DNA from: an uncultured Fodinibius sp.
GTDB lineage: Bacteria > Bacteroidota > Rhodothermia > Balneolales > Balneolaceae
Length of the DNA: 64,000 nucleotides
Assembly (NCBI GenBank): GCA_913056235.1
Contig: CAJXMW010000001.1
Location: 434,001-498,000, forward strand
Direction: 5' to 3'
Shown here in pieces: positions 1 through 64,000 of this stretch (position 1 is its first letter; each line of letters starts with the position of its first letter). A model generated the notes under the pieces. That model was not told the origin of the DNA, did no database searches, and worked only from the letters and a program-made list of their open reading frames with translations. Position numbers and translations under genes: made by a program.

Positions 1-759
1 TCCGGGGGCGATCTGGCTATCACCGAAATGGGCCTCATGACCCACATTAATGTGGGCCGCCATGAAATTAACACCATTGCCACCCTGTATGCCCGCGATG
101 TGCTACCGGCAGCCCTGAACCTGCCCAATGGTAAAACGCTGACGTTAGACTACGAGTGCCGGTTTGAGCTTGAAAACTTTAACCAGGATACAGACCTCAA
201 CGGTTCCAACGGCGGGTTCACCGCCGAATTTGTAGGCGCCTTGCGTCGACAAGCGGTCGAAAATACCAATACCAACTGGCGGGACCTGATGTGTATCGCT
301 GGCGGAGGGACTTCGATGACCTCGCTAGAGCGCCGGGCCTCGGAGATCAACAAAGGGTGGCATCTGGGACTCCGATTGGGCCAAAGTAACAAATTCGTTT
401 CCATGACGGACACGGACCTGTCCCCCGATGCTACCCAAGAAACGGCCTACAGCCTCGGAGGCATCAGCCATGGCAGCGGAGACGGCCAGCTCATCCATCA
501 CGGGATGATTATCGATGACCAAGTAACCATTGATGAGGCAAATAATGAAGCCTACTTCAACCTAGATCGCGTATTTGAAAACCGGGGTGCTACCGACATC
601 ACCATTAAAGAAGTCGGGATATACGCCAACCGGGGGAATGATTATGATGAATGGGTGCCCAAGCTGATAGCTCGCCAGGCCCTGGCCCCGGCCGACCAGT
701 TTACCATTATGGCCGGACAAATGCGCAAGGTGGGCTACAAGATCAAGATGGTGGTCTAA
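1..759 (+). CDS. Phage-type structural protein, 5' end outside window
   Basis: The reading frame is open from the first base of the window, so the true start lies to the left and the ATG at 28 is probably internal. The visible 252 residues hold two copies of a motif seen in phage virion or tail-associated proteins: a segment of the type I-x-E-[MV]-G-[LI] followed, 15-25 residues later, by [LI]-x-A-R-x-x-L-x-P and a beta-strand ending. One copy is at the extreme N-terminus of what is seen and one is at the C-terminus. Most of the chain looks beta-rich. The stop codon overlaps the start of the transglycosylase gene by one base, so it belongs to the same late operon. The virion role is inferred from motif and context; the exact protein is not recognised. 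Confidence 0.55.
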   Translation, partial: SGGDLAITEMGLMTHINVGRHEINTIATLYARDVLPAALNLPNGKTLTLDYECRFELENFNQDTDLNGSNGGFTAEFVGALRRQAVENTNTNWRDLMCIAGGGTSMTSLERRASEINKGWHLGLRLGQSNKFVSMTDTDLSPDATQETAYSLGGISHGSGDGQLIHHGMIIDDQVTIDEANNEAYFNLDRVFENRGATDITIKEVGIYANRGNDYDEWVPKLIARQALAPADQFTIMAGQMRKVGYKIKMVV

Positions 760-1319
760 TGGTCAGCTCATTTTCGGTATCAGCAGAACTTACGTACATC
801 CGGATCCGTGGCCTGATGGGACATTTCACCGAGGCATCCAAACGGTATGGGATTCCCCTTGCCCTGTTGCTGGCAGTCGCCTCCCGCGAGAGTCGCATGG
901 GACTGGCCCTTTCGGCCGACGGCACCGGTGATCACGGTAACGGGATAGGAATCATGCAGATTGACCGGCGATATCATCCCGGTTTTACTGGGAGCCACAG
1001 CCCCTTTAATCACCGGGCTAACATTGACTATGGCACCGAGTATCTCGCTAAACTGCTCAGACAATTCAATGGAAATACCACCCGGGCCGTAGCCGCCTAT
1101 AATGCTGGTCCCAATAAAGTGCAGACCGCCATATACGCGGGCTTGCCCCCTGATTCCGTCACCACCGGTGGGGATTACAGCCAGGATGTGATGGGGCGAA
1201 AACAGCTAATTGACCAGCTACTCGGCCTCTCCAAGGCAACCAGTTTGTCCATATACGTCCTACCTATGGCCGCTATAGCATTTACAACCTATAACTATAT
1301 GACCTCCGAAAGCCCATGA
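759..1319 (+). CDS. Lytic transglycosylase (SLT fold) with C-terminal membrane anchor
   Basis: A 186-residue protein starting at the ATG that overlaps the previous stop (TAATG). It carries the soluble lytic transglycosylase signature: catalytic Glu44 in the ASRES segment, a GIGIMQID segment about 30 residues later, and the AAYNAGP motif. Such enzymes cleave peptidoglycan with formation of anhydromuramic acid. Residues about 163-182 are hydrophobic and could anchor the enzyme in a membrane, which is unusual for a free endolysin and suggests a virion- or membrane-associated wall-opening enzyme. The next gene overlaps by ATGA. In this operon it probably serves entry or lysis (inference). Confidence 0.85.
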   Translation: MVSSFSVSAELTYIRIRGLMGHFTEASKRYGIPLALLLAVASRESRMGLALSADGTGDHGNGIGIMQIDRRYHPGFTGSHSPFNHRANIDYGTEYLAKLLRQFNGNTTRAVAAYNAGPNKVQTAIYAGLPPDSVTTGGDYSQDVMGRKQLIDQLLGLSKATSLSIYVLPMAAIAFTTYNYMTSESP

Positions 1320-1768
1320 ACACCGAATCATGTTATGTAAACGACCAGTCCAATGAAGCACAAGGATTGGGGCGGATGCCTACCCGACCGGCAATGCTTC
1401 TTCCCATTCCGGATGAACCTGTCTCGATCATTCGAAATCAACCAATAAGACCACGAATACGGCCACGCCCTATTCCAAAACTCAAGCCCGTGCTTAAACC
1501 TCGGCCAGTTATTGACAAGAATCCCGTCCGACCACCTAAACTAATTGTAAATGCTGCTAAAAAAGCTTCAAAGCCCAAACCCAATAAAGCAACAAAATCT
1601 ACGAAAACCAAGGCTCCCCAAAAAACAACTAACAATGGTCCAATAAAAGATAGCAAAGACATCCTATCAGGCACTTTTAACATTGGTGGGTTAGAGATCA
1701 AGAAAACCCATGCCGTTGCGGGTGGTGCGACCATATCCGGGCTGCTGCTCTGGAAACTCCTTTTTTAA
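1316..1768 (+). CDS. Basic proline/lysine-rich protein with C-terminal hydrophobic tail
   Basis: This 150-residue protein begins at an ATG overlapping the transglycosylase stop. Residues 35-75 are rich in Pro, Arg and Ile repeats of the type R-P-R-x-x-P-K, and residues 83-105 are Lys/Thr rich. The last ~20 residues are glycine-rich and hydrophobic and could enter a membrane. No family is recognised. The very basic low-complexity middle suggests nucleic-acid or peptidoglycan contact. By position it is part of the phage-like late operon. Confidence 0.6.
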   Translation: MNTESCYVNDQSNEAQGLGRMPTRPAMLLPIPDEPVSIIRNQPIRPRIRPRPIPKLKPVLKPRPVIDKNPVRPPKLIVNAAKKASKPKPNKATKSTKTKAPQKTTNNGPIKDSKDILSGTFNIGGLEIKKTHAVAGGATISGLLLWKLLF

Positions 1769-1794
1769 TGCTAACCAACTAAGTACAAAACATT

Positions 1795-2061
1795 ATGAAA
1801 CATACTTTACACGCCTCCGACCAGCCCTGCAGTTGTGGCTGCCACGACCACTCCTTAGGAAACGGTTCTGATTATCTTCAAAGCGATTGCGGCTGCCAAG
1901 GAGGACTTGGAGAAGCCGACCCAAAAGGCACTGAGACCGAAAAAGACCTTATTACCGAAGCCAAAAAGTATATCAACGCGGAAGTACCAAACCATATAAA
2001 AATTGCAGCCGGGGTTGGCATTTTAGCTCTACTGCTGGTAGCTACAAGAGGTAAAAAATAA
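1795..2061 (+). CDS. Small Cys-rich N-terminal, single-pass membrane protein
   Basis: An 88-residue protein with six cysteines in the first 35 residues (CSCGC and DCGCQ clusters) and one strong transmembrane segment near the C-terminus (about residues 69-84) followed by a short basic tail. The topology suggests a membrane anchor with a metal-binding or disulphide-forming N-terminal domain. It starts 26 bases after the previous gene and its stop overlaps the next start by one base. No family is recognised. It is one of several tiny membrane proteins in this cluster. Confidence 0.6.
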   Translation: MKHTLHASDQPCSCGCHDHSLGNGSDYLQSDCGCQGGLGEADPKGTETEKDLITEAKKYINAEVPNHIKIAAGVGILALLLVATRGKK

Positions 2062-2594
2062 TGAATACCCAAGATTACAATACCCTGCTGGATAGCTACG
2101 GGAATCACTTCTCGATCGGGGAACTCGAAATCCAAGGCCCGGGATCCATAAAACGGATGGATATAGGGTTCCTTCGCAATTTCCTGGCCTGGCGCAGGTG
2201 GCATGGCCTTCCCACGTTAGTCACCTCGGCATGGCGAAAGGGCGACCCGAAATCCCACGGCCACGGGTTTGCTTTTGATATGTTGCTTTTTGAGGAGTGG
2301 CTTTCCAGTCAACCTTCAGCGCTCCAACATTGGTTACTTGCCACCACCTGGGGATTCCAAGGCGTAGGCTTGTACTTTGATTGGAGCTACACCAACAAAG
2401 AAGGTAACAACGTGCCGGCTATCGGTTTGCACGTGGACGGGTGGCCAGGAAGCGGCCGGTCCCGACGCCCACTGCGGTGGCTGCGAATCGACGACCAGTA
2501 TTATTACCAATCGCTTACTCATGGCAATTTTTACTGTAAAACCAATCGGCAAACCATCACGCTGGATGAGGCGATCAGGAGGTACGGCCCATGA
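2061..2594 (+). CDS. M15-like peptidoglycan peptidase
   Basis: A 177-residue protein with a Zn-peptidase pattern like D-Ala-D-Ala carboxypeptidases and phage L-Ala-D-Glu endopeptidases (M15/VanY group). H66-x-x-G69-x-A71-x-D73 lies in the KSHGHGFAFD segment, and a later HVDGW gives His124, the third likely zinc ligand. It would cleave the peptide part of peptidoglycan, complementing the transglycosylase encoded upstream. It has no signal peptide, so access to the wall would need a holin or the virion. The start is fixed by the TAATG overlap. The family assignment rests on the motif only. Confidence 0.7.
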   Translation: MNTQDYNTLLDSYGNHFSIGELEIQGPGSIKRMDIGFLRNFLAWRRWHGLPTLVTSAWRKGDPKSHGHGFAFDMLLFEEWLSSQPSALQHWLLATTWGFQGVGLYFDWSYTNKEGNNVPAIGLHVDGWPGSGRSRRPLRWLRIDDQYYYQSLTHGNFYCKTNRQTITLDEAIRRYGP

Positions 2595-2950
2595 GCAACT
2601 CACAACCCAATGGGTTTTTCCAAAAGTACAAGGAGCTGATCGTCACCACGATTATCTGCCTGTTTTTGACAGGTATCTATGACTCCATCAACAACCAGAC
2701 CGCTGAAATCAAGAAGTGGTATGAGCTGATGATTGGCATCAATGAGAAAGTGAAAGTGCAGGCAGACAATCTACACAGATTGGAAAAAAGCTTAGAAACG
2801 CATGTCCAGCATGCGGATGAACGTTTCAAAGATCAAAACAGGCGACTCCGATCTATTGAATTCGAAACTATTCCCCGCCAAATCCACCGGTATAAATCTC
2901 AAATTAAAGAGGACACCTCTAGTGCTAAAGATACTAAAACCAATTATTAA
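2591..2950 (+). CDS. Small membrane-anchored coiled-coil protein (holin/spanin-like)
   Basis: A 119-residue protein starting in the ATGA overlap with the peptidase gene. One transmembrane segment lies at about residues 14-33, followed by a long charged helical region (about 36-105) with heptad-like spacing typical of a coiled coil. Such an architecture is found in phage accessory lysis proteins (XhlA or spanin-like), but no specific family is recognised. The next gene probably begins inside its 3' end. Confidence 0.55.
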   Translation: MSNSQPNGFFQKYKELIVTTIICLFLTGIYDSINNQTAEIKKWYELMIGINEKVKVQADNLHRLEKSLETHVQHADERFKDQNRRLRSIEFETIPRQIHRYKSQIKEDTSSAKDTKTNY

Positions 2951-3389
2951 GGCTGTTCCCACCTTAATCAGTCTTTTCAAAAGCAAAACCCCTGAAAAGG
3001 GAAAGGGAATCGTAAAAAGTGGGATAGCCAGCCTCACTATTTCTGGACTCCTGTCAACCGGCAGGTTATCTGCATCTGGAATTGATACGACCCTACTGCT
3101 TATCCTCTCGATCCTAGAGATCATAGGATATCTCTATGGTATGATAGCCATTTCTTCCGGAGCGTCACAAGTCAACGGGATAGATCAACTACTCGAAGGC
3201 AAGGGGGAAGGCCTACAAAAACAAGACGCAAAAGCCCTGGGACGACAGTGGCTCAAACAGATCCAGAAGAACCAACATCAAAAGCTACCAGGCAACTCTT
3301 TGTTTGATGAGGATTACTCCGATCTCAAAATCCAAGCCGAAGATATTTCCCAATACAAACCCCATAAACCTAATAAGAATAACCAATGA
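2922..3389 (+). CDS. Membrane protein of phage-like operon (GTG start)
   Basis: The frame is open well upstream, but a GTG at 2922 with an AGAGGA site about 10 bases before it gives the most plausible start, yielding 155 residues. A longer start at 2802 would overlap the previous gene by almost 150 bases. The protein has hydrophobic segments at about residues 40-60 and 62-80 and a charged C-terminal half with many Lys, Gln and Asp. No family is recognised. The stop overlaps the next gene by ATGA. It could be a holin or a membrane component of a virion (inference). Confidence 0.5.
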   Translation: MLKILKPIIKAVPTLISLFKSKTPEKGKGIVKSGIASLTISGLLSTGRLSASGIDTTLLLILSILEIIGYLYGMIAISSGASQVNGIDQLLEGKGEGLQKQDAKALGRQWLKQIQKNQHQKLPGNSLFDEDYSDLKIQAEDISQYKPHKPNKNNQ

Positions 3390-3748
3390 CTATCTTCTTA
3401 ACATTTTCATTTACCGCCATCCTTTTACTCACTACAAACGAATGGATGACCAACCTGCTAACCCCGAATAACCTAGCCGAAATAGGCGTGGTTATACTCG
3501 GAATGGTTGCCCTTTCGGCATCCCTGCAAGTTCGAACACTCTTTGAAAAAGCCCAAAATATTCTCCGCTTGTACGCCCAATACTCCAATCCCAACAGTGA
3601 AGAAGGAAGAAAACTTTCTCCTCAAGAAAAGGAGCGGCTGTTAGATCTTTTCTTGCATGAGTTGCGGATAGTCATTGAGCAGTTTGATAGAAAAATTGTA
3701 ATCCGCTTAAGTGGTTATATAACTAAAATAATGAGTAAGATTTTCTAA
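3386..3748 (+). CDS. Small membrane protein, last gene of the phage-like operon
   Basis: A 120-residue protein beginning at an ATGA overlap. It has two hydrophobic segments at about residues 3-16 and 31-48, then an amphipathic C-terminal region. No family is recognised. A strong inverted repeat about 50 bases after the stop probably ends the operon. Confidence 0.5.
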   Translation: MTIFLTFSFTAILLLTTNEWMTNLLTPNNLAEIGVVILGMVALSASLQVRTLFEKAQNILRLYAQYSNPNSEEGRKLSPQEKERLLDLFLHELRIVIEQFDRKIVIRLSGYITKIMSKIF

Positions 3749-3799
3749 TTAAATTTATTCTTTCTAACTAATCCTATTCTATTTTAGAATTTTGTCATA

Positions 3800-3837
3800 T
3801 TAATGAAGCACAAGGGAAATTCCTTGTGCTTCATTAA
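3800..3837. terminator. Bidirectional terminator-like hairpin
   Basis: Perfect 16-base inverted repeat (3800-3815 with 3822-3837) with loop GAAATT. The arms carry terminal TTAA/AATT, so it could end both the rightward phage-like operon and the leftward small gene beside it. Confidence 0.7.
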
Positions 3838-3843
3838 TTTATA

Positions 3844-4014
3844 CTAGCTTTCCTTTCTAACGCCCTTAAAAGGCTTCTTATCAGCCTTTTGGTTCATAAA
3901 TCGGCCGTCAGGTCCTCTTTTAACCCATCGCTTTGTTTTAGGATTGTAGGTCTGAGACCGGTTCCTAACTGCACCATTGCGGTGCCCATCGCCAGCTGGG
4001 GGATTGGTAGCCAT
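3844..4014 (-). CDS. Short basic conserved-looking protein, 56 aa
   Basis: A 56-residue leftward gene with an excellent Shine-Dalgarno site (GGGAGGTGAA at 4021-4030) six bases before the ATG. The protein begins MATNPPAGDGHRNG, continues with a basic stretch containing TKRWVKRGPDGRFM, and ends in Lys-rich sequence. The good ribosome site and the pattern (NPxTxRWVKRxxxGRF) suggest a real small protein; similar short proteins occur near mobile elements. Function unknown. Confidence 0.6.
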   Translation of the reverse strand: MATNPPAGDGHRNGAVRNRSQTYNPKTKRWVKRGPDGRFMNQKADKKPFKGVRKES

Positions 4015-4079
4015 AGTGATTTCACCTCCCGAAATAACTTTAAATTAAAATTAAACTAATGTATCACTTAGTAAGTGAT

Positions 4080-4988
4080 CTAATTAAGTAGATGATCTAT
4101 TTCTTTAGGCCATCCTTCTTTATGAATGAACCGATGTTTATGTAAATCACCATTTATAATATCTCGTTTTGACAACTCGGAGTATTTTTTCCAGTCTTCG
4201 CCAAATACATACGTTGCGTTTCCATAATTACTGTTTTCAAGGATATAAATACCCTCATCCGGCCAGCCAAATACCCAATAGCCTTCAAACCCAGCTTCTC
4301 CAACTGCAACGTATGTTGGGTCATGTTTGGTTATGGTCTTAATCCGATGAACTATTACGGGTCGCTTACCTTCTGGGGCTTTCTCTATTCCATCCCTGAC
4401 ATGATCTTGCACCTCTTCCCAAGGATATTCACCCGGAGGTAGAATTTCCCAGTTTAAACGCTTCACTTTGGGTATTTCGTAGTGATCATAATCTTCATTT
4501 AATACCACGCATTCCCCAAAAATTTCAAGAAATAGATTAATTATATGCTTGATGTGCTCATAATTATCCTCCTCTTTGACAAACGTCTCAGAGGTAACAA
4601 TTTTTGAATCATCAAGTTCTATAATCATTAATTCCTCGCTTGGGGGTTCAATAAAATCACGTGGATACCTTTTGTAAGGAACGTCAACAATTTTTGAATG
4701 TTCATTTCCGCCCCAATCTTCCCAATGCCACTCACGTTGATGATACGCAGTTTCCATTGGTTCATCGGTATGCTTTTCATACTTACCATGAGCGTTGAAC
4801 TCTGAAATATTACCAATTGCTCTTGGTAATACCTGTTCCCCAGGTTCAAGATTATCCGTGAAACCAATCTTTAATAATTGGCCTTTGTGGTCCTCTATAT
4901 TATCTAAAGCAATTCTAAAAGACTCACCATTATCGATATAACTAAGATGAGTATCGACTTTTCGTATACGGGTCTGTTGTATTCGCAT
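4080..4988 (-). CDS. Hypothetical protein, 302 aa
   Basis: An acidic, soluble-looking protein with no signal peptide and no obvious transmembrane segment. It is rich in Trp, Tyr, Asp and Glu, with a His-rich region near residues 75-95 and a C-terminal half containing aromatic Gly segments (about 215-260). No catalytic motif or family is recognised. It stands alone between the 56-aa gene and a gene-poor stretch, and its lower G+C matches the adjacent XRE-ImmA pair rather than the phage operon, which suggests accessory DNA. It might be an effector of an immunity or toxin system, but nothing in the sequence proves that. Confidence 0.55.
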   Translation of the reverse strand: MRIQQTRIRKVDTHLSYIDNGESFRIALDNIEDHKGQLLKIGFTDNLEPGEQVLPRAIGNISEFNAHGKYEKHTDEPMETAYHQREWHWEDWGGNEHSKIVDVPYKRYPRDFIEPPSEELMIIELDDSKIVTSETFVKEEDNYEHIKHIINLFLEIFGECVVLNEDYDHYEIPKVKRLNWEILPPGEYPWEEVQDHVRDGIEKAPEGKRPVIVHRIKTITKHDPTYVAVGEAGFEGYWVFGWPDEGIYILENSNYGNATYVFGEDWKKYSELSKRDIINGDLHKHRFIHKEGWPKEIDHLLN

Positions 4989-5039
4989 AATTATTTAGCT
5001 TTAAGTGCAATTATAATGAGATTGTGGCACTTAAAACCT

Positions 5040-5246
5040 GGTAGGAAGGAAAACCTTTAATTTGACCAATGGTCTTAACAGGATTATTGGAGAAAACCAA
5101 TAATTTTTTTATATTCCTGAATCAACTGAGAAAGACCAAAGGCGTTATGCCTACTCACTTTTAAGGGAAGTGAGGTAGTAGTCAATCTCAGTTACACAAC
5201 CAGATTTTAGAAAGCCCTAAGGCTGTAAAGCTTTGGGGCTTTTTTA
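5040..5246 (+). ncRNA. Candidate structured small RNA ending in a terminator
   Basis: The 450-base gap between two leftward genes contains no convincing reading frame but two clear structures on the + strand: a hairpin at 5151-5178 (CTACTCACTT pairing with AAGTGAGGTAG, one bulge, loop TTAAGGG) and, 33 bases later, a stem AAAGCCC/GGGCTTT followed by a T run. The arrangement resembles an independently terminated small RNA. The 5' end given is a guess. Confidence 0.3.
5211..5246 (+). terminator. Rho-independent terminator
   Basis: Stem AAAGCCC (5211-5217) with GGGCTTT (in 5235-5243), followed by six T residues. It would end a rightward transcript; no rightward gene precedes it, hence the small-RNA call. 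Confidence 0.6.
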
Positions 5247-5439
5247 TGTGCCACATATTAAATATAAGAAAAAATCAAAATTTTTACAAACATTAATTGC
5301 ATTTGTCATTTTAATTCATTATTTACGCGAAATGGGCGTTTTAAGGTCTATATAGGCATTGCTCCCAATTAAATCGAACATTTTTTAATTGTCAGAATCA
5401 TTACTCTTCCTTTCCAACTTTTCGTTATTGTTCGAGAAC

Positions 5440-6597
5440 TTACTTAACAAGTCTTAAGTTAGGACCATCTTGCGAACTTCTATATTTATTCAAGTAACCG
5501 ATATCTAATCCACATACCCTTTCAATATCTGACTGGCTCAAACCAACTTTATCTATTACTTCTTTCAGGGTTACAACCTCTTCTTTCAGTATCAAATCAA
5601 GAGCTTGTTTAAATAAGGATGGATTCTCTTCCTCAATTTTGTCTTCCAATGGTTCATTTTTTCGCCATCCTCTTTTAGAAATATTTATCTGTAAATTTTT
5701 ATAGGTCCTTTCATTGATCAAATCTAATTGTTTAGACCTATAAATCAGCAAGCCAATAGATACCTTCCATTTTGATTTTAACGTTTTGTAAGATTCAAGG
5801 GTGGGATATTGAAAATCCCTTGTGAATTCCTCCTCAGGAAGTAAGAATGCTCCGGCAAACCTATTCGCTTGATCTTCTAAAAGGTCATGATTTTCCTTTT
5901 TAGTAAAATTGAAGGTCTTTGATGAAATATTTTTATGTAATATGGCATGGCCTAACTCATGAGCTATATCGAATCTTGACCGTGAAGGACTGTCTTTATC
6001 GGTAGATAATAAGACGTAGGCATTATCTCTGCGAACTTCGTATTTAGATAATGCATCAATATCTTCAGTGCCTAACTCAAATCGAGTAATGATGAAGCCG
6101 TTATTTTCGAGCAACACCGTAGCATTTGGTAATACAGCTGAGTTTACATCCCAGTACTCCCTGGTTTGTTTTGCAATATTTTCAATGTGATCGTCCTTTA
6201 AATACCGAGGACTCTTTTCTTGTACTACTTCGAATGAAGGAATATTCAGCTCTGGAAACTCAACATAATTACTTAGGAAATCTTTAATCTCAATGATCCA
6301 TTCTATTTTCTTCTCGACACTCTTACGAATCGTTTTTGTTGACCTACTAAATTTTCTGAAAAATGGATGGGTATCTTCATGTTTTTTGTCTTTCAGAAAG
6401 TAGGAAACAGGCATCTTTAAAGATTCCGCTACTGTATTAAGGGTCTCATACGAAGGTTTTTTTTCATTATTGATCATATTATAAATCATCGAAGAAGACA
6501 CATCACTCATTTCTGAAAGCATACTAACACTCCACATTCTCGCATCTAATGCTTTCTGTAGCCTTTGCCCGTTAAACTCTTCAACACCCTTACGCAT
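5440..6597 (-). CDS. XRE HTH plus ImmA/IrrE zinc-peptidase regulator
   Basis: A 385-residue protein. Residues ~10-65 form a helix-turn-helix of XRE type, and the middle holds an ImmA/IrrE-like metalloprotease domain with HELGH at 213-217 and downstream acidic residues (EDQANRFA at ~240) typical of this family. Proteins of this build (COG2856 plus XRE) act as antitoxins or as repressor-cleaving regulators of mobile elements. The gene is three bases downstream of the 212-aa gene encoded on the same strand, so they are co-transcribed. A C-terminal ~80-residue extension contains a second possible HTH-like helix pair. Antitoxin or regulator for the partner is an inference. Confidence 0.85.
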   Translation of the reverse strand: MRKGVEEFNGQRLQKALDARMWSVSMLSEMSDVSSSMIYNMINNEKKPSYETLNTVAESLKMPVSYFLKDKKHEDTHPFFRKFSRSTKTIRKSVEKKIEWIIEIKDFLSNYVEFPELNIPSFEVVQEKSPRYLKDDHIENIAKQTREYWDVNSAVLPNATVLLENNGFIITRFELGTEDIDALSKYEVRRDNAYVLLSTDKDSPSRSRFDIAHELGHAILHKNISSKTFNFTKKENHDLLEDQANRFAGAFLLPEEEFTRDFQYPTLESYKTLKSKWKVSIGLLIYRSKQLDLINERTYKNLQINISKRGWRKNEPLEDKIEEENPSLFKQALDLILKEEVVTLKEVIDKVGLSQSDIERVCGLDIGYLNKYRSSQDGPNLRLVK

Positions 6598-6600
6598 TTC

Positions 6601-7239
6601 TTACGCCTCCTTTTTTAAAGTTACAGATGGAGTTTCTAATTCTTTGCGTTTTTCTACTTCTTTCTTTTCAAGCTCATATGGCTGTTTAATGCCACAGAAT
6701 TTATAGAGATTCCGATTGTACCCATAACCATCCAAACTATCATCAGGAACAGCGATATTTAAAAATCCAATGTTGCGTTCTTGTGGTGACATAGGCCCGT
6801 GAAGAATAATTCCATAGATTGTATCGTCCTCTTGAGGTATTTTGGGTACAGGATTGAATAAGGTACGATTAAACTTCTCCGCAAACTCCTGTCGAAATGT
6901 AGAACTACGAACCATCTCACCAGGGTTTCTTACTTGTGAAATGGTAAGGACAATATCTTTAAAATTAACTTCAGTACGATAATTACCATAGCCGTTACTT
7001 TTTTGTTTCGGCATACACTCATCATGATTTAATGCCAGCTCATACAAGCGTTCATTAGCTAATAAATACCTATCAAGAGGATAGGCATTAAATGCCATCT
7101 TGGAAGTATATTTTTGCGCTGTGAGGTTTTCCGCTTCCTTGTACATTGAAGCAGCTTGGTTCGTAAATTGATACAAAAGCCCACCTTTTTCAGTAAGAGG
7201 CTTTATTCGGTTGTTAACATAGCTCAAGTAGCTGTTCAT
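6601..7239 (-). CDS. Partner protein of XRE-ImmA regulator, 212 aa
   Basis: First gene of a two-gene leftward operon, three bases before the XRE-ImmA gene. The protein is soluble, with an aromatic N-terminal region, a cysteine at about residue 75 (NHDECMPKQK) and a C-terminal Lys/Glu tail. No family is recognised. Toxin genes commonly sit directly before or after XRE-COG2856 genes, so a toxin or element-specific regulator role is possible but not shown. Both genes are A+T-rich compared with module 1. Confidence 0.55.
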   Translation of the reverse strand: MNSYLSYVNNRIKPLTEKGGLLYQFTNQAASMYKEAENLTAQKYTSKMAFNAYPLDRYLLANERLYELALNHDECMPKQKSNGYGNYRTEVNFKDIVLTISQVRNPGEMVRSSTFRQEFAEKFNRTLFNPVPKIPQEDDTIYGIILHGPMSPQERNIGFLNIAVPDDSLDGYGYNRNLYKFCGIKQPYELEKKEVEKRKELETPSVTLKKEA

Positions 7240-7470
7240 AATTATTCCGTCTTTATTTTTCCTAACGCAATTAAGTTGTAAATAATTCCACTTTAAGTCA
7301 AACTATACTAAATATACTGTCTAAAGTAAATATTACTGTTATATAGGACACTATTATTACTGAAAGATTTAGAAATGAATTGCCTTCCCGGTTTTCATAT
7401 TTGTTATTACATATGATGTAACATAATATCCCAAAATCAATCTATATGAATCATAAAACCATATATCAGT

Positions 7471-7481
7471 TTGGCTTCGGA
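7471..7481 (+). other. Upstream attachment core u-A
   Basis: TTGGCTTCGGA, identical to the cores at 23935, 39534 and 60300 and matching the anticodon arm of the tRNA genes at 24087 and 39686. It is interpreted as the crossover site that closed the preceding element. Confidence 0.6.
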
Positions 7482-7622
7482 ACAGGCCGGTCAGACAGGC
7501 CAGTGGCAATACTTGCAATATGGGGCATTTGGAATAGGATAACAGTTAACTTTTTGTTCTTTGGTTTTACTCAGTCAGACATACTTGCAGGAGATTTGCA
7601 GCTAACCTGACACATACTGTAA

Positions 7623-7696
7623 GCGCCCGTAGCTCAATTGGATAGAGCGTCAGATTTCGGATCTGAAAGTTGTGGGTTCGAGTCCTACCGGGCGTA
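7623..7696 (+). tRNA. tRNA-Arg (anticodon TCG), copy A
   Basis: A 74-base cloverleaf: acceptor GCGCCCG/CGGGCGT, D arm GCTC...GAGC, anticodon stem TCAGA/TCTGA with loop TTTCGGA (anticodon TCG at 7657-7659), T arm GTGGG-TTCGAGT-CCTAC, discriminator A, CCA not encoded. It differs from copies B and C in the anticodon stem and T stem. A terminator follows within 10 bases. Confidence 0.93.
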
Positions 7697-7705
7697 CTTT
7701 ACAGT

Positions 7706-7732
7706 AGAGCCCGCCTAAAACAGGCGGGCTCT
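7706..7732 (+). terminator. Terminator of tRNA-Arg A
   Basis: 11-base G+C-rich arms AGAGCCCGCCT/AGGCGGGCTCT with a five-base loop, starting 10 bases after the tRNA. Confidence 0.8.
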
Positions 7733-7955
7733 GCTTATTTTATAGCTAATCATTTTGTACAATCTTTCTCCGTAAACCACAATTTAAGTTCATACTGATG
7801 TTACATATGATGGTACATAAAATATCAGCTTTACTCGATGTTTGACTTTTTTCAACTATTACACAGTTTCTTTTAAAAAAACAACCCTACTACTTTTTAG
7901 CTTTTTTCCCTTCCAGCTATTCCCTAACTTTGAGCTTGATTTAAAAGATTTTCAA

Positions 7956-8426
7956 ATGCAACAAATTCAATCCACATATAAGAAAAGCCTAAAGGGCATC
8001 ACCTTTGCCCTTCTTTTCCTGTTTGGACTACATTTTCTTAGTATTCACGGATTTGTTGACAGCCTCGTCTATTGCTTTGAGGAAGATGGCCAAATCAATA
8101 TCGAATCAGAAGTTGGTTCCATCTTCACCATCCCTTCGGAAGATGTCATTCATGCCGAATACCAGCATGATCATGAAGAACCTACTTTTGATGCTGCAGA
8201 AGATAGCCATCATGATGTGTCACTATCTTTGATTTGTTCAAAGGAACAGCAAACAACGCGCTTCGATCAGGAACGCACGCTCAACTTTCTTGAAGGAATT
8301 TTATACAGCAATGTTGAAAATCTCCCGCAATCACGGGTTTTTCAACTTGTTTCTTATACCCCTCCCTTAATTGAGGATACGATAACAGCTTCGCTCAAAA
8401 CGGTTGTCCGCATTCTCTACAACTAA
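7956..8426 (+). CDS. His-rich membrane/periplasmic leader protein of efflux operon
   Basis: 156 residues if started at the ATG at 7956; a TTG further upstream would fall in the repeat arm. An N-terminal transmembrane or signal segment (about 12-30) is followed by an exported acidic region with His-rich stretches (YQHDHEE, DSHHD). Such proteins commonly precede CzcCBA-type genes in Bacteroidota-like operons and may bind the exported metal in the periplasm. The gene precedes the CzcC-like gene by 118 bases in the same direction. The protein encoded at 38763-39197 plays the same positional role in module 2. Function inferred from context. Confidence 0.65.
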   Translation: MQQIQSTYKKSLKGITFALLFLFGLHFLSIHGFVDSLVYCFEEDGQINIESEVGSIFTIPSEDVIHAEYQHDHEEPTFDAAEDSHHDVSLSLICSKEQQTTRFDQERTLNFLEGILYSNVENLPQSRVFQLVSYTPPLIEDTITASLKTVVRILYN

Positions 8427-8544
8427 GTAGTTCCAGCCCTTTCCATATCGCTATTTCACTTGCAAGTAATGTAATCAGGTAGGGAACACTTATATCCTAC
8501 CGGCTCTGCTTGCCTATCTATAAGTAAAAATTGGCTGGAAATAC

Positions 8545-9912
8545 ATGAATTTTTATAAATCCATACTGGCCCTCGGCATGCTCGTGCTTGCTGCCGGATG
8601 CGCCACAGAAGAAACAGTTATCGAACCACCTTCAGAAAGCACACTGGGAGGAAAAACCAATGAGACTTCTCCCGCCCTAAATCAAAATGTGAACCCTCAA
8701 GAAGCGGCATCCCAGGTCACCATTTCAGACACGTTGACCTTCTCGGACGCATTGTCCAAAGCCCTGCTGGAAAATCCACGGCTGCAAAGCTACGGTTGGC
8801 AGGTGCGCGTGAAAGAAGCCGAACGCATTCAAGCTTCATTGCTTCCCAACCCACAACTGAATGCCGAAATGGAAAACTTTGGCGGGACGGGCCCCTTTGA
8901 AGGCTACGATAACCGCGAAATAAAAATAAAGTTAGGACAAAAGATCCTATTGGGCGCTGACCGTCTCAAACGAAAACGGTTGGCAGGTGCCAATAAAGAA
9001 CTGGCCGGCTGGGATTATGAAGCCCAACGACTGGATGTGCTCACCGGTGTTACCAAAGCCTATATCTCAGCACTGGAAGCGCAACGCCAGTGGCAGCAGC
9101 AAAAAGAGCTGGTCGAGGTCGCCCAAAACCTGTACAAATCCATAGCTGCCCAAGTGGAGGCCGGAAAAGTTTCCAAGCTGGCGCAGACGAAGGCACAGGT
9201 TGAGCTTTCCCGCGCAAAAATTGATCTGGAGAATGCCCGTAACCAATGGGAATCTGCTCGGAGTGCGCTGGCTGCCTATTGGGGGAGCCAACAGCCGAAA
9301 TTTCAGCAGTTAGATGGTCAGCTAAGCATGCCTTCCGAGATTCCCGAGTATACCAACGTGCAGGAGTATATCCAGCGCAATCCGGATGTGGCGCGTTGGG
9401 CTACCGAATTGCACCAACGAGAATCAGCTCTCGATCTGGCACAAGCCAGAGGCATTCCTGACATTACGGTAAGCGGAGGATACAAACGCGCGGAGGATTT
9501 GGGCGCGAGTGCTGCTATCGTGGGTGTTTCTATCCCGCTCCCCTTCTTTGATCGCAATCAGGGCAATATCAGAGCGGCCAAGTATGAACTGAGCCGCGTG
9601 GAAACCCAGCGGGAATCGGCTGTTTCTCAAACCTATAAAGCCTTACAAACGGCATACAATAAGCTCAATGCCGCTGCCCACGAGGTCAATCAACTGCAGG
9701 AGCAGGTATTACCCGGAGCTAAAACGGCTTTCGAGGCGGCCCAAACCGGTTACCAGCAAGGCAAGTTTGATTATCTAGAAGTGCTGGATGCCCAGCGGAC
9801 ACTATTTTCCACACGTACTCGCTACATCCAGGCCTTGGCCGAATATAACCGGGCCGTAGCCGATGTTGAACGACTCATCGGAACCCCTCTCTCCGAAATT
9901 ACAGCAAACTAA
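8545..9912 (+). CDS. czcC: Outer-membrane efflux protein, TolC/CzcC family
   Basis: A 455-residue lipoprotein (lipobox ending in Cys19 after a hydrophobic leader) of the outer-membrane factor family. Two repeats of the long alpha-helical TolC fold are visible: DALSKALLENPRLQ near residue 70, and later YQQGKFDYLEVLDAQRTLF, a hallmark of the second repeat. It forms the exit duct for the RND pump encoded by the next two genes. It is separated by eight bases from the adaptor gene, so operon expression is certain to good approximation. The substrate should follow the pump: divalent metals. Confidence 0.92.
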   Translation: MNFYKSILALGMLVLAAGCATEETVIEPPSESTLGGKTNETSPALNQNVNPQEAASQVTISDTLTFSDALSKALLENPRLQSYGWQVRVKEAERIQASLLPNPQLNAEMENFGGTGPFEGYDNREIKIKLGQKILLGADRLKRKRLAGANKELAGWDYEAQRLDVLTGVTKAYISALEAQRQWQQQKELVEVAQNLYKSIAAQVEAGKVSKLAQTKAQVELSRAKIDLENARNQWESARSALAAYWGSQQPKFQQLDGQLSMPSEIPEYTNVQEYIQRNPDVARWATELHQRESALDLAQARGIPDITVSGGYKRAEDLGASAAIVGVSIPLPFFDRNQGNIRAAKYELSRVETQRESAVSQTYKALQTAYNKLNAAAHEVNQLQEQVLPGAKTAFEAAQTGYQQGKFDYLEVLDAQRTLFSTRTRYIQALAEYNRAVADVERLIGTPLSEITAN

Positions 9913-9941
9913 TTTTTTGAATGAATATGGAATTATCAGTC

Positions 9942-11159
9942 ATGAAAAATCTAACAATACTATCACTCACCGGACTTCTTGTGGGAAGTCTCTTAACAGG
10001 TTGTGGATCTAATTCAGGTTCGCAAGCCAATCCACAAACCGAACAGCATCAACAGGAATCGCAACAAACCGAAGAAGCCGAACAGCATGCCCGGGAAGTG
10101 CATCTGACCAAGCAGCAGGAAAACAGCCTGGGAATCAAAGTGGAAACACTTAATGGCGGCAGTGCCTCTTCTACTATTTCCAGACCGGCCAGCGTGAGCT
10201 ATGATCTGGATCAAATAGCCAAGGTTGGCCCACGTATCGAAGCAAAGGTCGTGGAGGTCATCAAAGACTTGGGCGAACAAGTCAATAAGGACGAACCCAT
10301 CGCCCTCATGAGCAGTGTTGGTTTAGGAAAAGCCAAGGCTGAATATATTCGCCTGCGGGCACGTCTCAAGGCCGAACAGGCGCGATACGAACGCGAAAAG
10401 TCCCTGTATGAGCAGGAAATATCTTCCCAGGCGGAGCTGCTGGATGCCGAAGCCAACTACCAAGAGGCCAAAGCTGAGCTGAATTCTTCGGCTGAGGCGT
10501 TGCGCCTTTATGGACTTTCTAAAACGGATATCCAGAATATTGAAGCAGGCAGTGATCAACCCCTGTCACGTTTTTATCTGACCAGTCCGCTCGACGGAGT
10601 AATTCAGGAGCGAGATATTTCACCTGGACAAACGATTAGCCCCAGTGAGACACCTATCCACGTAGCGAATCTCTCGAAGATGTGGGTGATGATTGATGCC
10701 TACGAGCAGGATATCCGGTATCTGAATAAAGGACAAAGCGTAAGCCTATCAGTCCGCAGTATCCCGGGCCAAACCTTTGAGGGCACTACAGATTGGGTCT
10801 CATACTCGCTGGAAAAACAGTCCAGAACTATGCCAGTCCGTGCTATCGTAGAGAACCCGAATCGAAAACTAAGAGCCGGCATGTTTGGAACGGCTCGCAT
10901 TTCTACCGGTAAGGAGCGGAGTGTAGCCATGATTCCCATTGATGCTGTTCAAACCGTAAACGGGGAAAAGGTGGTGTTTGTGCCTGGCGAAGAGCTACGC
11001 AGCTACAAACCAGTCGATGTAATGCTGGGCGGCGAAAATGATGGCTACGTTGAAATTGCTTCCGGGCTTCAACCGGGAGATGAAGCCGTAGTAGCAGGCG
11101 CCTTTGATCTAAAGTCGGCGCTTACGGCCAAATCTCGCAGTGCCTCACACGGACACTAA
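9942..11159 (+). CDS. czcB: RND efflux periplasmic adaptor, CzcB-like
   Basis: Start set at ATG 9942, which gives a clean lipoprotein signal (LLTGC, Cys21); an ATG at 9921 adds seven residues. A short Gln/Glu/His-rich linker is followed by the membrane-fusion fold: barrel-sandwich hybrid halves flanking an alpha hairpin (about 120-190), a beta-barrel domain, and a C-terminal membrane-proximal domain with GLQPGDEAV. It couples the CzcA-type pump to the outer-membrane duct. The linker is His-poor compared with the module 2 adaptor, consistent with a different metal preference. Confidence 0.9.
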   Translation: MKNLTILSLTGLLVGSLLTGCGSNSGSQANPQTEQHQQESQQTEEAEQHAREVHLTKQQENSLGIKVETLNGGSASSTISRPASVSYDLDQIAKVGPRIEAKVVEVIKDLGEQVNKDEPIALMSSVGLGKAKAEYIRLRARLKAEQARYEREKSLYEQEISSQAELLDAEANYQEAKAELNSSAEALRLYGLSKTDIQNIEAGSDQPLSRFYLTSPLDGVIQERDISPGQTISPSETPIHVANLSKMWVMIDAYEQDIRYLNKGQSVSLSVRSIPGQTFEGTTDWVSYSLEKQSRTMPVRAIVENPNRKLRAGMFGTARISTGKERSVAMIPIDAVQTVNGEKVVFVPGEELRSYKPVDVMLGGENDGYVEIASGLQPGDEAVVAGAFDLKSALTAKSRSASHGH

Positions 11160-11217
11160 CCACTACTATCAAATGCGCGATTGCTCTCAACGAATTTCAA
11201 CAATTATTTGACCCATT

Positions 11218-14200
11218 ATGATTAACAAGTTAATTGATTACGCACTGAAGAATCGATTACTGGTGACCATTGGACTGGTTGCCCTGATCGGTGCGGGATA
11301 CTGGTCATTCCAGGAAGTCCCCACCGACTCGTATCCTGATGTAACGCCACCCATGGTGCAGGTATTTACCGTTAGTCCTGGTCTTTCACCCGTGGATGTG
11401 GAAAAACAGATCAGCTATCCTATTGAAATATCAATGTATGGAATCCCCAAGCTCAAGCGGGTACAAAGCACCTCTATTTTTGGTCTTTCCCGGGTGAATA
11501 TTTATTTCGAAGAAGGGACGGATATCTACTTCGCCCGCCGGCTGGTCAATGAACGGCTGGCCAAAGCAGAGAATAAAATTCCCTCGGGACTCGGAGATCC
11601 CCAGCTTGGTCCGTTAACGACCGGCTTGGGTAACGTGATGATGTACCAGGTTAAGAACAAGAAAGGCGCGGATAACTCGTTAAGCGAGCTGCGCACGGCC
11701 CAGGATTGGATCGTTAAACCACAGCTCAAAACGGTACAGGGCGTAACCGGCGTTCTGTCTCTTGGAGGTGATGTCCGCCAGTTTCAGATCAATGTGGATA
11801 TGAATGCTTTAGTCGCGCGGGATTTGGCCCTTGCGGATGTTAAAAAAGCCGTGGGCGCTAACAACCGCAATGTAGGCGGTTCGTTTTTGGAACGCGGCGG
11901 GGAGGAATATCTCGTCCGTGGATACGGCTGGTTCCGTCCTGATAAAAAGGGACTCGAAGATATTCGCAATGTCATCATAGCCAATGAAGATGGCACACCC
12001 GTCTATGTTAAGGACGTCGCCAAGGTGGAGTTCGGTCCCGAGATAAAACGAGGTACTCTGATTGCGAACCAAGAAGAGTCGGTAGGCGGTTTTATACTAA
12101 AATTGATCGGTACCAATACGCAGGATCTGCTTTCCGAGGTTAATCAAAAAATATCATCAATTAATGAGGCCATGCCGGAAGGGATGACTATTGAACCTTT
12201 CTACTCGCAAGGGCAGCTCATCCAAAAAGCGATGGGTACAGTCAAGAGTGCCCTGCTCGAGGGGATCTTTCTGGTGCTCATCTTTCTCTACCTATTTTTG
12301 GGGAATTTCCGATCTACTATTCTTGTGATTTTTATCTTGCCAATGTCAGTTCTGGTTGCCTATATCGGGATGAATTGGGTTGGCCTATCCGGTAACCTGA
12401 TGAGCCTGGGGGGACTCGCCATTGGTATCGGTATGATGGTAGATGGTGCCGTGGTGGTCGTCGAGAACATATTCAGGCACTTAGAAGAACGGGACCTAGA
12501 AGAGGAAGGCATCTCTATGCTACGCCTTGTTGGAGAGGCCACCCGTGAGGTTGGACGCCCGGTAGCCTTTGCCATCAGCATTATTATCATCGTGTTCCTG
12601 CCGCTGTTTACCCTTCAAGGCGTCGAAGGTAAGTTGTTTTCACCGATGGCATACACGATATCGTTTGCACTGCTGGGAGCTTTGATTCTGGCACTGACCT
12701 ACGTGCCGGTCGTATCCAGCGTCATCTTCTCGAAAACGACCAAGGTTTCGGAACCTAAGCTGGTACAATGGCTGAAAAATAAATATCGTCCCGTGGTAGA
12801 CAGGGTGGTTCAGCACCCGGTAATTGTGGTAAGTGGAGCGGTAGTGCTGCTAATCGGGAGTCTGGCTCTGACGCCCTTTCTCGGATCTGAATTTGTACCT
12901 ACGCTTCGGGAAGGGACCTACGCCGTTCGGTCGGTGCTACCGCCGGGGGCTAATCTTCCTACCACCATTGATTACTCGAAGCGGATTCAAAAGTCCATGG
13001 AAACCTTTCCTGAAGTGACCGGCGTATATTCCCGTGTCGGACGTGCCGAAGTAGGTGGCGACCCCGAACCAGTAAACGTGGTCTTCAATGTTGTTAACCT
13101 GAAACCACTGGAGGACTGGGAGTCAGGTCGAGATTATGAAGAGCTGCAGACGGCTATGGCCGAGAAGCTCAACAATGATTTGCCGGGTGTAGCTTCCAAC
13201 TTCTCGCAACCTATTCAGTTGCGCACTGACGAGATGCTCAGTGGCGTGCGCGCCCAAGTTGTTGCCAGCTTGTACGGAGACGACTTGGACACACTGGCCC
13301 AAAAAGCGCAACGAATCAAAGAAGTTATTCAGACTGTTCCCGGGGCCGCGGACGTCCGCGCCCAGCAACAAGGCGGCAAACCCCAAATTATGGTCCGTCC
13401 CGACCGTGAACAGCTGGCCCGATTAGGAATCAGCATTGATGACTTTCTAGGCACCGTTGAAACCGGCATAGGTGGCTCGGTGGCCGGCCAGGTGTTTGAA
13501 GGCATTCGCCGCTTTAATGTATTCCTACGGCTTCAGGAAGGACAGCGTTCCCGTATTGAACAGATACGAGAGCTCCCCATTCGTACGGCCAAAGGAGCGT
13601 TGGTCCCATTGTCGCAACTGGCGGATGTAGAGACCTTTACCGGTCCAAAAACCATCTCACGTAATAAGGCTAGCCGGCGAACCTACGTGCAGCTAAACGT
13701 TCGCGGACGTGATATGGGAAGCGTTGTGAATGAGATACAGCAAAAAGTGAAAGCTCAGGTAGACCTGCCGGCCGGTTACTTCATGGAGTATGGCGGGCAG
13801 TTTGAAAACCAGCGGCGAGCCATGAATAGGCTTTACGTTGTAGTCCCGATTACGATGGGCCTGATCTTTCTGATGCTGTTTCTTGCCTTCGGCAGCTTGC
13901 GATACGCGTTGCTAATCTTCTTTAACGTACCGTTTGCGGTAATCGGCGGCATTGTAGCGCTGTTCGTTAGCGGGCTTTACCTGTCGGTACCTGCCGCCGT
14001 GGGCTTTATTGCTGTCTTCGGGGTGGCCGTACTCAATGGCGTCGTCATGGTCGATTATATTAATGAGCTACGAGAACGCGGTATGGATATGATGGAGGCT
14101 ATAAAAACAGGCGCCGAACACCGACTCCGTCCCGTATTGATGACGGCTACCGTAGCTATTTTGGGACTTATCCCACTACTCTTAGCCAACGATATCGGCT

Positions 14201-14328
14201 CCAATGTGCAACGGCCGCTTGCGGCCGTGGTGGTCGGTGGTCTGTTTACCTCCACGCTGTTGACGCTCGTCGTATTGCCATCGATATACCGATGGTTTGC
14301 CGAAACTAAAACACAAGTTGAACTCTAA
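11218..14328 (+). CDS. czcA: Heavy-metal RND efflux pump, CzcA type
   Basis: 1036 residues, the normal length of HME-RND pumps. The N-terminus has YALKNRLLV and VPTDSYPDVTPP, with two large periplasmic loops and 12 transmembrane segments. Transmembrane helix 4 carries the proton-relay signature with Asp409 in MVDGAVVVVEN, the DGA form found in divalent-cation (Zn/Co/Cd/Ni) pumps rather than the DAA form of CusA. It drives metal export by proton antiport from periplasm or membrane to outside. It is the third gene of an operon and is followed by a hairpin and a PII-like gene. Confidence 0.94.
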   Translation: MINKLIDYALKNRLLVTIGLVALIGAGYWSFQEVPTDSYPDVTPPMVQVFTVSPGLSPVDVEKQISYPIEISMYGIPKLKRVQSTSIFGLSRVNIYFEEGTDIYFARRLVNERLAKAENKIPSGLGDPQLGPLTTGLGNVMMYQVKNKKGADNSLSELRTAQDWIVKPQLKTVQGVTGVLSLGGDVRQFQINVDMNALVARDLALADVKKAVGANNRNVGGSFLERGGEEYLVRGYGWFRPDKKGLEDIRNVIIANEDGTPVYVKDVAKVEFGPEIKRGTLIANQEESVGGFILKLIGTNTQDLLSEVNQKISSINEAMPEGMTIEPFYSQGQLIQKAMGTVKSALLEGIFLVLIFLYLFLGNFRSTILVIFILPMSVLVAYIGMNWVGLSGNLMSLGGLAIGIGMMVDGAVVVVENIFRHLEERDLEEEGISMLRLVGEATREVGRPVAFAISIIIIVFLPLFTLQGVEGKLFSPMAYTISFALLGALILALTYVPVVSSVIFSKTTKVSEPKLVQWLKNKYRPVVDRVVQHPVIVVSGAVVLLIGSLALTPFLGSEFVPTLREGTYAVRSVLPPGANLPTTIDYSKRIQKSMETFPEVTGVYSRVGRAEVGGDPEPVNVVFNVVNLKPLEDWESGRDYEELQTAMAEKLNNDLPGVASNFSQPIQLRTDEMLSGVRAQVVASLYGDDLDTLAQKAQRIKEVIQTVPGAADVRAQQQGGKPQIMVRPDREQLARLGISIDDFLGTVETGIGGSVAGQVFEGIRRFNVFLRLQEGQRSRIEQIRELPIRTAKGALVPLSQLADVETFTGPKTISRNKASRRTYVQLNVRGRDMGSVVNEIQQKVKAQVDLPAGYFMEYGGQFENQRRAMNRLYVVVPITMGLIFLMLFLAFGSLRYALLIFFNVPFAVIGGIVALFVSGLYLSVPAAVGFIAVFGVAVLNGVVMVDYINELRERGMDMMEAIKTGAEHRLRPVLMTATVAILGLIPLLLANDIGSNVQRPLAAVVVGGLFTSTLLTLVVLPSIYRWFAETKTQVEL

Positions 14329-14339
14329 ATTTTCATCGA

Positions 14340-14370
14340 GACTTGGCAAGTTCTCAGAACTTGCCAAGTC
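14340..14370. other. Perfect hairpin between czcA and PII-like gene
   Basis: GACTTGGCAAGTTCT and AGAACTTGCCAAGTC flank a single C, with no T run afterwards. It may partially terminate or stabilise the 3' end of the czcCBA message before the PII-like gene, or be a small repeat element. Confidence 0.6.
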
Positions 14371-14385
14371 TAAACCCCAAAAATT

Positions 14386-14703
14386 ATGAAAGAAATCAAA
14401 GCATTTATTCGAACAAATATGATTGATCGGGTCATTGATGCCCTCGAATCTCTCGATGATGCCCCTGGCATTACGCTGAGTGACGTGCGCGGTTGGGGCC
14501 ATCCCAAAGAAGGACCTGCAAAACTGGTTGAAATGGTTAAGCTGGAAACGGTGGTCCCAACAGAGCGAGTGGAAGAAATTATTTCCGTTATTATTGAAAA
14601 AGGCCAAACCGGTAACTATGGAGATGGTAAAATATTTATTTCCAACGTTGAAAAAGCTGTTCGCATCCGAACCGGGGAAACCGATTACGATGTCATTCGA
14701 TGA
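14386..14703 (+). CDS. PII-like (GlnB-fold) protein of metal efflux operon
   Basis: A 105-residue protein with PII architecture: an N-terminal beta strand KEIKAFIRTNMIDRVIDAL, a T-loop-like region WGHPKEG...VEMVKLETVVP, and C-terminal KGQTGNYGDGKIFISNVEKAVRIRTGE, the most conserved PII segment. The T-loop Tyr uridylylation site of classical GlnB is absent. Members of this group are frequently encoded directly after CzcA/CusA-type pumps and may sense nucleotides or metal to regulate efflux; no direct role is established here. The start ATG is 58 bases after the czcA stop. Confidence 0.85.
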   Translation: MKEIKAFIRTNMIDRVIDALESLDDAPGITLSDVRGWGHPKEGPAKLVEMVKLETVVPTERVEEIISVIIEKGQTGNYGDGKIFISNVEKAVRIRTGETDYDVIR

Positions 14704-14710
14704 AATCCGC

Positions 14711-14740
14711 GGCTGTCACTGCTTGATCGCAATGACAGCC
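14711..14740 (+). terminator. Weak terminator after PII-like gene
   Basis: GGCTGTCA/TGACAGCC arms with a 14-base loop just after the stop codon; only a short pyrimidine tail follows. Confidence 0.4.
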
Positions 14741-14950
14741 TTCTATCAAAAATCGCATATATTTTAAAACATAATTCTACACATAAATCTCATAAAACTG
14801 CAAGAAATAATAAATAGATAGTTATACCATATTATAAATAAAGGATACATATCATATTAATTATGAGCAATACGATATGAAAAACTTTTTAAAATGAAGT
14901 TGATGGCGATGTCATACGTTATGCAAATAACGTCCCATCACAATCCCCGA

Positions 14951-14986
14951 GGCTGTCGCCACCGGACGGTGGTGGCAGTCCTTTTT
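14951..14986 (+). terminator. Terminator-like hairpin before 82-aa gene
   Basis: GGCTGTCGCCACC pairs imperfectly (two mismatches or wobbles) with GGTGGTGGCAGTC around GGAC and is followed by CTTTTT. The stretch 14744-14950 is A+T-rich with no gene visible. Confidence 0.5.
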
Positions 14987-15013
14987 CTTATTCAAGTTCT
15001 TATAAGTTTCATA

Positions 15014-15262
15014 ATGGCTTCAAAAAACAAGCTTAAATATGTATTGATAGCTACCGTTTTAGTCATGGCAGGTTTTGCTATGGCTGATGCATTGGGCTAC
15101 TTTAATTCAAAATCGTATACGAAAGTTTCTAAGGGGTCTCATGCCCATTACGTGCCCAATAGCCGGGATCCTGATGTTTCTATTGATCGCTTTCCCAAAC
15201 GACCGCCTGGGCCAAATGAGAAAATTAGTCCGAATGGAAAGATGATTAAGACAAATGATTGA
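15014..15262 (+). CDS. Small exported/membrane protein, 82 aa
   Basis: Start at the ATG at 15014 (MASKNKLK); an earlier in-frame ATG would read through the terminator hairpin. A hydrophobic segment (about 8-25) is followed by a short exported domain containing SYTKVSKGSHAHYVPN and a Pro/Lys-rich end. The SHAHYVP and RFPKRPP segments suggest a metal-binding or surface peptide. No family is recognised. It lies between the efflux operon and the HMA-AraC regulator. Confidence 0.55.
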   Translation: MASKNKLKYVLIATVLVMAGFAMADALGYFNSKSYTKVSKGSHAHYVPNSRDPDVSIDRFPKRPPGPNEKISPNGKMIKTND

Positions 15263-15330
15263 TGGGCCAGTTAAAATATAGGAGTCCCTTTAATTAAACT
15301 ATTGAGATAAATTAAGTTGCTACTAGTATC

Positions 15331-15897
15331 ATGGAGCAAAAATATTTTCACATAAAAAACATGGTGTGTGAGCACTGTGGTGAAGTCTTGGAATCCAAAT
15401 TAAATCAAGCAGGTTTTTCCGTTAAAAAGATTGAACTGGGAAAGCTGGAACTTGTACAACCGATAGACGAAGATGACTTTGAGTCCCTGTCTAAAGTAGT
15501 GCGGCAAAATGGCTTCGAAATTATCAGTGATAGTAACAGTCAGCTGGTGGAGCAGATTAAGCATCTGATTATAGATATTATTCACCAGCGTGAAAGCCTG
15601 GAAGGCAATTTGTCAGATTTTATCAAGGATCGCATTCACAAAGATTATCAGCATTTGAGTCGGCTATTCTCTAGTGTAGAAGGCAAATCGATTGAACGGT
15701 ATTTTATCCTACAGAAAATTGAACGGGCGAAGGAATTGATAGTATATGGTGAACAAAACCTGACTGAAATCGCCTTTGAGTTGGGCTATAGTAGTCAACA
15801 ACATTTTTCGCGCCAGTTTAAGAAAGAAACAGGGCTTGCCCCCTCTCACTTCAAAGAGGTAAAAGAGAATAAGCGAGTTTCCATTGATCACATTTAA
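15331..15897 (+). CDS. HMA-domain/AraC fusion regulator
   Basis: A 188-residue protein joining an N-terminal heavy-metal-associated domain (metal-binding C13-x-x-C16 in MVCEHC, residues 1-72) to a C-terminal AraC-type double helix-turn-helix (about 95-185) with the signature SRQFKKETGLAPSHFK. A metal-loaded HMA domain coupled to a DNA-binding domain is an obvious one-component Cu(I) or soft-metal sensor, and the flanking Sco, CcoI and efflux genes fit that. The target sites are unknown. The AraC half is complete, whereas the HMA domain is slightly shorter than CopZ. Confidence 0.85.
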   Translation: MEQKYFHIKNMVCEHCGEVLESKLNQAGFSVKKIELGKLELVQPIDEDDFESLSKVVRQNGFEIISDSNSQLVEQIKHLIIDIIHQRESLEGNLSDFIKDRIHKDYQHLSRLFSSVEGKSIERYFILQKIERAKELIVYGEQNLTEIAFELGYSSQQHFSRQFKKETGLAPSHFKEVKENKRVSIDHI

Positions 15898-15930
15898 TTT
15901 TTAAAATGACATAATTAAATCCGTCTTTTA

Positions 15931-16518
15931 ATGAACTCAGCCAAAAGGTTACCTGCAATATTATTCATTGCCGCTGCATTAATGACCGGCTGTAATTCCT
16001 CCTCCCCCAAAGTTATCAACGATATGAGTGATGCTTCCTATCAGCTGGTTAACCAAGACAGTGCCAGGGTTTCGTTCCCGGCTGATTTTGAAGGACAGCC
16101 CATCATTGCCGCATACATTTATACCTCCTGCCAATCCGTTTGCCCAGCCATTTCGGCTAATATGAAAAAGGTCAGCCAAAAAATACCGTCTGACCGGCAA
16201 GTCCAATTTGTGCTTATTTCCTTCGATCCCAAGCGCGACACCCCTTCTAGACTCCGGGACTACCGGAAGAAATTTCAGTTGGATCCCCAAAAATTTACCC
16301 TACTGACCGGCGATTCTACAACTGTAAGCTCTCTAATGGATGAAATTGGAATTCGCACAAAAATGATACCGGCTGATAGCACCGACCCAGATATGGACTA
16401 TATGTTCAACCACACCAATCAACTTAATTTATTTGATTCACAGGGACGAATTCGCGGGGATTACGGCGGCAGTATGACACCGCCGAAGCTTATTATAAAA
16501 GATTTCAAAAAGCTATAA
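15931..16518 (+). CDS. Sco1/SenC copper chaperone lipoprotein
   Basis: A 195-residue lipoprotein (lipobox LMTGC, Cys21) with a thioredoxin fold of the Sco family. The copper ligands CxxxC (TSCQSVCP) and the later His in MFNHTNQ are all present. Sco proteins deliver copper to the CuA site of haem-copper oxidases or act as thiol oxidoreductases. It lies 33 bases after the HMA-AraC gene and is probably co-transcribed. No CuA oxidase is in this window, so its client is elsewhere, or it protects against copper stress. Confidence 0.88.
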   Translation: MNSAKRLPAILFIAAALMTGCNSSSPKVINDMSDASYQLVNQDSARVSFPADFEGQPIIAAYIYTSCQSVCPAISANMKKVSQKIPSDRQVQFVLISFDPKRDTPSRLRDYRKKFQLDPQKFTLLTGDSTTVSSLMDEIGIRTKMIPADSTDPDMDYMFNHTNQLNLFDSQGRIRGDYGGSMTPPKLIIKDFKKL

Positions 16519-16681
16519 TCATGATTAAGAAACTGTAAAAAATCATGTTGGTTTCTGTTACTTATTATCTGGTTTATTAGTTTTGTTATGCTTTGGTTAC
16601 AAAATTAGAATCTATGTTTTTCAGGGACAACAGAATTATTTAATAATTCTTTAACAAGATTAATCAAATAGAAAAACCAAG

Positions 16682-17353
16682 TCACATTTGTGGACTTAAA
16701 AAGGGAATTGCCAAGTTTAGTCCCCTGATAATGAGCAATATTCCAACGAATGCGATAAAATAGGGAGAATAATTTTTGAGCTTTCTTCGTACCGATATTG
16801 AGATAAGCCCACCGGCCAAACTTACGCCCAACATTGCGGGGATGGTACCGATCCCAAATCCTGTCATAAAAATCGTGCTGCTGAATACCGAACCCGACGT
16901 CAGGGCCGTTGCCAGCCCCATATAGACAAACCCACAGGGCAACAGCCCGTTCAGGAGACCGATCGCAAAGAGCGATCCTATGGTCCCTTTTTTAAAAAGT
17001 GATTTAATTGGGTTTCCGGCTTTTTTTATCAGCTTAGAGGGGTATGCTTTCCACTGGTTTAGCTTGGTTTGCAGCCTCGAAATAGAAAGTCCCAACAGAA
17101 TAAATACTCCCACCCCTATCGACAGCCACTGCTGAAACCCCCCGATGGAAATCATCTTGCTTAACAGTCCAACAGCAGCACCCAATATGGAGTAGGTAAT
17201 GACCCGGCCAACGTTGTAAACCAGCCGGGATGCTACCAAATAAGACGTTTTTCTATCGCTTCCCGGCAATGCCAATGCCAGCGGACCACACATTCCAATG
17301 CAATGAAAACTGCCAAGGAAGCCAAAAGTTATGCCGGCAAGGATCCACTCCAT
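16682..17353 (-). CDS. TauE/SafE-like (CcoH/DsbD-type) oxidase-assembly membrane protein
   Basis: 223 residues, six predicted transmembrane segments. The N-terminal GSFHCIGMCGPLALALPG and the mirrored NGLLPCGFVYMGLA form the pair of Cys-containing half-repeats characteristic of the DsbD/TauE group usually encoded next to CcoI (often called CcoS/CcoH-associated sulphite-exporter family). It is thought to support copper insertion into cbb3 oxidase. It lies nine bases downstream of the CcoI ATPase gene, an operon. Confidence 0.85.
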   Translation of the reverse strand: MEWILAGITFGFLGSFHCIGMCGPLALALPGSDRKTSYLVASRLVYNVGRVITYSILGAAVGLLSKMISIGGFQQWLSIGVGVFILLGLSISRLQTKLNQWKAYPSKLIKKAGNPIKSLFKKGTIGSLFAIGLLNGLLPCGFVYMGLATALTSGSVFSSTIFMTGFGIGTIPAMLGVSLAGGLISISVRRKLKNYSPYFIAFVGILLIIRGLNLAIPFLSPQM

Positions 17354-17362
17354 AATTAATAG

Positions 17363-19744
17363 TTATTTGTACTCACCATTAGTTAAACGTTCAAATTCCA
17401 TTTCCCGGGATGAATTCATTACCACTAATAAGCTACTACCGACCATCGCTATGGCTGCAAATAGCGGATTAATGAGTCCACCAATCGCCAAGGGGATTGC
17501 GATGACGTTATATAGGAAGGCCCATCCCAGATTCTGTCGAATTCGCTCCTTGGTCTGTTTAATAGCACTGAAGGCCATTGTTATTTTAAGCAGATTGTCT
17601 TCAGGAATCACAATCTGGGCTGAATCGGCTGCAATGGCTGTGAGGTCTCCGAAAGCGATACCCAGATCGGCATCCGCCAGTGCTAAGGCGTCGTTACTTC
17701 CGTCGCCAATCATGGCTACAGAGCCAATTTCTTTCAGGTTTTTGATGATCTCCGTTTTTGATTCAGGTCGAGCCTCAGTGAACAGGAAATCGGGTTTCAG
17801 TGTGTCACGAATGGGACGAGATGCTTCTTCACTATCTCCGGTAATGATGGCAATTTTTTTGTCTTTCTGTTTCAGGCTTGCGATGAATTCTTTTGCTTCA
17901 TCCCTTATTTGATCACCCACAATTAGAATACTTTTGATTTGATTATCCCATGCTACTACGGTTGGAACATATCCCTGCTGTCGGGCTCGGGAAATGCGGA
18001 ACCACTGTTTGGATGTAATTTGGCATTTATTTTCTTGTAGCCATTCAGGCTGCCCAACATAAATTGTTTTACCGCCTATCTTACCGCTCACCCCTCGGGA
18101 TGTATGTTGGAACTGATCCACATTAATGCCATCGTTCGATTCTCCCGCAATTGCTTTGCCCACAGGATGCGAGGAATAATGCTCCAAGGCACGGGCGTAC
18201 TCCAGGGCTTTCGGTGAATTGCCTTCGTCGAGCAACCGCATGTTGCCAGTAGTTAATGTTCCGGTTTTGTCAAAGGCCAAGATGTCGGTAGCACTTTGCT
18301 CTTCAAAAACGGCTCCCGTCTTGAAAAGAATGTTGTTTTTAAAGGCATCACGCAGTCCCGATGCCACAGCAAGGGGAGTGGCCAGCCCCAATGCGCAGGG
18401 ACAGGAAACGATGAGCACCGAAAGTGCCGCAAGAAGAGCAGAGCTGACTGCGGAACCAATTATTAGATAAAACACAAAGGTAAGAAAGCCCAAGAACAGG
18501 ACGCCGGGGACAAACCAGGCAGCAATCTTATCAGCCAGTCGTTGTTTGCCCGGACGACTGGCCTGGATGTCCCACATTAGGCGTATCATCTTTTCAATGG
18601 TACTTTGCACATGCTGATCCGTTTTAATGGTAAGGACATTTTGCGTGAGCACGGTTCCGCTCATAGCCCGGTCGCCCGGCTCTTTGGAAACCGGCAGGGA
18701 TTCGCCCGTGATAAGCGCTTCGTTCACCACGCCGTTACCTTCGATAATCGTACCATCGACGGGGATACGTTCTCCCGCTTTAACAAGTACTTCATCTTGC
18801 GGGACAAGCTCATCAATTTCCATCATTTTAAAGTTTCCGTTTCGCCGCACACGGGCCTGCTTAATACGATTTTCCATTAATTCATTGAGCAAGGAATTTT
18901 TATCTTCTTTGACTCGATTTTCATAATAGTTTCCGTAGGATACTGCCATGATAATAGCCATGGTCACATCAAAATAAAGCTCGTTCAATCCCATGCTCAG
19001 AGCGACGGTACTAAACACATAGGCGCTCAATGCTGCTATGGAGATCAGCAAATCCATATTCGGTTTCAGTACAGAGACAGAAACCCAAGCCCCTCTTAAA
19101 ATGGGCCAGCCGGTAAAAAACAGCACGATCGAGGACATTGCCCAAACGTTAGCCAGGAAAAAGTAGCGGACTTCAGGATCAAAAGGAATAACAAAATCCC
19201 CTGTTAAATAGAGAGGATATAGTACGAGAAAGTAGACAATAAAACCGTAAACGAGGAAGAAGGTCCCCAAAATCAATCGAATAGTAGTATTAGATTTTTC
19301 ATCTCCCAAATCACTTTCCTTTAGGTGTGCCCTATACCCCATGTTACTAATAAGATCCGGCAATTCTTCCTCGCTCAATCGATCGGGATCGTAGTATACC
19401 TTTACCATCTCGGAAGCGTAACTGGCTTCGCTTTTGTAGATGCCATCCTGCCGCCGTGCCATCGCCTCGATGAACGATTCGCAGGTCGAGCAGTGCATGC
19501 CGTCCACTTTCAAAAATGTCTGTTCGGCTTTATCGGGCGGCTCCTCGGCTTGGCCTTCCCATTCGCGGTGCTTGCGATTGATGGTTTCCCGCCGAATTCG
19601 TTCGGCCTGTTCGGTATCGAGTTCCTGCAAAAGGTCATAGACCTGCAGGCATCCCGAGCAACAGAATGTCCCTTCAATATCGGGATCTGTTATAGGTGGG
19701 TCAGGGGTGGGAAGATCACATAACGTGCATGTATCGCCACTCAT
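17363..19744 (-). CDS. ccoI: Cu(I) P1B-ATPase for cbb3 oxidase assembly, CcoI/FixI
   Basis: A 793-residue P1B ATPase. The N-terminus has a Cys-rich FixI-type domain (CTLCDLP and FCCSGC), then an HMA domain with MHCSTC. Eight transmembrane segments carry the CPC motif at 448-450, the phosphorylation site DKTGT begins at Asp492, and the hinge GDGSNDALALA is present. The double N-terminal metal-binding arrangement and the TauE-like neighbour mark it as CcoI, which exports Cu(I) slowly for oxidase maturation. The matching cbb3 oxidase lies in module 3. Confidence 0.93.
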   Translation of the reverse strand: MSGDTCTLCDLPTPDPPITDPDIEGTFCCSGCLQVYDLLQELDTEQAERIRRETINRKHREWEGQAEEPPDKAEQTFLKVDGMHCSTCESFIEAMARRQDGIYKSEASYASEMVKVYYDPDRLSEEELPDLISNMGYRAHLKESDLGDEKSNTTIRLILGTFFLVYGFIVYFLVLYPLYLTGDFVIPFDPEVRYFFLANVWAMSSIVLFFTGWPILRGAWVSVSVLKPNMDLLISIAALSAYVFSTVALSMGLNELYFDVTMAIIMAVSYGNYYENRVKEDKNSLLNELMENRIKQARVRRNGNFKMMEIDELVPQDEVLVKAGERIPVDGTIIEGNGVVNEALITGESLPVSKEPGDRAMSGTVLTQNVLTIKTDQHVQSTIEKMIRLMWDIQASRPGKQRLADKIAAWFVPGVLFLGFLTFVFYLIIGSAVSSALLAALSVLIVSCPCALGLATPLAVASGLRDAFKNNILFKTGAVFEEQSATDILAFDKTGTLTTGNMRLLDEGNSPKALEYARALEHYSSHPVGKAIAGESNDGINVDQFQHTSRGVSGKIGGKTIYVGQPEWLQENKCQITSKQWFRISRARQQGYVPTVVAWDNQIKSILIVGDQIRDEAKEFIASLKQKDKKIAIITGDSEEASRPIRDTLKPDFLFTEARPESKTEIIKNLKEIGSVAMIGDGSNDALALADADLGIAFGDLTAIAADSAQIVIPEDNLLKITMAFSAIKQTKERIRQNLGWAFLYNVIAIPLAIGGLINPLFAAIAMVGSSLLVVMNSSREMEFERLTNGEYK

Positions 19745-19909
19745 AAAAAATGGGATGGGAAAACCTTGGATTTTGAAAACAAGATAAAATCTTTAACAGG
19801 TTTTATCCAATTGTAAGACATACATCCAACTGATAGCACAAAATACTGCACATTAAACACATAAAGATATAAGTCTGAATCCGCCGCTTTTCGCATCTTT
19901 TTATCGAAT

Positions 19910-20587
19910 ATGAAACCAAATAATAGATACGTGATGGAAAAGCGAATATTCAATACCGGAGAGATACAGCAGATGTACAACCGCTGGGCGAAAAATTACG
20001 ACAAGTCTCTTTGGCTGTTTCGTCTGATCGGTTTTCGAATCAGGGCCTACCGAAAAGCGGCTGTCGAAAATTTAAATCTAAACCACGGTGATGCGGTTGT
20101 TGACCTAGGGTGCGGTACGGGATTAAATTTCGCCTTGCTAAAAGAGCATATAGGAGCAACGGGGACTATCATTGGGGCCGATTTATCTGGTGCCATGCTC
20201 CAAAAGGCGCGGCGGCGTGTCGAAAAGAACAACTGGAAAAATGTCCGCCTTGTACAATCAGACATTGCCAAATTCTCTTTTCCTGACAAAACAGATGCCA
20301 TCCTTTCGACGCTGGCTCTTACCATGTCCCCGGATTATGACCCTATAATCAAGAGGGCGGCTGAGACGCTGGAAAAAGGCAAGAGAATGTCCATCTTTAA
20401 GTTAAAACGTCCAGATGGATGGCCGGATTGGATGGTACAATTGATGATTAAACTATTGGCCGCCTACGGAACCCGGAAAGAACATACGAACCGAGCGCCC
20501 TGGCTCTCTATTAAACGACACTTCCCAAAATCTAAAATGAAAGAATACTATTGGGGAGCTGTTCATGTATCTACGGGTATCGCCTGA
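19910..20587 (+). CDS. Class I SAM-dependent methyltransferase
   Basis: A 225-residue protein with a Rossmann methyltransferase core: motif I VVDLGCGTGLNF (about 66-76), motif II GADLSGAML, and the later LVQSDIAKFSF. The overall pattern resembles UbiE/demethylmenaquinone-like methyltransferases acting on small molecules. An ATG at 19934 would remove eight residues. Substrate unknown. It is divergent from the ccoI gene, with the promoter region between them. Confidence 0.82.
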   Translation: MKPNNRYVMEKRIFNTGEIQQMYNRWAKNYDKSLWLFRLIGFRIRAYRKAAVENLNLNHGDAVVDLGCGTGLNFALLKEHIGATGTIIGADLSGAMLQKARRRVEKNNWKNVRLVQSDIAKFSFPDKTDAILSTLALTMSPDYDPIIKRAAETLEKGKRMSIFKLKRPDGWPDWMVQLMIKLLAAYGTRKEHTNRAPWLSIKRHFPKSKMKEYYWGAVHVSTGIA

Positions 20588-20716
20588 CGAAGCTAATTTA
20601 GCCTTTTAAATAGCATAATTCTGCACATTAATCACATAAAGATGCAAGAACTGCGACTGTTCGGCGCTTATTTTAGGAATAGAAATTGAAGTCGAACCAA
20701 ATATAGCTGCTTGCTT

Positions 20717-21085
20717 ATGATCGAAGTCAACGAACATGCCGATAGCGACATTCTTGCGCTCCAAGTATCCGGTACGCTAACTGAAGAAGAGCTGGATGAT
20801 CTAATACCCACTTTAAAGGAGTATGTCTCTTCTTCAAGTCACCCTCACCTATTAATGATTATGGAGGATTTCAACGGATGGGCCGATGCTGCCGCCGTCT
20901 GGAAAGACCTGCAGTTGGATGCCGAATATTTGGGCTATTTTGATCGTATTGCCGTCGTCGGTGAAAAGAAATGGCAAGAGTGGGGAACCAGACTTGTGAA
21001 TCCCATAACCAAAGAAGAACTACGGTTTTTCCCTCTGTCCGACGCGGAAAAAGCCTGGAATTGGATTCAAAACACCTCACACTAA
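20717..21085 (+). CDS. SpoIIAA-like STAS-domain protein
   Basis: A 122-residue protein starting at ATG 20717. The sequence VSGTLTEEELDDLIPTLKEYV, followed by LLMIMEDFNGWADAAAVWKDLQLD and DRIAVVGEKKWQEWG, matches the SpoIIAA-like (DUF3478) family of soluble STAS proteins, often found beside membrane transporters. It lies 22 bases upstream of the P1B-4 ATPase gene and is likely co-transcribed; role unknown. Confidence 0.8.
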   Translation: MIEVNEHADSDILALQVSGTLTEEELDDLIPTLKEYVSSSSHPHLLMIMEDFNGWADAAAVWKDLQLDAEYLGYFDRIAVVGEKKWQEWGTRLVNPITKEELRFFPLSDAEKAWNWIQNTSH

Positions 21086-21107
21086 CCAGTTTCACTTATT
21101 TGTCACT

Positions 21108-23657
21108 ATGAATAAACTGACCATCAACCTTCCAATTATTTTACCGGATATCCCTGATGCCGAAGACCAGTGCGTATCGCGTTTGATTGATACCCTTGAA
21201 GGGAAAGAAGGTGTTCAGGAAGCTCATATTAAAGAAAATGAGCAATCACCCGAACTTTGTATTCATTTTGATCCCGATACTATTACCCTTAATGATCTGA
21301 AAAAGCTGGCTTCGCAAACAGGGGCAAAACTAAATGACAGTTATGGGCATTTACTGGTTGAAACCAAAGGCATAAGACACCCCCGGCAGGCACGAAGCCT
21401 GAGTCAACAGCTCAACGATTTACCCGGGACGGTAAATGCCTATGCCAGTCCCAGCGGTTGGGTTCGCATAGAATTCGATCAACAAGAGACCAATGAGGAG
21501 ATATTGCTTGGTTCCATTGAAGACCTGGGCTTAGCCATTGAGCAAAAGGCCAAAGGCTTTAGGAAGGTTGTGCCTGGTATAACAAATGGAGAGCCAGTCC
21601 AAGAACAGGATACGATTGAATCGGATCATGAACACCAACACGATCACGGCCAGGAAGAGCATGAGGATCACGATCACGGCAGCGATGACGAAGAGCGTGG
21701 CCATAGCCATGATCACAATCACGGTGGCATCTTTGGTGAAAAAACGGAGTTGATCTTTTCGCTGATCTGTGGAGCTCTGCTCGGTATAGGATTCGGGCTC
21801 TCTTACGTGAACGCTATTCCCACCTGGGTAACGCTGGTACTGTATGTAAGTTCTTACTTTTTCGGAAGCTACTTCCTTGTACAGGAGGCATATACTGAAG
21901 TTAAAGCTGGAAATTTTGAAATCGATTTTTTAATGCTAGTTGCCGCAGTTGGTGCCGCCATACTGGGCGAATGGGCTGAGGGAGCACTGCTCCTATTCCT
22001 GTTTAGCCTGGGCCATTCGCTGGAACATTATGCTATGGGCCGGGCCCGCGAGGCGATCAAAGGGCTGGCTGACCTAGCTCCTAAAACGGCCTTGAAAAAA
22101 GTTGACGGGGAAACGAAAGATGTGCCTGTTGAAGAACTTCAGGTTGGCGATACCATTGTCATACGTCCCAACAGTAAAATTTCAGCAGATGGGATCGTTG
22201 TTAACGGACAAAGCAGCGTGAATCAGGCGCCTATAACCGGCGAAAGTGTTCCGGTTGATAAAAGTGAATTTACGGATATGGAGAAGATTAAGCAGGATCC
22301 GGAATCTATCGATGACGAACACCGAGTATTTGCGGGAACCATCAACGGCAACGGCAGCCTTGAAGTGAAAGTAACGAAGCTCTCGAAGGATTCCACTCTT
22401 TCCCGGTTAATTACGATGGTGAATGAGGCCGAAGCCCAAAAATCACCTACCCAGCAGTTTACCGACAAATTTGAAAAATATTTTGTCCCTGCGGTATTAG
22501 GACTGGTTGTTTTGCTGAATTTTGCTTTCCTGCTTATTGACGAATCCTATGCCGCCAGTTTTTACCGGTCCATGGCCGTGTTGGTAGCCGCCAGCCCCTG
22601 TGCACTGGCCATTTCCACCCCCAGTGCGGTCCTTAGCGGGGTGGCACGGGCTGCCCGCAGCGGGGTGCTTATTAAAGGGGGGAAACCGCTGGAAAACCTG
22701 GGCATTCTTAAGGCGCTGGCTTTTGATAAGACCGGAACGCTCACTGAAGGCAAACCCCGACTCACCGATGTCTTGCTTTTTAACAATACCGACGAAACTG
22801 AACTAATAAGCATGGCTGTTGCCGTGGAAAATCTCAGTGATCACCCGCTTGCAGCTGCGGTAGTCCGGGACGGGAAACAGCGATTGAACGGCACTGACCT
22901 CCCCGAAGCCGAGGACCTTGAATCCATAACGGGACGTGGCGTCAAAGCAAAAGTGAACGGATCGATTGTACGGATAGGAAACAAAGAGCTGTTTGAAGAA
23001 TCCGATGGAATAACGTTACCGGATGATCTTAAAAATAAAGTTGAAGAACTGGAAAGAGAAGGCAAGACTACTATGATTGTCCGATCTGGTGACCACTATC
23101 TGGGTATTCTCGGTTTAATGGATACCCCGCGGGAGGATGCCAAATCGGTGGTCCAGCAATTGCGTGGCCTTGGTCTGGTTCACCTGATTATGCTCACCGG
23201 GGATAACCAGCGGGTAGCCGATGCAGTGGCTGAAGCTATTGGCATTGATGACCCCAAGGGTAACCTGCTTCCGGAGGATAAAGTTGAAGTGATTAAAGAG
23301 TTACGTGAAGGAGAGGGGCATGTTGCGATGGTCGGCGATGGCGTAAATGACGCTCCGGCCATGGCCAACAGCACGGTAGGCATTGCCATGGGAGCTGCCG
23401 GTTCAGATGTAGCTCTGGAAACAGCTGATGTAGCGCTTATGGCTGACAAGATTTCCGTGCTCCCGTTTGCGATCGGACTCAGCCGAAAAACCAAATCCAT
23501 TATCAAGCAAAACCTATGGATCAGCCTTGGAATGGTAGCCATTCTTGTCCCGGCCACCATCCTTGGACTAAGTATGGGGCTTGCAGTATTAGGCCACGAA
23601 GGATCCACTGTTGTGGTAGTATTTAATGCCCTGCGGTTGTTAGGGTATAAATCTTAG
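21108..23657 (+). CDS. P1B-4-type metal-exporting ATPase with His-rich linker
   Basis: An 849-residue P-type ATPase. Two ferredoxin-like N-terminal domains lack the CxxC of Cu/Zn ATPases. They are followed by a long His/Asp/Glu-rich linker (about 170-205) that could bind Zn or Co. The membrane part has SPC at 496-498, the phosphorylation site DKTGT starts at Asp540, the hinge is GDGVNDAPAMA, and the last helix carries HEGST. SPC plus HEG[ST] is the signature of subgroup P1B-4 (CoaT, CzcP, CtpD; Co, Fe, Zn export). This fits the divalent-metal pump earlier in the module. Confidence 0.9.
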   Translation: MNKLTINLPIILPDIPDAEDQCVSRLIDTLEGKEGVQEAHIKENEQSPELCIHFDPDTITLNDLKKLASQTGAKLNDSYGHLLVETKGIRHPRQARSLSQQLNDLPGTVNAYASPSGWVRIEFDQQETNEEILLGSIEDLGLAIEQKAKGFRKVVPGITNGEPVQEQDTIESDHEHQHDHGQEEHEDHDHGSDDEERGHSHDHNHGGIFGEKTELIFSLICGALLGIGFGLSYVNAIPTWVTLVLYVSSYFFGSYFLVQEAYTEVKAGNFEIDFLMLVAAVGAAILGEWAEGALLLFLFSLGHSLEHYAMGRAREAIKGLADLAPKTALKKVDGETKDVPVEELQVGDTIVIRPNSKISADGIVVNGQSSVNQAPITGESVPVDKSEFTDMEKIKQDPESIDDEHRVFAGTINGNGSLEVKVTKLSKDSTLSRLITMVNEAEAQKSPTQQFTDKFEKYFVPAVLGLVVLLNFAFLLIDESYAASFYRSMAVLVAASPCALAISTPSAVLSGVARAARSGVLIKGGKPLENLGILKALAFDKTGTLTEGKPRLTDVLLFNNTDETELISMAVAVENLSDHPLAAAVVRDGKQRLNGTDLPEAEDLESITGRGVKAKVNGSIVRIGNKELFEESDGITLPDDLKNKVEELEREGKTTMIVRSGDHYLGILGLMDTPREDAKSVVQQLRGLGLVHLIMLTGDNQRVADAVAEAIGIDDPKGNLLPEDKVEVIKELREGEGHVAMVGDGVNDAPAMANSTVGIAMGAAGSDVALETADVALMADKISVLPFAIGLSRKTKSIIKQNLWISLGMVAILVPATILGLSMGLAVLGHEGSTVVVVFNALRLLGYKS

Positions 23658-23934
23658 AGATTGGATAAAGTTAATGTTCGGTCTACTGCAGAAAACATTC
23701 AACATATCTATCAAGGCTTTTAACCTCTGCAAGGCTCGGCCTATCCAAGAACTACTACATAAAATTCTAAAATCACGGGCCATTTTACCCATAGTAATAT
23801 CTCGTGCACATTACTGATCAGGAGGCAAATATCACACAATGAATTGCTTTCCCAGTTTTCATGATAGTTGTTACAAATGATGTAACATGACATCTCAAAA
23901 TAAAGCTCTATGAACTATAAAGGCATATATTAGT

Positions 23935-23945
23935 TTGGCTTCGGA
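23935..23945 (+). other. Upstream attachment core u-B
   Basis: TTGGCTTCGGA preceded by GT; thirteen bases GTTTGGCTTCGGA are identical to the anticodon arm of the tRNA gene 180 bases downstream. Confidence 0.65.
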
Positions 23946-24086
23946 ACAGGCCAGTCAGACAGACCAGTGGCAATACTTGCAAGAAGGGGCGCTTGGAATA
24001 GGATGAAAGTGCGCATTTTTGCTCTTTGGTTTTACTCAGTCAGACATACCAGCCAGAGTTGTGATCTAATCTGGTATATACTATAA

Positions 24087-24160
24087 GCGCCCGTAGCTCA
24101 ATTGGATAGAGCGTTTGGCTTCGGACCAAAAGGTTGGGAGTTCGAGTCTTCCCGGGCGTA
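24087..24160 (+). tRNA. tRNA-Arg (anticodon TCG), copy B
   Basis: A 74-base tRNA with acceptor GCGCCCG/CGGGCGT, anticodon stem TTTGG/CCAAA, loop CTTCGGA (anticodon 24121-24123), T arm GGGAG-TTCGAGT-CTTCC, and A discriminator. It is identical in sequence to copy C by inspection. The anticodon arm contains the attachment core. Confidence 0.93.
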
Positions 24161-24167
24161 CTCAAGT

Positions 24168-24200
24168 AAAGTGCCCGTCATTTTTAGGCGGGCACTTTTT
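24168..24200 (+). terminator. Terminator of tRNA-Arg B
   Basis: AAAGTGCCCG pairs with CGGGCACTTT, with an 11-base loop and a following T run. Confidence 0.8.
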
Positions 24201-24321
24201 ATTTTAGTTTCATTTTATCCTAACTGGTAAAACACGGAAAAGCTTCATCTTTTCTCCATCCAGATGTAACAAATGATGGTACATGAAATATCCACTTTAG
24301 CTAGCGTTTAACTTTTTGCAC

Positions 24322-25287
24322 CTAATACCAACCGGGCCTTCTAGGCTGTCGGAATCTGCTAAAATCCTTGAAGGTGGAAATATCGAAACAAAGAATGAAT
24401 ATTTGTCTCATTATTTTCATTCTGACGGGAAATTTCTGAGTGCCATAAAACGTAAAGTGAATCATATGGTTGTGAAGGGCCACGACTTCGATACCGTTAC
24501 TTGCCAGGGTATTGATGACGGGCTCCACTTCATCTTCCAGCATTACAAAATCGCCGGCCACGGCAGCCTTCTCCGGGGTCCCTTGCCACGAAGCCCAGGT
24601 GTTGAAGCCCATAAACGTACTGACGGGATTATCCTGATGCATCAAGGTTACATCCGGTCGACCAATAGTTACTTTATACACGCCCCGGCTCATCGAGCCT
24701 TCATGACCTAATATATCGGCAATTTGTTGGGTATCGAGAGAATTTTGGACCGTATCCGCCTCCGAATCCGCCGGATTCCCCTCTCGCATTTCGGCAATCC
24801 TTTCAAATATCTCTTTTGCGCCAGAGGCCAGTTCTTTTTCGGAGCCACTTCCACCGATATGCATGTACATAACGCTGGGCTGCTCGCGTACAAAATGATT
24901 GTGCAGGGCCGTAACGTTCAGCTCGTAATCGAGCAATACCTGCTGAATGGCAGCAATTTCATTCTCTTTGACCAATACATCACCCATCAATTTGGCTCCA
25001 TCCTGAGTCGGAGAAAAAGCCAGCCAGGAACCCATACCCATTGGGGGAATGATTTTGAATCCATCCACGGTAACATTCAAATCATTCTGAGGGACTACCA
25101 GCTTATATTCCCCGTTGGATTCTGTCCCGGTCATACCAGTTACCTCTTCAATGGTCTCGACATCCAGAGAAACCGATTGCTGGTTTTCTTGATTTTTTTC
25201 CGGGGCCCTGGATGAACAACCTGCATTCCAAGTAAAAAAGAAGGCGATAAGCGTCAATAAAACCCATCTGCTGTTTGGTAATTTCAT
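24322..25287 (-). CDS. DUF1259-type lipoprotein with abnormal C-terminus
   Basis: Start at the ATG giving a lipoprotein signal (Cys about residue 24). Two DUF1259 (LppY/LpqO) half-repeats are visible, each with a metal-like motif ALHNH (VTALHNHFVREQPSVMYMHIGGSG and VVALHNHM). The second repeat should continue with an E-x-P...HYWG-like segment, but after HNHM the sequence changes to unrelated residues that run up to the boundary repeat. The 3' end therefore looks truncated or replaced at the module edge. The family is found with metal resistance genes; function unknown. Confidence 0.75.
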   Translation of the reverse strand: MKLPNSRWVLLTLIAFFFTWNAGCSSRAPEKNQENQQSVSLDVETIEEVTGMTGTESNGEYKLVVPQNDLNVTVDGFKIIPPMGMGSWLAFSPTQDGAKLMGDVLVKENEIAAIQQVLLDYELNVTALHNHFVREQPSVMYMHIGGSGSEKELASGAKEIFERIAEMREGNPADSEADTVQNSLDTQQIADILGHEGSMSRGVYKVTIGRPDVTLMHQDNPVSTFMGFNTWASWQGTPEKAAVAGDFVMLEDEVEPVINTLASNGIEVVALHNHMIHFTFYGTQKFPVRMKIMRQIFILCFDISTFKDFSRFRQPRRPGWY

Positions 25288-25429
25288 AATTTTGCTGAAG
25301 TATTGAAGTGAATATTTTCTTATTACCAAGCCTAGATCCGGTGTTACATAACTATAATCTCAAGCAAGCAGTATTGTTTCGGAATTCCAAAGATAGTTTT
25401 TAATGTGCTCCATCATTTCAAATTATTAT

Positions 25430-25461
25430 TTGACTCTCGACCATGGTACAGGCCTTATATT
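25430..25461 (+). promoter_or_regulatory. MerR-type promoter/operator P1
   Basis: TTGACT (25430-25435) and TATATT (25456-25461) are separated by 20 bases, longer than the usual 17 and typical of MerR-family promoters. The spacer ends ATGGTACAGGCCT, shared with P2 at 29599. It would drive the HMA/ATPase genes; the likely regulator is the MerR protein encoded at 31506-31967. Confidence 0.75.
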
Positions 25462-25534
25462 ACAGCAAGGGAGGCTTCATTATGCTATGAATCCTGTTTT
25501 TGAAGAACAAATTGCCATAAAAAAACAGAAGAAG

Positions 25535-25879
25535 ATGAAAAAAATCACATCAATCCTATTGATACTGATTGCTACCCTTGCACTCAATGCCTACGGCCAG
25601 ACCGATAGCACTAGAACCCAAGGGAAGGTTACTCCCGTTAAACTACACATTGAGGGCATGGCCTGCGAGTTCTGCGCCCGGGGATTAAAAAATTCGCTTG
25701 AAAAACTGGATGGTATCACCATACATAAGATTGATCCTAAAAAGGGTTTTGCTACGCTGTCGTTTAATCAAGACAATATTCCTTCTGATCAGACCCTAAC
25801 GAAAACGGTAGAAAATGCCGGTTTTAAGCTTACAAAGATACAACGAAATAAGGAGAATGATTCCGGCGAAGAATCTTGA
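25535..25879 (+). CDS. Periplasmic HMA-domain protein (MerP-like)
   Basis: Start at the ATG at 25535, which gives a clear Sec signal peptide (MKKITSILL...AYGQ), yielding 114 residues; earlier in-frame codons precede the signal. One HMA domain with GMACEFC as metal site spans about residues 32-100. It would bind Cu(I) or Hg(II) in the periplasm and pass it to a transporter, as MerP does. First gene after promoter P1; it overlaps nothing and is three bases before the next start. Confidence 0.82.
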   Translation: MKKITSILLILIATLALNAYGQTDSTRTQGKVTPVKLHIEGMACEFCARGLKNSLEKLDGITIHKIDPKKGFATLSFNQDNIPSDQTLTKTVENAGFKLTKIQRNKENDSGEES

Positions 25880-25882
25880 ATC

Positions 25883-26315
25883 ATGTCACTCGAATTAATG
25901 GTATTCCTCGCAGGGATTGGCCTGTTGCTACATACTCCCTGGGAGCTCGCACAGACTAAAGCATTGAGTACTTGCGCCGATAAGCCTTGGCGCATCAGGC
26001 TGGGGAACTGTTCGGTAGGTATTGTCTCGGATGTACTGTATACCCTAGGACTATACTATCTGATTGGCTGGTGGCTTGTGGATTATTCATGGTTAAATGA
26101 GGCAGGTACCTGTCACTATGGTTTTATCTTGCTGATAAGTTTTATTGGGGCTTATTTCACAGAACTAGTAGCCCAACGGTTTAACTGGTGGCACTTCAAT
26201 CGGAAAGTGCCTCATTTTCCGAAACGACTGGGGGGATGTGGCCGTGACCCCGGTGCTGCAATTGCCACTTCTGGTTTCACTAACGTATTTAGTAACACAA
26301 ATTATCCTTTTTTAA
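25883..26315 (+). pseudogene. Membrane protein with G-run frameshift
   Basis: A multi-pass membrane protein (about four hydrophobic segments, with LLLHTPWELAQ near the start) read from 25883. At 26230-26235 there is a run of six G. Reading with one G fewer restores DVAVTPVLQLPLLVSL and a natural stop TAA at 26313-26315, a sensible final transmembrane helix. As sequenced, the frame instead runs on into the next gene and creates a false 226-residue fusion. It is either a real frameshift, a slippery phase-variable tract, or a sequencing error. Function unknown. Confidence 0.7.
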
Positions 26316-26353
26316 CGAACAAAACGTCTAATTCAAATACACAAACTAAACCA

Positions 26354-26563
26354 ATGGAAAAACTGACTTTTAACATTCCCGACCTGCACTGCGAAGGCTG
26401 CGCCAACCGTTCCACCAATATTTTGGAGAAACTGGACGGCGTACAGCAGGCTGACGTAACATTTGATGATAAATCTGCAGCGGTGGAGTACAACCCTGAC
26501 GAAGCCTCTTTTGAAGAGATGAAAGAGGCTCTGGCCAAAGCCAATTACACGGCAAAAAAATAA
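26354..26563 (+). CDS. CopZ-like cytosolic HMA metallochaperone
   Basis: A 69-residue HMA protein (MEKLTFNI start) with metal site LHCEGC and the normal length of CopZ/Atx1 chaperones. It would carry Cu(I) or another soft metal to the N-terminal HMA domain of the ATPase encoded immediately downstream (four bases). It looks fused to the preceding membrane protein only because of the frameshift described for that gene. Confidence 0.85.
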   Translation: MEKLTFNIPDLHCEGCANRSTNILEKLDGVQQADVTFDDKSAAVEYNPDEASFEEMKEALAKANYTAKK

Positions 26564-26566
26564 CCC

Positions 26567-29002
26567 ATGCAAACACTTCAACTCCATATCGGCGGCATGG
26601 CCTGCTCGTTCTGTGCCCAGAGTATTGACAAAGCTCTCGGACAGCGGGATGGCGTTGGCAAAGTAAACGTCAGTCTGGCTCATGAACAGGTGCTGATCGA
26701 GTACGATGAGAGTCAGATTGAAGCGCCCGAACTAAAGCAGATCCTGCTCGATCTGGGCTATACCATACGCGACCCGGACAAGGTCAAAGCCTTCGAGGAA
26801 CAGCAGCAGGAGCTGAAAACCCACCGCAACCGGCTCATCACAGCATCCGTATTTACCCTTGCCGCCCTTGGCATCATGTCTATGATGTGGGCCGGAGTTA
26901 TGAGCTGGTGGCATCCGTGGGCGACGCTCGGGCTGGCCCTGGCGACGATGTTCGGGCCCGGCTGGTACATCAAAAAGAAAGCATGGCAGTCCCTGCGCAG
27001 AGGCATTCTGAACCAGCATAACCTGCTGGAGTTTGGCGCTTTTTCCGGCCTCATCGGGGGAATAGCCGGGTTATATAATCCGGTTTTCCCAGCCACAGAG
27101 TTTTTCGGGATTTCGGTATTTATTACGACCTATCACATTCTTTCCGGGTGGTCGGCCAACAAGGTGCGGGCCCGAGCCTCCGAGTCGGTCCGTAAGTTGT
27201 TGAACCTGCAGCCTGATACCGCCCGGCTCGTGGATGAGGAGGGGAACGAGCGGGAAGTAGAGATTGATCAGCTGGAAATCGGCGACCGCATTCGCATCCG
27301 CCCGGGGGAAAACATCCCGGTTGATGGGGAAGTTATTGAGGGCCGATCCGGCGTAGACGAAAGTATCGTCACCGGGGAATCCATTCCTGTCGAGAAAAGA
27401 AAAGGCGACGAAGTAGTCGGCGGTTCCATCAACCAGACCGGCACCTTGCTGGTAAAAGTAACAAAGTTAGGAGAAGACTCCTTTCTGCAGCAGATCGCCC
27501 GGCACATCGAAGAAGCCCGCGCCATGAAGCCGGGGATTATTCAACTGGTGGACCGGGTACTTACATATTACGTGCCCGGCGTGGTGGGCTTTGCGATCTT
27601 TTCCATCCTAATTTGGACGGTGGGCCTCTGGCTGATAACAGGGGAAACCAACCTGCCTCGCGGCATCTTTGCCATGCTGGATGTGTTTGTGCTGGGATAT
27701 CCCTGCGCCTTGGGCATGGCCACACCGCTGGCGATGATTCGCGGCGGAGGAATGGCCGCTGACCGGGGCATCCTGATGCGATCCGGAGAAGCCTTTCAGA
27801 TCATGAAGGATATCGATACGATCGTTCTGGACAAGACCGGTACGCTTACCATAGGGGAACCCGAAGTTGTGGATGTTCTCGCAACCGACCGGCAGGATGA
27901 CATCCCAATCCTGAGGCTGGCCGGAGCTGCCGAACAGCACTCCGAGCACCCACTGGCACAGGCGGTAGTTGAATATGCCAAGGCAGAAGTGGAGACGTTT
28001 CCTGAACTGGACGACTTCGATTCAACAACCGGGAAGGGAATCCGCGCTGGCATCGAAGAGCGAACTATACTGCTGGGAAGCCTGGAATATCTGGAGGAAC
28101 ACGATGTGGATACGAAAGCCGAGACCGAGTGGAGTTCCATTCATGAAGAACAGGGGCATACCGTTATCGCCATGGCTGTGGATGGCAAGCTTGCCGGACT
28201 GTTTGCATTGGCCGATACGCTCAAAGAAGATGCCCGGGAAACCGTCAGCCGCCTCAAAGATCAGGGAAAGAATCTTGTCCTGCTTACCGGCGACAACGAG
28301 CGAACCGCCCGGGCCATAGCCGAAAATGTCGGCATTCAACAGGTGGAAGCCCGGGTAAAACCGGATCAGAAAGCCCAGCGCATCCGCAGCATTCAAGAGC
28401 AAGGCAATCGTGTGGCGATGGTGGGCGACGGTATCAATGACGCCCCTGCCCTGACGCAGGCCGATGTGGGCATGGCCATTGGCACAGGAACTGATATTGC
28501 TATTGAATCAGCCGATGTAATATTGATGGGGGAACGGCTGTATGCCTTAGTCGAAGCTTTTGAAATTGGCGAAAACTCTTTCCGCAAAACCAAACAAAAT
28601 CTGGCGCTCGCCTTCAGCTTCAACGGCATAGGCGTGCCCCTGGCTACAACCGGACTGCTCTACCCGGTCTGGGCGATGATCGCGATGGTGGCCAGCGTAA
28701 CGGCCGTGCTGGCCAACTCCTTCTGGGGACGACTCATCTCCCAGGCTTCCCGGCTCAGAGAAAAACAAGAAGATAGGCGGCAATCAATTACCTATCGGGT
28801 GCCTAATATGCATTGCGAGCACTGTGTGGAAACCATTACAGGCACGCTCAACCGGCGATTTGAGGATATCACCGTGGATGCGGATCTTGATGAAAGCGAG
28901 GTTACCGTCGAGTTTACCAATGGCAATGTCAACGATTCCAGCCTGCGGGAGGCCCTGGTGGAAATAGGATACAAACCGGAATTGGAAGACAAATATCAAT
29001 AA
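26567..29002 (+). CDS. P1B soft-metal ATPase with YPC motif and two HMA domains
   Basis: An 811-residue P1B ATPase. The N-terminal HMA domain has C13-x-x-C16 (GMACSFC), the body carries the phosphorylation site DKTGT at Asp422 and the hinge [10 protein letters not shown], and a second HMA domain lies at the C-terminus (NMHCEHC, C750/C753). The transmembrane metal motif is YPC (378-380) rather than CPC, so one of the two canonical Cys ligands is a Tyr; the following ALGMATP is conserved. The flanking chaperone, periplasmic HMA protein and MerR-type promoter suggest export of Hg(II), Cu(I) or Ag(I). A C-terminal HMA is uncommon. Confidence 0.9.
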
Positions 29003-29020
29003 GAATAAAATCACTGAATT

Positions 29021-29590
29021 ATGATAAGATATACCATACTGGCTTCAATCATACTATTACTGCTATCCACAGGCTGCGAACAAAAATTTGTTAAAGACTG
29101 GGACAACCAACAACAGGGTATGACTGAGGCCATGGGCATTGTCCCGGACTCGCTGCAGGCCATGACCCTGGCGCCCCTGGTTAAGGGCTATCACAACGGA
29201 GGGGATCTCTATTTTATCCATACCGAGGCATCCGATTCTTCCGTAGCTAACATGCTGACTGAGATGATGGGACCGCGCGTGATGCATCTGCCCAAATTGG
29301 CGCAAACGCCGGACTCCCTGCTGGCCGATATCTACGTATTTAAAAACGGTATTGAAGGACATGGTCCATTTGGCTTTCAACCCGATATCTTTGGCTCCGT
29401 GCCTGGTGATCCCAGCTACAGTCCCCTGCACTCCATCCATCTTGTACGATGGAAAAAGGATGCCGAACCCAGAGAACTGAAAACGGTCGATGCCCTGATG
29501 AAGGCCCGGTCCAATGGAAAGCTGACCATAGAAGAACCCGGCATTGTCGTAAACATGCCCGTATTGGTATGGCCCGGCGGACACCGGTAA
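29021..29590 (+). CDS. Conserved-looking lipoprotein of metal operon, 189 aa
   Basis: A lipoprotein with lipobox LLSTGC (Cys19) and an exported domain of ~170 residues. It contains DSLQAMTLAPLVKGYHNGGDLYFIHTEASDSSVANMLT in shortened form (Tyr/His/Gly core) and ends in NMPVLVWPGG. I recognise this as a family that turns up beside copper/mercury genes (DUF7482-like) but give no biochemical role. It starts 18 bases after the ATPase and closes the P1 operon. Confidence 0.65.
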   Translation: MIRYTILASIILLLLSTGCEQKFVKDWDNQQQGMTEAMGIVPDSLQAMTLAPLVKGYHNGGDLYFIHTEASDSSVANMLTEMMGPRVMHLPKLAQTPDSLLADIYVFKNGIEGHGPFGFQPDIFGSVPGDPSYSPLHSIHLVRWKKDAEPRELKTVDALMKARSNGKLTIEEPGIVVNMPVLVWPGGHR

Positions 29591-29598
29591 TTTTTTAC

Positions 29599-29630
29599 TT
29601 GACTCTGGGGTATGGTACAGGCCTTATATT
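29599..29630 (+). promoter_or_regulatory. MerR-type promoter/operator P2
   Basis: TTGACT (29599-29604), 20-base spacer, TATATT (29625-29630), with the TATGGTACAGGCCT spacer end shared with P1. Located 29 bases before the MerT-like start. Confidence 0.78.
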
Positions 29631-29658
29631 ACTTACAGAAATTTAAACGTAACCCATT

Positions 29659-30066
29659 ATGGAAATGACCGAACCCAAAAACCAAAGCTGGAAACAGAAG
29701 GCATCCAGCTTCCTTGCCCTTTTTACATCAACAGGGACTTTAATCTGCTGTGCCTTACCCGCAGCGGTTGCTGCCTTTGCAGGCGGAGCTGCGGTAACGT
29801 CCATGATATCTACTTTTCCCTGGATGGTTACATTGTCTATGTATAAGGTATGGATCTTTCTGGGATCCGGGTTTATGCTACTGATAAGCGGCATTTTGGT
29901 ATATCGCCCCAAAGGGAAAGTAGCATGCAGTATAACCGGAGGAGAAGGGTGTAAGGTAGCCGGACGGCTTACCAAAATCATGTTCTGGTCATCGATTATA
30001 ATCTACAGTACAGGGGCCTTTTTTGCCTATGCACTGGTTCCGATTATGAAGTTTTTAGGCATTTAA
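29659..30066 (+). CDS. MerT-like transport protein
   Basis: A 135-residue membrane protein with about three to four hydrophobic segments. The vicinal cysteine pair Cys30-Cys31 lies in the first (GTLICCALP), and a second Cys pair (C90 and C98) follows the second segment, the same plan as MerT (Cys pair in TM1, pair in the cytoplasmic loop). MerT passes Hg(II) from periplasm to cytoplasm. It is controlled by promoter P2 and followed by an outer-membrane protein and a MerP-like gene. No mercuric reductase follows. Confidence 0.75.
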   Translation: MEMTEPKNQSWKQKASSFLALFTSTGTLICCALPAAVAAFAGGAAVTSMISTFPWMVTLSMYKVWIFLGSGFMLLISGILVYRPKGKVACSITGGEGCKVAGRLTKIMFWSSIIIYSTGAFFAYALVPIMKFLGI

Positions 30067-30070
30067 TTTC

Positions 30071-30958
30071 ATGTACCTGCTAAATAGTATGAGTATGCGC
30101 TTGAATAAGATTTTACTCAGGATATTTTTCATTGTAACTGTTGCCGGATTATCTCTGGCATCCGTCTATATTTCCCATGCCCAGGGCGGCCATGGACCGG
30201 TATTCACGCTGGCTACCCCAACCCTTGGGCAGGGCGAGCTCAGTTTTGATGCGATGGCCATGTCCACCCGGCAGGGCAGCTCGGCATGGATGCTCCGCCA
30301 GAACTGGCACTACGGGCTGACCGAAGATATCCAGCTGAATGTGTCTGTTCCTACTCCTCTTCAAAAAATAGATACTCCTCCCCAGGGGCGTCTCGGTACC
30401 ATGATGGGCAGTTATGGCGATCTGGAAGTATCTGGTCTGTTTCGTTTTTATAAAACCTATCCAGACGTAGGTCAACGGTTTGAGTCCTCCCTGCTGCTCA
30501 GCGGATCGGTACCGACCGAGGATAAACGCGCCGGCATTCACGTGGGGCCCAGCCTTCACGGCGGAGTAGTAACCGGTTATGCATCCCGGACGTTCTACGC
30601 TTGGGCCGGGGGTGGCTATCAATATTACAGCGAACAGCATAATGACCGGCTGGGAGATATTGCTTACATAACCGGTGTGATTGGATATCGGCCACCGATG
30701 TTTCAACATGATTATCCCAAACCCGACTGGCGGATTTTTGTAGAAAGCGTAACCGAGTGGGTTGGAGATAATGAACGGGATGGTCTTGAGCTGAGAAATA
30801 CAGGCGGTACGAAATCGTTGTTGGGCCCGAGCGTGCTTGGGCTTTATGGGAAATGGGGATTGTCCGGTGGTATCCTATTCCCAGTCTATTCCAATTTTTC
30901 CGGCACGCAGGAATCTGAATCTTATCGCTTAAACTTTGTTTTATCGTATTGGTTTTAA
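30071..30958 (+). CDS. Outer-membrane beta-barrel-like protein
   Basis: Starts four bases after the MerT-like gene. A signal peptide ending near residue 38 (SHAQ) is followed by ~255 residues of alternating short hydrophobic strands with aromatic ends and a C-terminal Trp-Phe (SYWF), typical of outer-membrane barrels; aromatic, Gly-rich repeats resemble the DUF3034/phenol-MetA-pathway-like porins. It could admit or bind metal at the outer membrane. Function inferred only from location. Confidence 0.6.
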   Translation: MYLLNSMSMRLNKILLRIFFIVTVAGLSLASVYISHAQGGHGPVFTLATPTLGQGELSFDAMAMSTRQGSSAWMLRQNWHYGLTEDIQLNVSVPTPLQKIDTPPQGRLGTMMGSYGDLEVSGLFRFYKTYPDVGQRFESSLLLSGSVPTEDKRAGIHVGPSLHGGVVTGYASRTFYAWAGGGYQYYSEQHNDRLGDIAYITGVIGYRPPMFQHDYPKPDWRIFVESVTEWVGDNERDGLELRNTGGTKSLLGPSVLGLYGKWGLSGGILFPVYSNFSGTQESESYRLNFVLSYWF

Positions 30959-30981
30959 CTAAAAAAACTGGAGAGTTCATT

Positions 30982-31479
30982 ATGAAAAATTATATTCTGA
31001 CACTAATCATCGGCCTTTTTATGCTCCCATTTCAGGGACAGGCGCAACTGCTGGAGGTCAAACAAACCGTTTTTGGCATGGACTGTGCCCCCTGTGCTTA
31101 CGGACTGGAAAAACGCATACAGAACATTGATGGTATAGAATCCGCATCAGTAAGTCTTAACAACGGCCTGTTAACCGCAAACCTGAAGCAAGATAATCAG
31201 CTAACACTTCAGCATATTCGCAAAGCCGTTGAAGAAAGCGGGTTTAAAGCCAAGGAAGCAAATATTACCGTGGCAGGAACGGTGACTAGGAATAAAACAG
31301 GCACTCTTGTTCTGGAAACCGGGGCGGGAGAACGGTTCATCTTAGAAGCTGAAAATCAAGGTGCGTTAGATGATATTTCAAAGATGAAAGGGCCTTTTAC
31401 AGTAACAGGAAAAACAGAAAAAAGTGAAGGGTCGGGGACTAAACTTCGGCTAAAGACCGTTGATAAAGGAAAAGCTTAG
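30982..31479 (+). CDS. Exported HMA-domain protein (MerP-like, extended)
   Basis: Start at the ATG at 30982, preceded by a GGAGAG site, giving a signal peptide ending QGQAQ. The HMA domain carries GMDCAPC as metal site (residues ~33-39). After the HMA domain a second ~65-residue beta-rich domain follows (ITVAGTV...VTGKTE), longer than ordinary MerP (~91 residues). It should bind Hg(II)/Cu(I) in the periplasm and feed the MerT-like protein. It ends 26 bases before the MerR start. Confidence 0.78.
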   Translation: MKNYILTLIIGLFMLPFQGQAQLLEVKQTVFGMDCAPCAYGLEKRIQNIDGIESASVSLNNGLLTANLKQDNQLTLQHIRKAVEESGFKAKEANITVAGTVTRNKTGTLVLETGAGERFILEAENQGALDDISKMKGPFTVTGKTEKSEGSGTKLRLKTVDKGKA

Positions 31480-31505
31480 ATCTCTTGCACATAAACACCG
31501 GTATT

Positions 31506-31967
31506 ATGAGAGAAAACATGGAAGAAAAGTACGATGGTGTTGTCACCTATAAAATTGGTGAAGTAGCCCGCCGTGCCGACGTCAACAAGGAAACCGTGCG
31601 CTATTACGAAAAACGAAATCTGATACCGGAGCCGGATCGGCGCCGATCGGGGTATCGCATTTTTACCCAGCGCCATATTGATCAGATTCGTTTTATCAAA
31701 CGAGCCCAGCAGCTGGGCTTTACCCTCAGCGAAATAAAAGAGCTGCTGGAGCTGCGCATGGATGAGCATACTACCTGCTCGGAGATCAAGAACGAAGCCC
31801 AGGACAAATACCAGGATGTAGTAAAAAAGATTGAAGATTTGCAGCGAATCAAAGAAACGCTAGTGGATCTCATCGACTCCTGCTCTGGTGAAGGTCCAAA
31901 AGGCGAATGTCCCATCCTCGACGCATTAGAAGGAGAAAGTGATACGGGTAAAGAACTGCGGAAATGA
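31506..31967 (+). CDS. merR: MerR-family regulator with Hg(II)-type cysteines
   Basis: A 153-residue MerR protein (start ATG 31506) with the winged helix (TYKIGEVARRADVNKETVRYYEKRNLI, shortened) and a dimerisation helix. Metal cysteines are C91, C126 and C135, spaced 35 and 9 residues apart, exactly as in MerR of Tn501 (C82, C117, C126), so Hg(II) sensing is likely. It should bind P1 and P2, both with 20-base spacers. The stop overlaps the next start by ATGA. Confidence 0.88.
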   Translation: MRENMEEKYDGVVTYKIGEVARRADVNKETVRYYEKRNLIPEPDRRRSGYRIFTQRHIDQIRFIKRAQQLGFTLSEIKELLELRMDEHTTCSEIKNEAQDKYQDVVKKIEDLQRIKETLVDLIDSCSGEGPKGECPILDALEGESDTGKELRK

Positions 31968-32188
31968 ATAATCCTGGCAGGCAAATAGAACATCAATCAA
32001 CAATTAGTTGTCCCAAATGTGGACACAATTCTACCGGGTATATGCCGACCAACTCATGCCAGTATTTTTGGGAGTGCCCGAATTGTGGAGAGGTGTCAAA
32101 GCCTAATGAAGGAGATTGCTGCGTGTTCTGCTCGTACGGGGATATCCCATGTCCCCCGGTTCAACAAGAGCAAACATGCTGTGAATAG
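31964..32188 (+). CDS. Small Cys-rich zinc-ribbon protein with GDCCVFCSYG motif
   Basis: A 74-residue protein with an N-terminal CPKCG...CPNCG zinc-ribbon pair and a C-terminal GDCCVFCSYGDIPCP motif known from short proteins encoded in mercury or heavy-metal clusters. Ten cysteines in all make it a strong soft-metal binder; the last residues are CCE. It follows merR by ATGA overlap, so it is part of the P2 transcript. Function not established. Confidence 0.75.
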   Translation: MNNPGRQIEHQSTISCPKCGHNSTGYMPTNSCQYFWECPNCGEVSKPNEGDCCVFCSYGDIPCPPVQQEQTCCE

Positions 32189-32388
32189 TGATAACCCTAA
32201 GCTTTGAGCCGACCACTATATTTTCCCTCTCCCTGACCTTCGATATAGAACCAGATCATCACCATGATAGTAACAAATGGAAGCGACGCCAAGAGTGCCC
32301 CCAATCGGTCGATTCTCTTGGCCACTTCCGAAACCAAGACTATGATAAAGGCCGTTACCGAATATTTTAGAAATAGTCTTAGTCTTTT

Positions 32389-35300
32389 TTAGGTTGTAAT
32401 TTTCGCTTCACTACTCTCAAACTGTGCCAGAAGAGCCGGAATCACAATCATATTCAGCAAGGTGGAGCTAATGAGTCCACCGAGGATAACTTGTGCCATA
32501 GGTGACTGTATTTCGTTTCCAGGCTCTCCGGCTGCCAGTGCCAGCGGAATTAATGCAAGCCCAGCAGTAAGAGCTGTCATCAGTATTGGATTAAGCCGCT
32601 CCATCGCGCCCTGCCGGATCGCTTCCATAAAGGATTTGTCTTCCTCCCATCGCAAGTACTGGTAGTGCGATACAATCAATATTCCATTCCGGGTGGCAAT
32701 ACCGAATAGCGTAATAAATCCAACCAGGGAAGCAATGGATACAATCCCGCTAGTAAACCATACGATAACTATACCACCAATCAGGGCAAAGGGTAGGTTC
32801 ACCATCACCAGCAGGGCTGTTTTCAGGGAGCTGAACTCCAAGTACAAGAGCAGGTAGATAAGCAAGATGGCGACAATACTCAGCAGCGAAATGGTGCGGG
32901 TCGCTTGCGCCTGACTTTCAAACTGTCCGCCGTATTCCACGAAGTATCCTTGGGGGAAGTTGATATTCTCAGATATGTTGGCACTAATAGCATTTACGGT
33001 ACTACGCAGGTCGCGCCCGGCTACATTGGCCGAAACCACAATTTTACGCTGCACATTTTCGCGACTAATGGTATTGGGACCGCTGCGTGATTTGATACTG
33101 GCCAGCTCCGAAAGGGGAACCACCGTTCCATTTTCGAGGGTCAGCTCGGTATTGCGCACGGCCTTAATGCTGCCTCGATGCTCCTCGTCATAGCGGACCA
33201 TCAGGTCAAACAACCGGTCGCCCTCGATAATCTGCGAAACCGTTTCTCCGGCAAAAGCCACATCTATTTTTTCCGACAGGTCACCGATAGTCATTCCATA
33301 ACGCGCCAGCGCCCGGCGATCAGGACGAATCTGGACTTGCGGGACGTTTTGCTGCTGTTCGACCGAAAGATCCACCACGCCTTCAACGCCCTCCATCTGG
33401 CCTCGAACTTCTTCGGCCAGAGTACGCAGCCGATACAGATCAGAACCAAAGATCTTTACAGCAATATTGGCACGTGTTCCTGAAAGCATATGATCGATAC
33501 GGTGGCCGAGGGGCTGCCCAATGGTAATATTGGTTCCTGAAACTACACTTAAATCTGATCGCAACTCTTCCAAGACATGCTCTTTGGTTGTTCCTTCTGG
33601 AATATCCAGATCGGCATTGATTTCCGAGGCGTTAACCCCTTGGGCATGTTCAGACATTTCCGCGCGTCCCGTCCGTCGTGCCGTACTTGTGACGGCCGGA
33701 TGATCCAGCAGGATCTTTTCAATCCGCTTTCCAATTTCATTGGATTCATTCAGCCCGGTGCCGGGTATGGTAACCGCGCTGATCACCAGCGTGCCCTCAT
33801 TAAATTCAGGCAGAAAGGAGCTGCCCAGGTACGGTACCATAACCAACGAACCCAAAAACAGAACCAGTGTACCGGTCAGCACACTTTTCTTGTAGCGCAG
33901 GACGCTATCCAATACCCGCTGGTAACCCGATTTTAGTTTCTTGGTAAACCAGCTTTCCTCCAGCTTTCCTTTTGCCGCTTGTCCCGGCAACAGGTAGTAA
34001 CACAGTACCGGGGTTACCGTCATGGCGATAATCAGGGAAGCCCCAATGGATACGATATAAGACAGTCCCAGCGGTTTCAACATGCGTCCCTGCAGCCCGC
34101 TCAAAAAGAAGAGCGGAATAAAAACGATCATGATAATCAGTGTAGCATTAATGATGGAGGCCCGTATTTCTTTGGACCCTTCAAACACCACCTGCATGGC
34201 CGACTTTTGCTCGGACTCCGGAAGCTTGGCGTTTTCCCGAAGCCGCCTAAACACGTTCTCCACATCAATGATCGCATCATCCACGATCACCCCGATGGCA
34301 ATTGCCATCCCGCCCAACGTCATCGTATTGATGGTAATATCAAAAAACTCCAGTACGAATACCGAGGTAATAAGCGCAAGCGGTATAGCCGTCAGCGAAA
34401 TCATAGTAGTACGGATATTAGCCAGGAATAGCAGCAAAATAATGACCACCAATATAGCGCCATCCCGCAGGGCATCAATCACGTTGTCAATGGCAAGGTC
34501 GATAAAGTCAGCCTGACGAAAAATGTGGCTGTTGATCGTAAACCCCTCAGGCAGATTTTGCTCGATCTGTGCCAGAGTTTCATCGACCCGTTGCGTAAGC
34601 TCAAGGGTATTAGTATCCGGCTGCTTTTTGATGGAGATAATCACGGCTTGATCGCCGTTGACAGAGGCATCACCTATTTTTTGGGCAGCAGCAATGGTTA
34701 CATTGGCCACATCTCCAATCGTAATCGGCTGGTTATTACGTTCAACTACCACGGACTGCTTGATATCTTCCAGCGAGTGAGCCCGTCCAATACCGCGTAT
34801 CGTATATTGCTGGCTGTACTCCTGAAAGAAGCCCCCCGAAAAGTTTTCGTTGGATGATTCGGTGGCCTCCATTACCTGATCCAAGGTTACGTCATAGGCC
34901 TTCAGCTTATCCGGATCTACACGGACCTGGTATTGCTTCATTCCCCCTCCAATAGGCACCACCTGGGCCACTCCGGGAATCGCCAGCAGGCGCCGACGGA
35001 TCTCCCAGTCGGCTGCGGTACGTATTTCCAGCTCCGAATGCCGGTCGCTTTCTACGCTCACCAGCATAATTTCACCCATAATCGAAGTGATGGGAGCCAT
35101 CACCGGCGGTGGCACCTCTTCGGGCAGGCGGCTGCTGACCAACGATAGTTTTTCATTGACGATTTGACGGGCCTGATAGATATCAGTGCCCCATTCAAAT
35201 TCAACCCACACGATAGAAAATCCTTTTGAGGTAGCGGAGCGTACCCGTCGCACGCCGCTGGCACCATTGGTAGCCGTTTCAATCGGCAGCGTTACCAGCT

Positions 35301-35487
35301 GTTCCACTTCCTCCGGGGCCATCCCATGCGCTTCGGTCATCACCGTTACGGTAGGAGCCGTCAGATCAGGAAACACATCAACGGGCATTTTGATGACCAC
35401 ATAGATCCCGGCAATAAACAAAGCCAGGGACCCGATGACCACAAAAAGCCGCTGCTTCAGCGATCCTTTAATAATTGCATCTAACAT
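32389..35487 (-). CDS. RND metal efflux pump, HME3-like CzcA/CusA family
   Basis: 1032 residues, full-length HME-RND pump. Helix 4 carries AIGVIVDDAIIDVEN with Asp403-Asp404, the DDA[IV]xDVEN form of the poorly characterised HME3 subgroup, different from the DGA form of the module 1 pump. The usual duplicated periplasmic porter domains and 12 transmembrane segments are present. It is encoded last in a leftward operon with an adaptor (40 bases upstream), a His-rich lipoprotein and a TolC protein. The substrate is probably a soft or divalent metal but not predictable from this motif. Confidence 0.9.
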   Translation of the reverse strand: MLDAIIKGSLKQRLFVVIGSLALFIAGIYVVIKMPVDVFPDLTAPTVTVMTEAHGMAPEEVEQLVTLPIETATNGASGVRRVRSATSKGFSIVWVEFEWGTDIYQARQIVNEKLSLVSSRLPEEVPPPVMAPITSIMGEIMLVSVESDRHSELEIRTAADWEIRRRLLAIPGVAQVVPIGGGMKQYQVRVDPDKLKAYDVTLDQVMEATESSNENFSGGFFQEYSQQYTIRGIGRAHSLEDIKQSVVVERNNQPITIGDVANVTIAAAQKIGDASVNGDQAVIISIKKQPDTNTLELTQRVDETLAQIEQNLPEGFTINSHIFRQADFIDLAIDNVIDALRDGAILVVIILLLFLANIRTTMISLTAIPLALITSVFVLEFFDITINTMTLGGMAIAIGVIVDDAIIDVENVFRRLRENAKLPESEQKSAMQVVFEGSKEIRASIINATLIIMIVFIPLFFLSGLQGRMLKPLGLSYIVSIGASLIIAMTVTPVLCYYLLPGQAAKGKLEESWFTKKLKSGYQRVLDSVLRYKKSVLTGTLVLFLGSLVMVPYLGSSFLPEFNEGTLVISAVTIPGTGLNESNEIGKRIEKILLDHPAVTSTARRTGRAEMSEHAQGVNASEINADLDIPEGTTKEHVLEELRSDLSVVSGTNITIGQPLGHRIDHMLSGTRANIAVKIFGSDLYRLRTLAEEVRGQMEGVEGVVDLSVEQQQNVPQVQIRPDRRALARYGMTIGDLSEKIDVAFAGETVSQIIEGDRLFDLMVRYDEEHRGSIKAVRNTELTLENGTVVPLSELASIKSRSGPNTISRENVQRKIVVSANVAGRDLRSTVNAISANISENINFPQGYFVEYGGQFESQAQATRTISLLSIVAILLIYLLLYLEFSSLKTALLVMVNLPFALIGGIVIVWFTSGIVSIASLVGFITLFGIATRNGILIVSHYQYLRWEEDKSFMEAIRQGAMERLNPILMTALTAGLALIPLALAAGEPGNEIQSPMAQVILGGLISSTLLNMIVIPALLAQFESSEAKITT

Positions 35488-35526
35488 ATCAGTTCTGTTT
35501 AATAAATTTTAAATTTCTAAGCGTAT

Positions 35527-37176
35527 TTAGTGGGAGTGTCCGTGGGAAGGAGCTTCAGACGAAAGCGAAGCCAGCTTCACCTGGTAGGCATTTTTAGTCA
35601 CCACGTGTTCTCCCCCTTTCAGGCCGGAGGTAATCTCTACCCATCCTCCATGTTCAATGCCCGTTGTAACCCGCTGCTTTCGAAAGGACTCACCGGAGAC
35701 ATGTATATAGACGTTATAGTTTCCTTCCTCCTCAATTAATGCCGACTGCGGAATGGCCATGACATTCTCTTTGGTATCCGTATTAATATGCACTGTAGAG
35801 AACATGCCCAGCGGAAGCCCGTTTTGGGTATTATCGAGCTCATAAATCAACGGTAGTGTTCGGCTCTTTGGGTCTACGCTGTTGGCTCGGCTGATCAATC
35901 GTCCATCCAGCTTACTAACCTCATACAATCGGTCGTCACCCTGCACCCGAAAGGCCGCCTGACTGGCATTGGCAATGCGGCTCTGCTGGGCGGCAGGAAT
36001 ATTCGCTTTAAGCCATACCTTGTTCGTATTTGCAATCCGATAGAGTGGCTCACCGGCTTCCACCTGCATTCCGGGTGTCACATATGACTGCACGATCGTC
36101 CCACTCAGGGGTGCTTTGAGTTCAAAGCGATAAGATTCCGCTGTTTCTCCGTAGCCTTCAATGGCTGCGGTATCCACCTGTATTACTTCATTGATGGTCT
36201 GGTAACGTGTCAACGCCTGACGGTACTCTATGCGTGCTTTCTGTAGCTCCGTTTGTGGAATGGCTTCCTTTTCGTACAAGCGTTTGGATCGGTCCAGGTT
36301 GGCCTTGGCCAGCTCCAGCTCCGATTGGGCATTAATAAACTGCTGGGCATAATTGTCACCTCCACCCGATTGAATTGCGGGATTCAACACCCCCATCGGC
36401 GATCCTTTTTGCAGCTGCTGTCCTTCGACCGGCAGGTTCTCATTTTGGCTGGACAGGATAATTCCTGAAAAGGGAGCCGAGACGACCGCCTGGCTATTTT
36501 GTGCGGCCATAATTTCCCCAGTGGCATCTACGGTTTGCGTAAGCGTTCGCTGTTGCACCTCTTGCGTGGCGAAGGGAATATCCCACTGCTGTTCCTTTAA
36601 AAAAGTAATCAGGTTGGGATCTTCCTCGGCCTGTGTTTGTGGAATTTCATCAGCAGAGTTATAAACGGGGATATCATTGATTCGAAGCGTATCATCCACC
36701 ATTCCCTGAATGATGATCGTAAGATCATACCGTCCTGCTCGATCAAATACGACATCAGGACCATAAATTCCAGGAATTTGAACTTCCGTTTCGGTGAGAG
36801 ACCCTTCGTTGCCCTGCTCTGAGCTAAACACAAACTGCACTTTGGATTCAGAAATGGGCTGAAAATCGGAAAGTCGGGTTAGATGAACGGCGAAGGTAGC
36901 TTTTTGCCCTACAATCAGTTCAGGGTACTCCATGAACAGTTCGGTCTTATCCGTCCATTGCGTAATGACACCGGCTCCTTCCCGTTGAGGTTTTCCTTGC
37001 TCATGATCCGATTCTCCACCATGGGAGTGGCCATGAGCTTCCTGGGCTTGCTGTGCGGGCTGCTCATGCGTATGATTACCTTCTTCACCAGGGGTATGAC
37101 CTTCGTCACTGGCACCCCCGCACCCCATCATCACCAGAGATATACAAAGTATTGTCAACGTTATAAGATGTTTCAT
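35527..37176 (-). CDS. RND periplasmic adaptor with His-rich N-terminus (CusB-like)
   Basis: A 549-residue lipoprotein (lipobox MMGC, Cys19). The N-terminal ~70 residues are His/Glu/Gly rich (HEQPAQQAQ...HGHSHGG), then an extra ~110-residue beta domain (IVGQKATFAVHLT), then the typical membrane-fusion core with an alpha hairpin, beta-barrel and membrane-proximal domain, and a His-rich C-terminal tail. The His clusters at both ends would bind metal ions in the periplasm. It lies 39 bases upstream of the pump. Confidence 0.88.
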   Translation of the reverse strand: MKHLITLTILCISLVMMGCGGASDEGHTPGEEGNHTHEQPAQQAQEAHGHSHGGESDHEQGKPQREGAGVITQWTDKTELFMEYPELIVGQKATFAVHLTRLSDFQPISESKVQFVFSSEQGNEGSLTETEVQIPGIYGPDVVFDRAGRYDLTIIIQGMVDDTLRINDIPVYNSADEIPQTQAEEDPNLITFLKEQQWDIPFATQEVQQRTLTQTVDATGEIMAAQNSQAVVSAPFSGIILSSQNENLPVEGQQLQKGSPMGVLNPAIQSGGGDNYAQQFINAQSELELAKANLDRSKRLYEKEAIPQTELQKARIEYRQALTRYQTINEVIQVDTAAIEGYGETAESYRFELKAPLSGTIVQSYVTPGMQVEAGEPLYRIANTNKVWLKANIPAAQQSRIANASQAAFRVQGDDRLYEVSKLDGRLISRANSVDPKSRTLPLIYELDNTQNGLPLGMFSTVHINTDTKENVMAIPQSALIEEEGNYNVYIHVSGESFRKQRVTTGIEHGGWVEITSGLKGGEHVVTKNAYQVKLASLSSEAPSHGHSH

Positions 37177-37212
37177 TGCATCAAAAAATTTATTCGGGAT
37201 AGTTTAATAGAA

Positions 37213-37461
37213 TTAATGACTATGTTCGCCATCTCCATGGGAATGGGTATCCTCTTCATGGGTATGGGTGGAATCATGATCTACTGAATCGGCACCACCT
37301 CCAATACGGACGGCGTCACTATCATCTGTAGTTGATTGTTTAGCCGGAGCTTCATGAGTATGATCACCCTCTTCGCCATGACTGTGCCCCGAATCATCCG
37401 AGCCACATCCGGTAATGGTTAATCCTGCTGTGATAGATAGAATAAGAAGTAAGCGTTTCAT
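37213..37461 (-). CDS. His-rich small lipoprotein, 82 aa
   Basis: An 82-residue lipoprotein (lipobox TITGC) whose mature part is almost wholly His, Asp, Glu and Ser (HSHGEEGDHTHE and a C-terminal repeat of HTHEED/HSHGDGEHSH). It probably buffers metal in the periplasm for the adjacent efflux system. It starts four bases after the TolC-gene stop, so it is in the same operon. Its amino acid composition resembles the N-terminus of the adaptor next door, suggesting a shared origin. Confidence 0.75.
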   Translation of the reverse strand: MKRLLLILSITAGLTITGCGSDDSGHSHGEEGDHTHEAPAKQSTTDDSDAVRIGGGADSVDHDSTHTHEEDTHSHGDGEHSH

Positions 37462-37465
37462 GGTA

Positions 37466-38704
37466 TTAGTTGTTTTGTGGGTTAGAAATTCGTCCTGCAG
37501 ATTGTACGTTCAATTCAAAAAGTGCCTGATTATAATCAGCTTTGGTTTCGTAGATCATCGTCTGTCCATCGATATAAGCCTGGGTGGCATCAAGGAGTTC
37601 AATCAGGGAGTATCGTCCCTGTTGGTAAGCTGCCCGTGCCGCTTCCAGTAAGGACTCGTCCATCGAATCCTCTTGCATCGAGGTCCACTGCTCCAATACG
37701 AGTTCTACTCGTTCGTACGCCGTTGAAACCTGGTTGCGTACCCTCTGTTGTTTTAAAGTCAATTCGGTCTGCCGCGAACGTGTTTTGGCTTGGGTAATGG
37801 TTACATTCCCTCGATTCTGATTAAAGATGGGAAGCTTGATGGACCCGCCGATGACAAATCCCTCGGCACCATCCGACTGATTTTTATAGCCGAAATTAAC
37901 GTTCAGGTCGGGCAAACGGTCCCGTTTTTCGACCTTGTATTGCAGCTCGGAGGCATCGACCATCTGCTCCAAGGCTGCTAGATCGGCCCGATTTGCTAGG
38001 GCATATTGTATCAGAGCCTGCTCCTGTAGATTGATGGGGTCGACTGTTAGGCTATCAGAAACCTGTATTTGGGTACCCAGCTCTTGGCCCGAAAATAAAA
38101 AGGTGGCCAACCGATTGCCTGCCTGCTTACGGCTTAGCTGAATCTGATCGCGTTGTTTCCGGTATCGACTGAGCTCCACATTAAACCGTTGCACCTGTAG
38201 GCCGGAGAAACTGCCTTCATCCTGACGAGCCTTCGCGGCTGAACGGACTTTGCGAATAACTTCCAGCGCACGATTATAGATCTCCAGTTTCTGTGAGAGC
38301 TGCCAATATTCAGCGTACAGGGATTTTACCCGACGAATCAGCTGGAGACGGTCGTACTCAAATTGTAATTCGGCCGCCTTTTGTGATTTGGAAGCACTTT
38401 TGTTGCGCAAAAAAGGCTGCCCCATCAGTTCAATAGGCTGCGATAGCATGTAGGTCGTTTCCTCGTAATCGACTGCTCCAGCATTGAGCTGTTCGCGGTT
38501 AACGCTAACTTCGGGATTGGGGTACGCTTTGTACCGGATCGCTTCTCCCTGTTTGCGCAACCGGTCATATCGGGCCAGTTCCTGTTGGAGGCTGTTCTGT
38601 TTAAATAACTCGACGGCTTTATCGAGTGAAATAGAGGTTGATTGTGCATGGACCAATGCCGGGAATAGTACCAGCAATAGCATCCACCGGATATACCTTG
38701 TCAT
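37466..38704 (-). CDS. Outer-membrane efflux protein, TolC family
   Basis: 412 residues with a Sec signal peptide ending around VHAQ, then two TolC-type helical repeats; QGRYSLIELLDATQAYIDGQ is the conserved second-repeat element. It forms the exit duct for the leftward RND pump. Unlike the module 1 homologue it has no lipobox. It is the second gene of the leftward operon. Confidence 0.9.
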   Translation of the reverse strand: MTRYIRWMLLLVLFPALVHAQSTSISLDKAVELFKQNSLQQELARYDRLRKQGEAIRYKAYPNPEVSVNREQLNAGAVDYEETTYMLSQPIELMGQPFLRNKSASKSQKAAELQFEYDRLQLIRRVKSLYAEYWQLSQKLEIYNRALEVIRKVRSAAKARQDEGSFSGLQVQRFNVELSRYRKQRDQIQLSRKQAGNRLATFLFSGQELGTQIQVSDSLTVDPINLQEQALIQYALANRADLAALEQMVDASELQYKVEKRDRLPDLNVNFGYKNQSDGAEGFVIGGSIKLPIFNQNRGNVTITQAKTRSRQTELTLKQQRVRNQVSTAYERVELVLEQWTSMQEDSMDESLLEAARAAYQQGRYSLIELLDATQAYIDGQTMIYETKADYNQALFELNVQSAGRISNPQNN

Positions 38705-38762
38705 GGCAATTGAATTGTAATTAATGGATACGGTTAGGAAAGGAAGTCCCTAAAAGGGAAAA

Positions 38763-39197
38763 TTACGCTATAGGAGGGCCGCGTCGGGAAGAAGAGAGAT
38801 GATATAGATTACCTGCCGGCCTTGGCGGTGGCAGATCTAACAGTGTCGGCGACTGCCGAAGCGTTACATTGACGCCATCAGATCCAGCATCCAAGCCAAG
38901 AACGATAAATGACTGTATGTCTGGGCTTACCTGATATGGTGAGGTTAGTGTCCCTATAATATCATCGGCTGTATTCACCTCATGCTGGTGGGCGTCGTCT
39001 TCATTATGATCAGCCTGCATGGGCTCATCATGACTTTCATGAGCGTGGACATGAGCATGAACGTCGAGATGATTGCTAATGTGAATATCTAAATCATGAA
39101 GATGAGCTCCCTGTCCAAATAGCACGCAGAAAAGGGTTGCTGCTACGATCAGCAGGCCAGTGGCAATTTTGACGATATGTTTATTGCTCTTAAACAC
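38763..39197 (-). CDS. His-rich membrane/periplasmic leader protein of RND operon
   Basis: 144 residues: an N-terminal transmembrane or signal segment (about 8-28), a His-rich exported stretch (HLHDLDIHISNHLDVHAH, HESHDEP, HQHEV), and a C-terminal end with PPPRPAG. It is the first gene of the leftward operon, the same position as the His-rich protein encoded at 7956 in module 1. It probably binds metals in the periplasm; no family name is assigned. Position and His content are the evidence. Confidence 0.6.
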   Translation of the reverse strand: MFKSNKHIVKIATGLLIVAATLFCVLFGQGAHLHDLDIHISNHLDVHAHVHAHESHDEPMQADHNEDDAHQHEVNTADDIIGTLTSPYQVSPDIQSFIVLGLDAGSDGVNVTLRQSPTLLDLPPPRPAGNLYHLSSSRRGPPIA

Positions 39198-39533
39198 GCT
39201 AAAGGATAGGTAGAAAGGGTGTTAATATCAAAAGTGTAAAACGTATGAACTTCCATTAATATTTAAGGGGATCTTTTAATCAAATTCATTATCAAATGAT
39301 TGTTGTTATAATTGAATTTGAACTGCAGCTCCCTTCGGTACTACAAATAGTACAACTTGAAATGCCAAAGTCGCAGCCTGCGTCGCGCGCACAGGATTAT
39401 CACGCGTAGATTACGGATCAAGAGGTAAATATCTCCAATGAAACCCTTTCCCAGCTTTCCTATTAGTTGTTACATATGATGTAACATGACATCCCAAAAT
39501 CAACCTATATGAATCATAAAGCCTTATATCAGC

Positions 39534-39544
39534 TTGGCTTCGGA
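39534..39544 (+). other. Upstream attachment core u-C
   Basis: TTGGCTTCGGA preceded by C, same as u-A, u-B and u-D. Confidence 0.6.
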
Positions 39545-39685
39545 ACAGGCCGGTCAGACAGACCAGTGGCAATACTTGCAATAAGGGGCGCTTGGAATGG
39601 GATGATAGTGCGCATTTTTGTTCTTTGGTTTTACTCAGTCAGACATATTAGCCAGAGTTGTGATCTAATCTTGTATATACTATAA

Positions 39686-39759
39686 GCGCCCGTAGCTCAA
39701 TTGGATAGAGCGTTTGGCTTCGGACCAAAAGGTTGGGAGTTCGAGTCTTCCCGGGCGTA
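39686..39759 (+). tRNA. tRNA-Arg (anticodon TCG), copy C
   Basis: 74 bases, same anticodon stem TTTGG/CCAAA, loop CTTCGGA (anticodon 39720-39722) and T arm as copy B; CCA not encoded. Confidence 0.93.
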
Positions 39760-39766
39760 CTCAAGT

Positions 39767-39798
39767 AAAGTGCCCGTCATTTCTTGGCGGGCACTTCT
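39767..39798 (+). terminator. Terminator of tRNA-Arg C
   Basis: AAAGTGCCCG pairs with CGGGCACTT (one mismatch at the end); homologous to the terminator after copy B. Confidence 0.7.
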
Positions 39799-39941
39799 TA
39801 TTTTGGTTTCATTTTATCCTGAAGTAAAAATCACCTTTTTCCCATCCTGATGTAACAAATGATAGTACATGAAATGTCACTCTTACAAGGTGGTTTACTT
39901 TTTGCGACTATTACACAGGTAGACTGATTCTGGCCGGCATA

Positions 39942-40199
39942 TTAAGGAGTCGGCAAATCCGACAGCTTAATACGATCATAAGCCCCACTTTTAGCATCTT
40001 CCGGATGTGGTTCCAGGCCGATAATCGTAATTTGCTTTCTTTTCGACCCATATACCCAAAACATGCGATAGGCATGTTTCCCCTGTCCGAGATACGACTG
40101 GAACACCTTCTGCCCGTATCGTTGGGTTAAATCTTCTATTTCATGGGTCTGCAGTCCTCGATGCCGGGGATCGGCAGCTAAAAACCGAATCCAAAAACT
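39942..40199 (-). pseudogene. Fragment of RelE/HigB-like toxin gene
   Basis: A leftward open frame of 86 codons without a start codon, ending at TAA 39942-39944. The translation contains FWIRFLAADPRHRG, THEIEDLTQRYG, FQSYLGQGKHAYRMFWVYG and KQITIIGLEPHPED, like the C-terminal half of RelE-type toxins (YRMFWV...ITIIGLEPHP). It is cut at about 40200, where a different, rightward fragment begins. Degraded toxin, no antitoxin beside it. Confidence 0.55.
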
Positions 40200-40410
40200 G
40201 AAACCATTCTGTCCTAAATGTTCATCAGAGGTTCATATTGAGAAGGTTTTAGCTAATCCATATGAGTACATATCGGTCCTTAAGTGTGACAAATGCGGAT
40301 TAAAAAAAGAATGGGAAATGCCCAAAACCATATTTACAAAGAGAGTCAAAAAGGAAATAAAAAGAAGAATAAAGACCGGGGAATTTAAAAAGCAAATACC
40401 CGGGCATTAA
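40198..40410 (+). pseudogene. Fragment with zinc ribbon, 5' end missing
   Basis: A rightward frame without a start codon, ending TAA 40408-40410. It has two Cys pairs (FCPKCSSEV and LKCDKCGLKK) and a basic tail (FTKRVKKEIKRR). It abuts the toxin fragment head to head at about 40200, so both genes were broken at one junction. No family assigned. Confidence 0.45.
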
Positions 40411-40719
40411 ATATGCCAGTTACACTTGATTATTTCTTTCCCTTTAAGCTGGCATGAAATCATGCGGAAGCGATAAATAGCCCCCAGAACCAGTTAAGTT
40501 TATCAAATAATTAACAAGTTGAAAAAATTAGTCATACCCGATATGAATCTTAATGCCGGCGGCGGTACGATATCTCATTTTCGAAGATTCTCTCGGAACG
40601 AAAAAATTTGAGGAGATTAACTATCGCTAAACTCTCAATATAATTGACGGGGATATCATCGCTAGATCACTTGTATAGGGCGAGATTACAAGCTCTTAAA
40701 TAGGTGATTTACAGCCCCT

Positions 40720-40733
40720 TTGATTTACATCAA
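40720..40733. promoter_or_regulatory. FNR/DNR-type box upstream of narK
   Basis: TTGAT-TTAC-ATCAA, a perfect match to the consensus TTGAT-N4-ATCAA of FNR/NnrR/DNR regulators, 49 bases before the narK TTG start. It suggests control by low oxygen or nitric oxide. The regulator gene is not in the window. Confidence 0.72.
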
Positions 40734-40781
40734 ATTAGAAATCGGTGAACTAGCTATCTATCTTTGGCTTCATTCTAATAC

Positions 40782-42110
40782 TTGCTAAAAAAACTCCCAT
40801 TGGATAAACATCCACATAAAGAAAAGCACAATCTAACAGGCTATCCCAATCTTGGATTATGGACGGCAACACTAGGTCTTTTTGCGGGACTTACTACCAT
40901 CGTTTTCTATGGTGTAGCGGGGCCAGAATTTAAAGAATCTCTCGAACTATCGGGCGTACTTCTTGGTCTACTCCTTTCTTCTCCGCATGTTAGTAAAGCT
41001 TTTCTCAGGATTCCGTTTGGGGCATGGGTCGATGAAGTAGGAGGAAGAAAACCGTTTTTAATACTACTTGGACTTTCCATTGCTGGAATGTCAGGGCTTG
41101 TCTTTCTTCTCTTTTCCTATTATCCGGCCGATTTCAGCGCCAGCCTATTTCCAGCTTTACTGTTTTTCGGGATTTTAGGGGGTGCCGGGGGTGCGACTTT
41201 CTCTGTTGGAATACCCAAGACTACGTACTGGTTTCCGGCGGATGAACAAGGTTATGCGCTCGGATTTTATGCTGGCATAGGTAATATCGGTCCGGGTGTT
41301 TTCAACTTTATCATCCCCCTACTAATCGGCCTCTGGGGTCTAACTGCAGCCTATTTTGGATGGCTTGCTTTCTTAGTTGTAGCGACTGTTATTTATGCAC
41401 TATATGCTGTTGACGCTTACTATTTCCAACTAATCGACAAAGGGATAGAACATAGCAGGGCTAAAAACATCTCTCAGGATCTCGGACAAGATTATTTTCC
41501 CTCGGGTAATACTTGGGCATCACTGAAAGAATCCGCTGCCAATGGCAAAACCTGGATCCTCGTATTCCTCTATAGCATCTCATTTGGAGGTGGGTTTACC
41601 TCACTAACAGCGTGGTTTCCCACTTATTGGTATTCGTTTCACGATGTTAGCCTTGTAATTGCCGGACTGCTAGCCGCTGTTTTTACTATTTACGGCTCGC
41701 TGATCAGAGTTCCGGGGGGAAGTTTAAGCGACCGCTATGGAGGGGAAAATATTGCGGCCATAAGTTTTGGGATTATGACTGTAGGTGCCTTATTACTGAC
41801 CGTCTTTTCTTCATTCTTTTATGCCCTTTTGGGAATGATGATTTTAGGTACCGGCATGGGCGTGGCCAACGCTGCAGTTTTTGAGCTCGTCCCTAAATAT
41901 ATTCCGGATGCGGTTGGAGGTGCTTCGGGTTGGATTGGTGGTATTGGCGGAGCAGGAACGCTTATTATTTTGCCCGTTCTGGGTAAGTTGGTTGATATCT
42001 ATGGGCAGATTGGCTACGCCCGTGGCTTTGTAGTCTTTATTGTTCTTAGTGCTATATGTGCGGCTATTTCTTATGGGTTAAAAATATTTGTTGCCGGAAA
42101 CGATCAATAG
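40782..42110 (+). CDS. narK: Nitrate/nitrite transporter, MFS NarK/NNP family
   Basis: A 442-residue, 12-segment major facilitator with NNP features: an F-x-R-x-P-x-G-x-x-x-D segment near the start of the first MFS loop (AFLRIPFGAWVDEVGGRKP), GAGGATFSVGIPKTTYWFP in TM5, and G-rich TM10-11. It moves nitrate and/or nitrite. The in-frame start is TTG at 40782; no ATG lies in frame between the stop at 40776 and the first helix. A perfect FNR-type box lies upstream. No nitrate reductase is in the window, so the substrate flow (import for denitrification or nitrite export) is open. Confidence 0.85.
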   Translation: MLKKLPLDKHPHKEKHNLTGYPNLGLWTATLGLFAGLTTIVFYGVAGPEFKESLELSGVLLGLLLSSPHVSKAFLRIPFGAWVDEVGGRKPFLILLGLSIAGMSGLVFLLFSYYPADFSASLFPALLFFGILGGAGGATFSVGIPKTTYWFPADEQGYALGFYAGIGNIGPGVFNFIIPLLIGLWGLTAAYFGWLAFLVVATVIYALYAVDAYYFQLIDKGIEHSRAKNISQDLGQDYFPSGNTWASLKESAANGKTWILVFLYSISFGGGFTSLTAWFPTYWYSFHDVSLVIAGLLAAVFTIYGSLIRVPGGSLSDRYGGENIAAISFGIMTVGALLLTVFSSFFYALLGMMILGTGMGVANAAVFELVPKYIPDAVGGASGWIGGIGGAGTLIILPVLGKLVDIYGQIGYARGFVVFIVLSAICAAISYGLKIFVAGNDQ

Positions 42111-42125
42111 CTACCATCTCACACC

Positions 42126-42533
42126 TTATTTATTATACGTCACGACTCGCTTCCAATGCATCCCAACAAATAATGCCACAGCAGATACTTCAAGGAGTCT
42201 TCCAATCACGGCCAGTGGCAGTGATGAATCCGTAAAGCGGTCTGCAATGACTACAACAATCCCGACATTTAATAAAAACACCATTGATCGGGCCAGCTTG
42301 GTATTACCGCGGGACGATCCTTTCAAATAGCGAGGTAAAATCCAGTATGCCGTTCCCATCGTAAACTGTACAATCCAGCCAATAACTAACAGCTCTATAT
42401 GGACAGGTAGAAGAACCCAAATAGCCGGATGCAAAGGATAGGCTTTATGCACCAGCATCAATGCTCCGATAACTATTCCTATAAAAAGACATATATACGA
42501 AGAGCGAATGAACCAGCGACTTGGGACAGGCAT
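42126..42533 (-). CDS. NnrS/CcoN-like four-helix membrane protein
   Basis: 135 residues starting at MPVPSRWF, one base after the preceding gene's stop; four transmembrane segments. A His in AIWVLLPVHIELLVIGWIV and a final GMHWKR are the only conserved-looking polar membrane residues. The same plan is seen in the gene encoded immediately upstream, suggesting a haem-binding or NnrS-related pair. Function unknown; positioned at the end of the NO/respiration operon. Confidence 0.55.
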   Translation of the reverse strand: MPVPSRWFIRSSYICLFIGIVIGALMLVHKAYPLHPAIWVLLPVHIELLVIGWIVQFTMGTAYWILPRYLKGSSRGNTKLARSMVFLLNVGIVVVIADRFTDSSLPLAVIGRLLEVSAVALFVGMHWKRVVTYNK

Positions 42534-42534
42534 A

Positions 42535-42981
42535 CTACTGTTTGTTTCGCTTTTTCTTGCGTTTACGGCGGCGCTGTTCTTTGGACATGATGCGTGGCCA
42601 CATTTCAATGAGATACGTTATCCCACCGGTCACTTGTAGTACGGCAGAGCTTAGGACTAACACATTCCAAAAAGCTAATTCGGAGTACGGTAACATCGGT
42701 TCGGCCACCAGGCGAAGTACCAGCCCAGCATTCAAAAATATATAGGTAAGCCACCCCCACAGTTGAGCCCTAAACCCTTCCTCTTTATTCCGGCCCGGAA
42801 ACATCCACATCGACACACCAAAAATAATCTGGGTAATCCAGCCAACCATCAGCGTGTGCCAGAACAACGGCATCAACACCGGCAGACTAAGCGATTCGAT
42901 TTCCACTGCGATCCCCAGCAACAGAGATACCAGGAAAAAGCCCATTCCCGTTTTAATGAAAGCTCGCGTAATTCGTGGCAT
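42535..42981 (-). CDS. NnrS/CcoN-like four-helix membrane protein
   Basis: 148 residues with four transmembrane segments, FWHTLMVGWITQIIFGVSMWMFPG containing a membrane His, and a very basic C-terminal tail (RRRKRKKKRNKQ, 12 residues). Paralogous to the protein encoded after it by spacing of segments and His position. Possibly a haem or NO-related membrane factor, but no specific family claimed. Confidence 0.55.
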   Translation of the reverse strand: MPRITRAFIKTGMGFFLVSLLLGIAVEIESLSLPVLMPLFWHTLMVGWITQIIFGVSMWMFPGRNKEEGFRAQLWGWLTYIFLNAGLVLRLVAEPMLPYSELAFWNVLVLSSAVLQVTGGITYLIEMWPRIMSKEQRRRKRKKKRNKQ

Positions 42982-43007
42982 ATCTTCGCTTGCTGAATTA
43001 TTGTGAT

Positions 43008-44009
43008 TTATTCATCCGGTCCATAGATTAACTCTAGGAAATCATCCTCATGGACCTTTCCAAAGTATGGCTCCAAGTCAATCTCACTGATAACCTGCTC
43101 GAGTGCATTCGGTTCATATCGAATCCCTTGCAAACGCTTTTCAATAGTTTTCACCGGCTCTGTGCCGAAGAAATCTCCATAGATTTTCATGTTTTCGATA
43201 TGGCCGTCTTCCACGTCCAATCGCAGATCTATTTCACCGACGGAAAAACGCCTGGACCGCTTTATATTGAATTTTGGTGAACTGCCATAGTTCCAATCCC
43301 AGTTGCCATATTTTTCTTCCTTCAACTCGTGGACTTTCTCCCACTCTTCATCCGTCAATCGATAACGCTCAAAGTTCTTTCGCTCCTCAAAAAGACCGTG
43401 AAGCAGTCGCGATCTAAATTCATACACATCAATATCCTCATCAATGAACTCTGAAATATTCGCCACCCGGCTGCGCACTGATTTGTGTCCTTTTGACTCA
43501 ATCTTGTTCATTTTGACATCCAGGGCTCGTGTTACCTCATCAAGATCACTGTCAAATAGCAAAGTGCCATGGCTAAACATCCGTTTACCCGTAGAAAACT
43601 GGGCATTTCCTGAAATCTTACGATCACCAACAAGCAGATCATTTCGCCCACTCATCTCGGCATCAATGCCCATCTTTTGCAGGACATGGATAACCGGCTT
43701 CGTAAACTTCTTAAAGTTATTGAGGTTCTCTTTCTTGTAATTCGTAATAAAGCTAAAGTTCAGGTTACCCTGATCATGATATACCGTCCCGCCGCCGGAG
43801 GCTCGACGAACGACGTGAATACCATTTTCCCTCACATACTCGTCATTGATTTCTTCTAGCGTATTCTGATTTCTTCCAATAATAATCGAGGGTTCGTTGA
43901 TATAGAACAGCAAATAATCTTCATTTTCCCCAAAGTTTCGCAGGGCATACTCTTCGAGTGCCAAATTAATTCGAGGATCTGTGATGCCCTCGTTCTCAAT
44001 AAAAATCAT
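43008..44009 (-). CDS. lplA: Lipoate-protein ligase A
   Basis: A 333-residue enzyme with the LplA fold: N-terminal LALEEYALRNF, SIIIGRNQN, the signature RRASGGGTVYHDQGNLNFSF (lipoyl-AMP binding), GRNDLLVGDRKISGNAQ with the catalytic Lys, and a C-terminal accessory domain of ~85 residues. It attaches free lipoate to the E2 subunits of 2-oxoacid dehydrogenases or GcvH. Its place in a respiration/NO operon is unusual; NO inactivates lipoyl groups, which may explain it (inference). Confidence 0.92.
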   Translation of the reverse strand: MIFIENEGITDPRINLALEEYALRNFGENEDYLLFYINEPSIIIGRNQNTLEEINDEYVRENGIHVVRRASGGGTVYHDQGNLNFSFITNYKKENLNNFKKFTKPVIHVLQKMGIDAEMSGRNDLLVGDRKISGNAQFSTGKRMFSHGTLLFDSDLDEVTRALDVKMNKIESKGHKSVRSRVANISEFIDEDIDVYEFRSRLLHGLFEERKNFERYRLTDEEWEKVHELKEEKYGNWDWNYGSSPKFNIKRSRRFSVGEIDLRLDVEDGHIENMKIYGDFFGTEPVKTIEKRLQGIRYEPNALEQVISEIDLEPYFGKVHEDDFLELIYGPDE

Positions 44010-44037
44010 ACTAGATTCTGTAAGTATTCATTTAATA

Positions 44038-44238
44038 TTATTTTGATGTTGTATTGTCGAGCAGATCATCCAAGTCAAGCTTTTGAATCGCACTTATTGC
44101 TGCTTCTGCAGCTCCTTCAGTACAAAGTCCGCTCATGGATGCTTCTTGGAAGCCTTCTCGGGCCGCCTCGATGCAAGCCTTCTGCACTTTTTCCGCCACT
44201 TCTTTTTTTATTTTTGCCTTGTTGCTCTCATTCATCAT
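44038..44238 (-). CDS. Small hypothetical protein, 66 aa
   Basis: A short soluble, helical protein (KKEVAEKVQKACIEAAREGFQEASMSGLC, shortened) with Cys at residues 22 and 38, between lplA and the truncated haemoglobin in the same direction. No family recognised. It belongs to the module 3 leftward operon by spacing. Confidence 0.5.
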   Translation of the reverse strand: MMNESNKAKIKKEVAEKVQKACIEAAREGFQEASMSGLCTEGAAEAAISAIQKLDLDDLLDNTTSK

Positions 44239-44246
44239 TACTCTTT

Positions 44247-44615
44247 TTAAATTAATCCATCTTTTTCCATTCGAAGTTCAAACGAGGAAGCGATATTTCG
44301 AGCCAGCTGTTTCGCTAACTTTGCTTTTGCACCCTCATAAAGTTCATCTACTGTGTCCTCAAATAACCGGTACCATCGATCGAAATCACCCTCCTTTATA
44401 GGAAGCGGCATGTGCTTCCTGAAAGGACGACCCTCGTAACGATCTGTTTGAAAAAGCAGATATGACCAGAAGTCAACCATTTTGGGCAAATGCACATCCC
44501 AATCCACATTAGCTACATCATTGAAAATATATCCAAGGCGTTCATCTCTCTGAACCTTTTCATAGAAATTGTGAACAAGCACTTCCACATCCTGATCGGT
44601 CCGAATATCATTCAT
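44247..44615 (-). CDS. Group III truncated haemoglobin
   Basis: A 122-residue globin of the 2-over-2 class with group III features: VHNFYEKVQRDERLGYIFND, then FWSYLLFQTDRYEGRPFRKHMPLP, where the proximal His region (FRKHMP) and Tyr/Trp distal residues are visible, and RWYRLFEDTVDELYEG. Group III proteins bind O2 and NO and are usually linked to NO handling; here the neighbours are RIC and azurin genes. Full length for the class. Confidence 0.85.
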   Translation of the reverse strand: MNDIRTDQDVEVLVHNFYEKVQRDERLGYIFNDVANVDWDVHLPKMVDFWSYLLFQTDRYEGRPFRKHMPLPIKEGDFDRWYRLFEDTVDELYEGAKAKLAKQLARNIASSFELRMEKDGLI

Positions 44616-44632
44616 AAAAGGAAAAGTTACTT

Positions 44633-45361
44633 CTAATTCAGAGATTGTTCCAGCTCAATTGCTTTTGGAAACAGGATATTGTTTTCCAGGTGTACATGTT
44701 TATGCAGATCTTTTTCAAAAGCCTCCAAGTTTTCAAACAGCAGGCGATAGGTCGTGCAAGCATCTTCCGGGGGCGTAAAATCGTCGCTTAGTTCTCTAAT
44801 CTCTTTCATGGCCGCACCAGATTGATCATGCTCATGCTCCATCATAGAAATGGGATTGGCTGCTTTGCCAAAATCAGGCGTATCAGGCTGTTCACCATTC
44901 TTATCTGCTTCAACAAGTCGTTTCACGTACGGAAACAGAAGCTCTTCTTCTTTATCCAGGTGATTAATTATTTCTCCATGAAGCATCGTAAACTCATAGT
45001 ATATATCCTTCAGTTCAGGATGTAGGTTGCCATGTACACCGGCAACCTTCTTCGCATACTGACCTATTTCAGGCAATTTTTGCCTTGAAAACTTATGGTG
45101 ATTTTTTATGATATAATCTATCAGAAAGTCCAGTGACCATTCCGTATAGTTATCTTTTCTTGCTCCGACTGTTTCTAATTCCTTCAAGGCCTGCCACACT
45201 TCGTTGGGATCGATATTGGTTTCTTGGCATGCTTCATCCACGGTACGATCACCGCCACAGCAAAAATCTATATCAAACCTACCAAATACCTTTGCTGCTT
45301 GATAATTATCCGCAACTATCTGACCAATGGTTCGAGCTTTTTCTTTTTGCATAGCCTTCAC
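44633..45361 (-). CDS. ric: Iron-sulfur cluster repair protein RIC (ScdA/YtfE)
   Basis: 242 residues: the N-terminal DUF542 domain with vicinal cysteines C34-C35 (DFCCGG), then a hemerythrin-like di-iron domain with His and Glu ligands (NHHKFSRQ, MLHGEIINHLDKEEELLFPYVK, MMEHEHDQS, HVHLENNILFPK). RIC proteins repair Fe-S clusters damaged by nitrosative or oxidative stress. The azurin gene precedes it in the operon. All expected ligands appear present. Confidence 0.92.
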   Translation of the reverse strand: MKAMQKEKARTIGQIVADNYQAAKVFGRFDIDFCCGGDRTVDEACQETNIDPNEVWQALKELETVGARKDNYTEWSLDFLIDYIIKNHHKFSRQKLPEIGQYAKKVAGVHGNLHPELKDIYYEFTMLHGEIINHLDKEEELLFPYVKRLVEADKNGEQPDTPDFGKAANPISMMEHEHDQSGAAMKEIRELSDDFTPPEDACTTYRLLFENLEAFEKDLHKHVHLENNILFPKAIELEQSLN

Positions 45362-45389
45362 TAATTCAATTTTTGATTACTTAAAGAAT

Positions 45390-45430
45390 CCACGGCCAGG
45401 CAACCACATAACGGTTACCTGTGACCGTGG
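45390..45430 (-). terminator. Hairpin between azurin and RIC genes
   Basis: Read leftward, CCACGG...CAGG...AACC pairs with GGTT...CCTG...CCGTGG around a seven-base loop, followed by a short T-rich stretch. It is a partial terminator or stabiliser downstream of the azurin gene. Confidence 0.5.
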
Positions 45431-45440
45431 TCTTGTATTT

Positions 45441-46013
45441 CTATTCAACATTTAGTGTGCCTTCCATACCCGCTGCATAATGTCCGGGAAACGAACATAG
45501 AAATGGATAATCACCCGTTTTCTCCGGTACCGTGAAGGCCACTTCAACGGTTTCCCCGCCAACTGCTAACTCGCTATGTGCTATGATTTGATCAGTCATA
45601 TCAGATGGTATATAGTCATTACCTTTCGCTTGCGAGGCGGCTTGGGCAAAAGCATCCACATCTGCCGAGAGCATCAGCAGTATAAAATTGTGAGCCATAG
45701 CTGAAGCCGGCAGCTGACTTTGGGTTGTCAGTTGAATTCGGATTTTTTCTCCGGGTTCAGCCGATATCGTTTCCAGCTCAAGCATACCATCGTTGCCAAC
45801 CGTAGCACCAGTTCTAATGCCCTGCTGGCTTTCGTCTTCCACAACGTACTTCATCTGATCAATACCGATAATATTGATCGTACGTACATCGGATGATTGA
45901 CTTGTAGCCGTTTGCGTATCGGTACTACTTTGGGTTTGATCTTGGCTGTCAGAACCGCCTCCGCAAGCAGTAACAAATAATAGAACAAGAGGAAGTATAT
46001 AAAAATAACGCAT
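45441..46013 (-). CDS. Azurin/auracyanin-like blue-copper lipoprotein
   Basis: 190 residues, lipobox TAC17, a Gln/Ser/Thr linker, then a cupredoxin domain with type-1 copper ligands: His in AMAHNF and Cys-x-x-x-x-His-x-x-x-x-Met in FLCSFPGHYAAGM. It is a periplasmic electron carrier, able to feed cbb3 oxidase or nitrite/NO reductases. It precedes the RIC gene in the same direction, 79 bases apart with a hairpin. Confidence 0.88.
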   Translation of the reverse strand: MRYFYILPLVLLFVTACGGGSDSQDQTQSSTDTQTATSQSSDVRTINIIGIDQMKYVVEDESQQGIRTGATVGNDGMLELETISAEPGEKIRIQLTTQSQLPASAMAHNFILLMLSADVDAFAQAASQAKGNDYIPSDMTDQIIAHSELAVGGETVEVAFTVPEKTGDYPFLCSFPGHYAAGMEGTLNVE

Positions 46014-46055
46014 ATTGTAACGAGATCTATTTGATTATATAATTCAAGTGATAAG

Positions 46056-46481
46056 TTATAATAGTGTCGCATCAAGGCTGATGTCAGTCCCAGCTAACGC
46101 TTGAGAAACCGGGCACCCTTCTTTCGCGCCCTCAGCAAATTTTTGGAATGTACCGTTGTCGATATCAGGCACGTTTGCCTCTGTTATAAGTTTTATCCCA
46201 GTAATTGCCGGACCACCATCGATGACCTCAAAAGTCACTTCCGCTTGGGTGTCGATCGATTCGGGATCGTACCCTGCTTCGGACAATTCCAGCGATAACG
46301 CCATGGAAAAGCAACCGGCATGTGCAGCACCGATGAGCTCTTCGGGATTGGTACCTTCGCCATTCTCAAATCGAGAGGCAAAGGTATAGGCGCCCTCGTA
46401 CGAGCCACTATCCATTTTCATCGTTCCGTTTCCATTTTTTAAATCTCCATTCCATGTTGCATTTGCGTTAGTTGTAGGCAT
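46056..46481 (-). CDS. OsmC-family peroxidase
   Basis: 141 residues with the OsmC fold: NPEELIGAAHAGCFSMALSLEL contains the first reactive Cys, and GCPVSQAL the second, the pair that reduces organic hydroperoxides. Full length. It lies in the leftward respiration operon. Confidence 0.88.
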   Translation of the reverse strand: MPTTNANATWNGDLKNGNGTMKMDSGSYEGAYTFASRFENGEGTNPEELIGAAHAGCFSMALSLELSEAGYDPESIDTQAEVTFEVIDGGPAITGIKLITEANVPDIDNGTFQKFAEGAKEGCPVSQALAGTDISLDATLL

Positions 46482-46534
46482 AATATTATTTGACTTTAGT
46501 TTGTATTTCCGTGTTTGATTGAGAGTTATAAAAA

Positions 46535-47368
46535 CTAGTTTGAACTTCCTTTTGCTCGCACTTTTTGCACCTCCTCAGCTGTTACAGTGGGAGCATCATT
46601 ACCCCAGCTTGTACGTTCGTGATTAATAATGGCCGCCACCTCCTCATCAGAGAGTTGTTCCGAAAAGGGCGGCATCGCGGCCGAATACTCTACCCCGTCA
46701 ATAGCCTTTCCCTGCATCCCAAACAAGACAATTTCAATGTGGCGCGTCGGATCTTCAGCTGTTACCACTGGGTCATCTGATAGCGGTGGAAATGCCCCGG
46801 GAACGCCTTCCCCATTCCCCTGATGACAACTGGCACAGCTCGTGCGATATAAGGTTGCTCCAATATTTGCTTTGGAGGTCGGTGGTACCTGTCCGGCAGA
46901 TTGTGCATTATCACCTTTACCCGTAAAAAAGCTGTAGGTCGGTGAGCTCGCATATTCGTCCGGCACATTCCACTGCTGGGCAATGTAGAATGCGCTCCAA
47001 GCTACGACTATCAAAAGCAGAACCCATGCCCAGGTTGGTACGGGAGCCGGAGTTTCGGCCCGGGATGGCTCCCAAAATGGCTCTTTGGCTCCGCCATAGG
47101 CATTTAACAGAATGGGGACTTTCCCTTCCAGCATATCATTATCTTGCAATCCTTCAACATCAATACCGGGCCCATTTCTTACCTCAAAGGGAATAGTTCG
47201 GACTCCTTTGTGACCGCTGGCATCGGTAGCGACCACTTTCAGTTTATGTGGCCCGTCCTCCAGTTGCGTTGTATCCAATTCAAAACGGACGGGAGGGCGA
47301 TACGAGACAATGGGCTCGTCCTCATCATCCAGATATACATGGATTAAATTACTGTTGTCTTCAGACAT
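46535..47368 (-). CDS. Membrane-bound c-type cytochrome with N-terminal Ig-like domain
   Basis: 277 residues in three parts: an N-terminal ~95-residue Ig-like beta domain (cytosolic or periplasmic side not certain), a transmembrane helix at about 112-130 (VPTWAWVLLLIVVAW), and a C-terminal cytochrome c domain with CASCH and a Met ligand region (YSAAMPPF). The last ~75 residues are almost the same as the C-terminal domain of the CcoO-like protein encoded at 47607, showing a recent duplication. It serves as the CcoP-like subunit by position. Confidence 0.82.
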   Translation of the reverse strand: MSEDNSNLIHVYLDDEDEPIVSYRPPVRFELDTTQLEDGPHKLKVVATDASGHKGVRTIPFEVRNGPGIDVEGLQDNDMLEGKVPILLNAYGGAKEPFWEPSRAETPAPVPTWAWVLLLIVVAWSAFYIAQQWNVPDEYASSPTYSFFTGKGDNAQSAGQVPPTSKANIGATLYRTSCASCHQGNGEGVPGAFPPLSDDPVVTAEDPTRHIEIVLFGMQGKAIDGVEYSAAMPPFSEQLSDEEVAAIINHERTSWGNDAPTVTAEEVQKVRAKGSSN

Positions 47369-47379
47369 TATGCTCGTTG

Positions 47380-47604
47380 TTAAGATTCGTCTTTTAAAAT
47401 CTTCCGTTTAATATGACTTTCGGATTTTTCTCCTGGCCAGAGGAACCACTTGATCGTAAAAAACACCACGGCCAAAACAATGATCGATGATCCTACAAGC
47501 ACCAGGTAATAGAGTGCACCCTCGGGCGGGGCATATTCTCTTCCTTCGCTGGAAGTGGAGAACTCCGAGACTTGCTGTATAAATGTTAAAAAGTACAATA
47601 ACAT
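47380..47604 (-). CDS. Small oxidase-associated membrane protein, CcoQ/CcoH-like
   Basis: 74 residues, one transmembrane segment (ALYYLVLVGSSIIVLAVVFF, 20 residues) with a short basic tail. It sits between the two cytochrome genes, where CcoQ or CcoH-type subunits are found. Sequence alone cannot distinguish these. Confidence 0.6.
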   Translation of the reverse strand: MLLYFLTFIQQVSEFSTSSEGREYAPPEGALYYLVLVGSSIIVLAVVFFTIKWFLWPGEKSESHIKRKILKDES

Positions 47605-47606
47605 GG

Positions 47607-48620
47607 TTATTCTTCTGCTTGGATTTTATTTAGCTCATCATTGTTGCGGACTTTCGCCACATCTTCTGGCGTGACAGTGGGAGCATCATTACCCCAGCTG
47701 GTCCGTTCGTGATTGATAACCGCAGCCACTTCTTCGTCGGATAATGATTCCCCAAATGGCTGCATAATACCTTGATACTCCGTTCCCGCAATGGTCTTCC
47801 CTTGCAACCCGTATAGCACCACTCGAATATGATCAGTAGCATCTTCAGCCGTTACTACCGGATCACCTGCCATAGCAGGAAATACCCCTTGTACTCCCTG
47901 GCCATCACTTTGGTGACAAGAGGCACAGTTGTTAGCATAAATAGTTGCTCCATTTATTTTCTTTTTAGCCGCTTGTGCTGCAACAGAATCAGCCTTTGCT
48001 TGCTGGGCAGCTGTTGGCTTCGCATCCATCGGCACCTGTTTAAGGGATTTCAAATAGGCGACCAGGGCCTTTGCCTTTTTGGTTGGAACTATTTTTCCGT
48101 TGGAAGGTCCATATTCTCCAGGAATGGACACTACGGTCGCATCCTTAGGTGGGTTTTCCACAACCTGAAACAGCCATGGGTAGGAGGGCATAATCGATTC
48201 TTTTACGACCGATCGTGGATTGTAAAGGTGCATATAATGCCAAACCGAACTGGGCTGTCGCTTACCGATATTAGTTAGATCAGGTCCGGTTCGCTCGCTT
48301 CCCAACACGGCAGGCGTCTGTCGCCAGACACTGGGTCTGTTTATGCGTGCATAATCACCGGGCGCCGAGGGACGTCCCCAGTTTTCATCCATTGTAATAG
48401 GACGCACTTGCTGTGTGTGACAGTAAACACAGCCTTCATTGATAAACACCTTCATCCCTTTGCGTTCCAGTTCAGTCATCGGTTCACTGGCAGGTAATGG
48501 CTCATTTTCTTGCTGGACCCAAAGTGCTGGGAATACCGCAATTATCAGACTGAGAAAAATAAATCCCCAGAATACTACGCCAAAAAGCAGCTTATGATTT
48601 TTATGAAAATTAAGCTTCAT
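47607..48620 (-). CDS. ccoO: CcoO-like monohaem cytochrome fused to a second cytochrome c
   Basis: 337 residues. The N-terminal part matches CcoO: a membrane anchor (about 12-30), CVYCHTQQVRP haem motif, RTGPDLTNIG, and HLYNPRSVVKESIMPSYPW with the Met ligand. After a Lys/Ala linker (~205-220) a second cytochrome c domain follows (CASCH, MQPF), so it is a dihaem fusion rather than the usual ~200-residue CcoO. The extra domain duplicates the C-terminus of the neighbouring cytochrome protein. It lies 15 bases downstream of ccoN. Confidence 0.88.
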   Translation of the reverse strand: MKLNFHKNHKLLFGVVFWGFIFLSLIIAVFPALWVQQENEPLPASEPMTELERKGMKVFINEGCVYCHTQQVRPITMDENWGRPSAPGDYARINRPSVWRQTPAVLGSERTGPDLTNIGKRQPSSVWHYMHLYNPRSVVKESIMPSYPWLFQVVENPPKDATVVSIPGEYGPSNGKIVPTKKAKALVAYLKSLKQVPMDAKPTAAQQAKADSVAAQAAKKKINGATIYANNCASCHQSDGQGVQGVFPAMAGDPVVTAEDATDHIRVVLYGLQGKTIAGTEYQGIMQPFGESLSDEEVAAVINHERTSWGNDAPTVTPEDVAKVRNNDELNKIQAEE

Positions 48621-48635
48621 AATGGATCAAATATT

Positions 48636-50069
48636 TTATGCGTTTACGGATTCAGCTTTGGTCATTTTATCTGTGGTAGGACGCATTTTCCAGACGTTAT
48701 ACCCGAAAATAAGGTGTGATATAAACATCATAGTGCCCCCTACGGCTCTCCAAACCCAGTAAGGTGTCATCAAAGTAACCGACTCAATAAATGACTCCCC
48801 TGCTATCCAACTTAACCCCTGCAGGGTGCCGCCAATCATCAGGGGAATGCTATAAACCAGCACGCCAATCAATGCCAGCCAAAAATGTGCCCCTACGGCA
48901 AACTGTGGTGGCTCATTACCCGTCATTCTTGGGATTAATCCATAAATTCCACCCCATACCAAGAATGAGACAAATCCATACATGCTCATGTGCGAATGGG
49001 CAATAGTATAGTTGGTAAAGTGCCACACTTTGTTGAGAGAACGGAATGCTTCCAGCGTCCCCTGATATGAAACAATGGCGTAGAAAATTACACCAACCAG
49101 GATAAATGGCAGTGAGTAGCTTCGTGCAATAGTACGCCACTTACCACGCATGGTCAGCAAAAAGTTTCCCGTACCAGCCGTAACCGGTACTATCATTCCA
49201 ACACTAAAGACAATGGCGACAGTCTGGATCCACCAAGGGATAGGACTAAACACAAAGTGGTGCGAACCAATCATGGTATAGAACACCATCTGCGTCCAAA
49301 AGGCAAGAACACCCAGCGAATATGAATAAATGGGCCTGTTTAACAGTTTGGGTAAGAAGTAGTATGTAAGACCTAGTACCATGGGAGTAAACCACTGCCC
49401 CACGCCTTGGTGCATATAATAGCCCTGAATAACCGTTTGGCTGATCCCATCCTGCTGATAGCCTGGCAGGTAAGCAACCAACACAAGGATAATAGTCCAT
49501 AAACAGGCTGCCAGGATATACCAGTTGGAGATATAAATTTCTTTTACATTACGATCAGCAATCGTTTTATACAGGTTATAGGCAATTAGCATGAGGCCAA
49601 ATGCAAAGAATGCAAATACAGGCCAGACAAATTCACGATACTCTTGCGCGCCGTTATTAATACCGGCCATCAGGCTAATGACCCCAATTACGACAGAGAG
49701 ATTCATGAGAACCAAGCTCGTCCAACCTAGCCGATAACTGAATAGCTCCCGTTGACTGGTACGCGGCACGACATATAAAGCCAGTGCTAACATGCCTTGA
49801 GACAAAAATCCCCAGAACACTACGTTCGTATGAACGGGGCGCAGGCGTCCGAACGATAACCAGGAAATGGTATCAAGTTCCGGCCACACAAATTTAAGCC
49901 CCAGATACTCACCAACGAGCGTTCCAAACACCAGCCAAAAAGCTGAACAGGCGATAAACGAAAATATCAGTCTGACAGAATTTGGAGACGTTTCGATACG
50001 CTCTTCAGCTTTCGCCTTTTCAACCGTTAATGGACGTTCTACAGAACGTACAGCAGAAGGTTTATTCAT
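48636..50069 (-). CDS. ccoN: cbb3-type haem-copper oxidase catalytic subunit
   Basis: 477 residues, ~12 transmembrane segments. Low-spin haem ligands include His80 (GRLRPVHTN). CuB ligands are His220 (YYMHQGVGQ), His270 and His271 (GSHH). Tyr264 lies six residues before His270, the position of the cross-linked catalytic Tyr in CcoN. This Tyr argues for an oxygen reductase rather than NorB, which lacks it. A haem ligand region AHSHMSMYG follows. It pumps or consumes protons while reducing O2 at low tension. Overlaps the NnrS-like gene by four bases. Confidence 0.87.
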   Translation of the reverse strand: MNKPSAVRSVERPLTVEKAKAEERIETSPNSVRLIFSFIACSAFWLVFGTLVGEYLGLKFVWPELDTISWLSFGRLRPVHTNVVFWGFLSQGMLALALYVVPRTSQRELFSYRLGWTSLVLMNLSVVIGVISLMAGINNGAQEYREFVWPVFAFFAFGLMLIAYNLYKTIADRNVKEIYISNWYILAACLWTIILVLVAYLPGYQQDGISQTVIQGYYMHQGVGQWFTPMVLGLTYYFLPKLLNRPIYSYSLGVLAFWTQMVFYTMIGSHHFVFSPIPWWIQTVAIVFSVGMIVPVTAGTGNFLLTMRGKWRTIARSYSLPFILVGVIFYAIVSYQGTLEAFRSLNKVWHFTNYTIAHSHMSMYGFVSFLVWGGIYGLIPRMTGNEPPQFAVGAHFWLALIGVLVYSIPLMIGGTLQGLSWIAGESFIESVTLMTPYWVWRAVGGTMMFISHLIFGYNVWKMRPTTDKMTKAESVNA

Positions 50070-51208
50070 AATCTCGAACTATTATCATCAACAGATTTAA
50101 CATTTCGATTGTGTAACTCCTTCTTTTTTTCATATGCATCGCTGATTAACTGGGAGAGTACTCCTACCAGAAAGAGAAGAATGGCCAACACATTACCATG
50201 GCTACCTATAGTTCTCACAAGCGGAGATAGCAGCAAGTCGCCCAATACTCGAACCATTAGAAAGCCGTGTAATAGAATCAGGGGTAGATAAAAGTAACTA
50301 TGCCAAGGCACCATTTTACCTGATAAAGAAGGAATAATGACAGAAGCGTGAGCAAATATCATACTGAACACAAACCCAACAAATATCATATGTAACAATC
50401 CGTCATATAACGGACCTGCTGTAGGAAATCCATACCAGAGACCGAATAGACCTGCTAGAATTAGCCACCCATAACCTGTAAGCAGAGAAATAGCACTATA
50501 ACGGGTCCATTCTACCGATTTAATTGTGCGACGAGCCACATCATACTGTATTAGCCATCCAGCTACTCCGATTAGAAATAATGAAGCAATGCCCCACCCA
50601 ATCATCCGATTAAAATGAGTAATGGTTAACGCTAAAATCCATCCAAGAATGAGTCCGGCAAAAATTCGTTGCGCTTGTTTGGGCGGACGCATGATACGGT
50701 TCAGTTCAAGTCGTTCTCCAAAGATGGTAAGCATTGGGAAAGCTGCCCACCAGCCAACGAGCGTGTAGATTGGAAATCCAAACACATAAAACAGGTTGCC
50801 AACTAATAATGCTCCAGCTCCCAAGGCCATAATCAAGTGATAGATTTTAGGCTGCAGGTAGTACAGAAAACCCATGACCGTGGTGAGCCCGATCGAACCT
50901 AATATGAGGCTCCACTCTCCCGGTATTTGCAAACCGGTTAACAGGAATACAGTTGAAACCGCCATAAAAACAGGACCAATAAATGCCCATTTTTTATCAA
51001 GAGCAGCTGCTCGTTCCAATCCAATGAGAGTCCCCAAAAAACCATTAATCATAAGTGGCCCATGAGCTAAGGGAGAAACTGAATGTTTTACGTCTGATAA
51101 AAATCCTAATCTGATTAACCCAGCATACAGTCCTGTTAGCAACCCAATTGCAGCCAGAAACAACAGTCCCACTAACACATATGTTGGAACTTTTACATCA
51201 GTATTCAT
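50066..51208 (-). CDS. NnrS-family membrane protein
   Basis: 380 residues, 11-12 hydrophobic segments, with NnrS-like features: HGPLMINGFLGTLIGLERAAAL early and LLHMIFVGFVFSMIFAHASVIIP late, each with His in the membrane. NnrS is a haem- and copper-containing protein linked to NO resistance. It directly precedes ccoN with a four-base overlap, tying NO tolerance to oxidase expression. Confidence 0.8.
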   Translation of the reverse strand: MNTDVKVPTYVLVGLLFLAAIGLLTGLYAGLIRLGFLSDVKHSVSPLAHGPLMINGFLGTLIGLERAAALDKKWAFIGPVFMAVSTVFLLTGLQIPGEWSLILGSIGLTTVMGFLYYLQPKIYHLIMALGAGALLVGNLFYVFGFPIYTLVGWWAAFPMLTIFGERLELNRIMRPPKQAQRIFAGLILGWILALTITHFNRMIGWGIASLFLIGVAGWLIQYDVARRTIKSVEWTRYSAISLLTGYGWLILAGLFGLWYGFPTAGPLYDGLLHMIFVGFVFSMIFAHASVIIPSLSGKMVPWHSYFYLPLILLHGFLMVRVLGDLLLSPLVRTIGSHGNVLAILLFLVGVLSQLISDAYEKKKELHNRNVKSVDDNSSRL

Positions 51209-51227
51209 CGTCGCCTATAAACCTTTA

Positions 51228-51581
51228 TTAACTACGTTGCTGAGGTGGTGGATAGCCAAAAAACTCCACGTCCTCTTTAATCATATCGACGGTCCATTCT
51301 GGCTCCCAAACCATGCGGGCTTCGTACTCATCGATTTCATCAATGGATGCAAGCTTTTCTTCGACTTGTTGTTGTAAAAAGCGACGCATAGGACAGCCCG
51401 GAGTCGTAGCCGTAAATTCTACAATCACTCTGCCATCGTCATACAAGATGTTATATACCAGTCCCAGGTCTACGATGTTTACGCCCAGTTCGGGATCAAT
51501 TACATCGCGTAGCTGCCGGACTATCGTACGCCTTTTATCGGGAGTTAAATACATCGGATTATTACTATGCTGTTTTGCCAA
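51228..51581 (-). CDS. MIP18/DUF59 Fe-S assembly factor
   Basis: 117 residues with DVIDPELGVNIVDLGLVYNI and the TTPGCPM Cys loop of the MIP18/SufT/PaaD group, which acts in Fe-S cluster maturation. It lies between the NnrS and DUF2249 genes; the stop of the DUF2249 gene overlaps its start by 17 bases. Confidence 0.88.
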   Translation of the reverse strand: MAKQHSNNPMYLTPDKRRTIVRQLRDVIDPELGVNIVDLGLVYNILYDDGRVIVEFTATTPGCPMRRFLQQQVEEKLASIDEIDEYEARMVWEPEWTVDMIKEDVEFFGYPPPQQRS

Positions 51582-51804
51582 TCCTCACCTTCCATACGTC
51601 GGGCCCCTCTTCGAGGTATTTCCAGGTAAACTTTTGGTCGACCCGTTCAGCGGCCATTTCGTATTTTAACGGTTTCGGATCATGATCATTGATAATGACA
51701 AAGGTTTCTCCTGCATCGAGATCGTCAAATGTTTCAAAAATAGTTGGATGTTTTCGTTTAGGTTCGATCTTTCGAACGTCAATTTTTTGTTCAGTTTCAG
51801 ACAT
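51565..51804 (-). CDS. DUF2249 domain protein
   Basis: 79 residues with the DUF2249 core DVRKIEPKRKHPTIFETFDDL and the signature NDHDPKPLKYE. Family members occur beside RIC/hemerythrin and denitrification genes, and are thought to take part in NO or haem handling; biochemical role not settled. Its 17-base overlap with the MIP18 gene implies coupled translation. Confidence 0.85.
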   Translation of the reverse strand: MSETEQKIDVRKIEPKRKHPTIFETFDDLDAGETFVIINDHDPKPLKYEMAAERVDQKFTWKYLEEGPDVWKVRIGKTA

Positions 51805-51852
51805 TGTGTTGAGTTTTGATTAATAGTTATAGGTTATACCGTTCACGAATAA

Positions 51853-52224
51853 CTAATTCCCTGCTTTTGCCTCTTCCCAGCTTTCAATCAGGTGCTCCCG
51901 CTTGTTTTCTCGGTCGCTCCACGCGTCAACTTCCGGCAGTGGCTCTTTTACTTCATTGATAATATGTTCGGCCCATTCCTCCGACAGCCGTTCATTAAGC
52001 TCGATATAATCCACCCATTCCATAGGTACTTCATCATCAGGATAAATGGCCTCCTCGGGACATTCGGCGACGCAAGCATCACAATCAATACATTCAAAAG
52101 GATCGATCACCAAAAAGTTTGGGCCCTCACGAAAAGCATCCACGGGACAAACAGCAGCACAGTTTGTGTGCTTACATTGAATACACGGATCGGTTACTAC
52201 GTAAGCCATTGCTCCTATAGTCAC
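51853..52224 (-). CDS. fdxA: FdxA-type 7Fe/8Fe ferredoxin
   Basis: 123 residues. N-terminal cluster motifs CIQCKHTNCAAVCPVDAF and CIDCDACVAECP with Glu/Asp-rich tail (VDYIELNERLSEEWAEHI), the FdxA plan of a [3Fe-4S]/[4Fe-4S] ferredoxin. The ATG at 52209 (MAYVVTDPC) is the more usual start; the ORF begins 15 bases earlier at MTIGAM. First gene of the leftward operon, facing an operator-like repeat. Confidence 0.88.
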   Translation of the reverse strand: MTIGAMAYVVTDPCIQCKHTNCAAVCPVDAFREGPNFLVIDPFECIDCDACVAECPEEAIYPDDEVPMEWVDYIELNERLSEEWAEHIINEVKEPLPEVDAWSDRENKREHLIESWEEAKAGN

Positions 52225-52278
52225 TTGTTATTTTTTGTTTCAGTCCAAAGGTATGAGTAGACAAAATTAATATCAACT

Positions 52279-52304
52279 ATTAAATCGGTTTTTACCAATT
52301 TAAT
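52279..52304. promoter_or_regulatory. Operator-like inverted repeat between divergent genes
   Basis: ATTAAATCGGT (52279-52289) and ACCAATTTAAT (52294-52304) form an 11-base inverted repeat with one mismatch around TTTT, between fdxA (left) and the RIC-like gene (right). It is a candidate binding site for the SufR-like or Rrf2 regulator of this module. Confidence 0.45.
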
Positions 52305-52368
52305 TGATTAAATAGTTTCATATGACTATCTTTATACTGATCGAGATGATAAACAAAGGTAGATAACC

Positions 52369-53121
52369 ATGAGTAATAATGAGTCACTAAAAGGTATGAC
52401 ACCCGACGCTACAATAGGAGAAATCGTAAGTGTTGAAAAAAACGCTGGAGCATTGCTTTCCTCTATTGGCTTGTCCCATGAAAGTCACAAAGCCAAAACC
52501 CTGCGATCAGTATGCCAGCAAAAGCAATGGAGCGAAGTGGAAGTCATGAAATGGCTCAAGAAGAATCAAGAGAATAATGGCGTACAAAAAAGTATAAAGA
52601 ATGAGGAAAAACTGCCTGACCTGGGAGATAACTTACTGAAGTGGTGCGAGTACCTAGAACAAGATTTTCTGACAAAAAATACTGAGCTACTGGATGACAT
52701 TAACCGTGATTTCCCACGCGTCCACAAAATACATGGTAATCAATACGAGTGGCTTAAAAATATGCAGTGGTACCTTGACAAACTGGAAGAGAAGTTAAAC
52801 TACTACTTTTATTTCCAGCGTAACAAGCTATTTCCTCTTCTTAATGAATTGGAGGATTCAAAGAAGAAGGTTTTACATGGGACTATAACAAAGATTAATA
52901 ATGGACTTAAAATTATTGAAGAAGACCAAAATAAAATTTTAGATTTAATCGACACTACCGAAAAGAAAGGCCAAGGATTAGAAAACCCGGAAGGTGCATG
53001 TTCGACGCTCCGTATTCTTAATTACAATGTTAAAACATTATTTTCTTCGTTGAGAAAACAGATAGAACTTGAACGGCAACACATTATCCCACTGGTAAAA
53101 CAAAAATTAGCATCGGGATAG
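52369..53121 (+). CDS. RIC-like hemerythrin-fold protein lacking key residues
   Basis: 250 residues. The N-terminal ~60 residues resemble the DUF542 domain of RIC, but the CC motif is missing (GLSHESHKAKTLRS aligns with DFCCGGDRT). The C-terminal half is all-helical like the hemerythrin domain but shows few His/Glu ligand pairs. It is divergent from fdxA. It may be a regulator or inactivated paralogue of the full-length RIC encoded at 44633. The assignment rests on pattern and neighbours. Confidence 0.55.
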   Translation: MSNNESLKGMTPDATIGEIVSVEKNAGALLSSIGLSHESHKAKTLRSVCQQKQWSEVEVMKWLKKNQENNGVQKSIKNEEKLPDLGDNLLKWCEYLEQDFLTKNTELLDDINRDFPRVHKIHGNQYEWLKNMQWYLDKLEEKLNYYFYFQRNKLFPLLNELEDSKKKVLHGTITKINNGLKIIEEDQNKILDLIDTTEKKGQGLENPEGACSTLRILNYNVKTLFSSLRKQIELERQHIIPLVKQKLASG

Positions 53122-53150
53122 TCTGACCATTTATACTAAATCCTATCATT

Positions 53151-53777
53151 ATGTTCACAGGATCAAAAAAACAACTGCTTGAGCTTATTAAGAGAAAAGG
53201 GACCATCTCGATTGACGAGGCGGTTGAAAATACCGATTTAGCGAAGACAACCCTTCGCGAACATTTTCTGCAATTAGAACGAGATGGATATATCCAACGC
53301 GATTATGTACGCTCCGGACCGGGACGGCCAAGCCTTGAATACCAACTGACCCAAAAAGGAAACAACCTATTCCCTTCCTATGAGTCAGCCCTCATAAAGG
53401 AATTACTTAATTTTCTAAAATCAAAAGATGATGAAGAAACGATAAAAGAGTTTTTCAAATCTTTTTGGGAAGATCGAGTTGAAAAAGCCCGACACCGCAT
53501 GGATCAATCCTCAGAAACAGACTTTGAGACCCGGATTGAATCGTTAACGCACATGTTAGAAGAAGAAGGATTCATGCCTGAATTTAACATAGACAAAGAA
53601 AATGATACGCTTTCCATCAAAGAATGCAACTGCCCATTCAGCGAAGTTGTAAAAGAAACCCAACTCCCTTGCGAGCTAGAAGCTATGTTTTTTAAAGAAT
53701 TGTTCAATGAAGATGCTGAACGCACCAGCCATATCGCGGAAGGAGATTTTTCATGCACGTATGATATACCAATATAG
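53151..53777 (+). CDS. SufR-like Fe-S-sensing transcriptional regulator
   Basis: 208 residues: an N-terminal winged helix (AVENTDLAKTTLREHFLQLERDGYI, shortened) of DeoR/ArsR type and a C-terminal domain with ECNCPF, a further Cys (PCELEAMFF) and FSCTYDI, the Cys pattern of SufR/COG2345 regulators that bind an Fe-S cluster. It would report on Fe-S status and control the neighbouring operons. It follows the RIC-like gene by 29 bases. Confidence 0.82.
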   Translation: MFTGSKKQLLELIKRKGTISIDEAVENTDLAKTTLREHFLQLERDGYIQRDYVRSGPGRPSLEYQLTQKGNNLFPSYESALIKELLNFLKSKDDEETIKEFFKSFWEDRVEKARHRMDQSSETDFETRIESLTHMLEEEGFMPEFNIDKENDTLSIKECNCPFSEVVKETQLPCELEAMFFKELFNEDAERTSHIAEGDFSCTYDIPI

Positions 53778-53878
53778 CCCATAATTAGTATTATAAGGAG
53801 AAAGTATGACCTCACCATTTATTTAAGATAAAATACTATTAAAACCTTAATAAGAGCGGTAATCATAAATAAATAATC

Positions 53879-55246
53879 ATGTTAGTACACGATCTGGCAG
53901 CATTTACCCGGAATACAACATTTAACAAGTTATCAGAACAGGCCGTGAAACAGCTTGAAATAAGGCTTCTCGATTCGCTGGGTACGGCCATTGGTGCGGT
54001 TGAAGGGCCACCGGTGAAGGCTATTCGAAAAATGCTCGATGACTTTGGTGGCTCGCAGCAGAGCACGCTCATCGGCGGTGGTAAAACAACACCCGATCGC
54101 GCAGCTCTCTATAATAGTGGGCTGGTTCGCTACCTCGATTTTAACGACAGCTACCTGGCCAAGGGCGAAACCTGTCACCCAAGCGATAATATTGGTTCTA
54201 TTCTTGCAGCTGGAGAAACCACTGATCTTAGTGGGAAAGACTTTTTAACAGCACTGGCGGTTGCTTACCAAGTGCAATGTCGACTCAGCGATGAAGCCCC
54301 AGTCCGCGATAAAGGGTTTGATCATACCACCCAGGGTTCCTACGCGGTAGCAGCGGGCGTTTCCAAAGCGCTGGAACTGGATGAAGGAAAAACAGCTAAT
54401 GCCATCGCCATTGCGGGAACAGCATTGAATGCCCTTCGTGTCACCCGAACCGGCGCCCTTTCCAATTGGAAAGGACTGGCCTATCCACATACCGCTTTTG
54501 GAGGAACGCACGCTGCTTTTCTTGCAAAGTACGGCATCACCGGTCCGCCCGCTGTTCTTGAAGGTAATAAAGGGTTTATGGATTCTATTGCGGGTGAGTT
54601 TTCTATTGACTGGGAAACCGAAAATCTTGAACGAGTCACCGATACGATTATCAAAAAGTATAACGCCGAGATTCATTCACAGTCCTCTATTGAAGGGATG
54701 ATTGAGCTGAAGCAGAAACACGGCTTTACTGCGGATGAAGTAGACAAGATAGAGATTGAAATCTTCGACGTCGCCTACCATATCATTGGCGGCGGTGAGG
54801 AAGGCGACAAAACGATTGTCCGTTCCAAAGAAGAAGCCGACCACAGCCTGCAATATATGGTTTCGGCGGCTCTGCTCGATGGACAAGTTATGCCTGAACA
54901 GTACAAAACAAGTCGGATTGAAGCGGATGATATTCAATCGTTGTTGCAAAAAGTCAAAGTTTCACCCAACCAAGAATACAGCGACCACTTTCCTGATGAA
55001 ATGCCAACTAAACTGACGGTACACCTTAAAAGCGGGAAAACACATTCCATCGAAAAACGTGATTATGAAGGCTTCCATACGCGTCCCATGAGCTGGGACA
55101 CCGTGATCCAAAAATTTGAGGGATTGGCTGAACCATTTACCACAAAAAAATTACGTCAACAGGTTATAGATACAGTGCAGAATTTTGAACAACACTCGGT
55201 TTTGAATCTGATGAAGCTATTAACAAAAGTAAAATTTGAACCTTAA
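53879..55246 (+). CDS. MmgE/PrpD-family dehydratase
   Basis: 455 residues of the PrpD/MmgE family: LLDSLGTAIGA near the N-terminus, LNDSYLAKGETCHPSDN with the DS-HPSDN segment, and a C-terminal domain with HCRPM-like TRPMSWDT. PrpD hydrates 2-methylcitrate; others act on related tricarboxylic substrates. Length is normal. It precedes the phosphosulfolactate synthase-like gene by 64 bases; the link between them is unexplained. Confidence 0.88.
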   Translation: MLVHDLAAFTRNTTFNKLSEQAVKQLEIRLLDSLGTAIGAVEGPPVKAIRKMLDDFGGSQQSTLIGGGKTTPDRAALYNSGLVRYLDFNDSYLAKGETCHPSDNIGSILAAGETTDLSGKDFLTALAVAYQVQCRLSDEAPVRDKGFDHTTQGSYAVAAGVSKALELDEGKTANAIAIAGTALNALRVTRTGALSNWKGLAYPHTAFGGTHAAFLAKYGITGPPAVLEGNKGFMDSIAGEFSIDWETENLERVTDTIIKKYNAEIHSQSSIEGMIELKQKHGFTADEVDKIEIEIFDVAYHIIGGGEEGDKTIVRSKEEADHSLQYMVSAALLDGQVMPEQYKTSRIEADDIQSLLQKVKVSPNQEYSDHFPDEMPTKLTVHLKSGKTHSIEKRDYEGFHTRPMSWDTVIQKFEGLAEPFTTKKLRQQVIDTVQNFEQHSVLNLMKLLTKVKFEP

Positions 55247-55310
55247 AGAATATTTGAATTGTGTGGATACGGCTCCCGTATCCCATCAAAAATAAATAAA
55301 GGTGGCTATT

Positions 55311-56135
55311 ATGGCCGAAGACAAAACATTCGATTTCCTCAACAAAAACGAACGACAATCAAAATCCCGAACCGCGGGCATAACTGAAATTCGCGGCCCC
55401 TACTATGCTGTAATGGGCAAGCGGTACCTGCAGGATATTATGGAGACCATGAGTGAACATGTTGATTCACTGAAGTTTTCCGGTGGATCCTTCTCGATCA
55501 TGCCCAAAGACAAAGTTACCGAACTTATTGACATCGCCCATGACCATGATGCACTGGTATCCACCGGTGGATTTATGGAGTACGTACTCACGCAGGGCAA
55601 GGATGCTGTCGACGAATACGTCGATACCTGCAAGGATTATGGCTTTGATATCATCGAACTATCGGCCGGATTTATCAGCTTGCCAACGGACGACTGGCTG
55701 CGTCTAATAGAAAAGGTTCAGAAAGCCGGATTAAAGGCCAAACCCGAAATTGGTATTCAGTTTGGTGCCGGCGGCGATACAGCTAAAGGAGAACTCGAAT
55801 CCGAAGGTACGCTGGATACCGGCTATGCCGTAAAACAGGCCAAGCGATTTGTGGAAGCCGGGGCCTATATGATCATGATTGAATCAGAAGGGATTACCGA
55901 AAATGCGAATCCTTGGAGAACGGACGTGCCCGCCGAATTTATCAATGAGATCGGCTTGGAAAAGCTGATGTTTGAAGCCGCAGACCCCGAAGTCTTTGCC
56001 TGGTACATCAAAAATTATGGTCCGGAAGTTAATCTGTTTGTTGATAATAGTCAGGTCGTACAACTGGAAACCCTTCGCCGGGGTATATGGGGTACCAAAA
56101 GCCTATGGGGACGCGTCCTGACCTATAAAAACTAA
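55311..56135 (+). CDS. Phosphosulfolactate synthase-like protein (ComA family)
   Basis: ATG at 55311 (MAEDKTF) follows an AAAGGTGG site by four bases and is preferred over GTG 55302. 274 residues form a TIM-barrel of the ComA family: VDSLKFSGGSF, FGFDIIELSAGFISLP, GAGGDTAKGELE and AGAYMIMIESEG. ComA joins sulfite and phosphoenolpyruvate in coenzyme M and sulfolactate synthesis; homologues in bacteria are annotated as phosphosulfolactate synthase. The co-location with PrpD suggests a metabolic cassette. Role here not tested. Confidence 0.82.
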   Translation: MAEDKTFDFLNKNERQSKSRTAGITEIRGPYYAVMGKRYLQDIMETMSEHVDSLKFSGGSFSIMPKDKVTELIDIAHDHDALVSTGGFMEYVLTQGKDAVDEYVDTCKDYGFDIIELSAGFISLPTDDWLRLIEKVQKAGLKAKPEIGIQFGAGGDTAKGELESEGTLDTGYAVKQAKRFVEAGAYMIMIESEGITENANPWRTDVPAEFINEIGLEKLMFEAADPEVFAWYIKNYGPEVNLFVDNSQVVQLETLRRGIWGTKSLWGRVLTYKN

Positions 56136-56250
56136 TCTATCTTCAAAATTGGCTTAATATTTCTGATGTAATAAGCCTATCCATGTGGAGCTGGTCAGGA
56201 TGATATCTGACCAGCTCATTTAATCTTTAACTTAAATACGTTTTAAAATT

Positions 56251-56592
56251 ATGAGTAACAATAATTCTGTTTTTCCACCCGCAACACCAACAATGTTACA
56301 AAAGCGGGCAGATCTTGCACCTGATCAGGTGGAAGCCTTTCGTAATTTCAGTAAGGCAGTTTTTAAGGAAGGAACTCTCGATGAAAAAACGAAGCAATTG
56401 ATTGCCGTGGCTTCGGCTCACATCACCCAGTGTCCCTATTGCATAAAAGGTCATACCAAGCAGGCCAAGAAAAAAGGTGCTACAAATAAGGAGATTATGG
56501 AAGCTATTTGAGTTGCTGCAGAAATGAGAGCCGGTGGTTCTTATGCCCATGCAGCTCTGGCAATCGATGAAATGGAAAACGATAACCAGTAG
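56251..56592 (+). pseudogene. AhpD-like carboxymuconolactone decarboxylase with in-frame TGA
   Basis: The frame encodes an AhpD-fold protein with the redox motif CPYCIKGH. After 86 codons it meets TGA (56509-56511), while the same frame continues with VAAEMRAGGSYAHAALAIDEM to a TAG at 56590-56592. In this family the residue at the TGA is normally Trp (EAIWVAAEMRAG), so TGG has become TGA. It is either a nonsense mutation removing the last ~27 residues, including part of the conserved helix, or a read-through event. Confidence 0.75.
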
Positions 56593-56610
56593 TAATACTT
56601 TGGATATCTC

Positions 56611-56799
56611 ATGTGCGACAAATTAAAGAATCTCTCTGCTAGTCAGTTAGAACACCTGATAAAAATATCAATTAATAAATATAATGGCGAAAACTATCTC
56701 TACACGGTTAAAGATCTCAACTCACCAAACGTAAACTCAACCGATGAGAAACTAACTTTTAAAGTGGAAATAAAATGTAATGAAGCTACAAGTCATTAA
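56611..56799 (+). CDS. Small hypothetical protein, 62 aa
   Basis: A short soluble protein starting 18 bases after the broken AhpD gene, with LSASQLEHLIKISINKYN and an acidic C-terminal half. No family and only a weak ribosome site, but the frame is long for chance and lies in an operon-like run. Confidence 0.35.
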   Translation: MCDKLKNLSASQLEHLIKISINKYNGENYLYTVKDLNSPNVNSTDEKLTFKVEIKCNEATSH

Positions 56800-56886
56800 G
56801 TCCGTATTTGTTTCCCCGATACAACATGGCTGCCGGACAATTAGTCAATAACAAGATTACTAATCAAACATATTTCGAAAATAGCT

Positions 56887-57645
56887 ATGAGCAATACAGC
56901 TGACACTACTCAAGAACTGGATGTACGCAATCTTATTCCCATTAAACGACATGAAAAGCTGTTGAAGCTTTTCAAGGAGCTACCTGTTGGTGAAAGTTTT
57001 GTCTTCATCAATGACCACGATCCCAAGCCTTTGTACTATGAGTTTCGGTCGATTTACGGAAATGTAGTCGGCTGGGAGTATTTGCAGCGTGGTGGACAAG
57101 AATGGAAAGTAAAAGTGACGCGAACCGAGGCCTCAAAGGGGCGCGAATTTGACGAGATTTCAACCCTGATGGATCTACGCGAAGCTGATAAAAAAGACTG
57201 GAAGCATATTGTTTTCCATCGCTATGGCATGATGATGAAAGGAGATACCATGGAACTGATTGCTGAAGATAGCCTCGAAGAAATTCAGAACATTTTTAGT
57301 AAAAAATTCACGAATGAATATAAGTGGGAAAATAAAAAGGAAAAGCCGGGTAAATATATCGCCCACATCACCAAAAAAGAAACTGGTGACGGTATTGCTG
57401 CAGATGATATAAGTGTTGTAAATAAGTTCGATGTCCGCCCACATCCTCCAGCCAAACGACACGATATGATCTTCGATGCTTTTGACGAGTTGGAACCCGG
57501 CGAAGCGTTCGTATTTACCAACGACCACGATCCCAAGCCCTTATACTACCAAATGGAAGCTGAAAGCGAGCAGCCATTTGAGTGGGAATATCTGCTGGCT
57601 ATGCCCAAGGAATGGAAAGTTAAAATTACAAAGAGGACCCAATAA
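56887..57645 (+). CDS. Three-repeat DUF2249 protein
   Basis: 252 residues containing three DUF2249 units. The first (about 8-85) and third (about 180-250) carry the intact NDHDPKPLYYE motif and a following W-rich strand; the second (about 90-165) keeps the overall spacing (HIVFHRYGMMMKGDTM) but has lost HDPKP. It is longer than the single-domain DUF2249 protein encoded at 51565 and is not overlapped by other genes. Role in NO or haem metabolism is a family inference. Confidence 0.85.
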   Translation: MSNTADTTQELDVRNLIPIKRHEKLLKLFKELPVGESFVFINDHDPKPLYYEFRSIYGNVVGWEYLQRGGQEWKVKVTRTEASKGREFDEISTLMDLREADKKDWKHIVFHRYGMMMKGDTMELIAEDSLEEIQNIFSKKFTNEYKWENKKEKPGKYIAHITKKETGDGIAADDISVVNKFDVRPHPPAKRHDMIFDAFDELEPGEAFVFTNDHDPKPLYYQMEAESEQPFEWEYLLAMPKEWKVKITKRTQ

Positions 57646-57653
57646 TCAATCCT

Positions 57654-58019
57654 TTGGATAAACAACCTATTGTAACTAAGCGAATCTACGAAAGTCCATC
57701 TAAAAATGACGGTTACCGTGTACTGGTGGACCGCCTCTGGCCCAGAGGCGTCTCCAAAAAAGATGTTCAGCTTGATAAATGGGCCAAAGAGATTGCCCCT
57801 TCTGATGAGCTACGCAAATGGTTCGATCATGATCCTGAAAAGTTTCATGAATTTAAAATATGTTATAAACAAGAACTAGAAGATCACAGCGATAAACTCA
57901 GTGAACTGATCAATAGATCATCCGAACAAAAAGTAACGCTTCTCTACGGTGCAAAAGATCAAGAACACAACCAGGCAGTGGTTTTAAAAGACGTGCTTAA
58001 AAATAAACGAGAAACCTAA
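57654..58019 (+). CDS. DUF488 family protein
   Basis: 121 residues starting at TTG 57654, eight bases after the previous stop. It has the DUF488 core DGYRVLVDRLWPRGVSK, WFDHDPEKFHEF and TLLYGAKDQEHNQAVVL. Members are small enzymes of uncertain activity, often near haem or nitrate genes. Not a frame artefact. Confidence 0.8.
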   Translation: MDKQPIVTKRIYESPSKNDGYRVLVDRLWPRGVSKKDVQLDKWAKEIAPSDELRKWFDHDPEKFHEFKICYKQELEDHSDKLSELINRSSEQKVTLLYGAKDQEHNQAVVLKDVLKNKRET

Positions 58020-58026
58020 TATTACT

Positions 58027-58743
58027 ATGAAGCTAAAAGATAAAACAGTCATTGTAACTGGTGCAAGTAGAGGCCTTGGAGAAGCATGTTCCAAAGCGCT
58101 TGTCCAAAAGGGGGCAAGAGTATTCGGTTTAGCAAGAAGTTTAAACAAGCTGAATAAAATTCAACATCAAATTTGAAAAGGCTTTACTCCAGTTCGGCTG
58201 GATATAACTAATGCAACTTCAATTCAGAATTGGGTCGACGAGACTTTTTCTAAAAAACATTTGCCCAATGTTCTTATCAACAATGCCGGAAGTGGTAATT
58301 TTGGGAAAGTTGATAAAATGCAGCAGAAGCAATGGCATAGAATGATTGATACCAATATCAACGGAGTTTTTGAATTGACGTCCCGAATTGTACCACTGAT
58401 GAAACGGGCACCCGCATGTTCACACATTATAAATATTGGCTCTATTTTAGGAACATTGGGTAACCCCAGAATGTCGGGCTACTGTACTACTAAATTTGCA
58501 GTCCGCGGCTTTAGCGAAGCTTTATTTAAAGAGCTCAGATATGATAATATCAAGGTTACCTGCATTAATCCAGGTTCTATTGAAACGAATTTCTTCGAAG
58601 ATACTGGAGTAACTCCTCATGAACACATGCTTAAACCGGAGGATATCGCGGACACAATTATTCATATTTTGGAAACACCGGCTAATATGTTGATTAATGA
58701 AATCACCATACGACCACTACAACCCAAATCACAGGAAGCGTAA
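58027..58743 (+). pseudogene. Short-chain dehydrogenase/reductase with in-frame TGA
   Basis: The frame starts at ATG 58027 with an SDR Rossmann motif (TGASRGLG) and continues after a TGA at 58174-58176 with LPNVLINNAGSGNFG, the Ser-Tyr-Lys catalytic set (IGSILG and YCTTKFA) and a proper C-terminus at 58743. All family elements are present in one frame, so only the TGA breaks it. The position is usually hydrophobic or Trp in relatives (before the xFTPVRLD strand). A nonsense mutation or UGA read-through; see the AhpD-like gene 1.5 kb upstream. Confidence 0.75.
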
Positions 58744-58924
58744 AACGCAGTTACTGAAATCCCCTACTAGTTAGACATTATTTTTAGTTATTCCAATGAA
58801 ATAGAAATTCCCATTGAACTTTCCTTCATCCAAGACATCACTGTCGGTCTGCAATAAAAAATTAGGAGAAATTTAAAAAGGAATAACTTGTTGTCAGAAC
58901 ACATCTCCAAAAATGGATTAGTTT

Positions 58925-59416
58925 TTATCCCCTTGTAATTCGAATGGCATAGTATAGAATTACCAATCCCAACACAAAATTGATACGGCCAATCCAAGCC
59001 GATATCTTTCTAAACCTTTTTGTTTTTGCCGCTTGTTCATCTTCATTCATTAACTGAGCAGCTTTAGGACCGGCATAAAAATCATGGATTCCACTTAAGA
59101 TGAGCACACCGGCAAACAAATGAAGCTTGATAAACAAATGCGATCCGAATTCACTATCCCAAAAAGAAGGGTTCAACAAACTTTTCAAGGGAATACCCCG
59201 GCCTACTAAGTTCGTCAGCCCTGTAACAAGCAATAACAGGAAAAGAATCCACGATATTCTACTGAACTTTTCCCCTATAATCATAAAATAAGTCCCTCGG
59301 TTTTGAACCACTAGTTTATTCCTTGAAGCCGGTACTATGACAGCAACGGTAAACATCATGCCCCCAATCCAAAAAATGGCAGATAGAATGTGGATATAAA
59401 CCGATATATAATACAT
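58925..59416 (-). CDS. CopD-like membrane protein
   Basis: 163 residues from MYYISVYIH (ATG at 59414-59416), avoiding overlap with the regulator gene. Four to five transmembrane segments with HILSAIFWIGGMMFTVAV, an N-terminal His in the membrane, KLHLFAGVLILSGIHDFYAG and a basic end; this resembles the CopD/DUF2269 type. It could bind haem or copper in the membrane. It lies 24 bases downstream of the Rrf2 regulator gene, in the same direction, so it may be regulated with it. Confidence 0.7.
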   Translation of the reverse strand: MYYISVYIHILSAIFWIGGMMFTVAVIVPASRNKLVVQNRGTYFMIIGEKFSRISWILFLLLLVTGLTNLVGRGIPLKSLLNPSFWDSEFGSHLFIKLHLFAGVLILSGIHDFYAGPKAAQLMNEDEQAAKTKRFRKISAWIGRINFVLGLVILYYAIRITRG

Positions 59417-59439
59417 GAAACTACTTCTTAGGATACCTG

Positions 59440-59904
59440 CTAATTTTCTTTTGGAAGCCAATCAAAACTGCCGTCTGCTGTAATACGTAAATTACCTTCC
59501 TTTCCTTTTCGTACCAGATCGGACAAGGTGGTGTCCTGTAGCATTTTTTTAATTTCATCCCTGGTATCAGCCCATTGTTCATGTAGAGGACAGGGTTTGG
59601 CCGTACCACATCCCGGCAATCCCAAAGCACATTCGGTAAGTAGATCCATCCCATCAATCGCGGCCACTATTTCAACCAATGTAACTTCATCTCCAGCCCT
59701 TTTAAGACGGACACCACCCGTGGGACCTTTTTGGGATTCCAAAAGGTCAACCCTTGTTAGTTCCTGTAATATCTTTGTTAAAAAGTGAGGAGAAATGTCC
59801 AAGTCATTACTTATCTGCTTGATAGAGATATATTTATTGTTTGAGCTGGATGCCAGATATAAAGCCGCACGCATACCATAAATACATGATTTTGATAAGA
59901 GCAT
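59440..59904 (-). CDS. Rrf2-family regulator (NsrR/IscR-like)
   Basis: 154 residues: winged helix SIKQISNDLDISPHFLTKILQELTRVDLL (shortened) and a cysteine set C-x6-C-x5-C in the segment ECALGLPGCGTAKPC, close to the cluster-binding cysteines of NsrR. NsrR senses NO through its [2Fe-2S] or [4Fe-4S] cluster. The neighbouring RIC, haemoglobin and NnrS genes support an NO sensor. A palindrome immediately upstream suggests autoregulation. Confidence 0.85.
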   Translation of the reverse strand: MLLSKSCIYGMRAALYLASSSNNKYISIKQISNDLDISPHFLTKILQELTRVDLLESQKGPTGGVRLKRAGDEVTLVEIVAAIDGMDLLTECALGLPGCGTAKPCPLHEQWADTRDEIKKMLQDTTLSDLVRKGKEGNLRITADGSFDWLPKEN

Positions 59905-59919
59905 AATACCACTGCATAT

Positions 59920-59939
59920 TTAAGACCATCTTGTCTTAA
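59920..59939. promoter_or_regulatory. Palindromic operator upstream of Rrf2 gene
   Basis: TTAAGAC-CATCTT-GTCTTAA, perfect 7-base arms, 15 bases upstream of the regulator start. Rrf2 proteins bind such dyads, so autoregulation is likely; the same motif was not seen elsewhere in the window. Confidence 0.6.
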
Positions 59940-60303
59940 TTATAAGAAAACTCATGGTTTTTCGCATTTATTCTCGACAATTTCTATTTTAATCAACTTT
60001 CACTATTCAAATTAACGACCTCAAAAGCTGACTGATAATCTTTGTGGTATTAATACTGATACATATTTTAGCTTATTCTGTTGATTTCAGTTATTTGTTG
60101 TCAATCAGTGGAAGATTATTTGGTCAACCACAGTAAGCGTGCCTTTCATATCCGCACTGTAATTTCTCATTTACATTACGTATCAGGAAGTGAATATCAC
60201 CCAATGAATAGTTTTCACAGGCTTCCTTATTGTTGTTACATATGATGTAACATGATATCCCAAAATAAAGCTTTATGAACCATAAAGCCATATATCAGTT
60301 TGG

Positions 60304-60345
60304 CTTCGGATCAGAAGGTTAGGGGTTCGAATCCTCTCGGGCGTA
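60304..60345 (+). pseudogene. Severed 3' half of tRNA-Arg
   Basis: Starts in the anticodon loop CTTCGGA and continues with stem TCAGA, variable region, T arm and acceptor CGGGCGT plus A. Its anticodon-stem half TCAGA requires a 5' partner TCTGA that occurs in none of the three complete copies, so this is the remnant of a different, original tRNA-Arg gene whose 5' half lies elsewhere. Confidence 0.8.
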
Positions 60346-60354
60346 CTTTCTTAT

Positions 60355-60388
60355 AAACCCATGACTCGCAATGAGTTATGGGTTTTTT
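60355..60388 (+). terminator. Terminator of the severed tRNA
   Basis: AAACCCAT...ACTC pairs with GAGT...ATGGGTTT, followed by six T, 10 bases after the tRNA fragment; unlike terminators B and C in sequence. Confidence 0.75.
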
Positions 60389-60428
60389 ATACTTGGGAAG
60401 GATCTAAATAATAATGCCTAAAACCATC

Positions 60429-60449
60429 TTGGGGTAACGTTGGGGTAAC
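60429..60449. repeat. GGGGTAAC direct-repeat pair, left
   Basis: TTGGGGTAAC twice, one base apart, 40 bases after the terminator. The same octamer recurs as a pair at 62741-62759. Short paired repeats like this can be arm-type integrase sites. Confidence 0.5.
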
Positions 60450-60594
60450 ACAATTTCGCTCTCAAAGTTAAATAATCTGTATATTAAACATATAAATGCT
60501 GTGCATTGAACGTCATTCAACCTTAATTCCGTTTTATTAGTTAGATCAGAATAAAAAGTTTTCTATTTACGGCAATAATTTATAATAATTGCAT

Positions 60595-61758
60595 ATGCCA
60601 TCGTCGAGGGTAAATATAAATCCAGAGGTTTTATCATTCGCAAGGGAAAGATCTGGCTATGTTATACCTGAGATTGCAAGAAAGCTACAAGTCAATGAAG
60701 AAAGATGGTTAAAATGGGAACAGGGTGAAGTAAAACCAACCGCAAAGCAATTAATAAAAATTGCTTCAAAATTAGACCGATCTCCAGCTTTTTTCTATTT
60801 GGATGAACCTCCGGAGGAGGCACCTGCACTTTCAGAGTTTAGGACTATTAACAACATTCCTTTAGAAAATGCATCTCCTAAGCTGATACAAGCTATTCGA
60901 GAAGCAAAAAGGAATAGAGAAACCTTACTTGAATTATATCAACTTCAGAATAGAGAACCTGAAAGAGTCCCTTCATTCACAAATATTTATACTCAAGTTG
61001 AAGAAGTTGCAACAGAAGTAAGAGATTGGCTTGAGCTAACCTTCGAAAAACAAAATAATTGGCGTGGTGCTTCAAATGCACTTACTGAATGGAAAAACAT
61101 TCTCGAAAATAAAGACATATATGTCATTCAGTATCCATATGTAGACATTGATGAGGCCAGAGGTTTTGCTTTAGCAGAATCAGAAATTCCGATAATTGGC
61201 ATAAATTCTCAAGACTCTTACAATGGTCGAATCTTCACACTCATCCATGAACTATGCCACATATTATTAAGGGATTCAGTACTTGTTAATGACGATCTTC
61301 AAAATTATTTCAGCTCCGGAAATCAGGAGATGGAGAAACTATGCAACAAATTAACAGCAGAAATATTAGTTCCCTCGGAAATAATAAGAGGGCTATTCGA
61401 TAATCAAAATGATGTACTTAGAGAGGTGAATAGGCTAAGAACTAAGTTTAGAATATCTAATTATGTGATACTAATTAGACTCAAAAACTTGTCACTAATT
61501 TCTACTCAGGAATTCAATCGGATTAAACCTGAAGTCAGCTTTAGTGATACCAGCAGTTCGGGTAGTACAAGTGGAAATGCATACTACAATCAAATAGTAC
61601 GTAAAGGCAAACTACTGGTTAGAACAGCATTTGATGCTTATTTCAACGATAACATTTCTTTACCTGAATTAACTGAAATAACCTCTTGGAAAGTACCAAA
61701 TTTAAACGAGTTGGCAGCTAAGACTTTCGATTGGCCAGAGGAGGGTAAATACATTTGA
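60595..61758 (+). CDS. XRE plus ImmA/IrrE regulator of TA pair
   Basis: 387 residues with an N-terminal HTH (about 10-65), an ImmA/IrrE metalloprotease domain with HELCH at 218-222, and a C-terminal ~100-residue tail. ATG 60595 is preferred over the TTG six bases upstream. It overlaps the PIN gene by four bases, the usual arrangement for COG2856-XRE antitoxin with a DUF4411 toxin. Less similar to the pair at 5440 than to this well-known class. Confidence 0.88.
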   Translation: MPSSRVNINPEVLSFARERSGYVIPEIARKLQVNEERWLKWEQGEVKPTAKQLIKIASKLDRSPAFFYLDEPPEEAPALSEFRTINNIPLENASPKLIQAIREAKRNRETLLELYQLQNREPERVPSFTNIYTQVEEVATEVRDWLELTFEKQNNWRGASNALTEWKNILENKDIYVIQYPYVDIDEARGFALAESEIPIIGINSQDSYNGRIFTLIHELCHILLRDSVLVNDDLQNYFSSGNQEMEKLCNKLTAEILVPSEIIRGLFDNQNDVLREVNRLRTKFRISNYVILIRLKNLSLISTQEFNRIKPEVSFSDTSSSGSTSGNAYYNQIVRKGKLLVRTAFDAYFNDNISLPELTEITSWKVPNLNELAAKTFDWPEEGKYI

Positions 61759-62216
61759 CATATTCACTTGATTCAGACGTATTGATACAGGCTTGGAGAG
61801 ATTACCCTATTGATAACTTTCCTCCTGTTTGGGAAAAAATAGAAGAGTTGGGATCAAATGATACTCTTGGTATGTCCGAGCTAATCCTTGACGAGCTCCA
61901 AAGAGGAGGAGATGACCTTTACGATTGGGCCAAAGCTCGTGAATCTGATTTAGTTGTACCAACTTCAAATACTGTTGATGAAGAAGTCACTTACCTTGTT
62001 AATCATTATGAAAATTTTGGGATAGTCACCGGCAAAAACGAAGCAGACCCTTTTGTAGTTGCAGTTGCCAAAGCCCATGGATGTTCCGTTGTTACCAATG
62101 AGACAAGGTCGGGAAATTTAAATGGTCCAAAAATTCCGGATGTATGCCTGGAGGAAGAAATTCCGTGGATCAGATTTGTTGATATTATCAAACAAGAAAA
62201 TCTTGTTTTTCAATAG
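61755..62216 (+). CDS. PIN-domain (DUF4411) ribonuclease toxin
   Basis: 153 residues beginning TTG in the TTGA overlap. PIN acidic residues are visible in YSLDSDVLIQAW, ELILDEL and TGKNEADPFVVAVAKA plus VTNE; DUF4411 members are toxins of XRE-COG2856 pairs. It probably cleaves RNA and is held in check by the protein encoded before it. Confidence 0.88.
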   Translation: MTYSLDSDVLIQAWRDYPIDNFPPVWEKIEELGSNDTLGMSELILDELQRGGDDLYDWAKARESDLVVPTSNTVDEEVTYLVNHYENFGIVTGKNEADPFVVAVAKAHGCSVVTNETRSGNLNGPKIPDVCLEEEIPWIRFVDIIKQENLVFQ

Positions 62217-62266
62217 TTAGTTTCAATAGTTGCATTTCATATTGTAAGGACTGCCTCTCTCAATGG

Positions 62267-62281
62267 TCTTACGTTGTAAGA
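62267..62281. promoter_or_regulatory. Short palindrome before 89-aa gene
   Basis: TCTTAC-GTT-GTAAGA, perfect 6-base arms, 25 bases before the start of the next gene. Confidence 0.4.
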
Positions 62282-62305
62282 TCAAGCCTAACAAATTAAA
62301 TTACT

Positions 62306-62575
62306 ATGAGTTATCAAGTTATTCTATCCTATGATCTTTATAGTGCAACAGCAGAAGATTATGAATGTGTGAGTGAAGGGTTTCAGTCTATAGGTTATGA
62401 AAACGAACTACAAGGAAATAATGGAAAGGTAGAAACGCCAAGTACAACTTTTAGAAAAGTGGTTTCAGGCACTAATTCCAGTACTGTTAGAAACTCGGAA
62501 AGAAACAAGATCAAACAGGTTATGAATAGGTGCAAAGCAAGTAGCTTTTTTATGGTGTTTTGTTGGTGGCAGTGA
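62306..62575 (+). CDS. Hypothetical protein, 89 aa
   Basis: A small soluble protein starting MSYQVILSYDLYSATAEDY, with a beta-alpha-beta-like layout faintly reminiscent of Cas2/DUF2622-type small nucleases, and ending FFMVFCWW. No Cas genes or CRISPR repeats accompany it, so no function is proposed. Confidence 0.45.
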   Translation: MSYQVILSYDLYSATAEDYECVSEGFQSIGYENELQGNNGKVETPSTTFRKVVSGTNSSTVRNSERNKIKQVMNRCKASSFFMVFCWWQ

Positions 62576-62740
62576 CCACACATGGGGTTCAACAGGCAAT
62601 TAATAAATTACTTCTGATCTATAATCAGTCGGTTTTAAATATATTTTAAAAAAAATAAACCCTGTAAGTAATTGTTTATTAAAGGTTTACACCATGATTT
62701 ATAAGACGAAATATAAAAAGGAATTTAATATTACCCCTTA

Positions 62741-62759
62741 GGGGTAACTAAGGGGTAAC
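62741..62759. repeat. GGGGTAAC direct-repeat pair, right
   Basis: GGGGTAAC twice, three bases apart, preceded by the inverted TTACCCC. Together with the pair at 60429 it brackets the TA pair and the 89-aa gene (about 2.3 kb). The A+T-rich stretch 62576-62730 holds nothing else. Confidence 0.5.
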
Positions 62760-62767
62760 AAAATATT

Positions 62768-63511
62768 TTACTCTTCTTCATTATCACCATTTTGGTTATT
62801 TAAACCATATAATTTACCTAATAGATTTCGAGAAATCTCAGCGACTTCCTCATTTTGAAGATCTTTTGATTCCTCAACAACAGATATAACATTTGGTAGA
62901 ACGTTTTCTAAGAAATACTCATTATCAATTTGATCAACAGTCTCATAGAGCGTACGTAAACTGCTCTTATGAGTTGAAAGGGCATTATAGTACACTTCTT
63001 TATTTAATTCATCGTCTTCTAAGTCAAACTTAGAAAGTAAATCATTTGTACTGATAATAGAATTGAAGGCTAATAAATTTCTCCTCATCGGATCATCTTC
63101 AGAATGTTCAAGAATATCAAACAACTTTCTACTTGTATCCCAAGTGTTTAATCGATGTACTTCAAATCTATCCGCTAATTTTTCGAATTTAGTATTAACT
63201 TCTTTGATTTTGTCATCTATGTAGGCTTTTAACTTCCTATAAATAAAAAACCAGTTGGCCAATGTTGCTAACGATAACAATCCGAGGACAATAAGAGAAA
63301 ATAATCCCGTCTGAATTGAGAGTGACGAGGTAAAAAAACTTTCTTTTAAGTTATGGCTTCTTAGTACCCTTTCTAAGGAATCCACTTTAACTGAAAGCCT
63401 TTCAATTTTTTCAGTTTGTGATTTTTTATCAACTTTAGTGGAATCATTTATCGTATACTCTTGGCCAAATAATAATACCAAGGAAAGTATAATGGATTTC
63501 AATAAGGGCAT
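62768..63511 (-). CDS. Exported coiled-coil membrane protein, 247 aa
   Basis: A signal peptide or first transmembrane segment (1-16), a coiled-coil-like stretch with KVDSLERVLRSHN, a second transmembrane segment (about 65-88), and a long cytosolic helical region with acidic end. No family is recognised. Standalone leftward gene, A+T-rich. Confidence 0.55.
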   Translation of the reverse strand: MPLLKSIILSLVLLFGQEYTINDSTKVDKKSQTEKIERLSVKVDSLERVLRSHNLKESFFTSSLSIQTGLFSLIVLGLLSLATLANWFFIYRKLKAYIDDKIKEVNTKFEKLADRFEVHRLNTWDTSRKLFDILEHSEDDPMRRNLLAFNSIISTNDLLSKFDLEDDELNKEVYYNALSTHKSSLRTLYETVDQIDNEYFLENVLPNVISVVEESKDLQNEEVAEISRNLLGKLYGLNNQNGDNEEE

Positions 63512-63580
63512 TTCCTCAAGATTTAATTATGTGTTCAAACGAATATAGTTAAAGCTTTATGTATGCTATATCAAATAGTA

Positions 63581-63608
63581 ACGGCCGGAGACTTTAATCT
63601 CCGACCGT
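63581..63608. terminator. Bidirectional hairpin
   Basis: ACGGCCGGAGA pairs with TCTCCGACCGT (one mismatch) around a six-base loop, with TTTT after it. A second hairpin CGAGGT/ACCTCG lies at 63621-63640. Gene-poor end of window. Confidence 0.6.
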
Positions 63609-63661
63609 ACTTTTGAGCATCGAGGTTATGTCAGACCTCGAACATTAAGCTAACATGGCAA

Positions 63662-63872
63662 CTAATTCGCTTGCATACTCTCCGCTCGATCAATGGCTTT
63701 GTGATCGAATATCTCATCCGATTCAATTTGATTGTAAACTGATTTCTTAACTTGGTTTGTCCGAGCTTTAATTTTCCGGAGCTTCTCGGCTTCCTCCACA
63801 AATTCCGGAAAGAACTCCTCTCGGTATCACTCGTAAAAGCCTTGCGACTCAAACCGGAGAGATAGGCCGGTG
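63662..63872 (-). pseudogene. Possible gene remnant with in-frame TGA
   Basis: A leftward frame from about 63872 to TAG 63662-63664 encodes a charged, protein-like sequence (YREEFFPEFVEEAEKLRKI) interrupted by one TGA at 63827-63829. No start codon is evident upstream, so it is a remnant or a gene entering from outside in another form. The rest, 63873-64000, shows nothing recognisable. Confidence 0.25.
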
Positions 63873-64000
63873 CATCAAGGATCCGATAAGTTCGAAACTA
63901 GATTCATAAATATAATTGCAATGGCTAAAACGATTCAGATGCAGGGTGCAAGGTGCTCTACCTGCGTCACCACTTTGGGGAGCGAGCGCGATGCATCCGG

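Follow-up and report, generated by a model that had tools for sequence, protein, structure and literature searches.

C-family haem-copper oxidases are described in a passage of PMC8780969 as one type, with the cbb3-type enzymes the only ones reported, and an excerpt of PMC8267372 gives the textbook cbb3 complex as a mono-haem CcoO together with a di-haem CcoP. A section of PMC5492636 treats a mandatory active-centre Glu as the mark of an authentic cbb3 and cites an 'unknown group' of Muntyan et al. 2015. Among the open-licence full texts searched, mostly at listing level, we recognised no description of the subunit set reported here.

That set lies in a 64,000-nucleotide stretch of DNA from a salt-loving Fodinibius, analysed as a whole and called the window. 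It runs from a ccoN-like gene through a ccoO–cytochrome c fusion and a one-helix ORF to a gene encoding an Ig-like domain, a TM helix and a cytochrome c, with three haem c in total by CxxCH count. It is a separate branch of the C family, named Group I here, and a variant of the known cbb3-type enzyme, not a new kind of enzyme. The genes and their neighbours are:

48636..50069 (-), ccoN-like catalytic subunit, 477 aa, of the Group I C-family haem-copper oxidase branch
47607..48620 (-), ccoO with a C-terminal cytochrome c fusion, 337 aa, two CxxCH motifs (residues 64 and 232)
47646..47978 (-), the extra cytochrome c domain at the C-terminus of CcoO (about residues 215-325)
47380..47604 (-), one-helix small ORF, 74 aa, with a PGExxxxHIK signature, between both cytochrome genes
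46535..47368 (-), CcoP-like subunit, 277 aa, with a probable Ig-like N-terminal domain, one TM helix and a cytochrome c
46973..47056 (-), Glu105 and TM helix of that subunit, about residues 105-132, matching the CcoP N-terminal helix
46550..46870 (-), the cytochrome c domain copied from CcoO, on the CcoP-like subunit (about residues 167-273)
46056..46481 (-), gene for an OsmC-family peroxiredoxin, the next one downstream, same strand
45441..46013 (-), azurin/plastocyanin-like protein that might carry electrons in the periplasm
44633..45361 (-), RIC (ScdA/YtfE) Fe-S cluster repair protein, TIGR03652 above cut-off
44247..44615 (-), truncated haemoglobin (trHb), Bac_globin above cut-off
50066..51208 (-), multi-spanning membrane protein immediately upstream of ccoN, without a Pfam or NCBIfam match, putatively NnrS-like
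52369..53121 (+), divergent RIC-like protein, below cut-off, on the opposite strand
53151..53777 (+), SufR-like (Fe-S type) transcriptional regulator, below cut-off, the regulator nearest to the oxidase genes

A first-pass annotation of this DNA gave the range 47607-50069, which omits the second cytochrome gene (46535-47368), and overlooked the one-helix ORF. The ORF had no family match and is conserved: the Group I loci with which it was compared have similar ORFs. For comparison we used 69 loci, which gave 39 of Group I and 27 of a second branch, Group II, once L084, L118 and L126, without a CcoN ORF in our ORF choice, had been dropped. Group I occurs mainly in Bacteroidota and Fodinibius/Gracilimonas; Group II was found in other Balneolales, Verrucomicrobia, Opitutales, Bdellovibrionales, Chloroherpetonaceae and one Lysobacterales MAG.

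The window CcoN has, as first annotated, Tyr264 and histidines at the CuB positions (His220, His270 and His271), along with conserved His80, His358 and His360; the ligand roles of these histidines are assigned by alignment to solved cbb3 chains. Tyr264 and the three CuB histidines were kept in 75 of 75 aligned CcoN rows, 40 of 40 for Group I (rows below 380 aa were excluded, retaining 23 of 27 Group II rows), and the catalytic Tyr on a separate helix plus three CuB His is the pattern of a C-family oxidase. Position 336, which aligns with P. stutzeri Glu323, was Gln in 63/63 Group I and Group II rows versus Glu in 12/12 canonical rows, and with Gln336 the window protein lacks the Glu by which cbb3 enzymes are recognised. 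This change had gone unmentioned in the first annotation. The score against the ccoN model TIGR00780 was 281 bits, far under the cut-off of 583.15. Neither mark of a NOR, an FeB-binding Glu on helix VI and the absence of the catalytic Tyr, was seen: Gly224 is invariant in CcoN rows where aligned NorB rows have Glu, and Tyr264 is invariant too. The predicted structure (mean pLDDT 86) matched cbb3 best (3mk7, Z 50.0, rmsd 1.7, 439 aligned), NOR being the next fold match (4xyd, Z 44.3, rmsd 2.3, 427 aligned). A tree with NOR as outgroup, built from 93 rows thinned to 67 after removal of three NorB-query matches that are Group I proteins, separated Group I, Group II and canonical cbb3 into clades with SH-aLRT supports of 100, 99 and 99. 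Group I CcoN grouped with the oxidases, not with NorB; whether Groups I and II are sisters is left unsettled by the tree.

An additional C-terminal cytochrome c on CcoO had been claimed, and Pfam places FixO over residues 9-153 and Cytochrom_C over 223-304, in line with the two CxxCH motifs where a cbb3 CcoO would have one. Group I loci normally have this fusion, with two motifs in CcoO at 38/39; in Group II, CcoO was found at 16 of 27 loci and had a single motif there. The second cytochrome gene has its CxxCH at residue 178, and the near repeat of the haem domain that had been noticed there is real: 46557-46675 and 47647-47765 align in register over 119 nt at 76%. In a codon alignment the two domains share 70/110 residues and 216/330 nt, and their longest identical DNA run is 26 nt, whereas 100 synonymous-codon shuffles gave no run above 20 nt. 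In a tree of cytochrome domains, the six Ig-linked cytochromes nest inside the Group I CcoO-cytochrome clade (97/91), next to the CcoO cytochromes of the same organisms (93/76). The haem domain on the Ig-like subunit was thus copied from CcoO in the Fodinibius/Gracilimonas lineage.

The label Ig-like, taken over from the first annotation, is probable rather than proven for the N-terminal domain of that subunit. The window protein had no Pfam Ig match; among 28 family members, Big_7 matched six (best E 0.0011, E up to 1) and Big_13 three (E up to 1). The model of the domain has moderate-confidence strands over residues 9-63 and pLDDT below 50 over 74-101, and its best Z against beta-sandwich chains, 6.2, is an ambiguous value. 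Foldseek with this model matched nothing at E ≤0.001, and the profile of the whole family (Ig-TM) found no relative among solved structures (best E 0.37).

We dropped the idea, implied by the first annotation, that the Ig-like protein stands in place of a normal CcoP, in favour of a CcoP remnant. In hhalign comparisons the Ig-TM profile matched the helix of the Group II CcoP-like subunit at 92% (score 48.1) and canonical CcoP at 26.7% (score 31.2), a match that is weak alone. Twelve decoy CcoN helices reached at most 4.7% (score 19.0), CcoO 0.4% (score 15.2) and column-shuffled controls at most 0.4%; the decoys are the better control because column shuffling destroys the hydrophobic pattern. 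Glu105 and Pro111 are invariant in the family (28/28), as are Glu21 and Pro27 in canonical CcoP (6/6), so that both have the Glu six residues before Pro of the CcoP N-terminal helix. In CcoP this Glu has a role in proton entry. The protein thus appears, as far as profiles and conserved residues tell, to be CcoP's own TM helix with an N-terminal Ig-like domain, a helix that would take CcoP's place in the complex; the Ig-like domain would be cytoplasmic if the cytochrome end is periplasmic. Across the 39 Group I loci, the protein had no CxxCH in 31, had one in four, all Fodinibius/Gracilimonas, and was not found in four, so among the 35 loci that have it, it is haem-less in 31. As had been proposed, the subunit set is non-standard, and the window operon has no di-haem CcoP. 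The interpretation in the first annotation is therefore right in part; the haem domain was copied onto the subunit from CcoO, and the CcoP helix appears to survive. The single CxxCH of the window CcoP-like subunit departs from the di-haem CcoP of cbb3, a feature that is not strict because the canonical CcoP of the same genome also has just one.

The neighbouring genes point to nitric oxide and Fe-S repair; the first annotation did not mention the nitric oxide setting. In many Bacteroidota the Group I operon runs into truncated haemoglobin and RIC genes, and trHb directly follows the Ig-TM gene on the same strand in 16/39 loci. Among loci with full flanks, trHb lay within 6 kb in 16/35 and RIC in 10/35 Group I loci versus 0/12 and 0/12 in Group II; trHb was not seen within that distance in 19/35 Group I loci, and the counts are not independent, since the loci share ancestry. 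An Rrf2 regulator was upstream in 23/39 Group I loci; the canonical cbb3 operon of the source genome has one upstream as well, so the feature is not specific to Group I. We favour, with moderate confidence, the reading of Group I as a cbb3-like haem-copper oxidase, divergent within the C family, that has been retained among genes related to nitric oxide and Fe-S repair.

Alternatively, Group I could be an unrecognised C-family nitric oxide reductase serving Bacteroidota with nir and nosZ and no known nor, which we consider unlikely. The combination of nir and nosZ without nor was found in 9% of Bacteroidota with denitrification genes and left open (in a portion of PMC12569097), and the cbb3 of P. 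stutzeri converts NO to N2O (in part of PMC8780969). The source genome fits such a role: it has NosZ and, above cut-off, NirK, no match to a NorB query at E 1e-10, and three other large haem-copper oxidases (A-type, ba3-like and canonical cbb3) in whose sequences we read the oxidase Tyr. Haemoglobin and RIC in the operon, and the gene content of the 40 Group I genomes, agree with it as well: NosZ was present in 29 at E 1e-20 (28 above cut-off), NirK above cut-off in 18, and cNOR or qNOR, by our own reading of the matches, in 10. The kept Tyr and the invariant Gly224 speak against it, and so does wider sampling. Among 392 genomes of the phylum, only four of the 21 with NirK and NosZ and without c/qNOR had Group I, all of them Fodinibius. 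Outside Fodinibius, genomes with Group I more often had NosZ (8/10 versus 118/372, p 0.003), showed no tie to NirK (2/10 versus 60/372) and leaned towards c/qNOR (4/10 versus 48/372, p 0.034). NorB matches occurred in 119 genomes and were sorted by hand into 15 cNOR (identity at least 40%) and 37 qNOR (long frame), the remainder, mostly of 440-550 aa at about 26% identity, not being counted as NOR. Three Fodinibius genomes (G006, G007 and G008) have NirK and NosZ with neither Group I nor a NorB match, and among the 13 genomes searched for eNOR, one (G004) has Group I alongside an eNOR-like gene. An idea attractive at first was weakened by the phylum sample and these four genomes, and co-occurrence does not favour Group I as the replacement of a missing NO reductase. 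More doubtful still is its fuller form, a line of C-family NO reductases with Tyr kept, Glu changed to Gln and a novel set of subunits that includes a cytoplasmic Ig-like domain, which would explain part of the Bacteroidota with nir and nosZ and no nor.

It is likewise improbable that we are dealing with a standard high-affinity cbb3 oxidase, its reshuffled subunits and NO-related neighbours being without special meaning. The O2-reductase residues and the cbb3 fold are kept, and three haem c is the number in textbook CcoO plus CcoP (per the excerpt of PMC8267372); the low ccoN score, the invariant Gln, the group's own conserved subunits and the recurrent downstream trHb argue against it, as does a canonical cbb3 in the same genome. 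A standard set elsewhere in the genome had been named as grounds for regarding the window set as accessory, and it is largely there, since a CcoNO–CcoP–CcoG set was found: a CcoNO fusion at 631.6 bits for ccoN (cut-off 583), a CcoP-like subunit with one haem motif at 102 bits for TIGR00782, under its cut-off of 180, and CcoS and CcoG above theirs, the CcoO part of CcoNO being frameshifted in this assembly. We can safely set aside the reading of the copied haem domain as a product of assembly error or as a duplicate in decay: misassembly is able to produce adjacent repeats, but the same architecture recurs in five Fodinibius genomes (the source included) and one Gracilimonas MAG, the relatives of the window protein are 79-96% identical to it with haem motifs intact, and the two window copies differ at 114/330 nt.

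O2 reduction with proton pumping is the activity of a cbb3-type oxidase; for Group I as a divergent oxidase in a nitric-oxide setting, the substrate would likely be O2 at low concentration in NO-exposed cells, and NO reduction is plausible as a second activity. A periplasmic donor, either the azurin-like protein (45441-46013) or a soluble cytochrome c, would reduce the cytochrome c at the tail of CcoO and the one carried by the CcoP-like subunit, and electrons would pass from there to CcoO's own haem c, next to haem b and last to the haem b3–CuB–Tyr264 site. In the history we propose, a haem domain came to sit at the end of CcoO, CcoP persisted as a TM helix with an N-terminal Ig-like domain, usually haem-less, and the haem domain of CcoO was copied once onto this subunit in Fodinibius/Gracilimonas. 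The CcoO haem domain, the haem-less CcoP remnant and the Fodinibius copy together show clearly how subunits of a respiratory complex can be reshuffled. In two well-supported side branches of the C family, Gln invariably takes the position of the canonical CcoN Glu, and Groups I and II are therefore natural variants for probing the role of that Glu. In N2O-reducing Bacteroidota, Group I is a concrete candidate for respiration in the presence of NO. It bears on the nir-plus-nosZ genomes without nor noted in part of PMC12569097, for which the co-occurrence counts do not show an answer.

Among known systems, the CcoNOQP cbb3 of P. stutzeri (3mk7) shares with the window set the CcoN fold, the His and Tyr positions, a haem c subunit CcoO and a helix of CcoP type in which Glu precedes Pro by six residues. 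The window set differs in falling short of the ccoN cut-off, in Gln for Glu323, in a second haem c on CcoO and in a CcoP-like subunit with a probable Ig-like domain and one haem, most relatives having none; no CcoI/CcoS-type genes were found within 6 kb of Group I loci. PRK14486, a putative bifunctional cbb3 subunit II/cytochrome c, likewise joins CcoO to a cytochrome c and aligns with residues 9-305 of the window CcoO at 144 bits, under the NCBIfam cut-off of 447. The 'unknown group' that the section of PMC5492636 cites from Muntyan et al. 2015 might correspond to Group I or Group II. cNOR and qNOR belong to the same superfamily, from which Group I differs by its kept Tyr, the lack of a helix VI Glu and its separate clade. 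Group II shares the Gln at the Glu323 position, CcoO and a helix-plus-Glu CcoP-like subunit; its CcoN is 32-38% identical to that of the window, and it differs in having one haem motif on CcoO, a CcoP-like subunit with one cytochrome c and no Ig-like domain, and a P-type ATPase nearby in 12/12 loci, where trHb and RIC were nearby in 0/12.

The window set is a variant within the cbb3 kind, with an oxidase-type active site in which Gln replaces Glu. Its operon runs from 50069 to 46535 on the minus strand and comprises four genes:

48636-50069, minus strand: ccoN-like gene
47607-48620, minus strand: ccoO fused with a C-terminal cytochrome c
47380-47604, minus strand: one-helix ORF of 74 residues
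46535-47368, minus strand: gene for a protein with a probable Ig-like domain, a transmembrane (TM) helix and a cytochrome c (the Ig-TM gene)

The first-pass annotation had described CcoO as carrying an extra C-terminal cytochrome c that is nearly repeated in the next cytochrome gene. The gene set and the measured repeat confirm this: in DNA, the two domains matched in register over 119 nt at 76%, the codon alignment gave 70 of 110 identical residues and 216 of 330 identical nucleotides, and the longest identical run was 26 nt, compared with at most 20 nt in 100 synonymous shuffles.

A scan of named genomes yielded 69 loci, which we grouped by CcoN identity to the window. Group I, the branch of the window set (53–94% identity), was found in Bacteroidota of many genera, in Fodinibius (5 of 12 genomes of the genus, counting the window's own), in Gracilimonas and in two MAGs labelled proteobacterium and Polyangiaceae. 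Group II (32–38%) was found in other Balneolales, Verrucomicrobia, Opitutales, Bdellovibrionales, Chloroherpetonaceae, Chlorobiales and Lysobacterales. A tree in which cNOR and qNOR served as outgroup recovered Group I (SH-aLRT 100), Group II (99) and canonical cbb3 (99) as one clade each; it does not settle their branching order. The window CcoN scored 281 bits on the ccoN model, below the cut-off of 583. One MAG carried both Group I and Group II oxidases (contigs CAJXPB010000003, L066, and CAJXPB010000006, L109). CcoN exceeds 550 aa at 32 of the 39 Group I loci (e.g., L071:7620-9425); the added length comes from an N-terminal extension, with one more predicted helix, that the Fodinibius version lacks.

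CcoO is haem-loaded, and the Ig-like-domain protein appears to be a CcoP remnant that in Fodinibius would have regained haem through copying of the domain from CcoO. Every Group I CcoO but that of L097 had two CxxCH motifs (38 of 39 loci); Group II had one in CcoO (16/16 loci where it was found) and one in the CcoP-like subunit (18/18). In Group I, the small ORF is followed by a gene for a protein with an Ig-like domain and a single helix; this protein lacked CxxCH at 31 of 39 loci, had it at four from Fodinibius and Gracilimonas (L064, L065, L078 and L098), and was not found at four (L082, L092, L094 and L097). The idea that an Ig protein stands in place of CcoP held as far as the non-standard subunit is concerned but not as a replacement: in profile comparison, the helix matched that of the Group II CcoP-like subunit at 92% (score 48.1) and that of canonical CcoP at 26.7% (31.2), with 12 decoy CcoN helices scoring at most 19.0 and CcoO 15.2. 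Pfam FixP_N gave weak matches in 15 of 28 Ig-TM members (best E 0.0099). Glu105 and Pro111 are invariant in all 28, and canonical CcoP has Glu21 and Pro27 at the same spacing in 6/6; this helix Glu we take to be the proton entrance of cbb3. Haem attachment calls for a periplasmic cytochrome c end, in which case the Ig-like domain would be cytoplasmic. The small ORF of Bacteroidota (L068:10645-10944, L071, L083, L090 and L091) begins with a signal-like stretch and contains a CxxC motif, both absent from the Fodinibius version.

We built a tree from 72 cytochrome c domains (114 columns). Its six Ig-linked domains formed one clade within the Group I CcoO-cytochrome clade (97/91), adjoining the domains that the same organisms carry on CcoO (93/76, an unstarred branch). 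The simplest account of these sequences would be a single copy event preceding the Fodinibius/Gracilimonas split.

The setting of the Group I set is one of nitric oxide and Fe-S repair genes; its function we infer. Downstream of the window operon, on the same strand, lie genes for OsmC, an azurin-like protein, the Fe-S cluster repair protein RIC and a truncated haemoglobin; in Bacteroidota, the haemoglobin gene directly follows the Ig-TM gene (16 of the 39 Group I loci), and ccoN has an Rrf2 regulator ahead of it at 23 of the 39. We counted genes within 6 kb at loci whose flanks reach 3 kb or more upstream and 4 kb or more downstream; these loci share ancestry and are not independent. Truncated haemoglobin, RIC and Rrf2 occurred at 16, 10 and 21 of 35 Group I loci and each at 0 of 12 in Group II, and a P-type ATPase at 0/35 and 12/12, respectively. 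Rrf2 also precedes the canonical cbb3 operon of the same genome, and therefore only the haemoglobin and RIC are distinctive of Group I. Two adjacent small membrane proteins (42126-42608 and 42535-42981, minus strand) gave weak COX1 matches below the cut-off, and the genome has a second such pair at a different site, close to a further truncated haemoglobin (L063). Separately, identical 110-nt direct repeats with a tRNA-Arg gene (24074-24183 and 39673-39782) flank a stretch of about 15.6 kb that carries metal-efflux genes (P-type ATPase and RND pumps) and resembles an integrated element; the tRNA-Arg at 7623, a third one, differs from these.

The window's genome has NirK and NosZ, and a NorB query found no match in it. 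Among 40 Group I genomes, NosZ was present in 29, NirK above the cut-off in 18 and cNOR or qNOR (c/qNOR) in 10. We sampled 392 genomes of the phylum (15 with Group I, 135 with NosZ, 69 with NirK and 52 with c/qNOR, the last by our own sorting). Outside Fodinibius, Group I was tied to NosZ (8/10 vs. 118/372, P = 0.003), not to NirK (2/10 vs. 60/372), and tended to accompany c/qNOR (4/10 vs. 48/372, P = 0.034). Of 21 genomes with NirK and NosZ and lacking c/qNOR, four had Group I, all Fodinibius; three further Fodinibius genomes (G006, G007 and G008) have NirK and NosZ and neither Group I nor a NorB match. Another Fodinibius genome, G004, combines Group I with an eNOR-like enzyme, and an eNOR-like enzyme is also present in the Fodinibius genome G010:

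L194:17521-19248 and L196:3118-4845, minus strand: eNOR-like haem-copper oxidase, GHMSQQ, Gln for the catalytic Tyr (G004, G010)

Gln at this position is given as the eNOR criterion in PMC8756737. The phylum-wide co-occurrence and these four genomes weaken the case for Group I as a stand-in for NOR; the pattern thus ties Group I to N2O-reducing bacteria but does not make it such a stand-in. Five Bacteroidota NorB-like proteins of about 445–495 aa (L143, L144, L146, L149 and L150) lack the helix VI metal-site His and form one clade beside cNOR/qNOR.

The same genome also encodes an A-type oxidase, a ba3-like oxidase whose sequence has the catalytic Tyr, and a canonical CcoNO fusion. The standard cbb3 set that the first-pass annotation had named as counter-evidence is there in part: its operon encodes CcoS and CcoG, each above its cut-off, together with a CcoP-like protein that has one haem motif and a P-ATPase of the copper type, but in this assembly CcoNO (L061) appears frameshifted near its CcoO part, at about 8056-8065, when compared with a relative.

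The catalytic Tyr264 and the CuB His residues noted earlier in CcoN are kept: Tyr264, His220, His270 and His271, together with His358 and His360, are invariant in all rows compared (40 of Group I, 23 of Group II, 12 canonical). The predicted window CcoN (mean pLDDT 86) gave Z 50.0 against cbb3 (3mk7) and 44.3 against NOR (4xyd). Judged by residue conservation and fold, this site resembles the one in O2 reductases, with one carboxylate lost. Position 336, Glu323 of P. stutzeri by alignment, is Gln in all 63 Group I and II rows, whereas canonical cbb3 has Glu in 12/12; according to PMC5492636, authentic cbb3 must have an active-centre Glu. The Group I/II alignment has an invariant Gly224 at the position where the NorB rows have Glu.
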